Of a DNA stretch of 64,000 bases, positions 1-64,000 are shown piece after piece (positions within the stretch are counted from its first letter, which is position 1; every line of letters begins with the position of its first letter). Made by a program: the position numbers and the translations under genes. Source of the stretch: Kappaphycus alvarezii (lineage: Eukaryota > Rhodophyta > Florideophyceae > Gigartinales > Solieriaceae); assembly GCA_002205965.3 (NCBI GenBank), contig NADL03000534.1, positions 806,001 through 870,000 of the forward strand, read 5' to 3'. The notes beneath the pieces are model-generated. The model saw only the letters and a list, made by a program, of their open reading frames with translations. It made no database searches and was not told the DNA's origin.

Positions 1-740
1 GTGGAGGAAAGGGATCTAATTAGAGGGTGTGTCGCAGGTTGAAACCCTTTGGGATGGGAGTGGGGTGTAGGTGGCGAAAGGCGTTCTGGGGACAGAAGGA
101 GAAGGCACGCTTAAAGCCAGCAAGAGGTACGCCGAAGTTCGGCCCGGTGCAGTCCACTCCAGGTCTAGAATCTAGACTCTAGATCGTCGAGAGTGTCGTA
201 AATGCTCGAGACCCTCCATCTCAGCAGTATCTTGGGCACGAAGATTCTGGTTAACTGGGAGGCGCGGAAATGAAGTCAACGGTGGATTGAGTTGTCGAGG
301 GGTCAGCAAGGCTGGAAATGTGGCGGTTCGAGAAGAGGATAGCACAGCGCAGGGTCGGGCTGTGGACGGTACATGACGGTTCCTACCGAGAGGGAACTGG
401 GACGGAAAAGTGGGGTATGCTCAGTTTGAACGGTGTAATGGTGATCCTGCCGGTATTCGGTAAGCTAGTGGCAGACTGAGATACCGAGCGGCACAGCAGG
501 GACCGGTAATAATGGCGGAAATTCCGAAAGTGCGACGACCGAGGGCATTTTACGTGTCTTTCTCACCCCATTTGTGCCCTTTAATTCGGTTCGATCGCGC
601 TTCCATGTGTGCTGAAATCTGGGCTACTTTAACCTTGACCGGAACTGCCGGTGCGCGGAGTCGACGGGTTAGCGTTTAGCATTACTTGTGAATACCTAGG
701 AAATGTCGTGGTATGTTCGAGTGTCACAAGTAATGATGAT
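1..740. other. No gene recognised
   Basis: I see no conserved reading frame on either strand. The only local structure is a run of overlapping TCTAGA palindromes at 163-183. The stretch may be the outer part of the decayed Gypsy-like element that follows, but nothing in it proves that. Confidence 0.4.
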
Positions 741-899
741 TCTTGGGCTGTAAGACCAACATAATCGCGCTATACTGCTGCATGAGGACTAACATGATAT
801 TAAGGTGTAGGAGCTCATTCAGGCATCCCTATTTGGGGCATAGTCCCAGACAAGAGCTTTCTTTTCGGGCTTGTTTCCAGGACATTAGTAACCTGGCCG

Positions 900-1880
900 G
901 GTACATCTTCGTATGGAACAGAAGAAAGTTGTCAAGGCCATTCGACCTTGTCCAGTAGTCCTACCCGAACGACACGTAGCGGGATACTTAATTCGTCCTC
1001 ACCCCTGTCGACGATTTTGTCGATGAGTTTGTAAAGGGACTAAGGTGTAGTGGCTAGACTGATAATCTCTTGAGGTACGTCGTTACCGCGGGAGGACACA
1101 GAAACGCTTCATGTGGCGAGGAGCGTGCACCGTTCGGTCTTGGAGTTGGATAGCGAGGTGATCGAATAAATTATAGGGGAGAATGGCAGTGATCCTAATT
1201 TTGGTTTCTTTGTTGTGCTTCGCAATACCTTGCTCTCAACGCTCGGTGAAAAGTTTGTGGACATCTCTGTGCACGTTGTTGAGCGAGGCTTGAAGCTTGC
1301 TAATATTCAACACTTGGACAGCGCGGACGTGAGTAATGTGCTTGGCCTTGAGGTGGTTAAGGTAGGAAGTGAGAATGCAGAGGATCTGGCGCTTAGGAGT
1401 TAAACTGGTCATTACTTCAGGTTGGCAGCGCACATTGCCATCAGGTCCACATCCTCCAAGCCTTTCCAGCCTGGATTCATTACGAGTGGTATCAATGGGA
1501 GGTAGGACTAAGGCCCAGTCTTGAGGCCCAAGCTTGATTCATGCCAGGATAGCTCGCTTAGCGCGGAGTGCAGAGCACACTATGGGTTCAACTGTGCCAT
1601 TTACCCAAAATTAGTAGTCCACGGTGAAGGTATGGCGGATGTGGTTTTTGTCGAAGCGAGGTGCTCCAGCACTTTGTTGTTGAAATGTGAGCCCTGATCA
1701 GAGACCCACATTTCAGGTATGGTGAGGGTACGGGTCCAGCGAGCTAAAATAGAAGCGGAGCGTGCCAAATCGGCAGTAAATGCAGGATCGAGCCACACAC
1801 ATCCGCTGAGGTCATCCTTGACTAGCGCACCAGTGCGTACTTGGCTTCAATTGTACAGAGCAGTACTGTACTGTACAGCA
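900..1880 (-). mobile_element. Gypsy-type retrotransposon remnant (integrase end)
   Basis: Minus-strand translation at 1601-1798 reads WVSDQGSHFNNKVLEHLA, the SDxGxxF signature around the second catalytic aspartate of retroviral-type integrases. Frames further along (1430-1580 and 1236-1433) resemble the region after the catalytic core, with a leucine-rich stretch, then LNNVHRDVHKLFTER, which looks like the helix before the C-terminal domain of Gypsy polyproteins. Stops and frame changes are frequent, so the element is dead. No LTRs or other domains were found. Assignment to Gypsy rather than another integrase-bearing element rests on this short match. Confidence 0.5.
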
Positions 1881-2060
1881 CGGTCCTTCGAGTTGATCTT
1901 ACTGTAAGGTAGAGAATAATGCGCGTCAAAGTACAGTAACTTTGCTCTCATTTTGGGACAGTAAACGATTCTGCGTTTCACAGTACTGTACTGTACTGTA
2001 CAGAGCAATATTCGAATTCTGACAGTATACGATTCAATATGGAACGATTCCTTACAGTTA
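1852..2060. promoter_or_regulatory. TACTGTA/TACAGTA cluster upstream of DOP1
   Basis: Two blocks of chained GTACTGTACTGTAC (1852-1879 and 1981-2004) are separated by about 100 bases that hold further single copies (TACTGTAAGG, TACAGTAAC, ACAGTA). The motif is its own near reverse complement. It sits about 260-470 bases before the DOP1 start codon. Similar clusters lie upstream of most other host genes here. Regulatory function is inference. Confidence 0.4.
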
Positions 2061-2318
2061 AGTTTCAACGTCAATCGTCAACAATTTGATGCTACGAGAC
2101 AATAACAGAGAGCAAAGTGATATCAACTGCCAAAGCTAACGTCATTACGTCACATGTTTATCAACTAAAGGTCCCCTCCCTAAAAACTTTCTTCGATTTC
2201 CGTCACACCACAAAGGAGCCAGAAACAGGTCCATTCCACGCCACCGGAATGGGTGGCATCCTTTCCAGTTCAAATCCGAATCATCCCACAGCTTGCTCTT
2301 CTTCCAACTGACTCCCAA

Positions 2319-5300
2319 ATGGATTCTGACGACGAACGTAACTTATCTCATTCCCAAAGCAAACAGTATGCGGCCCTTCGCTCGGATCTCGTTGCGGCTC
2401 TTGCCGCATTCGATCGTGCCAGGATTGGGCAGACCTTATCCACGATCTCCAACGCGTCAATCGAGTTTTAAACAAACACTTCACATCCACTTTCCTTCCA
2501 GAGAAGGCTCTTCTTGCCAAACGTTTATCCCAGTGTCTTACTTCATTCTTGCCGTCAGGTGTCCATCTAAAGGCTCTAGAGACTTATCATCTCGTCTTCA
2601 AGCGAATCGGTCCTGCACGGCTTGCTCGAGACCTACCGCTGTATGCTGGTGGCCTGTTTCCACTCTTCTCGCATTGTGCCACTTCACTCAAGGCACCGCT
2701 TTTATCTTTGTAATGAGACTCACTTCCTTCCACTTGGTCGTTTTGTGTCCGATCTTGGACGGCTTTGTTTTGGCCGTCTTACCGGGTGTTGAGGATGAGA
2801 GCTCTGAGTTTTATGCTCGCTCCAGAACCTTCTTGACCACATGGCCAATGCTGTTTCAGGATGTCGCAATATTTGCGAGGTCACTCTGGCGCGCGCTTTT
2901 GCTATCTCCCCCTATGCGCCTTTCCGCCGCGCATTATTTGCGTCATAAGCTTGCCGCAGACAATGAGCAATTCCGCACGGAGATGGTCCGTGACATGCCT
3001 CTTGTTGCACATGCAATTACCGCAGCCTTGTCTGACGATGATGCCCTCACCCAGAGAAGTGTCCTAGACTTGCTATTAGGGGAACTCGCTCTTGATTCAC
3101 CTTTTTTTCAGGCAAAGAACGAAAAAGAACGGGACGCTGCAGTCGCAGTAGTCGGGGGCGTTTTTTGGCGCTTGATGAAGAGGGACATGATTTGACAAAA
3201 CGCGTACATGCGTGGTTGCTGGGAGGGAAGGATTCGAGTGAAGGCATTGAATTTTGTACCAGGTATTCAAATGATCTCGTTCTAGCAGCCATGGCTAGCG
3301 AGGTAAATTCTTCGCTGAGGGGATTGGCGGGGAGGAGTGCAAGCATTTGCTACGAGGCCGTGTCGAGTTGCGGGAGCCCTGATGAATCGCGCAGAACTTT
3401 CTACGTGCCTTGGCCATCACCTCGCTTTACGCGTTTTGAAGTATGGGCGCGCTGCGGTGGGAGGTGAAGAAAATGAGCATGAGCGGGAAATTCGTCATTC
3501 CATCTCAGAGCTACTACAGGACTTGGGCAGCGGCAGAGTATTTGCGGAACTGGAAAAGATGGTTGGCGGAGAACGGGAGAAGACCTATGAAGACTTTGAG
3601 CTTTTATCGTTCGCGCTTTCAATGTTTCCAACTACTGACGAAATTGTCAGGAAGAAGCATTTGCCTGCGCTACTGCGGGTTGCAGTACAATCGCTTATTG
3701 CAATTTCTACAGATACCGCAACGTTGGACAAAGCGGTTTCATTTTGCAGCGAAGCGATTCAATCAATGCGACTATCTCGGACAGCGAAAACAGATGATTC
3801 CGTCATCAAGGATTTGAAAATTACCGTCTCGTCGTTTGCATCATTTTTCGTAGCTTGGCTGGCGCATGTCGTTGAGTCTGCACCAGTTGAATTGCGAAGG
3901 GCCTACAGTAATGTGACGGTGGGGCAGGAATACGCAGCTGAGGTAAGAATGGCCGCGGTCCATGAGACGCGAAAGGAATGTATCACTCTCGCGAGGAGTG
4001 CATGTTCTTTCTTTGTGGCTGCAACAGAGGCCGAAGTGGGTGGTATTGAGACGCTTCGTGTCTCATTGCAGGCCACTGCAAAATGTGCAAACACGGCAGA
4101 TGTTCGCATTTCGCTTGCTGGCGCCCGAGCCTTTTCTGAAATTTCTCCCAAAGCTTCTTACTTTCACTCTCGACGAGGAGACGATGACGAGCAGGCACTC
4201 GGAATTATTCGCAGGTGTTGGCGTCAGATGCATCCCTCCCTGCGCACCGCGACGCCGCAGAGTGCTCAAGTTTTCCTAAGTCTTCAACGTCAGTTTCCGG
4301 AAGAAGCGAAGAACGTAATTGCTGATGGAATCCTTTCAACGGATCTATCTCGGCGCCTACGCAACCTGGAGAGATTTGCATGCCTTTGGCGATTATCTGT
4401 AGAGCATCGTTTGATGCCGTTTCCAGCCGACAACGGCCTCTTTTTGATGCTAGACGCTTTAACTGATGAAGACTGGGCACCGAAAATGCTTGCCCGATCT
4501 TGGCTGTCGGACGCCCTCGAGGTAGATGCAAGCTCTGTCTTGGATGCCCTTTAAGGCTTCTGCTAACTCCAGAATCACGTACAGCTGGTGCACACCACGA
4601 GTTTACCGCTGCTTACGACGCGCCGAGAGCTCTCTACGGGTTTCAAGTTTTACGGGGTATATTGGAGAGTTGTACAGCTGCGCACGTTTCTTCACGGAGC
4701 AGACCTACGTCTTGCAATCTCCGTCCCCTGCTCCACTGCGAGATGGAAAGAGAGGTCGCACCGGAGTACGTGCACTTGCAGGTGCCTCTTTGTCACCAAG
4801 GACAAATCAAGCAATGCTTGCAGTTTTCGCAGTCACTAGGGTTTGAGAAGGGATACAGCAACGGATTCCTCTCAGGACGACGCCGGAAAAGAAGGATCCG
4901 TAAAACTAAGGCACTTACTACCCGCCACCAACTACGTTGTTGCTGTGGCCTTGGCGTGCCTGTCGTACCTTCGCGGCCGAGTCCCACAGCGGTTCACAAC
5001 GGCGATGAACCTTGGCCATAAAAACTTCGAACAGATGCTTAGCAGCGACAGTATCAATGCAACAAACTCCTTGGAAATCGCTGATGATGATTTTGAATGG
5101 CTTTCTGCGGGTCTTGGGTTTAAATCCCTTCAAGAACTCCACGCTGGTGTTTGCGCAGCAGCAGCTGAGTGCCTGGCGACCTTGTTTCGTTCTATTCCAG
5201 TGCCAGCCAGCTGAGCTCATATGTATCAAACTCTTTTGCCGAACCGATTCTGACGCTAATTCGGAAATGCGCCGATAGTGCGGATCCCGTTCTGCAGCTG

Positions 5301-8300
5301 CATTTTCTTAACACTGTGTCTTTCTTGGTCACGGCAGACGGTCCCTGTTATTTCTCATCCATTCGAGGGAAGGAGGCTTTCACTAAACCAGAGCCAGGCA
5401 GAATTCGATTATCCTACTCCGATAGTTATAATCATCTGCCAAGTGCAAAGTCTGGAGATGAGAAATCTAAGGGATTACAAGTCGGGGCAGTCGAGACCCT
5501 GAGCGACTTCATCCCATGGCTACTAGACGGCGTATCAGCGACATGTAGTGGGGCCATCCTGGGAACAACACGGGGTCAAACGAGGTCCTCGGCGTACGAC
5601 GCAGGTGGATCTTATTCATTGAGACAGTGATTCGGAACGTTGGAGTAACTTTGCCGATTGTAACAGAAGGATTGCTTCTAGTTTTCGGCGAGCTTTTGCA
5701 AATGCAAACAGGAAAAGCCGTAGCAGACCTTGTAGCTGCTGACAGCGAATTCTCCGAGTTGATGAGACTCTTGTACTGCTAGAGGGACTAGCTGTTGTGG
5801 TGACGAACGTATTGTGGTCATTTGAATACGCTCTATCAAGTGGAGACCTGAATGATGATACCCAAGCGCATTTCAGAACTCAAAACGAAAATTTGCGGCC
5901 ATCGCGGACAGCAGGGGCCCATGACGGATATGTGAGCAGTGAAGCAGACATTCAGGCAGTTGATGGTGGTAATGATGCGACAAATCCTAATGCTGCTCAA
6001 AACGGACATGTTGAATTCGCTCCACAAGCCTGAGCGAACGACGAATGTAACAACTGCTACTGCGATGATAAATGCGATAAATCCTCTGCGAATGATCAAT
6101 GAATTCGTGAAGGACGTTCTCGGAGGGACAGGATCTGATGGTGCACACCGATTGCTTGACCCGCGAAGGTCGGCTGCCCGGATTTTGTTTTGTCTTCTTC
6201 CAGCACTCCTAGAAAGAGTTGCACAGGTATGGGGTCCGCTCTCTGAGAGCCTCACTATTGGAAGTGGATACAGAAATATCTCGAGGTGAAGATAGCGAGC
6301 CCCCACGACTATCTACTGAGATACCAAAAGAGAGAAGACAGGCGCAGAGAATTTCAGTTCTCGCCATATTGGAACCTTTATTCGAACTTCGACAAACGGA
6401 TGTTGTGGCGTCAGTTGTGGCGCTATTTTCAATGGGAGCAAGATGAGTACGGGTCACTCTCGCCCAATGACGGCGTAGAAAGCCCTGCGAGGATGGCCTG
6501 CCATATTTTGCATGCAATTGAGGATGCAAGTCCAGAGGTAGTTGTGGGCTGTGTGAAGCGTGTATTTGAGAAGTCAGTTAAATGGGATTTGACCAGCGCA
6601 GACGCAAGAGATGGCGTCAAGCAATCCTCACTGCGAGAGAACGCCAGAAGGGCTATTGAAAGAGTTATGAGGGAGGGCTTTGGGATGTGCCAGAAAACGA
6701 GATCAAAAGCATTGGACGAGTAAAGCCTTGCGAATCTGGGTCCGCACTTCCGGGTGGTTCAGTCGGGCTGGAGATGGGCCCGAGCTCTTATCAGCCCGGT
6801 AACCGCACACCAACAAGTCACACCGACATATTCTACTGGGGAGATTTCTTTGCCGTGAACGCACCTGGTAGTTTGGAGACGGCGTTTCAACTTTCTGGAG
6901 GTCTTTCTGACAACTCGGAAGGATGCAGAGGAAATCCAGCCGGTGTTTCCATCTCTATATGCGCTTTGAAGGATGCATTGTTGAACTGTCGGAGAAAGGG
7001 ACAGTGATCGCTGTGCTAAAGGTACTCGGGGCATTCATCTCAAGAAGTCCTTGCCCATTTCCAGACCGAAAATTGCGGAGAGACGTTATGAGCCTGGCTG
7101 TGTCAGCGATAACAACAGTTAGCAGTTTAGCAGCTTGCTCTCTCTTGAAATTTCTTCTGAAGAACTTAACGGGCACGCAAAAGATGTCTTTCAGAGAGAG
7201 CTTGCTGTTCTTGCACTTCGCGTTTTAGCCGACACTGTCCCTGGACTTGTTGACTCAAGTTTTCTCGATGAAAAGCCGCAATTGTCAACTACTGTTTCCA
7301 CATGTCTGGCTCCAGCTGTTGCGTTGAGAAAGGCAGCCGGCCGTGCTGCTTCGAAAAAAGCTGTGTCAGAGAGTAATAGAAAGCTGCGTCTATCATCACG
7401 GGATGATCACCAAAGCGGCGCGCAGAACACCGGCTCGATATACTAACTTCGAAAGCCTCAACGGAAGTTTACTTCAAGTGAGCAGACGGGATTGGGGGTG
7501 AAGCTGGTAAGACGAGACTTGGTTACTCTTCTAGAAGATCCAACTTCTTTTTCGGAAAGGAGGATGGGGTACTGGAGAAAACGTCGAAAATCGTGCGAGA
7601 AGTTATAGCGGGTGGAGGGGCAGCGACTGTGCTGAATTCGATTGGTTCCACTGCATCAAATGGAGCGCAGGGAATCCCCAGTTTATTTGCGGGTCGGGAT
7701 TCCGAAACTGTTATGAGAGCTCGTGCCATTAGAAGAATGGCATTTTGCGTATTTGTGTCTGAACCGGACTTTTACTCGCCGCAGTTGCCGTTTGTGTTAG
7801 AGAGAATACGTGACGCACTTCGCGTTGGAGACTCTCGACTCATTATTGAATGCCTTTTATGTCTTCGAGCCCTGTTGTTAAGAATAGGGCCGTCATCTGT
7901 CTCTGCATTTCGTGCAACTACATTGTCGGAGATTTTCCGCATTGCATCGAATCCACGTGAGGATTTAAATGCAACGCTAGCGGCACTCAAGTTTCTAGAT
8001 CTAACTACTTTATTATCTCCGGCGGACTTTGGGTACGAGAGGTGCTTTTTTTTCGGAGAAGGTAATCTGCCCAAGGTGGCACTGGGAAGTGAACTGAAAG
8101 CATTTAGGCCGCTTGCAGACACTCTGTCACTGCTTTGGACAGGAGACGATCAAAGTGCTGAGGAGACATTCAAGCCACCGTTCCGACTTGAGCGGGGACG
8201 AACGGTGCTTGCGGCGAATGAGCTGCAGACTGTAGATGAGGAACTGTTGGGAAGATACGCGAGGGCACTGGAGATGCGCAACGCAATGCCGGATATGAAA

Positions 8301-8360
8301 GCGGTAGAGGTGGATAGAGAGGGGATTTGTGATGAGCTAGAAAGGGAGTTTGTGCAATAG
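2319..8360 (+). CDS. DOP1: DOP1 / Dopey family protein (interrupted by indels)
   Basis: Dopey proteins are very large, essential leucine-rich proteins that act with MON2 and P4-ATPase flippases in endosome-Golgi membrane traffic. The start at 2319 gives MDSDDERNLSHSQSKQYAAL. The diagnostic N-terminal Dopey domain follows in changing frames: a segment reading LPSGVHLKALETYHLVFKR at about 2550-2610, then DLPLYAGGLFPLFSHC, then VLPGVEDESSEFYARS. The C-terminal part (7593-8360) has the family's RIRDALRVGDSRLIIECLL and ALKFLDL segments and ends at a TAG. The span of about 6 kb (about 2,000 residues) suits a Dopey protein. At least ten frame changes are needed. The frames on each side continue the same protein, so indel errors are more likely than pseudogenisation. 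The middle third is poorly conserved in the family and is assigned by continuity only. Confidence 0.82.
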
Positions 8361-9580
8361 GTTGATGGATGTATGGTGAATGTAGAGGACTGGTTTGTTT
8401 GTGGTAGTGGATAAAATGAAAGCATGATGGATTGATGGCATTTCGGAAAAAGAAAATGAGGAGTGAATTTCCTACTAGTTGGGAAGTGTGAAGTTTATGA
8501 TGCAGACGACTCTGCGGGGTGAGGAGTAGCGTATTTGGCTAGTTCAACAGAGTTTTCTTTGTAGCCCGTGAGACGGGCAAACGTAGATTGAAACCAAGGG
8601 TGAGGCCGAAGAGAGTGCCGAGAGAAGCGCAAACATACATGGATGGTCGCATCAAAACCGGGCGACCTAGACGTCAAAGCGCAAGACAAAAGACGGAATT
8701 GCGGGCAGCAAAGACGCGGGCAAGTAAAGGTTAGGGTTAACACGAGAAAGTGGAGGAGGGCAAGAATTGCATGGCGAGTAGACGGGATTGTGTGGATGAA
8801 TGAGGGTTGGAATGACGGACCTGCCCAATAACCAAAGGGAGCTGAGGCGGCGGTGGCGAGGGCGACGATCTGCCAGTCGCTGGATCGATATGCGGCGACG
8901 ACTGCGCAAAGGTGGGATCGCGCTCTATGATGGGGTATTTGGCCTTGTTTGTGGGGTAACTCATGGGGATTGGGGGGGGGTTGGACTTTGTTGATGTTGG
9001 TTGAGGGGTGGGTTTTGGTGGGGCTGGACTGGGATGGGGTGGCGGAAATGGGAGCGGGGAGTGGGGTGGGGGATTTTGGGGCGTGGCAATGATGATGGAC
9101 ATACAGTGCAATGAGAGATCAGTTGAAATTGTGCAAAGAGTAATTTGGTGTTTCTGTGGATTTAGTGTAATTTGAACATGCGGATGAAATTACTGCGCGA
9201 GCTTGTTTACAGTGGATTGGTGTAATGTAGGGCATATCATACTTGAGGTGACAGTAAATTGTAACAGTCAAGCTGTGATAGAGTCCGTTGATTGGCTGTA
9301 TACGTTGTTGTATATTGATACCAGTCGCTCTCGAGTCAACGCAAGCAAATGTGCCTGTTTGGTGCAGTGTGGCAAGGATGAAGTGGGCTTCTTTTTTTAT
9401 TGATGTCATTGCCCTGTTGAAGGCGGTTTTGAAAAGATTGTGGGTATAACGCCTCCACTTGCCAGTCAATTTTTGCAGATTAAAAGTGCAACGCTCAGAT
9501 TTTATGGGGCAACTTAAATAAAAAGCAAATGAAGTGGAATACCGAAATTATTCGCTCCAACAAATTTTGCGGGAACGGTA
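8361..9580. other. Intergenic, no gene recognised
   Basis: Open frames here are low-complexity, proline- or glycine-rich shadows. The plus strand is strongly G-rich at about 8960-9075, with long G runs. I see no conserved protein, RNA gene or transposon domain. Confidence 0.4.
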
Positions 9581-9612
9581 TCGTACGTACAGTACTGTAC
9601 TGTACTGTACAT
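9581..9612. promoter_or_regulatory. TACAGTACTGTA palindrome cluster upstream of the DUF1295 gene
   Basis: Chained GTAC/ACAGTACTGTAC units include the perfect 12-base palindrome TACAGTACTGTA at 9588-9599. The cluster lies about 400 bases before the start codon at 10006. A C-rich leader follows (about 9830-10005). Confidence 0.4.
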
Positions 9613-10005
9613 GGGCCTGCATCAGCGCAATCGCCTAGTATATCGTTAGTCAAGCAGATGAGATTGAAGGGCCATTAACACGCCATCACAGCTCCGCGTC
9701 ATTCCCATGCGCTCTCCACCAGGCCCTCATTTTCAAACCCTTCCATATCATCCATATTGCTTATAAAGGGCCCCCCTACCGGCAACAAACGAGACCGCTT
9801 CACTACCGGTTATTGACAAAATTCTCTCACAGCGCACCAATCCGCCACCCCTACACCTCAACCCTCCCACAACAAACGTCAACCCCCCTGGACCGCCACT
9901 TTAACCAGCCTCGTGTTCATCCCAAACCTGTTTCCCACTCATCCGACCCGCATCGTTCAAAAACTTGCCCAAACACCAATCATTCCCACCGAGTCACCAC
10001 CCCCA

Positions 10006-10962
10006 ATGGCCAACGTGCTTGATGAACGTCTTCTCGCCCTGACGGCAATCATAACAATTGCCTTTCAGTTTACCTTTTTCCTCATCACTTATGCCCTCCG
10101 CTTCGACAAGGTAACTGACTTTGCAGGCACTACCAACTTTCTAATTCTCGCCGTTGTCACTCTGACGGTGGGCGGTAACTATAGTGCCCGACAGATTGTT
10201 GTTAGCACGTGTGTGTTTGCATGGGGTGTGCGCCTGTGCGCGTTTTTACTGTACCGGATTATCCTGTGGGGAGACCGCCGGTTCGATGACAAGAGAAATA
10301 ACATTGTGAATTTGGCCGGGTTTTGGATATTGCAGGCGATTTGGGTGTGGACGGTGTCATTGCCGGTGACTATTTTAAACTCCAAGAGCGGAGACCAGGT
10401 TGTGCCGTTAAATGGATCGGATTATGTGGGGTGGAGTCTGTTTGGGATTGGTGTTGTCTTGGAGGCTGTGGCGGATCAACAAAAGTTGATATACAAGCGG
10501 ACGGAGGCGAGTCGTGGGAGATGGACTGAATGTGGGGGTGTGGAAATGGTCGCGGCACCCCAACTTTTTCGGGGAGATGATTGTGTGGTGGGGTTTGTAC
10601 GTGTCGGCGAGGAATGAATTTGTGGGAGGCGAGCAAGCGGCGGTGGTTGGTCCATTGTTCATCACGTTGCTGTTGATGTTTGTCAGTGGGATACCGATTT
10701 TGGAGAGGAGCGCAGATGAGAGGTACGGGAGGAGAGAGGAGTATCAAAGATACAAGAAGAGGACTAGTGTGTTGATTTTAATCCCCCGGCGCTGTACGAG
10801 AGAGTACCGGAGGTGATTAAGAGGACTGTGTTGCTTGATTTCAAACTGTACAATCCGGGTCCCAAAAGCGAGCAGGATGAGGTGATTGGGGGCGGAAAGG
10901 CAAATGAGGGAACCGAGTTGATGACTGAGAATGGGAAGGGCAAGGGGACGCCCGACGTGTAA
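10006..10962 (+). CDS. DUF1295 / steroid 5-alpha-reductase-like membrane enzyme (two 1-bp frame breaks)
   Basis: The start at 10006 (MANVLDERLLALTAII) opens a multi-pass membrane protein of the DUF1295 family. This family is related to steroid 5-alpha-reductases and isoprenylcysteine methyltransferases, which use cofactor at the membrane face. Helices are visible at about residues 10-30, 40-60, 65-85, 105-125 and 145-160. The family signature WKWSRHPNFFGEMIVWWG, whose His-Pro-Asn-Phe-Phe-Gly-Glu is the cofactor-site motif, follows at about 10539-10590, but one frame over. Removing one G from the G5 run at 10534-10538 joins the two halves. A second break in the C run near 10783 (one C missing) restores the family ending LYERVPEVIKRTVLLDF and the TAA at 10960-10962. 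The substrate cannot be told from sequence. Confidence 0.85.
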
Positions 10963-11704
10963 AATGTTGTCCGGGGGGCAAGGCGACAGGGGGTGCGTGG
11001 CAGGACGACATGGGGCCGTGCTGAGTGCAGTGCATATGAGCGGCGGGCTGGACCGCGTACGGTGGTGCGGTAGCAATGACAGTGTTGAGCTTGCGACGGT
11101 CTGGGCGCATGTGGGGTCATGGGCGCGGGCGGTAGCAATGGGACCAGGTGGTGCAGTGGGTTGCTTGCTAGTCGTGGGTGTTGATGTGAGGGGTGGGGTG
11201 ACTGGTCGGGTGTGGATCATGCGGTTGTACGGGCATAGGCTGTCGGATATGCGTGTGGTGGTTGGTAGCGCACGTGGAGTCGGTAGCGAGTTATGTTGAC
11301 ATTTTGAGGGGCCGGAGATGTATTGCTGCGTGGTAAATTTACCTAACTGCTGTGTTGCTGGGGTGTTGTGGGTTTAGCCTGAATGAGGAGTGGTAGGGTC
11401 TGGCGGTGGTGGACAAGTTTTCAGTGCGCGATGTTGTTGGCTGGCTACTGGGTGGTACGATTGCGAGTGGCTCTTTAAGTGGCGACGTTTGGGGAGAAGG
11501 TAGGTTAGGTGTTGCGGGATATTTATGTGGATGTGAGCTGATGCTGGCAACGAAGAGGCAGAGTTTATTAATGCGAAGGATGAATTGGGCGTGCTGTTGT
11601 TGGTTGAGGATTATTGGAAATTACGCAAAGGATAAAAATTACCGAAAGAGAAATAGAGCTTGAAGCATTGGGCTCGTTCGATGCTCCAAGCGGGACCATT
11701 CTTA
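10963..11704. other. Intergenic, no gene recognised
   Basis: The plus strand is GT-rich and has no supported frame. It lies between the DUF1295 stop and the repeat cluster upstream of XPO7. Confidence 0.4.
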
Positions 11705-11757
11705 TTACTGTACTCTGTACAGTACTCTGTACAGTACTGTACCGTACCGTACCGTAT
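11705..11757. promoter_or_regulatory. GTAC-palindrome cluster upstream of XPO7
   Basis: This is a run of CTGTACAGTACT units ending in three CCGTA steps, with the perfect palindrome TACAGTACTGTA at 11730-11741. It lies about 735 bases before the XPO7 start. The longest chained example in the window is here. Confidence 0.4.
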
Positions 11758-11934
11758 CACACCACGATGGCGCGCCCGTCGTATCTTCAAAAGGGACTTG
11801 CGACGTCACAACCACCTCGAGACAAGTGAATATTTCTAAAATTTTATAATTATTTTTCTTTTTACATGGTGAATCTGCCCCTGCTATCCCGTGACAAGTT
11901 ACCAAAATGTCCAACAACATTTGCCATTTTTTTC

Positions 11935-12489
11935 GTATTTCCCCCCCAAACCCTGCCTCACCGCACCCCTCCCCTTTCTTACTTCATCGTCCAGTTCAAA
12001 CTTGACCTTGCCCCTCGTCCTCCTTTCCCCGAACACTTCCCTACCTTTGCCCCTCCCATCAACCATACCATCATTGCCTCGGACTGTCTGATCGGCATTT
12101 GTAATCCCACTCGCATTAGATCCGATAGCCTCCCTCCTCCCCTTCCACCAAAACACTGCTGCACCCCTCGCAACTTCCCTCACCCCAACCTACCCCCCTT
12201 TCCCTTTCCCCCTGTCCCGTCCCTCCTTACACTTCCATAACCCCCACCTTTCAAAAAAAAACATCTCTACCCCCGTCCCCCTTTCCAACCTCTGCTCCAT
12301 TCACTCTCCTCAACTCCTCCGTCCCCACCCACCCCTCCTCATCATACCCCACAGTTCCCCACCCTGAGTCAAACCACGCAACTCCCACCCCCTGACAACC
12401 ATCTTCCATCCACCCCATTCTTCACCCTTTCCGCCCTCCTCCAACTCCCCTCCCCACCCCCTTCATCCCCACCTCCCAACTACTCGCCC
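11935..12489 (+). promoter_or_regulatory. C-rich, G-poor leader of XPO7
   Basis: About 550 bases immediately before the XPO7 start codon are strongly pyrimidine-rich on the sense strand, with many CCCC runs and few G. No conserved frame runs through it. The same bias is seen in the sense-strand leader of the DUF1295 gene, just upstream of RPN11 (minus sense) and in the first intron of the Myb-like gene. This points to a promoter or 5' UTR property rather than coding sequence. Confidence 0.4.
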
Positions 12490-15400
12490 ATGACAACAGC
12501 CAACGAATCAGCCAGCAATGGCTTCGCTGCCATACCGCACGATCTCGCAGGTGTCGAGCGCATGTGTGAGCAACTCTACACCGCACAAGACCCTGCCACC
12601 CGTCAACAGGCCGAAAGCGCTCTCTTGCAACTCGCCGCCTCGCCTCGACATCTCTCCCAGTGCACCATGATCCTGGAAAATTCAAAGGTCCGTTTCCTCT
12701 CTACTTTGCCCCCATCCCATGTCTCATACTCCTCATTTTTGCGTCGCGTCACTCAGTCTGCGTCGTATGTGGTCGCAACTATTTGCAGTTATATCTGACT
12801 GACTGGCGATCTGTGTTTGTATGTTGTTTGTGAAATGCTTTGCGTTTGCGTTTGTGTTACAGGCTGCTTACGCTCAGAAGTTTGCCGCCTGGGTGTTGAC
12901 AAAGCTCGTCACAAAGTATTGGGCGCAAATTGGGTTGGAGGAGCGTGTGCAGCTTCGTAATTACGTCCTTAACTATCTCGCCAACAAGGGCCCCCAGCTT
13001 GAGCAGTATGTTCGTCTGGAACTCAATACCTTGCTCTGTCGTGTCACAAAGTTGGGCTGGTCGATGGTGACACTCATCGCACCATTGTCGATGACGTAGG
13101 CCGCTTCCTTGATGCCTCGGAGGAACATTGCATGATTGGCCTACAAATACTGGCAAGGCTCGTGTCGGAGATGAATACAATGACCGCTAGTATTCGCAGG
13201 AGCTTTTCCTACTCACAGTCGAGAAAAGTGGCCATGTCATTCCGCGATCTGCTGCTGTTGAAGATATTCAATATCGCTCTGGCAACTTTGAATAAGTTGT
13301 CCCCGCCTCCTGGACATTCCAAATTGAGGCAGTATGGATTGCAGCTTGCGCTCGCGTGCCTCTCGTTTGATTTTGTGGGCAGCAGCCTGGATGAGAGTAA
13401 TGAGGACATTGGAACCCTGCATCCCCCGATAGCCTGGCATACTGTTGTAGAGGATCCCTCGACAGTCAAGTTGTTTTTGGATATCTACCATGCCTTGTGC
13501 GTCTCCAACAGCAATCAGTCGGCCGTGGCCTTAGAATGTCTTGTGCAGCTAGCGAGTATGCGCCGGTCGCTGTTTGCAACCGATGAGTTGCGGATAATGA
13601 ACATCCATCGTCACATGACGGGCGCGCTGCAGATCTTGAGTACGCGCGCGGGACTGGAAGACCACAATAACTATCATCAGTTCTGTCGTTGGCTGGCGCG
13701 ACTGAAAGTCAACTACCAGCTTGATGAGATTATTAACTTGGATATTTACCGCCAGTGGATTGAGCTCGTGTCGAGTTTTACTCTTCAGTCCTTGGCCTCA
13801 GACTGGAGCTGGCTCGGTGATAGTCTGTACTACTTGCTGTCGCTGTGGTCGCGACTTATCGCGGCAAAGCCTTACCTGAAGAGGGAAGGAGGCGTATTTG
13901 GATGGCTACGTGGCGAAGATTATAGAGCATTATGTCACCACTAGACTAGTTGCGCTTTCTCAAGTAGACGACAACGACGATGATGACGAAATATCCGAGC
14001 ATCTGGAGGCAGTGCCGCTCATTTTCAGGTTGCATATGAAAAGTCGCTGCGTTCATCACTTCAGTCATGGACCCTATGCTTGAGAACTATAAGGCGTTTG
14101 CGACAAGCGGTGGTGCGGGAGCGAATCCTTGGAGGTATCCAAACTTGAGAGAGAGCTTGCGTGGTTGACCCGCGTTAATTGGAGCGTCGTCGTGAGTGGT
14201 CGGTTGAACGCATCGAGCTCGGAGACGCAGGAACTTACTGACGGCGAGATCAGCTCGAGGGTTTTCAACTGATGATGCATACCGTCTTGGCAGATACTGC
14301 ATACAGGCGGCAGGCAGGCATTTCTCCTAGTGCCATGGCCACACCTGCCGGAAGGGCGAGAAGCACGAAAGGAGCTTTGGCCTTGGATGCCGCAATTGTG
14401 ACTTTACTCAATCATTCCGAGGGCTTACATTGGAGAAGAGGCTATTGCTACGAGCAAGGTCTACGTCAGGATGGCAGAGAGGTTGGGAATGAATGATCAC
14501 ATGATTGTTTTGGATGTTGTGGCCTCGAAATTATCGTGCAACTTGCGCAACTACGGTGTAATAGACGGTATAGAGATAATTGGGAAATCTCTGTCTCTCC
14601 TTCAGGATCTTGCAGCTGGCTACAGCAGCAGCAGACTTCTTTGCAAGTTGTCGACAATTCAGGAAATGATTGCCAACCATGATGAGGAGAACTTTCCTTT
14701 TATGAAGGGCCTGATTCTCGCATGGGTCGTCACCGGACAACGTTTTACCAGACGCTTCTCCGTATCTCTTTTCCAGCGGTGTGGGCTAATTTTGATTCAG
14801 AACTTGAATTCACTCGATTCATGGAACCACTCCGTCGCAAGCTGGATTTACTGGCCTCTCTGCCAAACAAAGAGGCCTTCATCAGTGACGTCAATGTTAA
14901 GACGGCCGTTATCGGGCGTTCTTCGAGACCTGCGGGGCGTTGTTTCCACAATGTCGAACAGGAAAACTTATTCTCTGTTCTTTGAATGGATCTACCCTAA
15001 ATATACACCTGTGCTGCTGAAGATCTGTGAAGTTTCTCTGAAGCGGGGGTTCCGGAGGTCACAAACGTTTTGCTCAAGTTTTACGCGGAGTTATCTACAA
15101 CAAGTCTCAACGGATTATTTTTGATAGTTCTTCACCGAACGGTATCCTCCTGTTTCGAGAGACTTCGAAGATATTGGTGACATATGGATCACATACTCTC
15201 AGCCATTGGGGTCGTTTTGGAGGCGTCCAGTCACTCAGGACAAACAAATCAATGGATGTGTACCGTTTGCTTTACAAGGGTACCTGGGTTAGTCTGTTGA
15301 TGTTCTCGCGAGCCCTTGGGGAAATTACGTTAATTTCGGTGTGTTTTCGCTGTATGGAGACCCAGCTCTAAGTGACGCGATGGACGTGTGCTTCAGGTTG

Positions 15401-16002
15401 ATGTCCTCAGTTCCTTTGGACCAGCTTATCTCATTCCCTAAAGTATCCAAGGCGCATTTTGGATTGCTCGAAATCTTGTGCACGAATCACCCCAAGGATA
15501 TTATCAAACTGGAACACGTCACGTTTGTGCGGATTGTTGATTCACTACGGGAGGGACTGCAATCTCACGAGGTGTGGATGAGTTCACAAGCCGCCACGGC
15601 CATTGATCAGTTATCCGCATTCCGGTTCAAGAACCCTGCTAAGAACAATGAGGAGGGCAGGCTAATGCAAGCTCATGTCGACCAGTGTCCTGACTTGTTC
15701 CCTTCATGCTTGGAGATTATCTTCAACATGATTGTCCACATTGACTGCACTAACCAGTGGAGCTTGTCTCGTCCCTTGCTAAGTCTCATCCTTACTAATG
15801 AGGAGGCGTACTGCGAATTAAGACGAGAACTATTCAAGGACAACCGCCGGATAGACAGTCTGCGATCAGCGCGGCGTTTGACAAGCTAATGAACGAAATA
15901 TTCCCAAATCTGGAAACCAAGAACAGGGATAGATTCACGCAGCAAGTGACTCAGTTCCGACTAGCGCTGAGAACAGAGGGTGTTACTGACCGACTCGTTT
16001 GA
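12490..16002 (+). CDS. XPO7: Exportin-7 (RanBP16) orthologue, one intron, many indels
   Basis: XPO7 is a RanGTP-dependent nuclear export receptor of the importin-beta (karyopherin) superfamily, built of HEAT repeats. Exon 1 (12490-12687, 66 codons) ends in frame at a GT donor. A 175-base intron (12688-12862) ends in TTGTGTTACAG. Exon 2 continues KLVTKYWAQIGLEERVQLRN, then YVLNYLANKGP and RVTKLGW, classic XPO7 sequence. Later segments include DPSTVKLFLDIYHALCVSN, NNYHQFCRWLARLKVNYQL, SSSPNGILLFRETSK and NRDRFTQ close to the TGA at 16000-16002. The length, about 1,110 residues, fits the family. About ten frame changes are needed, for example a missing T near 13060, an extra T in 13897-13899, and several in 14080-14280. 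The stop lies 66 bases from the convergent HEMK2 stop. Confidence 0.9.
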
Positions 16003-16068
16003 AGCTAGAGAGGTATAGGGAGACTTGTGCGGAACGGTGGTAGTAAGGTGAGACCAGCAGATAGATCG

Positions 16069-16809
16069 CTAATTCCTCAGAAAGCGCAGTATGTACAGCT
16101 TTTCCATGCCTGCCCTACGCTCAATAACAATGGTCACTTGCAATCCCATTTCTCTAGCAGTAATTTGCAATTGAGAAGGATCATTTGCGTCGAGCACGAC
16201 AAGTACAACACGCCACGAGTGCTAAGAAAGGGAACAAAGTCACGCAAAAATTTGTCGATTACTTGGCGACCTTGGTTACCGCCTGCCCATGATGCTGAAA
16301 TGTCGCGTGCTTTCAAGGCACGGTCAAATTCATGCTTGTCGGTGGGTACATAGGGAGGATTGAAGACGATAAGGTCAAAGTAGATATTTGGTTTAAATGC
16401 TGTAAACAAGTCGCAGAGCACGACATCCGTGTTTTTTGCGCCATGTTGCTCCAAAACGGTTTTCGTCATTGTTGCGGCGAGGACGTTGACGTCAGTGCAG
16501 AGACAAGAGCTGCCAGGAATGATAGATGAAATCGCTACGGACACCTCCCCCGAGCCTGACCTATGGGGAGGACGCATGGGAAAGAATGGTGCAGGGATGT
16601 CAGTCACGGGAAGCATGAGGAGGTTGAGAAGGCGAGGAACGAGAGAGCGCAACTATGATGGAGATATGATGCAGCTTTACGTACCCTATCTCTACAGAAA
16701 ATGGATGGGGTCCGAGTCTATCGCAGATAAATTGCTTTTCTTTTTCCAAGGCATCGATGAGTAGAAAGGTATCTTCACTTGCTGGGTAAACGCCATCCGC
16801 GCCGTCCAT
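16069..16809 (-). CDS. N6AMT1: HEMK2/Mtq2 eRF1 glutamine methyltransferase, one intron
   Basis: This SAM-dependent class I methyltransferase modifies the GGQ glutamine of release factor eRF1, acting with Trm112. From the ATG at 16809 the protein begins MDGADGVYPASEDTFLLIDA, the family N-terminal motif. Splicing out 16561-16684 (GTACGTAAAG to CCCCATAG) joins VEIG to SGSGEVSVAISS, rebuilding the SAM-binding ExGxGxG loop. The catalytic NPPY motif is present (LIVFNPPYVPTDKHEF), followed by ISASWAGGNQGRQVIDKFL. One indel near 16200 shifts the frame before the C-terminal MGLQVTIVIERRAGMEKLYI; the stop is the TAG at 16069-16071. Relatives have about 20 residues before the VYxPxED motif, so an upstream mini exon at 17122-17142, or part of the frame up to 16897, may belong to the gene. 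Confidence 0.86.
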
Positions 16810-17121
16810 CTTTTCCTTGCGGTTTGTGTCGACAAGGCAGGAGTAACTTGTTTCAAAAGTCTCACAAGGTAGACGGTCGCGTTTAAGGTTTGGCTTTGCG
16901 TGCAAACGGGGAGCGAGCAGGGCAGATGCGATTTGGTTAGGAATGTCAAAGTGGTGTTGAAGAAGGCAGGGTGCGACATCGCTTGTCTCTCAGCAAGTTG
17001 TTGCAATATTCATGTATCCCCACATGGTGTAGTAGGATGGATAGTGATTGTTTTCTTCATAGAGGTCAATAGGGGCGATGGTTTTGCGCGATAAATTTGT
17101 CAAGGTTGCCGAGGCACTTAC

Positions 17122-17142
17122 CTGTTTAGATGAGTGAAACAT
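17122..17142 (-). other. Candidate 7-codon first exon of HEMK2
   Basis: On the minus strand an ATG is followed by six codons (MFHSSKQ) and a strong donor, CAG|GTAAGTG, at 17122/17121. An acceptor at 16897 (pyrimidine-rich, GCACGCAAAG|CC) would join in phase 0 to the frame that runs into MDGADGVYPASEDTF. This would give HEMK2 an N-terminus of typical length. No transcript evidence; the acceptor is not the only option. A longer open frame on the same strand (16990-17409) spans this point but matches nothing I know. Confidence 0.35.
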
Positions 17143-17289
17143 GCGAACGTTGAAAGGGAAGTTCGTAGATAGAGGGGACTCGATGGAAGAAAGTTTGCTA
17201 TCGTCAATATCCCGGAGATATCGGAAGATCTGGTGCAGCGGAACTCCAATCGGATTGGCACCGACGGGTGGATTTTGACCGTGCAACAT

Positions 17290-17490
17290 TGGCTGTGCAG
17301 TCCATTTTACAATTACAGCAATTACAGTACGGGTGCGACGGATCCGCCCGTTTGGTGTGGCTGGCTCCACAGTGCGTGGGCCTTTTATCTCGTTGACTCC
17401 GTTGGGCACACCTTTTATGAGGACAATTTATACAGTACTGTACAGTACGCTACTGTAAGACGTACTGCCGTATTATTCTGCACTGTAAGT
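17290..17490. promoter_or_regulatory. TACTGTA/TACAGTA cluster between divergent HEMK2 and PFDN1
   Basis: The perfect palindrome TACAGTACTGTA (17431-17442) is surrounded by single copies of ACAGTA and ACTGTA over about 200 bases. It lies in the shared upstream region of two divergently transcribed genes, about 245-440 bases before the PFDN1 start. Confidence 0.42.
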
Positions 17491-17733
17491 ACTGTTCATC
17501 CAACATTATTATTGTATTTAAGTTTTAAATGCACAATTTAGTCTTGTGGAAACCCCATTCCCACGTATCCCACGTGTAATCCTTCCACTTTGCAAGCGAT
17601 GTGTCCTATTGGCGACTCGTGTCATCCCTTGCCCGATAAACTACTACAGTAGTTGATCAGTGCCAAAGATTCCACCACCCTGTCGTCCCGCCATAACACT
17701 CAAGCATTTATCCCAAGCTAGTTGTCACCGACC

Positions 17734-18129
17734 ATGTCGCAACAAGAAGTTGAGCAACTCTGGGAGCTCCAAGGCCGCCAAGCAGAGCTTCGCAGACACG
17801 TCATGCAACTGACCTCGCAGATCAACGCTGCAAATCGGGAACGAAACGTCATTGATATCACAGTTCGTGAACTGGACGCCATGCCCGAGAATGCCAAAGT
17901 CTACATGGCCGTCGGTCAAATGTATGCGCTAAGCCCGAAAGATAATTTGCGCGCAGAGCTCGTTGAGACGAGGGAGGATTCCTTGAGAAAGGATGACGAT
18001 CGGAAGAGGTTGCGTGATCAGTTTATTAATAAGCTCAAGGAAAGTGAGGAGCGTATCGACGAGCTTGCAAACCAAATTGATGTGTCTAGGACAAGGGCAA
18101 AGGAGGCCGCTAGGGTTGCAAGTTCTTGA
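17734..18129 (+). CDS. PFDN1: Prefoldin subunit 1 (beta-type prefoldin)
   Basis: Prefoldin is a cytosolic hexameric chaperone that hands unfolded actin and tubulin to the CCT chaperonin. The ATG at 17734 gives a 131-residue protein, MSQQEVEQLWELQGRQAELR. It has the prefoldin layout: an N-terminal coiled coil (about 5-45), a beta-hairpin region with KVYMAVGQMYALSPKDNL (about 55-72) matching the conserved VGRMF segment of subunit 1, and a C-terminal coiled coil (about 75-125). No intron and no frame break. It is the one short conserved gene here that reads clean throughout. Confidence 0.85.
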   Translation: MSQQEVEQLWELQGRQAELRRHVMQLTSQINAANRERNVIDITVRELDAMPENAKVYMAVGQMYALSPKDNLRAELVETREDSLRKDDDRKRLRDQFINKLKESEERIDELANQIDVSRTRAKEAARVASS

Positions 18130-19488
18130 GGTTTGCCTTTTTTGGCGGTCATCGGTGGCAGTTGCAAGGCTCAAAGGAGGTACGTCAAGTCATCGGAATC
18201 AACGTGACGCTATTCTCCATGGTTTCGACGTGGAAGCACGGGATGTGATAGCTGGTTGCTGCTCGCTAGGTAGGAGATGATATCTGTTCTAGTGTTCAGA
18301 CCTGCCACCCGCGATGCGTGCTATAGCCAGTGAAATAGAAGCCCAATCAAGCATGCTAACCTTCTCGTGTGTAGTTTCCAGTTGCGTGGATGGCTTTTAA
18401 TCAGGGTCCATATTGCCATCCTCTTTTCCAGGGAACAGCATTCTGCACTGACTCCGCCAAATTCAAATGACGTAACCAAAGCCTGTGGAAGCGTTCAACA
18501 GACGAGTTTATGGCATCTTGACATGTCCAGAGGTTCATCCTTGATTATCAGTTATCCGTCTTATCGTATTTTCAAGTCCCTTTGGTTAGTCGTCCGTGAT
18601 GAAGTGGTCCCTTTGACGGCTAGCAACAGGACTGCGAGCAGTAGCTGCTCAACTTTCTGTTCTTCGAGAGCAAGCACAACTCGTCTGATGATAAAGGAAC
18701 TGTCGGTTGGCTAAATTTGATATGTTTCATGTGCTTAAGGGGGTCTGAGATCAAGGGTTACAAAACCCGTTGCGTTGAATTGTGATACTTGGTTCTTGAG
18801 GAATTCAGAAACTTCTAATTCTAGCTACCGCATCGCGCCAGTTGACAGTTTACCTGTCGGTTGGAACCTGTTCTCTGCGGTGACATCTTGCTTGACATCA
18901 TAAGCGTGAAGTTTCAGGGCTGCGATATTACTGCGGTGCCCCGATATAACCTGGGCATAGCGTCCAAACGAGGTGCCTCTGTAATCAGCTCGTCGCGCAC
19001 GTCAACTTGAACTAATCCTTGTTTGGACAGTAACATGTTTCTTCACGAGTATCACCACGGTGATTCCCTCCGCCTTGTGACGCATTCTGCTAGGTCTGCG
19101 AATTGAAAGGATAGAAAAGCATCGGCGCCTGCTCCGTTGTCCCGCGGGCTTGGCACTTGCCGCAACTCAGCATTTCGGCCAGGGCCGCAGCAAAACAAAA
19201 AAGCGCCGAACGTAGGCGATAAGGTTTGTGGGAAGTGCTTTAGCTCTGCAACAGAAACGTGTAGTGGGCCACGTGCCTAACGACTTTTCAATGCTCACCA
19301 ATTGGCGCAATGTTATCGCAAATGCGCAACTCTGACATGCACTTCCGAGAATACAGATGATGCGAATTGAGCTTGTTTGCGTCATCCTTCGAGAAATCCA
19401 GTGCGACCTAGACGCAACTTAGTCACATGTGCCGCGCTCTGCCATTTGTCTAACTCCCAGGGAATGATAACGCTTCAACTTGAGGGAA
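18130..19488. other. Intergenic, no gene recognised
   Basis: About 1.35 kb between PFDN1 and the SDR gene. Several short open frames occur (for example 18367-18714, plus) but none matches a family or has convincing composition. No transposon domain seen. Confidence 0.35.
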
Positions 19489-20190
19489 ATGGCTTCGTCC
19501 CGTCGCCAACTCCCTTCAGAGATGCCCTACGAATCGTCATCGAATAGGCTCCCGCTTGTGCCCCAAAGCCGTCAAAATCCTTGGCGGTTCCTCAGGTGTA
19601 GGACTCGAGGCCGCGAAATATCTTCGCGCGAAAGGTGTTGGTGTCGAGACTTTTTCACGAAGCTCTGGATTTAATATGAGATCATTCCCGGTTGCCAGCG
19701 GTGCTCTGAAGGATGCAAAGGGTGGTGTTGCCGTATGCCTCGGGGCAGGGCGACAACCTATGACTGTCGAAGAGGAAATCCAATTGTATGTCTCAGTCAT
19801 TAGTGCCCTGCGCGGGGTCACTGACCCTGGTCTCGCCGTCTTGTTGTTCGTTCGCTCGTACTGGCTGACGTTGAACAATTGCTCTCTTCTTCTATGAGGG
19901 GACCATGGGTTATATTAAGGCCTGGTGCAATGATAGATCGCCCGGAGTGCACTGGAGACGAAAATCCCGGTTTTCAGGAGAGCTTGCTTGTGACCGGGGA
20001 TACGCGATGCAATGGACTTGTGAGTAGACGTAGTGTAGGACGCGTAGTTGGCGACCTGCTACTTGGGGATATATCGATTCGGGACGTGAATAAGCAGGTA
20101 CTTGGTGTTTACGATCGGGAGCGAATGGTGAGTATTCCGAGTGACTGCAAATTTGTTGGGTCGGAACTGTGGAACCAACCTGTACAATAA
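19489..20190 (+). CDS. Atypical short-chain dehydrogenase (NAD(P)-binding, SDR a5-like), two frame breaks
   Basis: The protein has an N-terminal Rossmann motif, KAVKILGGSSGVGLEAAKYL, whose GGSSGVG is the dinucleotide-binding loop of atypical SDRs. It continues with ALKDAKGGVAVCLGAGRQP (strand plus loop near the nicotinamide) and ends with GPWVILRPGAMIDRP and GDISIRDVNKQVLGVYDRE, typical of the NmrA/NAD-dependent epimerase-like group. The start at 19489 (MASSRRQLPSEMPYESS) is one frame off the Rossmann segment, with an indel at the CCCCAAA run near 19560. A second frame change falls at about 19830-19845. About 230 residues, near the usual size. The substrate is unknown. It is convergent with the permease gene, with 116 bases between stops. 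Confidence 0.7.
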
Positions 20191-20306
20191 TTATTTACAA
20201 GCGGGTACGTTGAGCTGAGATAGCTTAGAGACTTCGCTGGGAAAGCAATCTCTCTTGCACGCTGTCTGGCAAAAGTATGGCTGGATGCCTGGCCTTGTCT
20301 AGGAAA

Positions 20307-22014
20307 TCACAGGAACAGCGGCTCGACTTTTTCGGAGGTCTGGGATTGGGGTTGAGGTGGTCCTGGCTCCTCGGAATCACTGCATATCGAGTTTGCCTCC
20401 ATTGCAAGGTTATCGAAAGAGTTGTATGAGTTGGAGGGGGAAGCGGCAGTGTTCAAATTCAGGAAGTCGTGAGCGATGATGGCATGTCTCGAGCTATACG
20501 AAAAGTAAAATACAGCCGAAACAACGAGCCATGAACACAGGGCGGAGAGGGCCTTAGTCGACAGCTGAAGCAATAGAAAAGTTGTCGTGAACGTTCCACA
20601 CAGCGGTAGCGTAGGCACAAAGGGGCACAGAAAAGACGGGGATATGCTCTCCACGGCTGGACCTCCATCAAATTCCGAGCGCTGCAGAAGCATGAGCAGG
20701 ACACCAAAGGAGGGATTCCAAGTGCGAACGCAAGCCATTTCGGAGGCAAACCGCTGCTACTTAATCTGGAAAGGACCGGCGAAGAAGCTTGCAGCAACAA
20801 AGCAATATATCAGCGTGGGTACTCGTCTAGATCGCGAATGAATACGGGCCCTTGTCAACAATAGTGAGATATTCGTAGCCAAGAAGGCCAGTAATGTACC
20901 GCCAGAGACAACATCCGCTAAAGCCTGGGTGTCCACGAAAATGCGAGAATCGCTACAACGAGGCCACACCCAATCGTAGTTAGTCGGTACTGCGGGAAAG
21001 CGATAGCGGCAATAGCCCATCACGACCCATGGAGACAAAAATTCTGGGCTGCGCTGCCATGCCCACCATTGTGGTATTCATCATGCCTAGAGCCGTCCCA
21101 AAACCGACAGCCTTCGCAATGACAGGGAGTCCAACGGAACGTAGGGCGGCAGAAAAGGGAGCATCGGTATCAATGGCAGAAAAGTTAACTAGTCCTGTGA
21201 GCACCAGTGATGCGCCAACATAAAGCAGACTAACAATGGTGAGTGAGCATAAAATGGCTAGCGGAACCGACCTCGACGCATCCTGAGCCTCCTCGGCGAC
21301 AGCAGCTACCTCATCAAAGCCAATGTACGCGAAAAAGACTGCACTTGAACCCGCTACTATACCATTGAGGCCGAATGGAACAAAAGGGTCCCAGTTGGCG
21401 GTATCCAGGCGACTAGATCCAAAAACCAGGATGACTACGACAACCAGGGCGTACACAATGGTAGCAGCATTAATAATCCACTTTGCTTCCTTCAGTCCCA
21501 CCGACAGCATGGTAGAAACAGCAATAACGAGCAAAAATCCCATCACCGAAAACATGGAACCCGTCCCCGTTGCCCAACCAGGCAAAAACCGGAGCGCATC
21601 GCCGAGATACGATGCCCACGACCGAGCGACAGCAGCAGAACTAACACCATATTCCAAAGTCAAACACATGCCGACAATAAACGCCGCAAGCTCTCCGACG
21701 CCCGCATATGCAAACGCATAAGCGCCACCAGAGTTTGGATTACGACTAGACATTTCGGCGTAGGAAAGGGCAGAAAACAGACATGCCACGGCAGCAACAA
21801 CAAAGGAAATGGTAACAGCGGGGCCCGCTACATAGCGGGCTGCATGTCCTGTGAGAAGAAAAAGGCCGGAGCCTAAGGTGCCGCCTATGCCGAGAAGAAC
21901 GAGGTCGGCGAAATTGAGGGGGCGTTCATCGTCGGCGGTTGTGGAGAGAGCATCGCTTGGAGGGGCGTTCTTTTTACGGCGAGTGGCGGCTGCAAGGAGA
22001 GATGTGGGCTTCAT
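20307..22014 (-). CDS. Cationic amino acid transporter (APC superfamily permease), frame breaks near C-terminus
   Basis: The ATG at 22014 (MKPTSLLAAATRRKKNAPPS) opens a cytosolic N-terminal tail. It runs into LVLLGIGGTLGSGLFLLTGH, the first-helix signature of APC amino acid permeases (GxGxxxGxGLF), followed by further helices such as VVAAVACLFSALSYAEMSSR and VFFAYIGFDEVAAVAEEAQD. This is typical of the CAT (SLC7A1-like) group that imports arginine, lysine and related amino acids. After GRDGLLPLSLSR (about 21000) the frame changes twice within 60 bases and again near 20760. The downstream frames still give CAT sequence (LADVVSGGTLLAFLATNISL, then CPFVPTLPLCG) and a polar tail to the TGA at 20307. 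About 570 residues. Substrate specificity is inferred from family only. Confidence 0.85.
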
Positions 22015-22194
22015 GAGAAACGTGGCCCGGGGCTGGGTCGGTCGGGTGAAAGGTAGGGTATGTACTGGGAGAAGTGGGGATGATGGGAGGCATGGAGCTG
22101 CCCTGAGGCGGGGACGCGGCGGCTGCAGTTGACGAGCTCGTTGAAATTGCGTTTTGCGGTGCAACTGCTCGTATGGATTGTTGTTAACTTGTGT

Positions 22195-22217
22195 AGGACA
22201 GTAATATGTACTGTACT
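22195..22217. promoter_or_regulatory. Short TACTGTACTGT cluster upstream of the permease
   Basis: ACAGTAATATGTACTGTACTGT lies about 190 bases before the permease start on the minus strand. It is a weaker example of the recurring upstream palindrome cluster. Confidence 0.3.
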
Positions 22218-23772
22218 GTTTCATAAGGCTGACAGCGCTGAAATATGAAAGTATATTGAATTAGTTTGGGTATGCTCCCGTTGAGTGAGTGGCCAAACTC
22301 GTACTTCCTGGAAAACTGGAATAAAAACGTATTCCAGTTTTTGATTTGCACAGCATCGCCTGCTTGCCACTCGTTGAGGGTGCCCAATGTTAATTCTCAC
22401 GCCATATCTTTGATAGCAACATTCTTTGCTCCCGCCGCCGTTTGCTGCTCCCGTCCACGGGCGGTTCAGCAAGTTGTTGCGCAGTCACCATCGTTACAGG
22501 ATTTGCTTCCAAAGTAACAACAGGAAATCAGCAATGCTTTTTGAAAACCCTTAATGGTGCAGAAAACATCTATTGTCAACCTAACGGTATCTCCATTGCT
22601 CTACTTTTCATGTGTAGAGCGGGGACAGCAGTGGGGCCAAGTTTAAATAGCAACATCTTCGACGGACCTGGGCGTCGAGAGCGTTGCGATAGGGCAGTGA
22701 GAGTTGCACGAGCAACGAGCAGTACGACTGTATACTGCTACGGTATGTAATTGCAAAAGCTAGTTTCTCGTAATCCCAAAAGTAAGTGTTCAAACCCGTA
22801 GCTATTCCTCTCTTCACCAGAAAAATTTGGCCTACCCATAAGGGCACCAGTAGGTAGCTTGTTGGCGTCTTACCTGCCAACCAGCCACATTGCCTTTGCC
22901 CCTTCCGCACGACGGCCTGATTATATCTGACTGCCCCTTTGACTTTTCACCCAGCCCATACATATCTCTCTCCTTTATTCTGTACCCAGACCCGGATACT
23001 ACCAAACTCCCGCCCTTCATCCTCGCTAACCATAAACCTCGCAAAACATTCTTGAACACCCGGCTGGAATTGCGCAATTCACTCAAGGTGTGTAGCTGTG
23101 CTGAGGCATTCGCTTACCTCACTCGGATCCTTCAGACTCTCGATGTTTCGGCTCCCCTATTTAGAAAAAGTTTGTGAAATAGAGGTGTCGTCTTTCGTAG
23201 TGCGGGTTGAAAGACCATCATGACCAAGTTTGTCCACAGATTATCGTGGCTAGGGAATTCGGATGAAGCAAGTAACAAGATGCAGTAATGTACATGCAGG
23301 CATTTCTTACTCTTTAGTTGTCCTTTGTACGGCAAAGGCCGCTTTGGTGCTATCTGAGATCTACAGTATGTATCCTCAAAAACCAGTTCAACGCTCATTT
23401 AAATTACGCTGCCAGGGTAAAATCAAGGGACGTACCCAGTTGGTGATTTGCGCTGGACTTGGTCTTCTCAAGTGCACGCAGCCCCTCTGAAATCGCTAGT
23501 GGGAATTGGGTGCCTATTTGGATCATATAAATCGCAGGTCGGGCCTGATAGTTTGTCTATCCAATCGTAGATCAATTGCCGTAGTAAAATGGTTGCAAGT
23601 CGTAAGCAGATACACTTCCTCAATTATTCCCCATTCAAAATGCCTGGTTTTCTTCGCATTTTCCGATGATAGTTATCCTTGAAGGAGGTTCGGGGCTTTG
23701 AGATGATTTAGCTCAAACTTCTCCTCGAGATTAGCTCATAGAGTTTTCTTAAAGAAGCGAACAAAGGAAGGA
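22218..23772. other. Intergenic, no gene recognised
   Basis: Open frames such as 22890-23177 (plus) are short and unlike any family I know. A C/T-rich plus-strand stretch at about 22890-23040 resembles the leaders seen before other genes, but no conserved frame follows it. Confidence 0.35.
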
Positions 23773-25346
23773 TTAGGGTTCCTCCGCTTCCATTCTCTCT
23801 CTTTTCTGGCTACGAGAAATCCCAATAATAATAAATATACCGACAATTGCTGCAAGAAAAGCGTACACTGCAGTTATTATGAAGCTTGCTGAGTTATAGC
23901 TTGGTGGGCAATCAGGACGAACCAAAACAGGCTAATATCTCCAGCAGTGAAGAATATTTGTAACGGCGGACCAAACACTGGCAGGACCAGTAACGAGGAA
24001 ACCCATAAGACCAGGATTAAACATGAAACCCATCTCAAACGCGTAAGAAGACTGTTAATTGAGCGGAATCTTTGACATTCAGGACAAAATGCAGTTATTG
24101 TCAGTAGTGGGACAAGGGAAGGTTGTTGAGTTAGTGCATATATCGTTTGAACGCTTATAACTCCTGCAAGAACTTCGAGCTCGACGACAGAAAATGTCAG
24201 TAAAGCGGAATAACTACCTTATTCGCATGAAATGAAAGAATTTGGCAGATAAAAAAGGCTTACTTGGAGCATCTCGAGAATTTATACATGTGCTGATAGA
24301 GGTATCTCCAGCAAAAAAATTCACTTGATCCGGGTTTTCCAGGAATGCCCCAACAAGGGCAAACACATTGGCGCCCAATACCAATAATTCGGATGCAAAG
24401 TAAAGAACCGCCGTCGCAAGGAGAAGTTTTCTCTCTATACGCCCCCGAATAACTTTCGAAGCAGAGACAACTTTCTCTTTGGGTACTCAAAGTCATCATC
24501 CTCACTATTTGTGTTCAGCTGGACGTCCTCCATATCTGTAACGCTTTCCGAGTCAACTGTGTCCTCAAGACCTTCACTGAGAAACTCTTTTAGTTTGTCA
24601 TCCCATACTGCCTTGTTTTGAGTTAACTCTAATGCTGCAAGAGTCATTTTTAGCCCTTCATAGTATAGCCTTGTAAATATCGCGGTACCCCATGTAAGGA
24701 ATGCGCCACTAGCATCAAGAGCACCATCGTCTGGGGATGCCTTCGTGATTGACGCAACAAGAGCTGCAGATACTTTCACAGCACCAATGGTCAACAAGCG
24801 AGCTATGAGGATGAAAATAATACGTGCGAAAGAATGGTCTACTTTCGGCTCCCAATCAGATGCGAGGCCGTAAAATACTGTGGCGAGACCAACGGCGGCT
24901 GCACTTAGTAGAACAGAAATAGCGTAACGAAGCTGTGACTTCCCTAATATTGGTTGAGGATTATTGGGATCTCGGATGCATCTTCCGTTCTCATCCAGTA
25001 TTGGAACTTGGGAGGGTAGTAAAGATGGAAGCGTCGTTTCAATTTCGGGAACTTCTTCGGGTGGCAAAGAAAATGCTGGACTAGCTGAGGGTTGAGGCCC
25101 CGAAGGCGCTTCGGTTGGTCCGAGCGGGGGCTTCGGTACGACAGAAACTTGCCCTGGTGTTTGACCTGGAGGTATAGCTGTCGGTCTGGCAGCCTCATCT
25201 ATAATATCCTGAAGAGCGCTTGGTAAAGGGCTGGGACTTCTCGGAGGAGATGGAGACGGAAAGTCTGGGAGTTCCGGCAAAGCTTGAGAGTTAACACCAG
25301 TAAAGATGCAGCACGCGCTTAGAAAAATCAGCAGTAGTTCATTCAT
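23773..25346 (-). CDS. Secretory multi-pass membrane protein of unknown function
   Basis: I do not recognise this family. The ATG at 25346 gives a clear signal peptide (MNELLLIFLSACCIFTGVNS) and then about 90 residues of Pro/Ser/Glu-rich sequence. About six hydrophobic segments follow: YAISVLLSAAAVGLATVFYG, FARIIFILIARLLTIGAV, a third near ALDASGAFLTWG, then, after an acidic stretch (VDSESVTDMEDVQLNTNSED), ATAVLYFASELLVLGANVFA, WVSCLILVLWVSSLLVLPVF and IITAVYAFLAAIVGIFIIIG. One-base breaks occur near 24457 and near 23905. A 100-base intron (24164-24263, GTAAGCC to CTTGCAG) splits the fourth and fifth segments. The end is RMEAEEP then TAA at 23773-23775. The signal peptide and proline-rich ectodomain point to the endomembrane system or surface. 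It could be lineage-specific. Confidence 0.6.
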
Positions 25347-27600
25347 CTCAAAAAAATAGCCAGGTATAAGTTCTTTTCAAGTCTTCTGTAGTCTTTCCGA
25401 TCAGTACACAATTCAGCTCGGAACCGGAGGTTTCTTTTCACGGTACCGCTATGAAGCTTCCAATATTTGGCATTACCCCTGAATACAGCTGGTAGTTTGC
25501 ATACAGATGGAAGGTCAAGATGTGGTCTCGCTTACTTGATAAAGAGGTTCTAAATGAGCTCTGAGATCCGAGGGTTGATATATGTGCAGCTTTTACGATT
25601 TACAAGACATTTCAGTAGGCTCCCCGATCAATAACATCTCAGCAGGCCACCGACAGAAACACCCCTGCTGGAAGATATACCTTTCGAGCACTTTGATCAT
25701 GGTACATTTGAATGATCAATGTCGGAGGATGTCCCTAAAATGCCTGTAGGGTTCGAGACTTTACTGAATACTTCCCCGAATACACCGATGAAGAGAAATT
25801 TGGGTGCCATTTAATCTCTTCTTGGGCGACGGATTTGGCCGCCGGACTAGTTTTAGGTGAGGTCCATGTTCAGGTTGGTACTGTACAATATTTTTTCTGG
25901 TTAATACTTTAGTGCAGTACTTTTTTAATACTAGGAGACTGCGTCAGGACAGAGGTAGTTCTGTTTTGTTGCAACTCTGCCGTTGCAAATGCCTCAGATT
26001 TCAAATTACAATCATTCCATAAAACTGGGCGGGGAGCCCAAAACTTTTGGGGGGAAGGTTTGGGTGTTTTAATCTTCGGTGCCTCTCTTCTTCAGTGAAC
26101 TTGGGATTGAAGCCCGGTTTCTAGTTCGCAATCATTACAACAAGATGGTGGCCTCATCAGTTGTGGGTTACTTTAAATTTTAGCTCAGTCTGCGCTAAGT
26201 GTATCCGAGTAAGGTCCGTCCGCTGCAATACATATATGTTATCAATCCATGAAATAGTAAAGTAAACTACTCTTTGAACGGCCAGGAAGGGAATAAACAA
26301 GTCCTCATTTTGTCTGGTCAAAGTCTCGGATTTTAACTTTTAACATGAATGTAACGTACAAACTGTTGCTTGCGCGGGACGCCCCGCTCTAGAAGGGACC
26401 AGATCAGCAGAGTTGCTGTTAATCCCAACTAACTGTCTTCGTATGGGAGAGGGTGGGCCTGAGAATGATGTCTGTCAGAAGCTCCAAAAGAATCCTGTAG
26501 TCATTTCTGACTTCCTCAAACTCACCAGTGCCGATAAAGTTACCTTCAAAAACAGATCAAGTGCGGACGGTTTTAACCGTTTGGTGATTCTGTCGCAGGA
26601 AAAGTGGGGCCATTCCCGGTTATTAGTTTTCGCGCATGAAGCATTTCTTGCGCCGGTTTCCGTCGGATAAGAAGCACCGTGTTTCTTTTTAATGCTGAAA
26701 GCGATGACTAGAGCAGTTATTAGCATGTTCCTAACAGGTTGTTATCATCTACTTTAGAAACAAATGCTGCTAGATTTTACTCGCTACGGGTGTTAACCAG
26801 AAGTAGAATCCCTGACATGTATTTACCCACGAATAGAAATATTCCTCAACTGAACTTGGATGAGGCAAAATCGCGCATACGGATGGGCACCTCGGCGCAG
26901 CTGCACCATTCACGCAATGAACATACTGTATCTCTGTCAAATCCAAGAATCCGTGAACCAACTACAGCGCTACATACATATCTTAGTTGGTCCCGATTGG
27001 GCATGGAAAGATATTTAACTGGCTTACTCATTATTTATCTGTAGTGTGCCCTGACTGACCGATTATCCAATTAAGAGCTAACTCGATGGTCCACGACGGC
27101 CTCGTGCAGAGGGGCGCGCGATATGATGGACATAGCCACCGACCACCGCAAGGCGCAACTGATGCGTTGATAGATGTGCGTGCAGACAGTAGCCAATGAG
27201 AAGTGGGATTTCCTAGCAACGAGGGGTGCGAACTATTCCATAAATAACACAATTTCGTGAGGGGCATCGAGAGAGTCAAAAACCAAGGGCTAGAATCGGA
27301 ACCCCGGATCACGGGAAGGGTGCGAGGGGGCACTATGCATCTTGACAGCTTGTGTCGAGGCCTTGGACGTTGCGGTGGTGCGTGGGGGCGGCAGCACCAC
27401 CCGCAACCTGCGCCACTTTCGTGACTGACGACTGCCTGAACGGGGACGTCACCTCGACGTCACACACGATGGGCCGGTCTGTTAGGCCGGCTTCAGGGTC
27501 CCGTGGGGTTGCATAAGGGTGTCGCCTGGCCTTTAGTCCGTACCAGGGACGAGGTTTTCATCTTCAAACGCTTTATGCTGATCATGTGATGAATAGGCGT
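25347..27600. other. Gene-poor boundary of the transposon block
   Basis: No conserved frame is recognised. An isolated GTACTGTAC at about 25881 lies 535 bases before the membrane-protein start. Open frames at 26413-26670 and 26739-27044 (plus) match nothing I can name; they may be decayed gag sequence of the Copia element that follows. Confidence 0.35.
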
Positions 27601-30600
27601 TTCATCATTACAACTTGCAGCGAGTCGCAGTCGCAGCACTTGCAAGGAATCGTTTGCAGCGGCGGGAGTCCTCAGTGCAAATTCTCACCGAATTCATGAA
27701 GAGTGAGGAAGACGTGGGACACACCGAGGCAGCAGATGATGGAGAGGCTGATACGAACTTTACGAACGAGAACACAGAATTGGACGCTCTAGACCAGGTC
27801 CGGTGTGACGAAGGAGACGAAGATGTTGATAGATTCGACAGATCCACACACTTCGTGGAGTCTCAGGAGCCGGTGGAAGAAGCGGCCCGCCACATCGTCT
27901 CAAACCATGTAGCAGCTGGTGTATGTTCAAACAAAACCCCTAACCTTTCGCCCCCGACTGAAGTCACCGCGGATACGGAGATTCACCCCTATCCGACTCG
28001 CTATTCAGAAGAAGAGTCGCAGATCTTCATGATGGACAAATGCGTCGGAGAGTAGGGTAAAGAAGTCCAAAGTCGCCGTCTGCTAGGCTTTGTAACTCAC
28101 ATTGGTGCCCAAAAATCAGCTGTCGGTCGCAAGGAACTGAATCAGATACTGACTGCTTTTGGTATCCATAAATGGAGGACACTCCCTTCCCAGGACATAT
28201 TACGCTTCGACGACGCCTGCCATCAATCACTCGGATGCATCTCATTGCCTTTGGAGACCCTACATGGTGCCACTTCCGTCCTAGTCAACACGGATATCGT
28301 TGATGCCGACATTTCTGGCCTCCTCGGGATGGTCTTCATGGATAGGGAGTCCTTGACCCTTGCACTGCCTCTAATCGGTTCATAAATCCCACAATGCATA
28401 CTCTTGCTGATGGGAGTGTCTCATACATTGACCAGTGAGCTATAACTATGAAAAGATTTTCAAGCAATCACATCTATGTCCTTTATAGGTCCTACACCCG
28501 AGTTCAATTCACCAAAGCGCAGTTTACACGAATATGCCTGCAGTTCTTCCACCCGACGTCGAAGAAATTGTTCAACCTTATCTCCCGCTCACGTCCTGAA
28601 GAAGCGACTCACGAGACATTAAGGACACTTGAGAAGATATCGAAACGCTGCAATCCTTGCCAAAGGATTCAGTATGCATCTAATCGCTTCTGCGTCTCTT
28701 TTGGTTTTGAAGAAGCCAGGTTCAACGAGAGGATCCTGTTGAAAATCATATACATTGATGGAGATGCGGTGCTTCGTATTGTTGACGATGATCTCGCTTC
28801 AGCGCAGCCAGATTACTCAATAATGTGTCCATGGGACATATCTAGCGGAATATAATCGAATGGTGGGCGAGCATCTATATTGGCCTACCAAACAAGATTC
28901 CTACCGACAGCGGTTCTGCCTTTGGCCCGAAGTTCATCCAACTCGCAAGGATTGCCAATGTCGAAGTCAGCCGTACAGGTGTCGAAGCTTACCCAAGCCT
29001 CGGTATCGAAAAACGGTACCACAATCCAATTCGCCTGACGTTCTGTAAGATTATAGCAGCGAACCCGATGGTCAGCTAGGGCCTCAGCTAGGGCTTTGCA
29101 CTTGCGTGTGAAGTCAAGGCCATGAAAGACACCCGTGGGCCCGAAGGATTAGTGCCATCAGCGTTAGTTTTTGGAGAATTCTTTCAGATTCGCACCCCTT
29201 CCGAGACCCAACAAAGTCACCCAAAGGTACAAGAAAGAGCCGAAATTGCCACATTGGCACGAGGGAAATGGCAGAAAACATGGTTTCCTTGCATCTGAAG
29301 TGTGCTTTCAGGCGCGCGGTGCCTCCAGACAGCAACAGAGCTTATGAGCCAGGGGAGAAAGTGCTGGTCTCGCGCGAGAAGGTCGTTTCGAACCGCATCG
29401 GTGAATGGATTGGACCCTTCGCCCCTTCGCTGTGGAAAACTTTGATCCGGATCAGAAACTTATCTTCGTACGCGAGTCTATCTGAAGCCCAGCAACATCT
29501 TTTGAGCCCGAATCTCGCGCAAGCGCTACTGAACGACATTGCGACATGCCGAAAAAACTTAAAGCCGCCTTTTGAAGACCGCAACCTCTCAATCAAAGCA
29601 TTCAATCCAAATAATGAACGTGACTTAGAACCAGAGACGAATGAAGCAAAGATGACATAAATAAGCGCTCTTTTACAACAAGGAACCTTTAAGGTACTTT
29701 TTCGCGAAGAAGTACCCCATGACGCAAACGTCTTATAGGGACGCTTGGTTCTTTCCCTCAAGTCGACCATCGATGGGAAGACAAAGTACAAGGCCAGATA
29801 CGTCATCAGATGACATCGCGACAAGACGAAGCACAAACTTGCCCACTTATCAAAAAACTTTCATCTGCTATCAGTTCTCCTGCTCTTAGGCTTGGCAGCC
29901 ATCTTCGAATTTGATGTCTGGACTGCTGACAGCACTCAGGCATACATTCAATCTACCGAACCACTCGCCCGTGACATGTTCATCTACAAGCCTGCCCCAG
30001 AGTTCGAACTGAACCACGACCAATGCTTGAAGCTTTTCCGTCCCTGTATGGCTTATGTGACGCCGGAGACCTATGAAACATATCTATTGACAAAAACCAC
30101 CGCGAATAACTCGGCATAAAGCCGCTTCCTTGTATTACCGACTTATTCAAGGTCTACTCACTGGGCTCAGCGGTGCGTATATCAACGATCTCATACGATG
30201 TGCAAATCAGAAGTCCTGACGGATATAAGACCAAATACGTCAGAAGTTCGAGATGAAAAACGACGAGGAGCTTCCCGCAGAGGACACAGGGTTTATCGTC
30301 GGCAAGGATGATGATGGATCCTTCTATATTGACCAGAGCCATCATCTCATGTAGCTTGAGTGCCTACCACCAGACCCATCATTTCCCCACTTACAGTCCA
30401 TGCGTAAGAAATTAGGTTGGCTAGCTAACTCAAGGCCAGAACGACTCTTCGAAATGTATCTGCTATCTCAAGTCACCGAACAAATGTACGAAAATGAACG
30501 CCAATCTATAATTCGCCGACTGAACAAGGCCTTCAAGTACGCAATTGAAAATCGACCTCACCTCCGTATTGAAAAGCTTGATTCTGCCTCGTTGCGCTTC

Positions 30601-31110
30601 ATCAGACTTTCCAACTTATCGTTTGCCAACAATCGTGACATGTCTTCCCAGCTTAGGTATATATGCTCCTTGGCGACACATGCAAAACTGTCATTCCCCT
30701 CTTATTTATATCTTACAAGGCACGCCGCGTCACCGGATCTGCTATGTATGGTGAAGTCATTGCCTTCAGCGACATTTTTGATATAGCAATCGTTATCGCA
30801 CAGGAGTTGGAGCGCATGCTCTCCTGAAGCGTACCAATCCAACTTCTCACGGACAGCAATTCCCCCTTTGACGTCATTTAAAAGGGATCCCGGACAACCG
30901 AAAAAAGGATGATGCTAGATATCTCAGCAGCAAGAGAAGGATTCCGCAATAAGGATATTTAGGATATTGGATTCGTCCGAAGTCCACACAACTTGGCCGA
31001 CGCCCTTACAAAGCCAATGTGTGAAACAAAGCTTCGGCAAACTGTAGCAGCAGGCCACCTAGATATTCAACCACAACAGTGGATCTTCCGCACTAAGGAC
31101 GCCAATTAAT
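27600..31110 (+). mobile_element. Ty1/copia retrotransposon A, decayed (PR-INT-RT-RH order)
   Basis: Domains appear in copia order on the plus strand, across many stops and frame changes. A protease-like region at about 28090-28380 includes LVNTDIVDADISGLLGM. Integrase follows at about 28620-29100, with CNPCQRIQ ending its zinc-binding part, then KIIYIDGD around the first catalytic aspartate and the segment around LPNRI. A post-integrase segment with YEPGEKVLVSREKVVSNRIG lies at about 29340-29400. Reverse transcriptase is at 29890-30060 (FDVWTADSTQAYIQSTEP, the copia MDVxTAFL motif). An RT-RNase H connection and RNase H run from 30400 to 31110 (KKLGWLANSRPERLFEM, then MMLDISAAREGF and NLADALTKPM). 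No LTRs were identified. It is the same family as the element at 53.3-56.4 kb. Confidence 0.75.
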
Positions 31111-31730
31111 TTATTTAATGAATAACTGAAAGCCCTTTGCTTCTTCCAACATGGAAGTTTTAGGACCACCACAAAGGTGCAGCTTTTCTGCTGAAAGTCT
31201 GGTCGAACAAGTTTCAGCACTGTCAAGAATGAAACCCCTGAACGAATACACCTTGACGCAAGTGTCAGTTTTCAGTAGCACATGTAAAAACTGCGACAAG
31301 CGCAAGAGAAACCCCCATGCCTATAACCAGCAATGAGCCCAAAAGAAGCTGAACGCCGATTTACTGAATCCCAAAGCCTGTTTTCGCAAAACAACTTACT
31401 TCCGCGGGGCTTGCGCAAATTTAATCCCCGGTAAGCACCGCGAATGACATCGATAAATTGACGCATCTTCCTAAAATGCTTCGCACACCCCATTATCAGA
31501 TCTTTCACGATCTTCAACACAATTTCGTTGATGAGGAATCTTATTCCAGTAACAGTCGCCGCACGTATGCAATCCGGATCTCTGCCCAGGCCGATCAGAA
31601 GATCTTTCGCATCGAAATTGAAATATGATGCAAGGCGGGAATCATTATCACGCGCTCTCGGTCTACCCAACACAGATACCCCTGGATCCCTCTTGCAAAA
31701 TGCCATTTTTTGCGCCCATGCTTTGTACAA
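31111..31730 (-). CDS. Hypothetical protein, possibly membrane-anchored
   Basis: Not recognised. Minus-strand frames give a basic, alpha-helical stretch (FLINEIVLKIVKDLIMGCAK, then MRQFIDVIRGAYRGLNLR). One frame over follows a hydrophobic segment, LLGSLLVIGMGVSLALVAVF, then a cysteine-containing tail ending FQLFIK at 31111. Two frame changes are needed, as in the known host genes. A TACTGTA cluster lies at 31917-31936, about 190 bases upstream, as for host genes. It sits inside the transposon block, so it could equally be transposon-derived. Confidence 0.3.
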
Positions 31731-32017
31731 TGAAGCTCAAAAATTCAATTTTTTTAAATTTTGGCCCTTTTGTTATATTCGCTTTATAGTTTTTGATCAT
31801 TTTGAACCTTGCTTGATAATTGCCGCACACTGAATTGCGCCATAGGGGGGGTGTCAATCAACCACATATATTCAGTAAGTCCATAAAAGTACACTATATA
31901 TTGTAATAATATAATTTACTGTAATGTACTGTACATTTGGTTGTGTAAACGCCCACGCCGTGAGCTTTGCTGGGCACGCGGGTTTTCTTTATTACTTTCC
32001 TCGCTTCTACAGGGATA

Positions 32018-32211
32018 GCAAATCAACAAAGAAAGATTTTTTATCATGGAGAAGTACCGCAAAGTTGACTACCGTCCGCTGTATCGTTGAGGCGCCCATC
32101 CAGCCCTTCTCTTCGCAAATCAACAAAGAAATCTTTATTATCCTGGAGAAGTACCGCAACGTTGACTACCTTCCGCTGTATCGCTGAGGTGCCCGCCCAG
32201 GCCCTTCTCTA
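32018..32211 (+). repeat. Tandem duplication, two copies of 97 bp
   Basis: Two adjacent copies start at 32018 and 32115 with GCAAATCAACAAAGAAA and share GGAGAAGTACCGCAA and TTGACTACC. They differ at scattered positions. They lie just outside the pogo-like transposase remnant and may be subterminal repeats of that or another element. Confidence 0.6.
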
Positions 32212-32522
32212 ACAATAAAGCAACCCTGATTTTATTTACTAAGCGCTGCAATATACCACGTAGATCGCAACAGCGCAGAACGCTTTGAGCCGAGACCTGG
32301 TCTCACAACAAGAAATATGAAAAGTTTCGAAAAATTGTACAATCTGGAAACCAAACCCGCCATTCGATTGGCCGCGAAAAGGGGATATTTCCAGATATTT
32401 TTTAACTAGAATTGGACCATTTCTTGACTTTCACCTAGATTTGCCGCATCACCAATCCAGAGCCCCCATCTCCACTCCTGTCGCTTAAATGTGGGCAGTG
32501 CTCATGAGCCTTCTGCGTCGAA

Positions 32523-34030
32523 TTACCCAGTCGCTGAATACAGCAAAGAACCACCAATAGTATCAACAAGAACGTCAATGAATATTGCTGCCGCTGCTAA
32601 AGCCGCCTTCACCTTTCTTTTGCCACTTACCATTGTACCCGAGCGCGTTTCTCCTCCTTGCTGTAAGAAGGTGACTTGAAACATTCTCGCAACCTCATTC
32701 TTTATGTAACAGCGGTAAATCTTTCCGCCTTCTCCAGAAACACGCCCTGACGCTTTTTCCTTCTCGATCCAATGTAAAGCTCTACTTTTCTCCTTCTGCA
32801 CCTTCTCGCGTCCGTGATCCTCCTTCTGTCTCGCTTTCTTCTCAAGCTTCTTCTGTTTTACCAACCGCTCTTCCTGCTCCCGTGCTATGATTTCATCATG
32901 CGTAAAGTTCTCATCAGGAGTCGGTGGGGTGAACAATAGACGTGTCTAGGGAGGCACATTGGTTCTTGTTTCGGTTGGTGCGCTGGATTTTGAGGCCGTA
33001 CCGCCTCCGCGTAAGACATCGCTCACTGTCTCCAATTTTGGAAACACTGCCTTCATCCTATGCAGTACAGTTGATGGTCTAGCCCCATTGGCGAAGATTG
33101 CTGCCATCTCTTAGTACGTTTGAGCATCGCTCTGGCGCTCTGGCGCTCCGGACGTTCTATTTCTCCGTGTCTATCCTTTCTCCGAAATCGTTTGCCGAAC
33201 TCCGCTTGGAATGGGAAAAGCCCGGTCTCCACAAAACTGGATACGATGTACTGACAGGTGATTTTTTCATAGCTATATACTCCACAAGCGAGGTTAAAGC
33301 GGACCTGTCTATAGTCGTAAGTGCCCTGAGAACAAAATTCGTCTCGCAACTTCCGTTCTGAATCCTTCAATCGCTTGTTAATAGCTTGGTCGCACGGCTC
33401 GAAGGAGTGACTAGTGTTGGCAGGGGAGAGTACAAAGATGATGTTTTGACGACGGCACTCCTCCAACCATGCATCCCCATAGCTCGATGAATGCCCATCC
33501 AAGGTGAGCAGTATCGTATCACTCCCGAACGTAAGATTTGATGTGTTTAGCGATAGACTTAACTACGGCCTCAATCAAGGCCATCCTCATAGAGCTGTTC
33601 TCACTTAACTGCATAACAGCAACCGAAGAAAGAAACCATTCCGGCCGTGCGAAGCGCCCAAAAATCCCCGATTTGGCTTCATCTTGACGAAAACCCTGGA
33701 TAAAAGAAAAACAATTCTCACTGATGCACTTTCCCTACACAACGAAGGACAGAAGGGTCTTTAGGCCGCTAGCAGAAACACAGACGACTAAAGTTATATG
33801 TTTAGTTGAGGCTTAAGTTGTACTGCATCTCTTAAACCCGCCATGGTGACTTGACTGACATGAATACCTTTTTTTTTGCTATTCGTGAAATCCTCAGCTA
33901 GTTTGTTCAAGATTACATACACGATGTGGGTTTTTAAGCGAGCATAGGTTCTCTTCCCTAGTCTCGAGATAATATCAAAGAACTGTTGGACATTCTCCTG
34001 TATTTCCGCCTAATTCTTGCTTATCTTCTT
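32523..34030 (-). mobile_element. Pogo/Tigger-like DDE transposase remnant (DDE_1 family)
   Basis: The minus-strand frame at 33502-33053 begins MDGHSSSYGDAWLEECRRQN and continues IIFVLSPANTSHSFEPCDQA. This is the second-aspartate region of pogo-type DDE_1 transposases (LDGHxSH, then PPxxSHxLQPLD). Upstream frames give ARPEWFLSSVAVMQLSENSS, which fits the usual preceding helix region. A lysine/glutamate-rich C-terminal part follows (32523-32936). Frame changes and stops show it is inactive. Terminal inverted repeats were not located. Confidence 0.65.
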
Positions 34031-34399
34031 TGGCTCCTGTTCTTGAAAAGTTAGCTTACGATGCCGCGCTCATAGCGCACATAAATCCTAGATACCCCGT
34101 TCTTATATCCTTTCCTACTGTCCGGCTACAACCTCTATTATGTAGCGAAGCCATTCGTATCCAATAGCTGCTCCCATCTCCCACGCTATGAGCAAGCGAT
34201 GTACAAACATCTGCTCTTCCTCGACCATGAGGACAGTTGCTCTTCACTTTCGACGCCTTCAATTCGCCACGGCCGTGGATCATTTTTCCTTAATGTATTT
34301 TGATATGACGTAAAAGACACAGTGCGGGATAGTTGTTGTAGCTGTAATCTCGAGGTGAGACATGGTTAGGGCGCATTACGCACGACGATGGATGAACTG

Positions 34400-37000
34400 G
34401 GCTGCCTTGAGGCGGTTGGCGGTCCGCTACCCTAGACGGAGAGGAGTTTGGATCACTAGGGGGAAGGGTGTGTTCAACGAGCGCGGAGATACCTTATTCT
34501 TGCAGTACCGGTGGATGACATCCCGGAGTACATTGTGCCGGCGCGTTTGTCCATCTTCATACTTACAGGTAAGAGGGTGTTTGCCGAGGGGGTCCAGAAG
34601 AGAGGAAACATCTGAGGAGCGCCGGGCGCAAACAGGGCAACATGAACGCCCAGAGAACATCGGGATACCAAGGCGAATGGAAGCGACAAATTTACAAGCA
34701 TCAGAGGACAAAAAGGTGCCTCAGTGGGGGTGAGTGAGTGCGGAAAATACGGAACAAGAAGGTTTGGTACGCAGAGAGAGCAGGTGGGCACTTTCAGCAG
34801 GGCCAGACGAAAGGGAAAAAAGTTAGACCTTAGCAAGATGGAGTTCAGAGGTGATGGTAGACTATAGCTTGTCGCCAGGAACAGGAAATCCGCACATTTC
34901 GAAGAGAGCAGTGCTGCTCAAGGAGGAGAAAAGGGAAGGATACCGATAGGATAAAAGAGATATCGCTGAGCGAGGGATTTCCTCCAGGTGACGATCGGAG
35001 GGGGCGGGAAGAAAGATAGAGAGGAGAGGGAACGTGTCGATGAGGGATGCGGCGTAAGCGACTTCAACGATGTCAAAAGTGTGAAGGAAACCAAGTCCAT
35101 ACAGAGACAGTAGAAGTAAAGCATGTACCCAAGCACGCTCTGAGTGGGGAACTTGCAGCTGCTGGAATAATTACCTCTCCCCCTCATCGAAGCAAACGGC
35201 TAAAGCCGTAGATTGACAGGGGGAAGTGTTCGCAGCATGTGCATGACCTTACCCGCACTGTCGCAAAAACGGTGGAATTGAAACGTAAGCTGAGCGCTAT
35301 CGATCCCCTGGAGGGCCGTAAAGATCCGGTCGATGTCCTTTTGAACAGTGGTGAAGGATTCAGTGACGTAAAAATCAGGGCCAATGGGAGACCCCAAGAC
35401 AGGGAAACCAGACGGGAGGATAAACGGGCACGGTAGGCGGATAGGAGGAGAGGCTAATGAAAGTGCGTGGAACTAATTCTTGCTCATGTTGAGCGTGACA
35501 CCGGAAGAAGCCCAACTCGTCTGGAAAAATACGCAGGGCTGTGCCAGCTTGGGAATGATGGACGAGGGTAGTAAAATCATCTGCGTACCAAGCATTCAGA
35601 GCGGCGATTACCTGTCATGAAAGCTTATAATCAATGGATGCAAAGAAAAAAAAACAACAAAGGGCCAAGAAGGTCCTCCTGCTGGGTACCAGTAGCGCTG
35701 AGAATGTGATAGGAGCCGAAGAGAAGCTCTGTGATGTCCCCGTAACAGCAATAGAACCAACGTGCAATACCAGGGCATATGTGGGGACGGAGTCCAGGAT
35801 GCGTTGTCTGGAGATGCGATTAAAGGCGTTGTGAATATCGACTTGGATAAGAACATTGGAGACACGCCGTCGGAGCCCACAGCGGTCGAAGGATCTATAC
35901 TGTGAATTGCACGGCGAAAATCGGCAACCGAGAACTTAGACGAATCAGGGAGGCAAGTAGGAGACTGCTACGTGATCGGGGCAGGTGGCGAAGGGTGGAG
36001 GTTCTGGAAGGAGCGGGGGGTAGCGTCGGTAGGAGGAAACGGAGCCTGAGCTTGAAGCAAAGCTGCGGTCGCCCGCTAGGGGCTTCTGCGGTAGAGGTGA
36101 CGGCGGCAACGGCGATGAAACGAACTCGTATATGGGGGGACAGGGGATGGGGGGAAGGGGAGAGGACTTGAAGGGGTGGAGGCGAAGATAAATTGGGCCT
36201 CAGCAAAAAGTTCATCACACAGGCGAGCGGATGATCAACTTATCGGGTCCCCCAGGGAGAGCAGGGATCTGAACGTCGCCAGCTGAGGCTGCGGGGACGA
36301 TTGTGTCTGAAGATGAGTTCGGAGATGGAAAGAAGCTCGAGGAGAACCCGGTCCATGTGGTAGTTGGACGGAGCGGAGATGAAGCGACGAGCGAATGAAA
36401 GTAGAGATCGTAGGCGGCCGCTTTAATTTGACGGTAAATATAGGAGAGAAAGGGGGTACGCAAGGACAGTACAGACCGAAAAGTTAGAGCAGGTTGAGCC
36501 GGTAGGGTGGGATTCAAGGAGACTGACATCTTAAGTTGATTTCATTTCAGAGTCGGAATCTGGATAAGGAATATGTTCAGGGGCAGCAAAGCGGCCTGCA
36601 ACACTGCTGTAATCGAGGGTAGGCTTGGGAGGGGAGGGAAAAATTTACGCGGAGAGGGCCATGGAGAAGGCGGGTATCGGGGCGGGGTAGGTGCAGTGTT
36701 ATGGGGACGAGCAGGAACAGAGATCCTACCTTCTGTATCGGGGGTCCCTGCCAGTGGACGGTGGTGCTTTTAAATGGCGAAGTTGGGAGAGATAGGGGGC
36801 AGCGGGTATATATCTTGCATTTTGCCGACCGAAGTGAGCGTAGAGAAGACAGCATTTCAGTTTCCTGTAGGGCAAGGGAAAAGGACGGATCCGGTATCCA
36901 AGAAGCAAGTGTCCGATTTGAGCCGCTAAATTTTGACTCGAAGACCAGACCAGACCACTTGTAATTCAGCAAGATTTTCGGAAACCGCAAGGTCGTGAAC
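34400..37000 (-). mobile_element. Non-LTR (LINE) retrotransposon remnant
   Basis: Minus-strand frames give reverse transcriptase pieces: RVSNVLIQVDIHNAFNRISR (RT palm motif with the first catalytic Asp) at about 35820-35880, then the WYADD catalytic motif at 35576-35590. Next comes LGSPIGPDFYVTESF with KVMHMLRTLPPVN at about 35200-35400. A C-terminal zinc-knuckle-like region follows at about 34480-34640 (CPVCARR, then GKHPLTCKYEDGQTRRHNVL), a layout seen in LINE-type elements of algae and marine animals. It is broken in many frames. The 5' limit near 37 kb is a guess. Confidence 0.6.
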
Positions 37001-38160
37001 GTCGGAGAATTTCAACGATGGCGTACAAAAGTTGTCCAAGTGCCGGGCGAGGGTCAAGAAACTGTTGTACGCGAGCTGTATGGAGTACAAGTCCCGTTAA
37101 GCTACACAGACGAATAAATTGTGGGGATCAGTTGTTTTAAAAATCGACCAGGACCCAGGAAAGCTACCACTAGATAGAGCTCGATGGAAAACGGACTGAT
37201 CCTGAACAACGAAACTAGAAAGTGATGAAACCGGAACGAAACACTTGTGGTCACTACCTAACAGTCCATTAGTGGCTCTGCGAACATTTGTCGAAGATAA
37301 ATACTTCAGAAAGGTATGAATTAAGCACTGGAAGACGGGACATAGGATTAGGTGCCTTGTTTGACCTGGCGGGATGGAGTACGGAGAAGGAGCGGTGGGA
37401 GGCGACTAGTGTGCAGTACTTGGCGATCTGCCTGAAGGAAGCGCCGAAGGAGGCTCGGAGTCAGGTGCATCAGTGGCAGTATGACTGGTGAGGGCGTTCA
37501 AGATGAGGCCCACCCCGCAGAACTGGGGGTTGAGCTGAAGTGAGGGTAGGAGAGCCTATGCAGAATTTGAATCGCGTAGGTCTGAGAGGAACAGGTCGAC
37601 AGAAGTGGGGCCAGACAATCCACGGTATCATTGAGGACGGATGCGGACTTCACGAGGAAGTCCAGAGATGAATGATGAGCGTGACAAAGATGTCGGCCGA
37701 AAACGCAGGCCAGCGACAAGAGGGCATGACACAGACACGAGATCACGGGGGCAGTGGTGGAGAGAAGTGATTGGAGAAGAGGGAGATCCTAAGGATTGGT
37801 TGTCCTGCAGCCACTGGTGAGATCGACCTGATAAAAAAAAAGAAGAAAAATAAAAACCTTAAAGTGGGGAGAAGAAAAGAGAGAAAAAAGAGGGCTTGCA
37901 GGCCAGCTAAAAACCTGCCCGAGCAACAAAGTGCGGTACGCAGGTGGATACGGAGAGCCCTTGAGAGAGAGAAGGAGTGGGAGTGGGAGGAAAAGAGTCG
38001 AGGAGGGAGCCAGATGAGGAAGTAGCTCGTGAATATCGGTCGGGAAACTAGTTGGCGCGATTGTCAACTGTCGCCCGACCCATTAGCCCCAATCTGTGTT
38101 CTACTTATTAAGGTTTACCTCTACTGAGATCGATAGATGCGCGAGGTAAACCAAATAGAA
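37001..38160. other. No feature recognised
   Basis: Purine-rich on the plus strand, especially at 37840-38030 with A and AG runs. It may be the 5' part of the LINE or a different decayed element; no domain is readable. Confidence 0.3.
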
Positions 38161-38468
38161 TTTATTTAGGTGAAAAAACAGCAGGGAAGCTCGAAAAGAA
38201 ACGGGGACAACGTCTGTTCAATTTCTTACATGGTAGCATCGTCAATTACTCCGTCTTCCCTGATTTTCTCGCCTTTCTCTCTTTCTTACATGGGAAATTC
38301 GCAGGCTTCTATCACTACCACCGATGCGCACGACAATCGCGTCAAGATCCTAACACTTCATTGCTCAGCGATCTACACCTGGTCAATTGCAGTTCGTGAG
38401 TTGATGATTCGTGATGATGTTGATTATATTCTCGGAAAAGAAAGATCAGAAGCACCTACAGCTGCGAG
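38160..38468 (+). mobile_element. 5' part of the gag gene of outer Copia element C
   Basis: The plus-strand frame reads MGNSQASITTTDAHDNRVKI, then AIYTWSIAVRELMIRDDVDY, ending GKERSEAPTAA. This matches the start of copia gag (UBN2-type: NYxxWxxxMxxxL, then the xDxWxxV region). The frame is cut at 38468 by the LTR of element B and resumes at 51969 on the other side of that element. The phase is kept across the insertion if one copy of GCGAG is removed. Confidence 0.6.
38464..38468. repeat. Target-site duplication, left copy (GCGAG)
   Basis: GCGAG directly precedes the left LTR. The same five bases directly follow the right LTR at 51969-51973. Five base pairs is the usual duplication length for copia integrases. 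Confidence 0.6.
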
Positions 38469-38812
38469 AAAAAGTCCGTTTAGGTTTCGATGATCTATCT
38501 TTTTTTACTTTGTTACAGTCAAAGAATCTAATTTATAATTCTCAGATAAGCGTTAAGAGTCCCGCGTAAACTACTTAAAAAGCAGGGTGTCCGTAAACAA
38601 AGATGAAATAAATCCCGGGAGATCCTGTTTGCACTGTTCTTTACACTTGTTCCTTACAATAAAAAAGCACACGGGCGCAAGTACCGTTGTTTAAGGTATG
38701 GAAAATAATAATTCGCATGGAAAATAATGAAGCGTTAATCGGTGACGGAGAGAGAGAAGAAGTACTCACGAATCCAGAGCGCTAAGTGATGGAACGATTA
38801 CATCTATGTAAC
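38469..38812 (-). repeat. 3' LTR of Copia element B
   Basis: This 344-bp segment aligns colinearly with 51628-51968. The shared TTCTCAGATAAGC block sits 72 bases from the left edge in both copies, and CAGGGTGTCCGTAA, TGTTCCTTACAATA, GCACACGGGCGCAAGTA and GGTATGGAAAATAATA follow in register. Just outside it, on the minus strand, AGCAAGGAGGG (about 38815-38825) is a fitting polypurine tract. The LTR begins GTTA on its own strand rather than the usual TG. Confidence 0.65.
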
Positions 38813-39199
38813 TACCCTCCTTGCTCTACAATTTGTGACTGACCGCTTGCATCCCTAGTCTGCCGCAATTTTTCTTGAAAAGTTGATCATTAAGTGGCCT
38901 CTATAGTATGTCTGCTGTTGTATTTGTGGTTTTACAGTTTCATACCCCTACAAAGCCTCCTTTAACCAAGGAACGTATAAAGTTACCACGAATTTCCACA
39001 TGTTTTCGTTTCGAAATTAAACCGCCTCCGAAACATTTTTCCTTGATTATACCGCTTTAGGTCAGTCGCAGAAGTCGATGGATAACCCAGTTCTTTTAAT
39101 AAATGCTTGACCCATAAAACTTCCTTAGTCCCTAGCTGATTCAATTACTGCAATGAAATCAGAATTGATTTTTTAGAGAGCGACTGCACTCTGCATTCT

Positions 39200-40720
39200 C
39201 TCTTCCAGCTTATGTTACATCTACCAAGTTGAAATCAAAATTACACTAGCAGATTTTTGATCATCAGGAAAAGTACTACAGTTTGAGTCTGCAAAACCAA
39301 CAGTCTGAGCTGAGCTTGGCATAAACGATAGTCCAAAATTCGCAGTACCATTCAGGTATCGCAGTACACGCTTAACTACCGCAAGAAGAGAGCGATCAAG
39401 GCAGAAACCACACAGAACCTATTAAAGATTACAACAGAAGCAGAAATATCCGGTATTGTTCGACGAGAGATAAAAAAGGCAACTGATAAGTTCCTGATAC
39501 CTCAATGTGTCGATGGGATTAGTACCCAAATGTTAAAAATACTCGGTGCGTAACGAATTAACACACATTTGGGTTGAAACCAGCTTATATTGACTCATTG
39601 CGAATTTTATAGAGTTTCAGATATATGCTTTTGCTGAGAGAGAAATTGAGATCCATCTAGTTGACAGAAATCAACGCAAAAATAGTAGTGAAATTGTTCG
39701 AGATCCTTAAAAGCAACAGTTTAACAATTTACCGTTTCAATTCCTCAAGTTATGACACGTTCCGGCCAGCTCGGAGGATATTATATACGTAAACAAGTAT
39801 CCAGACAGATCTCTTTGATAAAAAGCATTATTCACTGGTCAAGGGTACGAAACCAAGCTGATGCATGAGACGTTTACACTAGTCTTTCCAAGGCCTGGAT
39901 GAATTTTTTAGACAGTATAGTACCTTTTGAAGCATCGGGGCCTTATCCTCCTTGCATATTGCCCTGGCCATGTTGTGGAGGTATATAGACAACACTGTTA
40001 ATCTCTCCATGAAGAAACACAGTGCACACGTCAATCTGATGTATATCCAGGCTGGAATGCACTGCTAGCGTAAGAAAATCGGATACAGTGCTGAGGTCCA
40101 TTATCGGAGAAAATGTAGTATGATTATGTCCCTGTCGATATCTTTTCGCAACAGGACAAGCCTTGTATCGGCAAACAATTCCGCCGGCATTCTTCTTGCG
40201 CTAAAAAACAAATTTCATAGGGATTACAGTACCATTAACAGGCCTTAGGACAACGTTCTATGTCTGATGTTCTTGTAAAAAATCCAGTTCTGAATTGACG
40301 GCTTTTTTATTCGAATTAGTTTGGAATAGAAATTGCTTAGTGGCGTGTGACTGGATCAGATAGTTCCTTAGTATCAGTTATCACTGCTGAGACAGTTGCA
40401 CTTGTTGGACTGAAGAACTCTGTTGTTGTGCTTTTACTACGTGGATAGTTCCTCTGTATACTGTTAATTGTTATATTTATTTGCAGCTCATTTCTTTCTA
40501 GAGGATTAGTGCCATTTCATCTTCTGCAATGAAATGAATATAGGTAAGGATGTCACTTGCTTGCTCAGTATTAAAGTACGTTTCTTTGGAAGTTTCTTCC
40601 ATATAATCACGAACCTCGTCTGTCGCTGGTACCTGTGGTACCTGCGCAATCTGTGTTGTGATTTTCTGTACGGCAGCTGATGAGTGGGGGAATTTTGAGA
40701 GTTATCTTTCCAAGTACTCA
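39200..40720 (-). mobile_element. Copia B reverse transcriptase and RNase H
   Basis: Minus-strand frames give, across frequent breaks, RQDRDHTTFSPIMDLSTVS (RT start), LDIHQIDVCTVFLHGEINS (the copia HQMDVxTAFLHG motif with the first catalytic Asp), and a segment corresponding to KALYGLKQSSRxW. Near 39260-39340 the RNase H region reads YLNGTANFGLSFMPSSAQTV, then GFADSNCSTFPDDQKSAS, the copia RYLxGT and DADWAxDxxDRRSTS motifs. Not functional as it stands. Confidence 0.7.
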
Positions 40721-41479
40721 ATTTAGTGCAATGCGCAGTTGTTACCGTCTATGTCCAGAGTCCCACTAGACAACGAGAAACCAACATCTACATAACAAGA
40801 CTCACAGGGTGTTCAATTTACAGTTTTTTTAAGCAACCTGCGATGCAGTACCACAGCTGGCCGACGGCGAGGAGAAATAGCGGTGGTATAAATTGGGTTG
40901 GTAGGTGAGGAGTGATTCCTTGGACAGCTAGAATGCTCGAACTTTGAGAAGAAGAAGAATTAGTGGGTCAGGATTGCTGATTATCTCCTTCGGAGATGAA
41001 ATGGGTGTTAACCAACGACAAACTCGATCTTCATACTTGTATATAGACGCCGGGGTCCGGGGCGCTAAGTGTTAGTAAATATATCAACACTAGCAATGAA
41101 AGCAGTAGTCTAATATAGGATGGGGGGGGGTAAATTAAAAAAGGAACCCAGGCGGATAATCGTGGCTACGGCCAAAGTTGCCGTTGGCAAGTTCGCTGCA
41201 AATGAGAAAGTTGAAAGTCAGGTTCATAACCAAAACAGGGATGACTGTTTATTATGAGGCCCTATCGGCCAGGTAGGTATAAATATAAAGTAGCTAGGTT
41301 AGGGTTATCTGCGACGGCGGGGTACGTAAATTTGATGTCAGCCAGAAAAATAGACATGAAACTTATAGATAAGTAAGTGGACAATTGGCCCAATAGGTGT
41401 CTTTCACCTGCGAAAATACCAGGTCGAATTTGCGGGCAGAGTGGTCCGGAATATACGACCTCGGACTTACTCGTGTCGA

Positions 41480-41592
41480 AATGTCAAAGGAACCAAGACA
41501 ACCTGTCTCAAAAGCAAAACGGTGTAAAAGCTCGCCGTCGAATCATATTTTAGATGAATTAAAGGGGTATCGTTCTACAATCCTACAGATTA
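41480..41592 (+). repeat. Direct repeat flanking inner element E, left copy
   Basis: About 110 bases match 44418-44531 in the same orientation. Both contain TCAAAGGAACCAAGA, AAAGCAAAA and GATGAATTAAA or AATGAATTAAA followed by GGTATCGTTCTA. The copies are diverged, at roughly three quarters identity by eye. Confidence 0.55.
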
Positions 41593-41861
41593 TAGCAAAA
41601 AGCTACTCTTAACATGACTTCCCACATCCGAACACAACAAAAAGCAACACAGTATGCATATAAGCCAAGGATCTACCGCCCCAAACCGACAACGGAGACG
41701 TCTAGACGACGGTTCTCATCCAGACAGAGCCCTCAGAGCAATTCGCTGAACATATAACGCTCAATTTTCGGAACTCACCCAATACTACTTCGACTCAAAG
41801 AATCAACAGATCCGATACACAGCCTCGATAACATCAAACCTCAACTCAGTATAGATTCAGC

Positions 41862-43620
41862 ATGGACGCAGTCCACACAAACAAGATCTCAGTCCTCAAG
41901 AAGACCAATTACACGCCCCAGGTACCCTTCATCCATGGCGTTTCCGCATCCACCGATGCCCCTGACATGGTTACCGAAGACTCACTGATGCCAACTGAAC
42001 CCCACCACAAGCAAAATATTCACCAAAAAACAAGCAATACTAGTAGTTACGCTCATAGATTCTTTTCTAGATGATATTAACGATATCTTTGTCCGCAGAA
42101 ACCACCTTCCTCCCACACCGTTCCAACTAATCACAGCTGTTACCAATTACCCTGACGAAAAACAAGATTAAGACCGTCGCACGCTCATGGCAGCAGCGGA
42201 AAATACCAAATTCACAGAAGACATGACCGTAACGGAATACCTCACCGCATACTAGAGAATACGCGCCAAAATGATGACAGCTACCCGAACATAGAGGACC
42301 CCCTCACTACCGTAGAATTCATGGCAGAAGGCCTTCGGTGCAACTCTACCACCTTCACCATCGCAATGATCATGTATGACAACAAACCAAAGGATCCCAA
42401 CGAGCGCGTCAAACGCCCTACTGGAAACTTTCGCATCCATCCAAGCGCAGTCTGTGATAGCACATAGCATCCCCGTCCCAGTCGACACAACTGGCGCCGC
42501 CCTCACGGAATTCTTGAAGCAACTCACCGCCATCCGAGCCGTCAAAACCAATAGTTCATGTCTACTTGGGAACCCACAAACCCCGACACTCTAAAGACCA
42601 GAGTCGCCACTCAAACCATCCCAGAATAGCCAATACAAGCCGCCCGGCAAATTTATCGCCTTGCACTACGATGAAGTCATGAACCAACTTAAAGACACAC
42701 TTGATAGCAGCACGAAAGACAATACTCAGGAATATCATGCTGACGCTCATCAGTTTCTCCTTGACTCTCGGGCTCACATCACACAAATTATTACCCCTAG
42801 TCCCATCATGTTCCGCCTAAACTCACCCATCACGACCTCAAATGCCACAAACACCGACACACTGTGTACTTCCGCCGGAATCATCACGCTAAAGCCGGTT
42901 ATGAGTAAGAAAATTCGCATGGTCCCTGTCAAATCCCTCGTTTAGGCGCAATCTTCTTTCTGTCCATGATATCTCGACATACCACGGATTCGTGCTATTA
43001 TCGAGCAACACCGCCTACGTCATCTATGCCCGAAGCATGAAGCCACAGATCATCCTCACTGCTCCCTGGGACCATCAATGGAGCGCTTACGTAGTACACG
43101 ACATACTTTACAACTCCATCCCACAAGCTAGTTTATACGTCCTCGACAAATTCGTGGGCCGTAAACAAAAACTGCGCACGACCAAAACTCAAACGAAGCC
43201 TCCACCCAACCTAATCACGCGGAAAAAACATCCAGCGGCCCCACCGAATCCCCCAGCCACCCAGGACAAAAAATCCCGGTCTGTGGGCTGCTGCACACAA
43301 CAAAAAACTGAACACTCTGGAAGAAGAAGAAACATTCAAATGGGTGCGTAACAACATGGTACGCCAAACCGCCCGAGTCATTCCCTTAAAAATGATGTAT
43401 CGCTCTAAGATATTCCCATCCCTCCAAATAGACCGCAAAGCACGCCACTCTGTCCGCGGAGACAGCATAAAAGTAGACCTGCTCCACAACCCAGAACACA
43501 AAAACAAAGTACATGACAGAAAAAACCACTGCGTGCAAGCTCCTGTCCATAGCAGCGAATTACAACTCGAAAGTAGATTCAATTCGACATCTCCGCGACA
43601 TACCCTAATTAGCCATACAC
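41862..43620 (+). mobile_element. Gag-like region of inner LTR-type element E
   Basis: Plus-strand frames from MDAVHTNKISVLKKTNYT continue, with stops and shifts, through NTKFTEDMTVTEYLTAY and ALLETFASIQAQSVIAHSIP, which resemble the helical core of retrotransposon gag proteins. A basic, proline-rich stretch follows (43170-43340). I see no clear RT or integrase on this strand, so the element is either non-autonomous or decayed. It lies between the integrase and RT of Copia B and is flanked by the direct repeats at 41480 and 44418. Confidence 0.4.
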
Positions 43621-44417
43621 CTAATACAAACCAGTCTATGTCAGGGAACAATCAAAGTTTAGCGGAGGATTAACAAACCCAAAAAACACTGGAATCCTGC
43701 TATGCAACCTATAAGACACACAACCCCCGCCGCCCACACCTACCACACCGGCTCATCGCTCTCCTAACAGCACACGGCAACAAAAAAATCACTCTGAACG
43801 CTGCTTGTTCCACAAATTCCAAAATGAAGCTCCCATTCTCATTACAGTCAGTATGGAAGACTTCCTACTCACATCCTCAAACCAGCGCAATATCGATGAA
43901 CTATTCACTGTTTTAAAGAAATCATGAAACATCTCGAATCTAGGACACCCCACAAAATAATTGAAATGGAACTTACATACAACACCAGCAGGACAAATCC
44001 ACGTATTATGCCACATTTAATCCACCCCATTCTCCACAGAACAAAAATGGCCCACAGAAAACCAAGCCACAGACCAGTCCCGAGAACAACAACTGACCAC
44101 ATGTTGCGGACGCAACATTGCTCCTACCGAAAGAAGCTAAATATTTACATTTCCAATCTATGCTGGGGAACTTCCACTACTTGACGGATAGTGCACGACT
44201 GTATCCAATTGGAGTGAACAAGTTAGCATAACATATGCAGCACGCAATATTATCGACTACTGCGCTTGTTCATGCAATATCTGAACACCACCAGCAGACC
44301 CCACAGCATCCTTGCACCCAACCTAAACAAAGAGCGTGACCCACTGCGTGAATTCGATCCATAGTTTTCGTCCAGGACTTTTAAAGGAAGCAAGAACTCC
44401 AACAAAGCGAGAATCAA

Positions 44418-44531
44418 ATTCACGCTCAAAGGAACCAAGAAGCCTGTCCCTAAAGCAAAAAAGAAGTATAAAAGATTATCTTCGCATAAGATTTTAAATG
44501 AATTAAAGAGGTATCGTTCTAAAATCATACA
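44418..44531 (+). repeat. Direct repeat flanking inner element E, right copy
   Basis: Counterpart of 41480-41592. In plus-strand translation the copies give related basic sequence (PVPKAKKKYKRLSSHKILNE versus PVSKAKRCKSSPSNHILDEL), so the repeat may be coding or an LTR fragment. Confidence 0.55.
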
Positions 44532-44714
44532 GGATATACAGTGCCAAGACCCATTGCGGTCTGCACGCGACATAAATGATCTTACTGAACATTGCAGTAC
44601 CTGCGGATAGCAGTGGTATTGTCTGTACAGAGAACTAGATACAAGAAGATCACCAAAATCAGCTCTGCCGGTGGCAATACAATATGAGTGCCAATTGCCC
44701 TACGCTCAAGTCGA

Positions 44715-45625
44715 TTACGATTCCCTCTTTTCCATACCACGCGAGACCCGGAAAATAGTTATCATGGATACCAATATCCCTTGAAAAAATAGCAGCCTGC
44801 TGTCGAAAAGCCATAACTCGTAAAAATTATTTTCTAGACACTCAGTGACAATGAATTCTTCACTTTTGGAATCTAAATTATTTCGTTTCTCCCGGAAACA
44901 ATCACCCAAGCATGGCAGGGAAAAACTCATAGATTGTCAATTATCGGCTTCATGCCAACAAGCATTTCGAAAGGCGTGCTCAACTGATTGATGCGCAAAA
45001 ATAGATTACGGGTGTCAGCGGCCTGGATCACAGCTTCGGCCTAAAAATAGTGAGGAATGCCAGCATGATTAAGCATGGTGGAGCACTTTTCATGAGGGTG
45101 CCATTTTCCGGTTCTCCAATACCGCTGTCTCTTGTTTTGTGTACGGTGTGGTGCGGCTTATTTCTATCCCTCTCTAAATCAAAAGGTTTTCGAAGGCAAT
45201 TTAATCTCCAGCATTATCACTTTGCCGACGCTTCAAATGAAAATCAGCATTTCGATCTAGTCACACCTGATATATCATAAATTCATATTTCACGCAACTC
45301 TTAGCTGCAATCGGGGCAACTTTGATGTATCCACTGTACTCATCAATACATGAAACATAGTAAAAAGACCCCTAACTGGAATAATTTGACAGGGGTCCAC
45401 ACATATCATTGTGAACTGTATCGCCCACTTTTGTGGCTTTTGTCGTTTCAAATGGCGCGCAGAGCGTGATTGCTTCCCCGTTGCAAAGCTTCGGCACAAC
45501 TCAAGGGTTGCTGGAGGCACTCTGTCTTTCGAATCTTGGATGGCAGTGGAGTAAAGTATCCCCCTCACAGATTATCTGTGCGAATGCCACAATCTTGTAT
45601 GCCATAGCCCCTCGTTAAACTTTTT
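44715..45625 (-). mobile_element. Copia B integrase
   Basis: The minus strand starts with the pre-integrase motif FNEGLWHTRLWHS. It continues with a zinc-finger-like cysteine region, then VGDTVHNDMCGPLSNYSS (first catalytic Asp in the HxDxCGP motif) and SFYYVSCIDEYSGYIKVAPI (second motif, FIDDYSR-like). Further along, STPFEMLVGMKPIIDNL and YELWLFDSRLLFFQGILVS correspond to the TPYE and YRLWDPxxxxIxxSRDV segments after the core. Many frame breaks. The upstream side ends about 80 bases from the DIRS-type element. Confidence 0.7.
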
Positions 45626-45702
45626 TTTCCTCACCATTGAAACTCAGCCCCAGTTGCAGCTCCCTTCTTTTCATTTCTCAACTGGGTACAATACATTTTT
45701 AT

Positions 45703-45901
45703 GTCAAGTGTAGACGAAGTTTATGCGGATGAAAACAGCGTGCAGTGAATAGCGAAGGGGTCCACTATGGTGGCCCACATGATGCGTACGTGTAATGCGA
45801 GGATGGCTTACAGCACTTAGGTTTCGATCATGAGCCGCCGTCGCAAAACCCCGTCTACTTATGTGGTCGGGCGCCGATTGGAAATCGGCATGCCTCTCTC
45901 T
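45703..45901 (+). repeat. Left direct repeat of the DIRS-type element
   Basis: 199 bp starting GTCAAGTGTAGACGAAG and ending TGCCTCTCTCT. It is identical to 49765-49950 apart from 13 extra bases (TACTTATGTGGTC) at about 45856-45868. It includes the hairpin GCCGATTGGAAATCGGC near its end. Confidence 0.85.
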
Positions 45902-45994
45902 TTAGAGTCCCCAGTACGACTGGCGGTAGGCTTCTTTCAAGTAGGTCAAAAGGATTCGACCAAGATTAGCGCCGGCGCTATTCAGGACTAAATT

Positions 45995-46617
45995 ATGACT
46001 ACCCCCTTTGAGAAGAGCCTCGTGTTGGCCGACGAACTTTTGGGCAAAGCCAAACTTATCGAGAAGGGCAAGTCAATGGATGAAGCGGGGATCGGCCCGG
46101 AGTGGATGGTAGCATACGCCAGAATTGCCGAACGCAACGACCGTGATCGACGATTTGGGCTGAGCCGTTACCCTTACGAGCCGGGACCTTCCGTCGCTGC
46201 CTTCACTGGAGGCCTCTTCGATCACCGGGAATGGCCATTGCGCAAAGGTCTCGAGCGCCATCAAAGCATGAGAGCCGTCTCCGAGTACGAGTGCAAGTAC
46301 ATAAATGCCGCTGGCTTTTGGTCTTCTTTCCAAGAGACGGCTATCTCACTTCGACAAGAGTCTTTGGCTCAGAAGAAGTTGGAAGATGCCGAAAGTTTGA
46401 CGTTTGGGCGATCATTGCTAACCGGTACTGTTTGCGAACTGTGGGTCTCAGAGCAGAGTTCTACAAGCTTGCAGCGAATGATCCAACGTATGCCAAGATG
46501 ATACTTCCCACGCTGGAAAAGAGAACGGATGTCGCGGCGGCCGACAACCTCGACGAGACTATGTCAGAGCTAGACTCTCATATGCACACGCAACTACTGA
46601 AGGCAGTTGCCACCTAA
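45995..46617 (+). CDS. DIRS-type element ORF1 (gag-like)
   Basis: The ATG at 45995 (MTTPFEKSLVLADELLGKAK) opens about 207 residues of charged, mostly helical sequence ending LDETMSELDSHMHTQLLKAV at the TAA of 46615-46617. A one-frame change occurs at about 46380. There is no zinc knuckle and no catalytic motif. Position before the RT ORF supports a structural, nucleic-acid-binding role as in other DIRS elements; that is inference. Confidence 0.6.
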
Positions 46618-46690
46618 GCGCCAGTAATGCCACGAAAAAGAATAAGGGCAACAAGGGCAACGGTGGTAACGCCGATGGCCAGTAGGCCCT

Positions 46691-48644
46691 ATGGGTCGTC
46701 GACGCCCTCTTTGGTTTGCTACGCAACGGCAAGCCGTCGAGTGGCGTCGCCTGGGCGCCTCGGAATACCTCTGCCGAGCCGTTCAGTTTGGTATATACGA
46801 GGCACCATGCGTCCCGTTCAAAGCTGGACAGGGCGAGGAGCTTTCGGACATACCTCAATCGCCGGAGGACAAGTAATTTGCCTGGAAAGATCTAGCAGAA
46901 GGGTGCGAGTCGGGGATTTACGAAGAGATTACCGAAGCGCATGCAGAACGGGCGAAGAAGAGCGGGGCAATCGTGTCCTCGGCGTTTACCGTGTGGCAAG
47001 ACACCGGAGAAGGGGTGAAGGGAAGGTTTGTAGTAAACCTGTCGAAGCAGTCAAAGAAATGGAAGAAGGGCTCGGTGCGGATGGAATCCGTGTCCGAATT
47101 CGCCACAAGTATCCAGAAGGGAGACCATTTGCTTTCGATGGACATCGAGAAGGGATACAGGCACTTCCGGTTGCATCCTGCGATGCGCGATTGGTTCATA
47201 TTCCACTACTACGGGAAGTACTATCGTTGTATTGCGCTACCCTTCGGGTGGGGGAGGTCCCCATTGTGGTTTACTCAGTTAATGACCGTGTTTCTACGGC
47301 CGCTTCGCCAACTTGGCTATCGCGTCCTGTGTTACCTAGACGACTTCCTTATAGCCCCGTCACCCTATGGTCAGGTAGCCTCACTGACACACTGTGCAGT
47401 GGCGAAGGAAAAGATCGAAGCGCTGTTGCAGTCGCTAGGGCTCCGCCGACACCCTACGAAGGGAGAATGGAATGGGTCACAGGTGGTGGAGCATCTCGGC
47501 ATTGTTATCAACACCAAGGAAATGACCTTTTCGGTGGTCCTCGAAAGGCAGAGAAGGTTCGACGGCTAGCGGGAAAGCTATTGAAGGAGGTCCGGTTCGG
47601 GAAACGATGGGTGACATCCCAAAGGCTGCGCAGCTTTTGTGGTGTATGCGTGTCTCTTACGTTGGCTATGCCATGGGCAAGGTTTTACACTCGTGCACTC
47701 TATTGGGACTTGGGCTCCAACCGCCCTCGAGACAACCGCGGCCGATGCCGCCTCTCACATCAGTCGATCAAAGACCTCAGGTTCTGGAAAGGGCTAGCCG
47801 AACACGACCTTGGCGGTCGACCAATGACCCAGCCCGTACCACAAGCGGCCATGCACACAGACGCGGCCGATATGGGGTTTGGCGGGACACTGAATACCGA
47901 CGACTTGCGACAAGGGGTACCCGGGATGTGGTGTTCGCAAGGAGTATGGAGTTGGAAGGATCGCGCGAAGAGTATAAGCTTAAGGGAACTGAAGGCGATC
48001 AGAAAGCTACTCCTAGGACGTTTGGGACAACGGATTGCAGCTTCCTCCGTCACGGACTTGCTTTTGCATGTCGACAATCAACCCGTGACGCACATTGTCA
48101 ACAGCCTAGTGTCAGCAAGCCGCCCGATGATGCGGGAGCTGCGTCGGCTGAAGGCCGTACTAGATCGACTAGGAATCAGGGTGAAGGCCGAATGGATCCC
48201 TTCCGTCGCGAACAAGTTTGCCGACGCTCTATCGCGACGCTTCCCCCGCGGCGACCTGCAGATTCGCAGGCAGCTGCGGCGTTCCATCGCGGATGGGATG
48301 AAGGCTCCAGTAGACGTTTTCAAGTTCCGCCCACTAGGCGAACATCCATCCTACCTCCGACGAGCGTCATGGACGAGCTACAGAAGGAATGGGACCGGGA
48401 AACAGTGCGTCTTTTGTGCCCACCGGTGGACCTGATTGGGGCGACCGTGCGCAAGCTGGCACTCACGAAAGCGCCAGCGCTGCTGTTAATACCCGACTGG
48501 CCGAGACAGCCATGGCACCAGGCCGCAATACATTTGGCGACGAGGGTGGAGAGATTAGAGCAGCCGCCGACGGAGGTGTGGGCAGCACAGCGGAAGCTCA
48601 ACCCGCAGTGGAGGCTGCTTCAGCTGGAAATCAATCTCGCCTAA
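46691..48644 (+). CDS. DIRS-type element reverse transcriptase-RNase H
   Basis: From MGRRRPLWFATQRQAVEWRR the frame has one in-frame TAA at 46874-46876, then the RT core: LLSMDIEKGYRHFRLHPAMR (first catalytic Asp), ALPFGWGRSPLWFTQLM, and LCYLDDFLIAPS with the catalytic YxDD. After a frame change near 47540, the RNase H domain shows all four acidic residues: MHTDAADMGFGG, SISLRELKAIRKLL, LLLHVDNQPVTHIVN and VANKFADALSRR. A second change near 48340 gives a C-terminal segment (LCPPVDLIGATVRKLA, then LLLIPDWPRQPWHQ) typical of DIRS-order pol proteins. It ends at the TAA before 48645. The frame changes could be sequencing error or early decay. Confidence 0.85.
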
Positions 48645-49702
48645 CACGGGCCGGCGCCCGTCTAGCAATTAATCGCGCTGCTTCCTCCATGGTATCTCTT
48701 GTAGCTGGGGACACTCCTGGTGCGCGTATGTCCGCCGAAATGGTAGAGCAGTTTGCTTGGAGCGACCGGACAACAGCCACGCGTAATTCTCAATGGACAG
48801 CGTGAGTTTTGTTCAGCCTGAAGGACGTGCGGTACTACCTGTGACTGAAGGAAGTTTGGTCGCTTTCATCGGCTGGCTTCGATTGGAAAGGGATAGGAAC
48901 GGAAGAAAGGTGGGAGCGGCTTCCCTGCCGCAGTATCTCAGCGCTGTTCGACAGATGCAGCTAGTGCTCACTGGGGAACAAGTTCCTCCGTACCCATTCT
49001 TGAACCACGTCATTCGGGCATACAAGAAGTGGGAAGAAGAGCAACATCCGTCGGAAGAAATCCGTTGTGGTATTCCTGCGGACAGTGTGCAAGCGATCTG
49101 GGCGCTTGGAATGCAAAGCACCTCCAGTATGGAGGTTCGGGACTGCTGCGCTTGTGTGTTTGCCTACTGCTTTAATGGTCTGAGAGAAAGCTCAGTGATG
49201 TCTTTGTTGGAATCTCAAGTTACTTTGACCGACGACCAAGTAGTGGCACGCCTTTCCGTGGTCAAGGGGCGTCAAGCAAGCCGAGAACAACTCGTATCCT
49301 ATGATCGAATTTCTACGTTGGCTTCTCCTTTGGATCTTCTCGCGCGATGGGCTAGTATTCGGCGTCCACATTTCCGATTCTTTGCTCTGCCAGGAGAACC
49401 TGTGGAATGGACAAAGGGTAGTTTGACTACCGGGCTGCAGCGTGTGCTCAAGACTTGAACCTGCAACCCCCCCCGACGGCAAATTTACTTCTCATTCGTT
49501 ACGAATCGGGGCGCACACCGAGCAGGTTCTATTAGGTATTCCTTTGGAAGTTCGTCTGGCCAGGTTTGGCTGGGGTCACAATAGCGCAGAGATGGCTTCT
49601 CTTTACTTTGACCGTACTATCAAGACTACCGCGGCGTCGTTCTGGTTTTTCGGTGCTGGCCCTTCCGGGCCGCCCGCTTCCATCCCTCCTCCGCAAGCAT
49701 AA
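48640..49702 (+). CDS. DIRS-type element tyrosine recombinase
   Basis: It has the catalytic signature of tyrosine recombinases: an arginine in FNGLRESSVMSLL (about 49172-49210), the HxxR box in SHSLRIGAHTEQVLLGIPLE (about 49490-49550), the later histidine in ARFGWGHNSAEMASLY, and the nucleophile tyrosine in SLYFDRTI at about 49603. A core-binding region (LVAFIGWLRLERDRNGRKVG, then LPQYLSAVRQMQL) precedes it. The start is unclear: an overlapping frame from about 48640 (RAGARLAINRAASSM) joins near 48793, and another change falls near 49455. In DIRS elements this enzyme inserts a circular DNA intermediate without target duplication. Confidence 0.85.
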
Positions 49703-49764
49703 GTCGGGACGTTGGGTGCTGGCACCCGTCCGACATGGAGTGGTACTCCCAAGCTGGGGTTTTC

Positions 49765-49950
49765 GTCAAGTGTAGACGAAGTTTATGCGGATGAAAACAG
49801 CGTGCAGTGAATAGCGAAGGGGTCCACTATGGTGGCCCACATGATGCGTACGTGTAATGCGAGGATGGCTTACAGCACTTAGGTTTCGATCATGAGCCGC
49901 CGTCGCAAAACCCCGTCGGGCGCCGATTGGAAATCGGCATGCCTCTCTCT
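49765..49950 (+). repeat. Right direct repeat of the DIRS-type element
   Basis: 186 bp, identical to the left copy except that it lacks the 13 bases TACTTATGTGGTC. It starts 62 bases after the recombinase stop. Confidence 0.85.
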
Positions 49951-50640
49951 CCCACCCACCCTCCCAGGCGGACCACTACGTGGGCCGCCCACATACCTCT
50001 CTCTTTGTGTATCGTGTAATGCGCTGTAAGATCGATAATAAGATGTGCTGAAAGATCGTACAAAATATGATACGGTTCGTCGACGGTTTTTGTCTAAAGC
50101 CGACGAATAGCACCATCGGTTTTAAGAGGTTGCCCCCCCTAAGAACCCCGAGGGGTGGTGCGGGGGTTGGGATGGGTGGGGGGCGGTGGTGTAATCTGTA
50201 AGCTGTAAGCTGCAGGACGTCGATGGAGCTAGCTGAATAATTTAGTCCGACCTTCGAAGGAGCGGGGGTTTCGCCGGGTTACCTGGCGGGGAACCGGAAA
50301 CCCGCTTCGTTGAGGGCAATAAAACACTTGAAAAAAAGCGTTTTCACCAGTGACCCGATAAATAATATGCCACCCTACATGATAGAACACCCATAATTGT
50401 TAAATCACAGAGTAAATCTATGAGGACATAGAGCTAAACAGGAAATTAAATTCAGCTCCATTTCAGGTATGAACAACCCGTTTAAAAAATCAGCCCTCAT
50501 ATGAATGGGGAACGTCCTCTAGTTTTCAAAATAACGTTAAAAAAGCGTCACCACACTTATTTTCGTCCACTGTACGATAACAGACACGGATAATCTGCCG
50601 ATTCGGAATGTCTGCGATGTTGGGACCGCATTATTTGCCT
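49951..50640. other. Right flank of the DIRS-type element, junction with Copia B
   Basis: Two inverted repeats with hairpin potential stand out: TTCGTCGACGG pairing with GCCGACGAA at about 50076-50107, and GGGGTTTC pairing with GAAACCCGC at about 50262-50302. Between them is a G-rich tract (50150-50200). The exact right end of the retroelement cannot be called. Minus-strand Copia B protease sequence begins by about 50640. Confidence 0.4.
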
Positions 50641-51465
50641 TTAAAAATGTATTCGGATAAACCAGAGTCGATTAAAGTATCAAACACTGATCTCTCTCAT
50701 GCAGGCGGATCATAAGAGCAGAACCGCCACTGCCAGAGGCATTGGAGCCGCGTCCATAAAAGGCAGCTCCAAAAAGGCCTATATTTAGCTTTTCTTTCGG
50801 TTCAGGGCAGTTCCGTATGTAAAGCCCCAGGTCTCCGCAGTAGTGGCGTTTACTTCTGTCGTATTTCTTACCTTTTGTATCTCCTTGATGTCGAAAGTCC
50901 ATGCAGTAGGACGACAGTGCAACTAACCGTTTCCATGTATCTCTATTAGTACTGGCTGTGATCCATTGCTTCTCTTCATACTCTTGCAGTAGACGGGCTG
51001 TGACCTTTTTTAAAGTTAATTCTTTTCTTGATGTCTACAGTGCTACTACAGGTCCGTACGAGAACTTCGTTTTCTCCCCAAATGCAGAGAGAAAAACAGC
51101 GACTTGCATCTGGTCGGCGCGTTGGTACCAAATTCCTTATAATCGATTGAGTATATTCTAAACTGATCTAAAAAATCTGATATTACTTGAGCTGCATACC
51201 TTAGCCGGTTATGTTTCATCTAGAGCTCGATATCTGTGAAGATTGTAGAGACTGGATGTCCCTTACGTAATTTCTTCCACATCCAAAAAGTATTGTCTTT
51301 GTCTGACAGGCACACTCTGAGCGCCTGGATTCAAGCCCTTTCATGATCAATGCAAGAGATTTCAAAAACTTTAGTTTTGTAATAGCACTCCGTGGATGGT
51401 CATCATCTTCTTTCCAAACAAAAATCGTCGTTACAACGAATAGTGCACCTTGAGAGGTCAACACA
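50640..51465 (-). mobile_element. Copia B gag and protease start
   Basis: Minus-strand frames give a gag-like helical region (about 51465-50910) and then RSKRHYCGDLGLYIRNCPEP, a CCHC-type zinc knuckle with one cysteine changed (about 50807-50845). Shortly downstream (about 50655-50680) LIDSGLSEYIF carries the DSG active-site triad of a retroviral-type aspartic protease. The 5' LTR lies immediately upstream. Just inside it TGGTTATGG (minus strand, about 51614-51626) is in the position of a tRNA primer-binding site. Confidence 0.65.
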
Positions 51466-51627
51466 ACCTTCCGTTACAGCATCCCACAACTCAAAATCGT
51501 CACTTACTTGTCCGTAAAACTTGTAGTATTTCTTGCCTTCTTCTATTTTTCATAACTTCTCAAAAAATTGTTGATACGGCTGAGGAGATAGGAGTCTTTG
51601 AAGGGCTTTTTCTGGACCATAACCAGA

Positions 51628-51968
51628 AAGAAGTCGGTTTGGGCTTCGATAGTCTATCTTGTTCTTTACTCGTTATAGTAAACGAATCTAATTTATATTC
51701 TCAGATAAGCATTAATAGTCCGCGTAAACCACGGTAAACAGCAGGGTGTCCGTAAGAAAGAGGAACTCCATTCCGAAATATCCTTTTTGCACTATGCTGT
51801 GCTCTTGTTCCTTACAATAGAAAGGCACACGGGCGCAAGTAATGTTTTCTTAGGTATGGAAAATAATAGTTCGCATGGAAATCAATAAAGCGTTAAACAG
51901 TGACGATAAAAGAAAAGATGTACCCATGTCCACAGCACTAAGTGAGGGAACGATTCCATCCACTTAAC
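51628..51968 (-). repeat. 5' LTR of Copia element B
   Basis: 341 bp colinear with the left LTR at 38469-38812, with many substitutions and a few small indels. It is followed directly by GCGAG. Confidence 0.65.
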
Positions 51969-51973
51969 GCGAG
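51969..51973. repeat. Target-site duplication, right copy (GCGAG)
   Basis: Matches 38464-38468 at the other end of Copia element B. Confidence 0.6.
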
Positions 51974-52600
51974 GAACAAATGGAACATTTATGACAAGAA
52001 GCCTCGCGCTCATATCGTCTTGAATCTTACCGAGTCCGCTGCTATCACCATCGACGACGTTTTGGACTGCTATGGAACTCCATTGGATGTCCTCGAAAGG
52101 CATACTTCAAGGACAACCTCCAAGCCGAACTGAGCATTCGTTCAAAGCTCAACCTTTGGAGTTCGATGTTGCTAAAGACTTCGATGAAAACCTCGACAAG
52201 TTCTAAAAGATGTGTTTGGGATCTTGCCAGACCTGGTTATCCCGTCAATCGGATGACCAAATGACTTTATTGCTTAATACTTCTATCAGAATGTAAAACT
52301 TTGAATTCTACGGATGGAGGCAAAATTAAGACTCTTAGCGAGTTTTTTTTGGTCTCATACGTTGGAAATTGGAATTTAAGGATTGAATAAGAAAAAGAAT
52401 GGAAATACTCCCCCTCAGCACGCAAAGGGTTTTAAACAAGAAACAGGAACAGAGGTTTTGGCGTCGACAGGCGTGACGTGGAATGTTGTAATTGTCATAA
52501 GAAGGGTACTCTAAATTCACAGCCGGTAAGCGGTATGTGAGTGCTAGAGATATCGCAAATCATTCAAGCTATCTCATGGTAGATGAATAGTCCTTAAGTA
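51974..52600 (+). mobile_element. 3' part of gag of outer Copia element C
   Basis: The plus-strand frame opens NKWNIYDKKPRAHIVLNLTE, the central copia gag signature (Wxxx, DxxAxxxIxxxL), and continues DDVLDCYGTPLDVLER with later frame breaks. Near 52483-52516 a CCNCHKKGT segment is the remains of a CCHC zinc knuckle. Downstream to about 53.2 kb no pol domain could be read; the minus-strand Copia D begins there. Confidence 0.6.
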
Positions 52601-53280
52601 TGCGTAGACTTGCAAAGAAGGTAAAGGAATTTCCGACACTAGCTGTAGAAGGAAAAAGTATGGTGCTTGTTATCCTAGGGTTCAATCAAATCTATGAGAT
52701 TGATAGAACCAACAAAAAAAAACTTGAATTTGGAGTATTTAGTAGTCGCAGTTTTCACGGGTGCTCCAGATGCTCGAAATTGTCAGAAAGGTTGACATAA
52801 TAGGAAGAGAGTGGCAAAGATGATCCTTATGGTTCAATCCGAAATGCATGTTGTATTTCAGTATCGATTTTGAACGAAATTAGGTGTCTACTTGATAAAA
52901 GATCTGCAAGTTCAGCGATGGTATGGTTTGGATGTATCCCTGTTCACTTCAATAGTCTCAGGCAGGGGGGTTCCCGGATGCGCTCCATAGGTATTTCAGT
53001 CAGCTCCGCACCCTCTTTAACAGAGAAGCTATCCGTGATCAGAGACTTGATTGGGCCTTCAAAATAATCCCTAAAATCAATAGAGGCTGGTCAATGCAGG
53101 TGGTTTCCGGGCTGACCATTGCATCCACCTGACTACTACCCGTAGTTTACCTTGCGAAGCTATTTTTGCAATAAAAATTAGTGCTGTAATAGAGGTTTTA
53201 TGCCGGGTCTGGGGCAAGTTAAGTTTGTGTGGCTGAGGTGTTTGAACTCCGCTCTCAGAAGGGCTATACAGTAAAATATT
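52601..53280. other. No domain recognised
   Basis: Probably decayed sequence of Copia C. A plus-strand frame at 52600-52800 is open but matches nothing firm. Confidence 0.3.
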
Positions 53281-56200
53281 TCAATTTAATTCTTGGGAAA
53301 GTATGATCCTAGTCTAATTGAATACTGAGCAGAACGGTTGTTATTAATTATCTAATTAGTGCTTCAATCATTGGTTTAGTAAGTCAGTCTGAACATTATT
53401 GGTGCCTCGTATAAAGCCAATGTCAGAGATTGCTCTGTATTGAAATCCTTCTTCAGCGGCGGCACATCGAGCATTTTTCACTTCTCATAGGAACGGGAGC
53501 ATTTTGAAATTACGCCAAAGGGTGCTTTTTCAGTAGGCAAAAGTTACAAATGAACAGGCTTGCTCAACATGATCTTCAATTCGTTGAAAGTGCGATGGCG
53601 ATATCGATGATATAAAGACATGCGGCTATTTCCTCGGGAATTGAAGAACTTTTAATAGTCTATATTTGTAACAATTAAAAGAAATGAGTCCACTTTATCT
53701 GTAACATCTGCGATTAAAACAGGTACCCCAGCAGTGACGTAAGGTCTTAATTGTTCGCAAATGAGGAGTTTGAAAACCCAAATATCCTTAGTTTTTCAGG
53801 CACAAATTTGGTATTTTGAGGCTACAGTGTCTATCAAACTCGTAATAGATTGCATAATTAATCATTCGAAGCATCCAGAATCGTATTGAGTCATAAATCT
53901 GCCCCGCGACCTTTGCTAACTGCGCGATTGAGAAGAGCATTACAGCCTGGAGTTCGTTAACCAGTTCAAGCCCATAAGGGTGGACCTGATTCTTGTAAAT
54001 ACTGCGTCAGGAGGCAAATATTTAATTTACGCAGCATAAAATTTGGTCGACAAAGGTGTTGCCGTCCTTTTCATCGAGTGCGAATCCAGTGATTGAGGAA
54101 TGTAGCGAATATTATTCTTTTATTTCAAACTTCTTGTTTCATACGGAACTACTCGTCACTACATAGTAGAAGGTAGTCGAAATAAACTCCGCTGAGAACA
54201 TTGAGGAACCATTTTTAAGCTAGAAGTAGATTATGGGATCGAAACGAAGGGGTTTCATTTTAATGTAGTCATAGTGGTGCTCGTCAAGAACTGCGTACCA
54301 CAAGTCTCCAGAATCACATAGTCTGTACAGTGGGCGAAGCAGCTTTAAGAATTAAGAGGATTAATTAAAGTTTCCTCTATCTAAATGTCTTAAGATAGGG
54401 GTTCAGATAACTGAAGATATGCTTCAGTGATATGGACAGTCCAAATGTCGAAGCTGAAAGTAGCACCGAGCGATAGGGGGAGTCTAACAGAATGCGGCCG
54501 GAGGGCTGAGGGGAGTGTACCAAAATATGTTTCACCCTATCTCTGCGTCCTCCAATAACATAAAGAGCGTTATATTAATTTGAACTTCAATAAAGGACTT
54601 AATGGAGGGTATGAAAGGACCAGTAAATACATTTTCGTCGGCTGCTATTCCTCTCTGAGGATTAACTTGAGTTTTCCGCATTCGTGTAAATATTTGATCT
54701 CTCTTCTATTAATTTCACCTAACCTGTTGCCGTCAGATCGCTCATCATTTTCGTCTAATATTTCTGTATCAAATATTATGTTGTCGCTAGGCGACTTAAA
54801 TTGGGAAAATTTATTTCAAAGCTCGATAAGTAATACTGGAGAAAGTTCCGTTGGGGATTTGTATGGTTTAAATTGATCAACGCTGAATGATTTCGCGACA
54901 TATTTCTCGTATTCTCATAACAAACAAAAATTTCAATTTAATGTCTCTGTTAGAAACTCTGTACGTGGACTAGTCGCCGATTTGATTGTAAACTATTTTC
55001 CCATACCAGATGAGGACTTTCTCCCTAGGCTGGTAGATTCCATCACTCCAGGAAGGCACTGTATGTTTCAGAGCAATTTGGATCTTGAGTCTGGCCATTT
55101 GGGTATCCTTTTTCTTGCGCGCTATCACCGCGGTTTTTCTTATTTATTGTATCGTCTGTTAGGCGGGGTAGGGCTTATAAAAGGTTGAGAGTTGAGAGAA
55201 TTCACTAAGAAACAAGAGCAGAGGGAACCAGGATTTCCGGCCCAACCTTTTCGTTCATAATTTATCCTGAGCATCCCAAAGCGAGATTTTGTGTGTGGTG
55301 GCCCTGATTTCATTATTTTTCTGTAATCCGACGTAATGGCTCATGGTAACATTAAGTAAGTCACAAAAGGGAATGAAATTAAATTCTAAATGATCAATAT
55401 CCACATTAGAAAGCCGTACCAGATGGATGCATTTGCTTTTAGCTGGGAACCTCTGCCGGTAAGGATACAGCGGGATAAGCCGGTGTTGAATGGGTCCAAG
55501 GAATGAAAAATTGTTTTACAAAGTTCCCCTCCCTGCAGAGACACAATTGAGGAATCGAGCTGCAGAGAGTCAGGTTCCTCAATTCAAATTCTGCTGGACT
55601 GGAGCGCCACCAATGTACATTATTTTCAAACCTCTCCTTTCATTAGAACGCATATTCTCCGATCCTATGGTTACCTGGAAGCAGGAGGGGCCTTTTATAT
55701 TATCTGGGATGGTTAACAGCTTTAAGAATTTTCTTGCAAGGTCCTAGCGTTTCAGGCGGAGCTTCACCCGGCCGGGAAGACTTTTTGAGCTTGAAGAGCT
55801 TCACCGCAGATTAGAGAAGACATTGCGGTGCAGTTTCTTTAGTCTCACGTGGGTGAAGTGTGCGTCAGTGATGAATCACATTCGCATATAAAGGTGGTTA
55901 TTAGTTGACCTAAGCAGACGGACATGCCAATTGTCTACGTAGATCTCCTTTCAGCGTGAGTTAATTGTTATTACATTTTTATCAAGACCGTTAGAGGCCA
56001 TTCAGGGATTCAAGGAACTTTGTCCAGAATAGCCATACAGAACAATGCGGAAATGTAAATATCAACTATTTTCAGATCAACAGGGATCGTTGGTGTTCCA
56101 TTGACAATATCTAGAGGTGTAGAAAAGATACCAAAGGATTGGTATGATATTTCTTTAAGCCTGAAACGATTATAGGACGGAAATGTTTCCGTTTATGAAC

Positions 56201-56400
56201 ACCGAATGCGGTGAAGATCCAATCAAGTTCCTTGATATATTTTTTCCAGTTTGACGCTCTGCACTTGTGGTATTCGTTGCCCTTGCGGGAGGTTTCAAGC
56301 ACACGGCCAAGTTGGCGACTTTGGTTGTTTCAATTATAACCATATCGATGCTTCTGAGTGCTAGTTTGCCTATGGCTACGTCCGTCAAGATTCATGTTGG
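53280..56400 (-). mobile_element. Ty1/copia retrotransposon D, heavily decayed
   Basis: Minus-strand pieces occur in copia order. ELDWIFTAFGVHKRKHFRP (about 56200) matches ELNQILTAFGIHKWRTLP of element A. QPREKVLIWYGKIVYNQIGD (about 54970-55030) is the post-integrase segment also seen in A. TSGDLWYAVLDEHHYDYIKM (about 54300) is late RT. LAKVAGQIYDSIRF and MINYAIYYEF are the RT-RNase H connection. ISKCSRSYEK, then DIGFIRGTNNVQTDLLNQ (about 53400) is the end of RNase H. Stops and shifts are more frequent than in A. No LTRs identified. Confidence 0.6.
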
Positions 56401-57264
56401 TATAGAACTATTCTAATTTTTTTATTCGGAGAAAACTGGTGTATAACTTCGTGTGCCCGTAACGAGTCGGATCTCACGAGGGTTTTTGATAGTCTCATGA
56501 ACAAAGGTCACCAACTGTTGCAGAATTAACCATGGGACGTAATGTTCTACATAAAGACTATAGAACACTCCGAAAACTCCAATACTGTAACATTTATGCC
56601 CTTAATGTAGCTCAAATACCCTGACAGTATCCCTCCAGTAACCTTTACTAAGGGAATACACTATAAGAAGACATCAGTGCAACTTGTGCACTGTACTCAC
56701 GCACCAGTGTAAAACATAAGATCGTACCACTTTGTGCCAAGCCAATAACATGGAGCCATCGTGGCTATCTGGTGTGGTTCTTGAAAATTATTGGACCCCA
56801 CCAATCAGCAACTACGTTGTTCCAATGGAACTTGGTCATCATGTTTATTGCTTTCGATATCTTTCCTAATGCTACATGAGCCTTCAGAACATTTTACTTT
56901 GATACTTTTAGGGTCTTGTTTCTACAATACCTTTGAATTCAGTACCGTTTACTTATAATTTATCTTTGCTGGTGTTGAGTACTTTTTGTCACTAAACCCT
57001 GGTCTGATGCTTCGGCCTGTTTTCCGGAAGCATCACCAACAGTTGAACCATCTATTACCTTTTGTACGCTCAACACTCAAGATCTGGTAGCATTGAATAT
57101 TCTTTTTTCAGTACTGCCAGCCGTTCCAATCCGACATTAGGTTAAAAATATATTGGATTTGACGGTTCTGTTCAATTGTAAGCAGAGAATAAAATTTCGT
57201 AGCTACTCTAATTCTTTTTGGATAACGCTGAGTGCCCAAAAACAAGGCTTAAAGGGACCACCCT

Positions 57265-57651
57265 TTGTCGCAGGACAAGCATAACACAGAAAAATTACAT
57301 TCGTTCTTCGCCGAAAATTTTCAGGAACTGACGACGTTCGAGTTTGGAGTTGAGCTAAGAAAACCCACCAGAATCGTGGTGGAGGAACCAGGGACACCAA
57401 CAACCCACACCTCCTCCCTTCCTACAGCTTTATCGCCACCAGATCTACCGCCGATACAGAGAAGTCCCCCAGTCCCTCGCTTCAAGCCCGTCAATCCTAA
57501 GAAGACTCTACAGTTTCTTCCCGGCGCGGCTTACATCGTCATCCAGAGAACCGCCAACCGCCACACCATTTTCGAGAATTTGAATGGATTTATCCCGTCG
57601 ATAATCTTGATAACTGTAGGGGATAGTGGTAGTAGTGTACGAGGGAGTTGA
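57265..57651 (+). other. Orphan open frame, 128 codons, proline-rich centre
   Basis: The frame reads LHSFFAENFQELTTFEFGVE, then a Pro/Thr-rich middle. It is not recognised. It may be a decayed gag or transposase fragment; the high proline content and isolation make a host gene unlikely. Confidence 0.2.
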
Positions 57652-58640
57652 GCGAGTTTCGAGTTGGCGGCGAGGGCAGTAAACAAATCTGGGTTGTTGT
57701 TTTTATAGCTCACGCTGCGCGGGTATCGTATCCATGTACGAAAAAGGAAGTTGTCGATTGCTATAGTGTAGTGTAATGATGAGAGCAGGGATTGAGTAAA
57801 TTAAAGAACTGTATTGAGCGACAAGGGCTTGAGCTGAACACCACGCCAGGGCGAACGACTTTTGTTGTTCACGCAGCGGAAACTTCTCTGTTGTGTTGGG
57901 AGATGATGAAGGATAAGGGAGCCAGAGCCGAGCATTTACGCCAAACGGTAGACCTGATGTAATATTACTCTTACAGTACGTTTCGACTGCAAAATGACTG
58001 TAATGCGACTACAGTGCATATTCAGAGAGTTATTTCTATAGACAAATGAACACTTGAAGTTACTGTACCCTTCTCAAAAAATTTTACAAAAACCTCCCAC
58101 CTTTTTCTATTTGTGAGTTTACGCTTAGAGAAATTCAGGAATAAGTTTCACTACCGAATCCCGTTATCATAAACATCAGTGAAATGATATTCAACTCTCC
58201 TATCGTATTCGTTCATTGTTACGCTAAATTATAGGAGAATAGGTTCGGAGTATTACAGTGCAAGGGCCTATTTCCAATCGGGATTTGGTAGCATAGTCTA
58301 GAACGCCATGTACTGTAGTACAACTCGGTGAGCTCGTACAACTCGAATCCAAGCAAGACAAAGGGATGGGCAAAGGACCTCACCAAGACAGCATGCCGAT
58401 AGAGAGGGGTCCTTTGACGCCAAGCTCTCATCTACAATGCCAAGCAGCGCCAAACAGGAGCAAACTCGGAGTTCACCACCTCACGTGCTATCCTTTCGAC
58501 AGCACGTAAATTTATGCTAAAAAGATTACATGAAGGTCGTGCTGCGCAGCCGAAGAATTAGTCTATCATGCTCCATGTTCAAATTCAATTCGTTTAGAAA
58601 CGAAGATTGCCTGCGAATATTCCGATTTTAGAAGCAACTT
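57652..58640. other. No gene recognised
   Basis: AT-rich, with scattered TACAGTA and TACTGTA copies (57972, 58306-58320) and no conserved frame. It lies immediately upstream of the Harbinger-type transposase. Confidence 0.35.
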
Positions 58641-58658
58641 GTCGAGCTTCCGAATAGA

Positions 58659-59440
58659 ATGATTGCTTGGCCCCTTGGACAGACAGCAATACGCAGAAAC
58701 AGGTACGCTGTTAATGGGATCCTGGTTACTTGTGTCATATTAAATCGGATTTCCAGCCCGGCAAGATGGTCTGATTTGGAGCTTTTATTTAGCAAGCACG
58801 AATCCCAGATTTCAGAAGTCTTTTGGGAAGGCCTTGAGTGGTTGTTAACAACACGCAAGTTTTGGTCACAGTTGGACTGAGCACAGAATTCACGAACAGA
58901 AAGGCGCATCTTTATACAGGAGCAATAAATACGAAAACAAAAAGGCTCTCCAACTGTGTATGTTTTTAGATTGTACCGTGATTGGAATAGCGAGGCCTAG
59001 CGGAAGCCACATGATGCAGTTGGTTGCTTATAATGGTCACATGAGAAAACATGCTATGAAGTTTCAATCAGTCACCGCTCCCGATGGCCTCATTTTGTAC
59101 GCATTCGGTCCTGTGGAGAGTAGACGACACGACTGGAATCTTTATGTACGAAGTAATATGGAACAACTGCTGTCGTCAGTTCTGAACGTAAGCGACTCTC
59201 AGCATTGTATTTACGGAGACTCTGGATACAATAGAAGGTGGTTCAATGAAGTACCTTACGATGGAAGTAATCTGCAACCCCATCAATCTGCGCCTAAAAT
59301 GGAAATGGGCAGTGCTTGAGTAACAAAGGAATGGGTCTTTAAAGAAATCAATGCGTACTTTACCACCATTGACTTCAAGAAAAAGATGCAGGTTTTGGAG
59401 TCCCCTGTTGGTTCCCTCCACTCAGCAGCGGTGATTTTAT
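58659..59440 (+). mobile_element. PIF/Harbinger-type DDE transposase, decayed
   Basis: Plus-strand frames give the N-terminal helical part, SSPARWSDLELLFSKHESQI, then SEVFWEGLEWLL. The catalytic domain follows: FLDCTVIGIARPSG (first Asp), VAYNGHMRKHAMKFQSVTAP and DGLILYAFGPVESRRHDWNL (the GHKRxHxxKFQ and GxxHDxxxL motifs), then CIYGDSGY (second Asp). The EWVFKEI near 59325 holds the final catalytic Glu. Several stops interrupt it. This family produces HARBI1-like nucleases and normally works with a Myb/SANT protein, which is present next door on the other strand. Confidence 0.75.
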
Positions 59441-59735
59441 AAACATAAGGGGTGTCTATACCCACCACAGAAGCCCATTGACTTCAATTGTCCATCAAAT
59501 GCAATTTAGAAGTACCTAGATCTTGCAAAGATGGATTCTGATTAATTAAAAGCAATCATTGTTGTGCGAACTCTGCCCCAAGAGCGAGGACAAAGTCCCC
59601 GAGCGCCGAGGCACAGCGAGGCGCGGTGGGCCCTATAGGGGTCTCGTGCGAGCGGGGAAGCCAGCGGAATCTCGGAATCATACTCCAAAATGGCAGTAGT
59701 CACCGAGTCCGCAAAGTGCAGAAACCCAGTAGTTT

Positions 59736-60944
59736 TCAATTACGTGCAAAAGCGTCCGTCATGACTTTGAACTTCTTCAACTCCAACTTATGGGAAGCCT
59801 CTAACTCTGTCTCTCACTTCTGTCTTTCTCCCGCTCAGCAGACTCGAACACCAGCTTCTCACGCTCAAGTCTCAAGCAATCTTTTCCGACCTCAATACAA
59901 GCCATCTCAGGGTTGCGGAGATGGATCGCAAAACGATCAATCTCCCCAACGGCAAGCCCATCGTTTGAAGTTCTTGCCACCTTCCTGACTGCCTGTCTTT
60001 TGCTTCGTTTGGCCTGGACTTCCGGCATCAGAGTTATCAGAGCCTAAACGATTCATCTCCACGTTCATTAGATTCCTCCCAGCCCTCTCCTTTTCATCGT
60101 TCAGCTCCCTTGCAGCTTTCTTCTCCAAACCTTTCATTGCCACAATATCATCACGCGCCTCACGCATCATCATCAACAGATCATCCCTTTCTACTACTTC
60201 CCCTCCAACCCCCGACCACAGTTGGTCCCTCTTTTCCGACTGATCGAACAAAGCCTGAAGTCTTTTGTACCTATTCTGGGCACACTTGGCTGAACTTTTT
60301 TGCTGAATGCGGGTTGGGGTTCACCTTCTAAGCAACCACCTCAAAACTCTTCAGTACATTTCCGTACGTAGCGATGTGGGCTTTCGCATCCGCGACTTCG
60401 CGGACAATAATGAGATCTTCTTCAGCTGAAAAGCGTGAGTGGAGACCTTTCTTTTCTTTGTCTGGTGAGGACGGCGGCATGACCACATCTACACTGCTTG
60501 CGTGGGGATCGACATTTTCCACAGGCTTCACAGCTTCGGTAGATTGGTTTGGCCGTTGCTGTGCAGCAGGGGCCTGAGCAATATGCGTCGGCGTTGTGCT
60601 TGGAGCCAGGGAGTAGATGTTCACCAGGATGTTTGTGAACATGGTTAGCAGTGAATGGTTTCGCTTCGGCTTGAGAGGGTTGGGAAACAATAGGATTAGG
60701 GGGGGTGAAGTGGGATGGGGGGGTTAGGTGGAATGGGGCTGCACGTTCAAAGTGGATGGTGATGGTGGTGTGGGGAGGGAGGGATGGGAAAGGGGATGTT
60801 GAGAAAGGGGGGATGGGATGGGAGGGTTTAGTCGTGTGTGTGAGGAGAATCGGAGGCACGGGTTTGTTGCGGTAAGTTGCCTTGTAACGTTGGTTTCCTG
60901 AGTAAACAATTGTCACGGGTGTCACTTACTGGGTTTTCGGACAT
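59736..60944 (-). CDS. Myb/SANT-like DNA-binding protein (Harbinger-associated type)
   Basis: The ATG at 60944 gives a five-codon first exon, MSENP, followed by GTAAGT. A 356-base intron (60574-60929) ends ATTGCTCAG and joins in phase to APAAQQRPNQSTEAV. The SANT-like domain reads RFSAEEDLIIVREVADAKAH, continuing KCAQNRYKRLQALFDQSEKR and LLMMMREARDDIVAMKGLEK. A nuclear-type basic stretch (KRSKRQAVRKV) and a long charged helix ending HKLELKKFKVMTDAFARN close the protein at the TGA of 59736-59738. At least three frame or stop problems occur (near 60328, 60280 and 59960). Such proteins bind the ends of PIF/Harbinger elements and recruit the transposase; here it is convergent with one. Confidence 0.65.
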
Positions 60945-61129
60945 GTTGGTCACAAGGCATTTGCAGAATTCTGCAAAAGTTACAGACTGTAATTTAAACA
61001 CGAGTTTTAGTCATATTTAATTCTGAAAAGCGTGGGCGTAAACTCACTATTAACACCCTCCAATTTGACCTCCTGAGATCTGTACTGCCGGATCCGATTT
61101 CTGTCTGTAATGCAGCTGCCGTAAATCAT

Positions 61130-61260
61130 AAAATTTACAATATGCTATGTAGCTGCATTACATTTAATGTACAGTACAATGGCTTTTTGTAAAGCTTGAT
61201 GGAAGTACAGTACAGTACAAGTACAATAAAGTACCACCGGTAATTGCCATTACTGTATTG
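61130..61260. promoter_or_regulatory. TACAGTAC cluster between divergent Myb-like gene and GDPD
   Basis: ATGTACAGTACAATG (61167-61182) and AAGTACAGTACAGTACAAGTAC (61203-61224) plus single TTACTGTA copies lie in the shared upstream region, about 290-420 bases before the GDPD start and 185-315 before the Myb-like start. Confidence 0.4.
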
Positions 61261-61551
61261 CCAGGTGAAGACCCGGGTCAGGTCTCCGATAAAGCTCACC
61301 GCACACCTCCATTGCCTACACCGCATCCCTATCATCGGCAGACCATCTTCCTCGGGCTCTTTACGGCGTCGCAACGTGCATTCATCAACGATGCGGCGAC
61401 AATCTCCAGATCACGAGCAGGTCAGACAACCGCTCAAATTTTCTATCGGATCAGATGAAGAAGATGATGGAAAGCCCGCGCTTCGTTCGAGCAGTCGGCA
61501 AGGTGCTGACACCCCATCTCGTCCGACGTTAATCCACGTCCGAGTCATAGG

Positions 61552-62577
61552 ATGGCTACTTCGCGCCTTCCCTCGCATCCTAATCTTCCTCTTCTGTGCT
61601 TCCTCATCACCGCCATGATTCCTGGTGGTTGGCGTGTGGGTCTGTGCGCCGCGAATTTGTTACCGCCGCCAGTCTTGCGACGAGGCGAGAATGTCACCTT
61701 GATAGGACATCGTGGGTGTGAATTTCCGTACCCAGAGAACACACTGCAAGCCTTGAGGTATGGTGCAGAGCTGTTGGGTTATGTTGAATTGGACGTGGCC
61801 TTGACCAGCGACCAACACGCTGTCCTCATGCATGATCACACATTGGATCGCACGACAAATGGCACTGGGGTGACGTGTACCAAGTCATTGGAGTATGTTA
61901 AGAGTTTGGAAGTTTCAATGCCTGAACGTGACCCGCGGGGCCGAATCGCACAGGCAAAGCATTGCACCTATCCTAATGCTGCCGGTCAGAGTGTTCCGTG
62001 CACCTACCGCGTGCCGACACTGAGTGATATCTTTGATGACTTGCCGGTTGAGACAAAGTTCATGATTGATGTTAAAGAGTGTTACGCACCGGGCATCCAG
62101 GCCACATCTGAGATGTGCAGCAACTGCTCTGTTCTACTGAGCGCAGTCAAAAAGGCAATGAAGGACAACTTTGTTCGTCCCGACCGTGTAACGTTCACCT
62201 CCGCCCAACCAGCGTCATTGAAAGTATTCAGGGAGGGGATGCCTGCTGGTTCCTATTTCTCGCTGGGACTGAATCAGAAGTTTTCTCACTACAAGAAGGT
62301 GTCGCTCATGGACATGATTGCCACAGGAAATTACACATCAGCCTCATTGTATCTTGGTCTTGCTGCCATTCGCCCCGATTTTGTTCGCACCTTGCGTGAA
62401 TCGCCGATTCCGGGAACGATGAAGCACAGAGACGCATTTGCGTGGACTATCCGGCGTGACGTAGACTTTAGGTTGGCTCGTTGTGCAGGCATTTCAAAGT
62501 TGATTGTTGCTGAGCCCAAAAAGATGCTTCAGAGAACTGGGTGGGGTATCAGCTCACTGATTGCCGAAGACCCATAG
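61552..62577 (+). CDS. Glycerophosphodiester phosphodiesterase, secretory or membrane-anchored
   Basis: GDPD enzymes hydrolyse glycerophosphodiesters to sn-glycerol-3-phosphate and an alcohol. From MATSRLPSHPNLPLLCFLIT the 341-residue frame is unbroken. A hydrophobic N-terminal segment (about 12-35) acts as signal or anchor. The catalytic core follows: LIGHRGCEFPYPENTLQALR (general acid His, and PENT), ELDVALTSDQHAVLMHDHTL (metal-binding Glu/Asp and second catalytic His), then DRTTNGTGVT. A cysteine-rich insert (residues about 105-205, including KHCTYPN, VPCTYRV, ECYAPG and MCSNCS) is consistent with disulfides in the secretory path. An alternative N-terminus exists one frame over (a soluble tail from MRRQSPDHEQVRQ leading to the hydrophobic VRVIGWLLRAFPRILIFLF), so the true start is not certain. 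Confidence 0.85.
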   Translation: MATSRLPSHPNLPLLCFLITAMIPGGWRVGLCAANLLPPPVLRRGENVTLIGHRGCEFPYPENTLQALRYGAELLGYVELDVALTSDQHAVLMHDHTLDRTTNGTGVTCTKSLEYVKSLEVSMPERDPRGRIAQAKHCTYPNAAGQSVPCTYRVPTLSDIFDDLPVETKFMIDVKECYAPGIQATSEMCSNCSVLLSAVKKAMKDNFVRPDRVTFTSAQPASLKVFREGMPAGSYFSLGLNQKFSHYKKVSLMDMIATGNYTSASLYLGLAAIRPDFVRTLRESPIPGTMKHRDAFAWTIRRDVDFRLARCAGISKLIVAEPKKMLQRTGWGISSLIAEDP

Positions 62578-62707
62578 TACTAGTCAGGTATGCTTACGTA
62601 GAAGATATTTGCTTTGTATGAGGAGACATGTAAATCTAACTGTGCAACTGTTTTTGCTTTACAACGCATTTCTAAGCGTTGGTCGGAGTGGAAGTGTTGC
62701 TGACACG

Positions 62708-63653
62708 CTACGCATCAGCAGTGGCGACATCTTGACGGAAAATGACGGTGTCCAACATGGTACCGAGGCACTGGTTAATATTTTCGCCCATCAAGCGAGC
62801 GATATCAGCCTCCAAATGCTTTTTAGCGTCCGCTTTCCGACTCTAGCGATGACCAATTCCTCCATGGTAAGCTTCTGTTCCTCCTGAACGGCCTTGTCAT
62901 AGGCCTTTGCCAGTTCAAGCATCGACGCGACGGTCTTCTCATTACGTTCAGAATGGTGCTCAAAGTCATGGACCGAGAGACTATCAATCCATTTCTTCTT
63001 GTGCAAATTAAGGAGCATTTCCTCCTCAAGTTCATTCTTCTTGTACGCAATGGCAATAGAATAGTACTGTCGATTAAGTCCATGAATCAGGGCTTGGATA
63101 GACGGCTTGTGCAAATGTCCAACATTACTGGTGGTCTGCCTGGGTTCCTGGCCGAGCATATGCATCTGGGGAATGATCAACCGAAACGCGTCAATAACGA
63201 CCTTTCCCTTAACACTCTGAATCGGGTCAATAACGACAGCAACAGCACGCGGGTTAAGCTGCTCAAAACTCTGCTGCGTATTAATATCCACGCCGGACAA
63301 CCAACATCCAAACGAAGGATGCGAATGATACCAACCAACCACCATCTCCGGACGTCCAGTCTGCTTCAACATGTCCAACATTTTAGCCTGAAAGACGGGG
63401 TCGACGGCCTCAACCGAGACACCGGTACCATTCTGCGGCATGGCGAAAACGTCGACCACCTTGACGGTGTAATCGTCGACAAAGGAACCGAGCATGAGCC
63501 CCATGACCTCCATGGGGACACCGGCGCGTCCGTGTTTGAGCATTTTCAGGAGCGCGAGGGAGGAGATGTAGACTGTTTCGGCGGTATCCATGATCGGAGT
63601 GTCGGCGGCCATGGCGCCGAGTTTTGGGTGAGGAGACGTTGAAGGCGGTCCAT
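62708..63653 (-). CDS. PSMD14: 26S proteasome lid subunit Rpn11 / PSMD14 (JAMM deubiquitinase)
   Basis: Rpn11 is the zinc metalloprotease that removes ubiquitin chains from substrates as they enter the proteasome. The frame from 63612 gives [20 protein letters not shown] and [20 protein letters not shown]. The complete JAMM site is present: the Glu in MEVMGLMLG and then [17 protein letters not shown] (HxH, seven residues, SxxD). The insert [20 protein letters not shown] is also diagnostic. The family N-terminus [14 protein letters not shown] starts at 63653, one frame off, so the real start is probably there with a one-base error near 63612. A second indel near 62845 hides the C-terminus, which in the next frame reads [20 protein letters not shown] and continues to the TAG at 62708-62710. 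GDPD is convergent, with 130 bases between stops. Confidence 0.93.
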
Positions 63654-64000
63654 TGTTGGGAGCGGGGGGGGTGTGGATTGCGGGCGATGGGCAGAGCGTG
63701 CGGATGACGTCTGTGGTAGTGTGAAGTGCGCTGGGTAAGATGGAGTGCGCTTGAAATCAATGAATGGGAGGTAGACGGATTGGTTGTGGGCTGATATCGC
63801 CTTCCACGGTTACGGCCCTCCAGCAGAAAAAAGAAGCGCGTAGAAAATTTTGGCAATTCACCCAAAGCTAATGTGAAATATTTTCGTAATTTTGAATATT
63901 TTTGAAAAAGTACTGTAATGTTATATGAAAATTTCAGTGTAATGTTGATGTTTTCAGTATGGAAAATTATTTTAAGTGTACGTTTTTCCAGAGGCTTTGC
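63654..64000. other. Upstream region of RPN11
   Basis: Immediately upstream of the gene the sense (minus) strand is C-rich (G runs on plus at 63660-63672). Farther out (63905-63960) it is AT-rich with TACTGTA and GTGTAATG copies, the same arrangement as in front of other host genes. No second gene is seen before the window ends. Confidence 0.35.

What the first reader, a model, noticed from the sequence alone, without database searches (positions are those of the whole stretch)
38160..52600. A 13.5-kb Copia composite sits inside the gag gene of another Copia element, with readable insertion order
Seen directly: colinear ~343-bp direct repeats at 38469-38812 and 51628-51968, flanked by GCGAG on both outer sides. 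The outer sequences are two halves of a copia gag on the opposite (plus) strand. If the 38469-51968 block and one GCGAG are taken out, the gag frame of 38160-38468 runs in phase into the NKWNIYDKKPRAHIVLNL segment, exactly the order expected in copia gag. Inside the block, minus-strand gag, protease, integrase, RT and RNase H are in order but pushed apart by two other elements. Inferred order: Copia C, then Copia B into C, then element E and the DIRS-type element into B.
Basis: partly seen in the sequence, partly recalled or inferred. Interest (0 to 1): 0.75.

Follow-up and report, generated by a model that had tools for sequence, protein, structure and literature searches.

The report
Nested Copia retrotransposons, layered by age
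An old, broken Copia retrotransposon jumped into what looks like the gag gene of an older, mostly deleted Copia element and was later hit by two more mobile elements; this layering is real but is an ordinary kind of genome debris.

Summary
Repeats 38469-38812 and 51629-51968 are LTRs 82.5% identical (K2P 0.20), with a perfect 5-bp duplication, GCGAG, outside both. Copia B, minus strand, lies between; its gag, integrase, RT and RNase H match other Copia ORFs of the same 336-Mb genome (best E 1e-19 to 6e-31). Copia C's right flank matches host Copia gag (best score over 1277 ORFs reached by 1 of 300 shuffles). The left flank has no significant match of its own (63 of 150), but keeps the gag phase and, against that gag, falls just ahead of the right one. 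C is a remnant: only weak RT and RNase H traces follow, and its left side stops at another repeat. The order C, then B, then E and the DIRS-like element is supported. The DIRS-like element is young (153 of 153 repeat columns identical; 19 other copies at 95-97%) and lacks inverted terminal repeats; E is probably another decayed Copia, its edges unresolved. Nested LTR retrotransposons are long known; interest is low.

The parts
35187..38020 (.). Older dispersed repeat (11 other places match its right end) that abuts the left remnant of Copia C; not part of C
   Evidence: in nine fetched copies the similarity ends at 38008-38033 in window coordinates
38021..38468 (+). Left remnant of Copia C, probable 5' part of gag (open piece 38170-38466)
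   Evidence: no significant match of its own (145 and 436 of 1000 shuffles against two gags; 63 of 150 over 1277 ORFs)
38464..38468 (.). Target-site duplication GCGAG, left copy
38469..38812 (-). Copia B 3' LTR
38813..38825 (-). Polypurine tract next to the 3' LTR of B (read by eye)
   Evidence: sequence
38805..39607 (-). Copia B RNase H and 3' end of pol, with stops and frameshifts
   Evidence: best E 1e-19
39672..40332 (-). Copia B reverse transcriptase
   Evidence: Pfam RVT_2 E 2.8e-12; host Copia best E 6e-31
41484..44538 (+). Element E, probably a decayed Copia inside B; end repeats 41484-41594 and 44426-44538; outer edges not resolved
   Evidence: RT-like match 43781-43942, best E 6e-4
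44751..45527 (-). Copia B integrase
   Evidence: best E 1.5e-26
45698..50345 (+). Young DIRS-like (tyrosine-recombinase type) retrotransposon inside B, direct repeats 45698-45855 and 49760-49917
   Evidence: (RVT_1 E 5.9e-14); its left end is set by the repeat alone
50346..50506 (-). Copia B protease/pre-integrase side, weak
   Evidence: five ORFs, E 0.009-0.045; the best one runs on past the DIRS-like element's end, so part of it is spurious
50708..51549 (-). Copia B gag with degenerate zinc knuckle
   Evidence: best E 7e-22
51614..51625 (-). Primer-binding-site-like TGGTTATGGTCC next to the 5' LTR of B (read by eye)
   Evidence: sequence
51629..51968 (-). Copia B 5' LTR
51969..51973 (.). Target-site duplication GCGAG, right copy
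51974..52540 (+). Right remnant of Copia C gag (open piece 51975-52130; knuckle-like CCNCHKKG in 52436-52537, by eye)
   Evidence: 1 of 300 shuffles reaches the best score over 1277 ORFs; 0 of 1000 against each of two gags picked beforehand; the knuckle piece is not significant
52591..53064 (+). Possible collapsed pol remnant of Copia C: RT-like 52621-52704 and RNase H-like 52894-53052
   Evidence: 4 of 200 and 6 of 200 shuffles reach the best score over 42 ORFs; tblastn E only 2.6 and 0.28; suggestive only

Best explanation
Copia B integrated, minus strand relative to the window, into the gag gene of an older Copia element C by ordinary integrase-mediated insertion, which copied 5 bp of target (GCGAG). 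B then decayed, its two LTRs drifting apart by about 17%. A second Copia-like element, E, landed between B's integrase and RT, and most recently a DIRS-like tyrosine-recombinase retrotransposon landed between B's protease side and integrase. Without its inserts B is about 5.1 kb, taking 40800 and 44539 as its edges against E. Shown: the LTR pair, the duplication, B's domain order, and the near-identity of the DIRS-like element's repeats. Inferred: the integrase mechanism, the identity of C's left half as gag, E as a Copia, and E before the DIRS-like element.
For: LTRs and TSD. Relict LTRs elsewhere with nearly the same ends. B's gag, IN, RT and RH match host Copia ORFs. C's right half: three host gag ORFs are its three best matches among 1277 ORFs, 1 of 300 shuffles reaching the best score. 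Against that same gag, the left half's best alignment ends just ahead of it, with 15 residues between the aligned blocks in C and 16 in the host gag, and the phase fits. The DIRS-like element: no difference in 153 repeat columns (99% over 158) and 19 other genomic copies at 95-97%. E's repeats differ by 18%.
Against: C's left half has no significant match (145 and 436 of 1000 shuffles; 63 of 150), and neither half rings a Pfam gag. By phmmer the right half's best E is only 0.17. tblastn of host ORFs gave no hit in C's gag stretches at E <= 1e-3, at E <= 1, and nothing convincing at E <= 5. B's LTRs do not start TG and end CA. No second copy of C's gag was found.
Confidence: 0.9

Rival explanations
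1. The two LTRs come from two different insertions of the same family, joined by deletion or recombination, and the GCGAG match is chance.
For: The LTRs differ by 17.5%, more than expected for a recent single insertion; 5-bp matches occur by chance in 439 of 20,000 random site pairs with slack.
Against: Both outer edges carry the same 5 bp with no slack needed (203 of 200,000 random pairs); the gag phase is kept across the block; a colinear set of B domains lies between the LTRs.
Confidence: 0.05
2. The flanks are not a Copia gag; B inserted into unrelated sequence and the gag reading is a chance resemblance.
For: The left piece is not significant and no Pfam gag model rings; phmmer E for the right piece is 0.17.
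Against: The right piece's three best matches among 1277 ORFs are host gag ORFs, and 1 of 300 shuffles reaches the best score; RT-like and RNase H-like traces follow in order on the same strand (4 and 6 of 200 shuffles).
Confidence: 0.07
3. Assembly artefact: repeats of a Copia-rich genome were wrongly joined.
For: The genome is full of Copia (8199 first-look RVT_2 candidates), where misjoins are likely.
Against: The LTR search and the search with C's right part found no near-identical second copy, so B and C offer little to misjoin.
Confidence: 0.02

Closest known systems
Nested LTR retrotransposons of plants (1491 pairs in 12 genomes, PMC6911290: abstract and passages seen)
   Same: LTR element inside another LTR element; [quoted passage not shown]
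   Different: Here the target is a coding region, which that study reports as not commonly targeted; the host is an unnamed eukaryote and the outer element is reduced to a remnant
Ty1/Copia superfamily (Pseudoviridae)
   Same: gag, integrase, RT, RNase H in that order between LTRs, RVT_2 reverse transcriptase
   Different: Many stops and frameshifts; LTR ends are not TG...CA
DIRS-order (YR) retrotransposons: DIRS1, PAT, Ngaro (PMC3266345 and PMC4157794, passages seen)
   Same: RVT_1 reverse transcriptase, downstream ORF resembling a tyrosine recombinase by eye, direct repeats
   Different: No inverted terminal repeats found (so not DIRS1-like); no methyltransferase found in the ORFs scanned; full A1-B1-A2-B2 set not seen

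Membership tests
Ty1/Copia LTR retrotransposon (element B) | Pair of LTRs with target-site duplication | tested here: met
Ty1/Copia LTR retrotransposon (element B) | Integrase upstream of RT/RNase H (Copia order) | tested here: met
   IN 45527-44751, RT 40332-39672, RH 39607-38805, all minus strand
Ty1/Copia LTR retrotransposon (element B) | RVT_2-type reverse transcriptase | tested here: met
   E 2.8e-12, 47.2 bits against cut-off 31.6
Ty1/Copia LTR retrotransposon (element B) | LTR ends TG...CA (usual, not strictly defining; recalled) | tested here: not met
   ends read GTTA...ACTTTTT on the minus strand
Ty1/Copia (element C) | Copia gag | tested here: met
   right half only: 1 of 300 shuffles over 1277 ORFs; left half not significant
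Ty1/Copia (element C) | LTRs of its own | tested here: inconclusive
   no LTR pair around C in the window self-comparison at E 1e-3, but its left side is cut at about 38021, so a pair is not expected
Ty1/Copia (element E) | Copia pol and LTRs | tested here: inconclusive
   RT-like piece E 6e-4, 4 of 12 probes; three other pieces no better than shuffles; 114-column end repeats 79% alike
DIRS1-like retrotransposon | Inverted terminal repeats | tested here: not met
   the only inverted pair in 45600-50400 is a 21-nt internal palindrome
PAT/Ngaro-like YR retrotransposon | Split direct repeats A1-B1-A2-B2 | tested here: inconclusive
   A-type repeats and a 36-nt repeat found; B1 ahead of A2 not found
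PAT/Ngaro-like YR retrotransposon | Tyrosine recombinase | tested here: inconclusive
   no Pfam or PDB match of that kind to the ORFs; motif by eye only, recalled

The most novel reading that the evidence does not exclude
B and C are last traces of Copia lineages that died out in this genome, while other Copia lineages multiplied to thousands of copies: the LTR search found only two relict relatives of B's LTR and the searches found no second C gag, so the locus is a fossil layer from before the present Copia expansion.
Probability: 0.35. Interest if true: 0.25.

Novelty: new member of a known kind. Interest (0 to 1): 0.12.

Why it matters
It gives a relative chronology of four elements at one locus, useful for dating transposon waves in this genome. 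It changes no general understanding of mobile elements.

Tried and rejected
Rejected: E's end repeats as parts of another element of the window (the self-comparison pairs them only with each other). Rejected: DIRS1 proper for the young element. Rejected: the 76-bp match on contig C99 as a second copy of C; the 2.2 kb fetched around it holds no other similarity to C's flanks beyond chance-level words, and none of its ORFs matches C's gag pieces. No information: Pfam on most decayed pieces, Rfam, tRNA scan of the window; the phmmer part printed nothing. RPN11 against the PDB and the RT search (96 proteins of 225 candidates, no organism named) did not name the host. The printed table was cut in its middle (rows near 40.0-40.3 kb), so best E-values from it are the best shown.
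Full report
Setting. The window is G000:C530:806001-870000 of an unnamed eukaryotic genome of 336 Mb in 884 contigs. Pfam hits outside the block, in 8 of 10 ORFs scanned, are ordinary nuclear genes such as Dopey, exportin 7, amino-acid permease, GDPD and RPN11. Copia is very common here: the RVT_2 search had 8199 first-look candidates, of which the 150 scored were all over the cut-off.

The LTR pair. Repeats 38469-38812 and 51629-51968 align over 337 columns with 32 transitions, 27 transversions and 10 gap columns (82.5% identity, K2P 0.201). GCGAG lies directly outside both. Moving both edges by up to four bases gave no other match of 5 bp. Without slack, 203 of 200,000 random site pairs share 5 bp; with slack of two, 439 of 20,000 do. 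A genome search with the left LTR gave 4 places: the two LTRs here and two relicts at 74-75%. The relicts sit in two copies of one larger repeat, 86% alike over 3.3 kb, and their similarity stops within about 10 bases of the LTR ends inferred here. One inner edge is uncertain by about three bases. The ends are not TG...CA.

Element B. On the minus strand from 51968 downwards, the order is: LTR; a PBS-like TGGTTATGGTCC (by eye); gag with a degenerate zinc knuckle, 51549-50708, best E 7e-22 against host Copia ORFs; a weak protease-side stretch (five ORFs, E 0.009-0.045, the best of them running past the end of the DIRS-like element); integrase 45527-44751, best E 1.5e-26; RT 40332-39672, Pfam RVT_2 E 2.8e-12 and best E 6e-31; RNase H to 38805, best E 1e-19; a polypurine tract (by eye); LTR. 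The B pieces add up to about 5.1 kb if its edges against E are near 40800 and 44539. B holds many stops and frameshifts. The closest RT relatives in the genome, of 150 scored among 1918 candidates, are 50% identical.

Element C. The right flank piece 51975-52130 has three host Copia gag ORFs as its three best matches among 1277 ORFs (scores 56, 55, 55); 1 of 300 shuffles reaches 56 over the same set. Against two of those gags alone, 0 of 1000 shuffles reach the score, but these had been picked. By phmmer the best E is only 0.17. The left piece 38170-38466 is not significant (145 and 436 of 1000; 63 of 150). Its best alignment to the same gag ends at residue 45, and the right piece starts at residue 61; by count from those coordinates, 15 residues lie between the two aligned blocks in C and 16 in the host gag. 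The phase is kept. Three other right-flank pieces were not significant. Further right, RT-like (4 of 200 shuffles) and RNase H-like (6 of 200) traces follow on the same strand within 1.1 kb (tblastn E 2.6, 0.28); I read C as a collapsed element, which is suggestive only. On the left, a dispersed repeat reaching back to at least 35187 ends near 38020, so no 5' LTR of C is seen. DNA 51974-53000 gave 1 match and protein 51978-52130 gave 1 match, both the locus itself. The left-flank DNA search gave 13 matches: the locus, 11 places of the dispersed repeat, and one 76-bp match to 38039-38114 on contig C99. That stretch is followed by nothing like C's gag. The protein search with C's left half did not complete. 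Host Copia ORFs gave no tblastn hit in C's gag stretches at E <= 1e-3 or E <= 1, and nothing convincing at E <= 5.

Elements inside B. The DIRS-like element carries an RVT_1 RT (E 5.9e-14) and direct repeats 45698-45855 and 49760-49917 with no difference in 153 aligned columns (99% over 158). A search with its right part gave 41 matches, among them 19 other near-full ones at 95-97%, of which 18 end within four bases of one another. In 9 of 9 fetched copies the shared sequence stops at GCGTTTTC, which is 50345 here (read by eye). No inverted terminal repeats were found. The recombinase is by eye only. Element E has end repeats differing by 18% over 110 columns and one RT-like match at best E 6e-4, seen with 4 of 12 probes; three other pieces did no better than shuffles. 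Its peptides also look like Copia protease by eye. E's edges against B are not resolved, and 40800-41484 is unassigned.

Order. Nesting gives C, then B, then E and the DIRS-like element. Repeat divergence (18% against 0%) gives E before the DIRS-like element; PMC7251063 (passages seen) reports that about one fourth of nested elements show higher LTR divergence than their hosts, so this last step is inferred.

Novelty. PMC6911290 (abstract and passages seen) reports 1491 nested pairs in 12 plant genomes and calls nesting common. The present locus is another example; insertion into a coding region is reported there as not common, but is not new.

Noticed in passing
G000 contigs C161, C884, C514, C774; C530:1015348-1024844 and C349: Copia RT matches recur at nearly constant spacing (5.8-6.1 kb in C161; 6.48-6.56 kb in C884, C514, C774; 4.63 kb in C530; 4.7-4.8 kb in C349), as if Copia elements form head-to-tail arrays, perhaps sharing LTRs.
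   Followed up: no
35187-38020: A G-rich dispersed repeat at least 2.8 kb long, whose right end matches 11 other places at 73-82%, ends against Copia C; its type is not known.
   Followed up: partly
38039-38114: 76 bp just left of C's gag match contig C99:236065-236140 at 78% with no gag following there; it may be a short relic of another repeat.
   Followed up: partly
L003, L004: A relict LTR of the Copia B family lies inside a larger repeat of which two copies, 86% alike over 3.3 kb, were found.
   Followed up: partly
41484-44538: Element E has an A+C bias on the plus strand (GC skew -0.14 to -0.39, AT skew +0.10 to +0.39 in the 300-base steps from 41400 to 44399), unlike its surroundings.
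   Followed up: no
40800-41484: Stretch between the B pol and E that matches neither; it may belong to E's 5' end or be a further small insertion.
   Followed up: no
32018-32210: Tandem duplication of about 96 bp, 89% alike.
   Followed up: no
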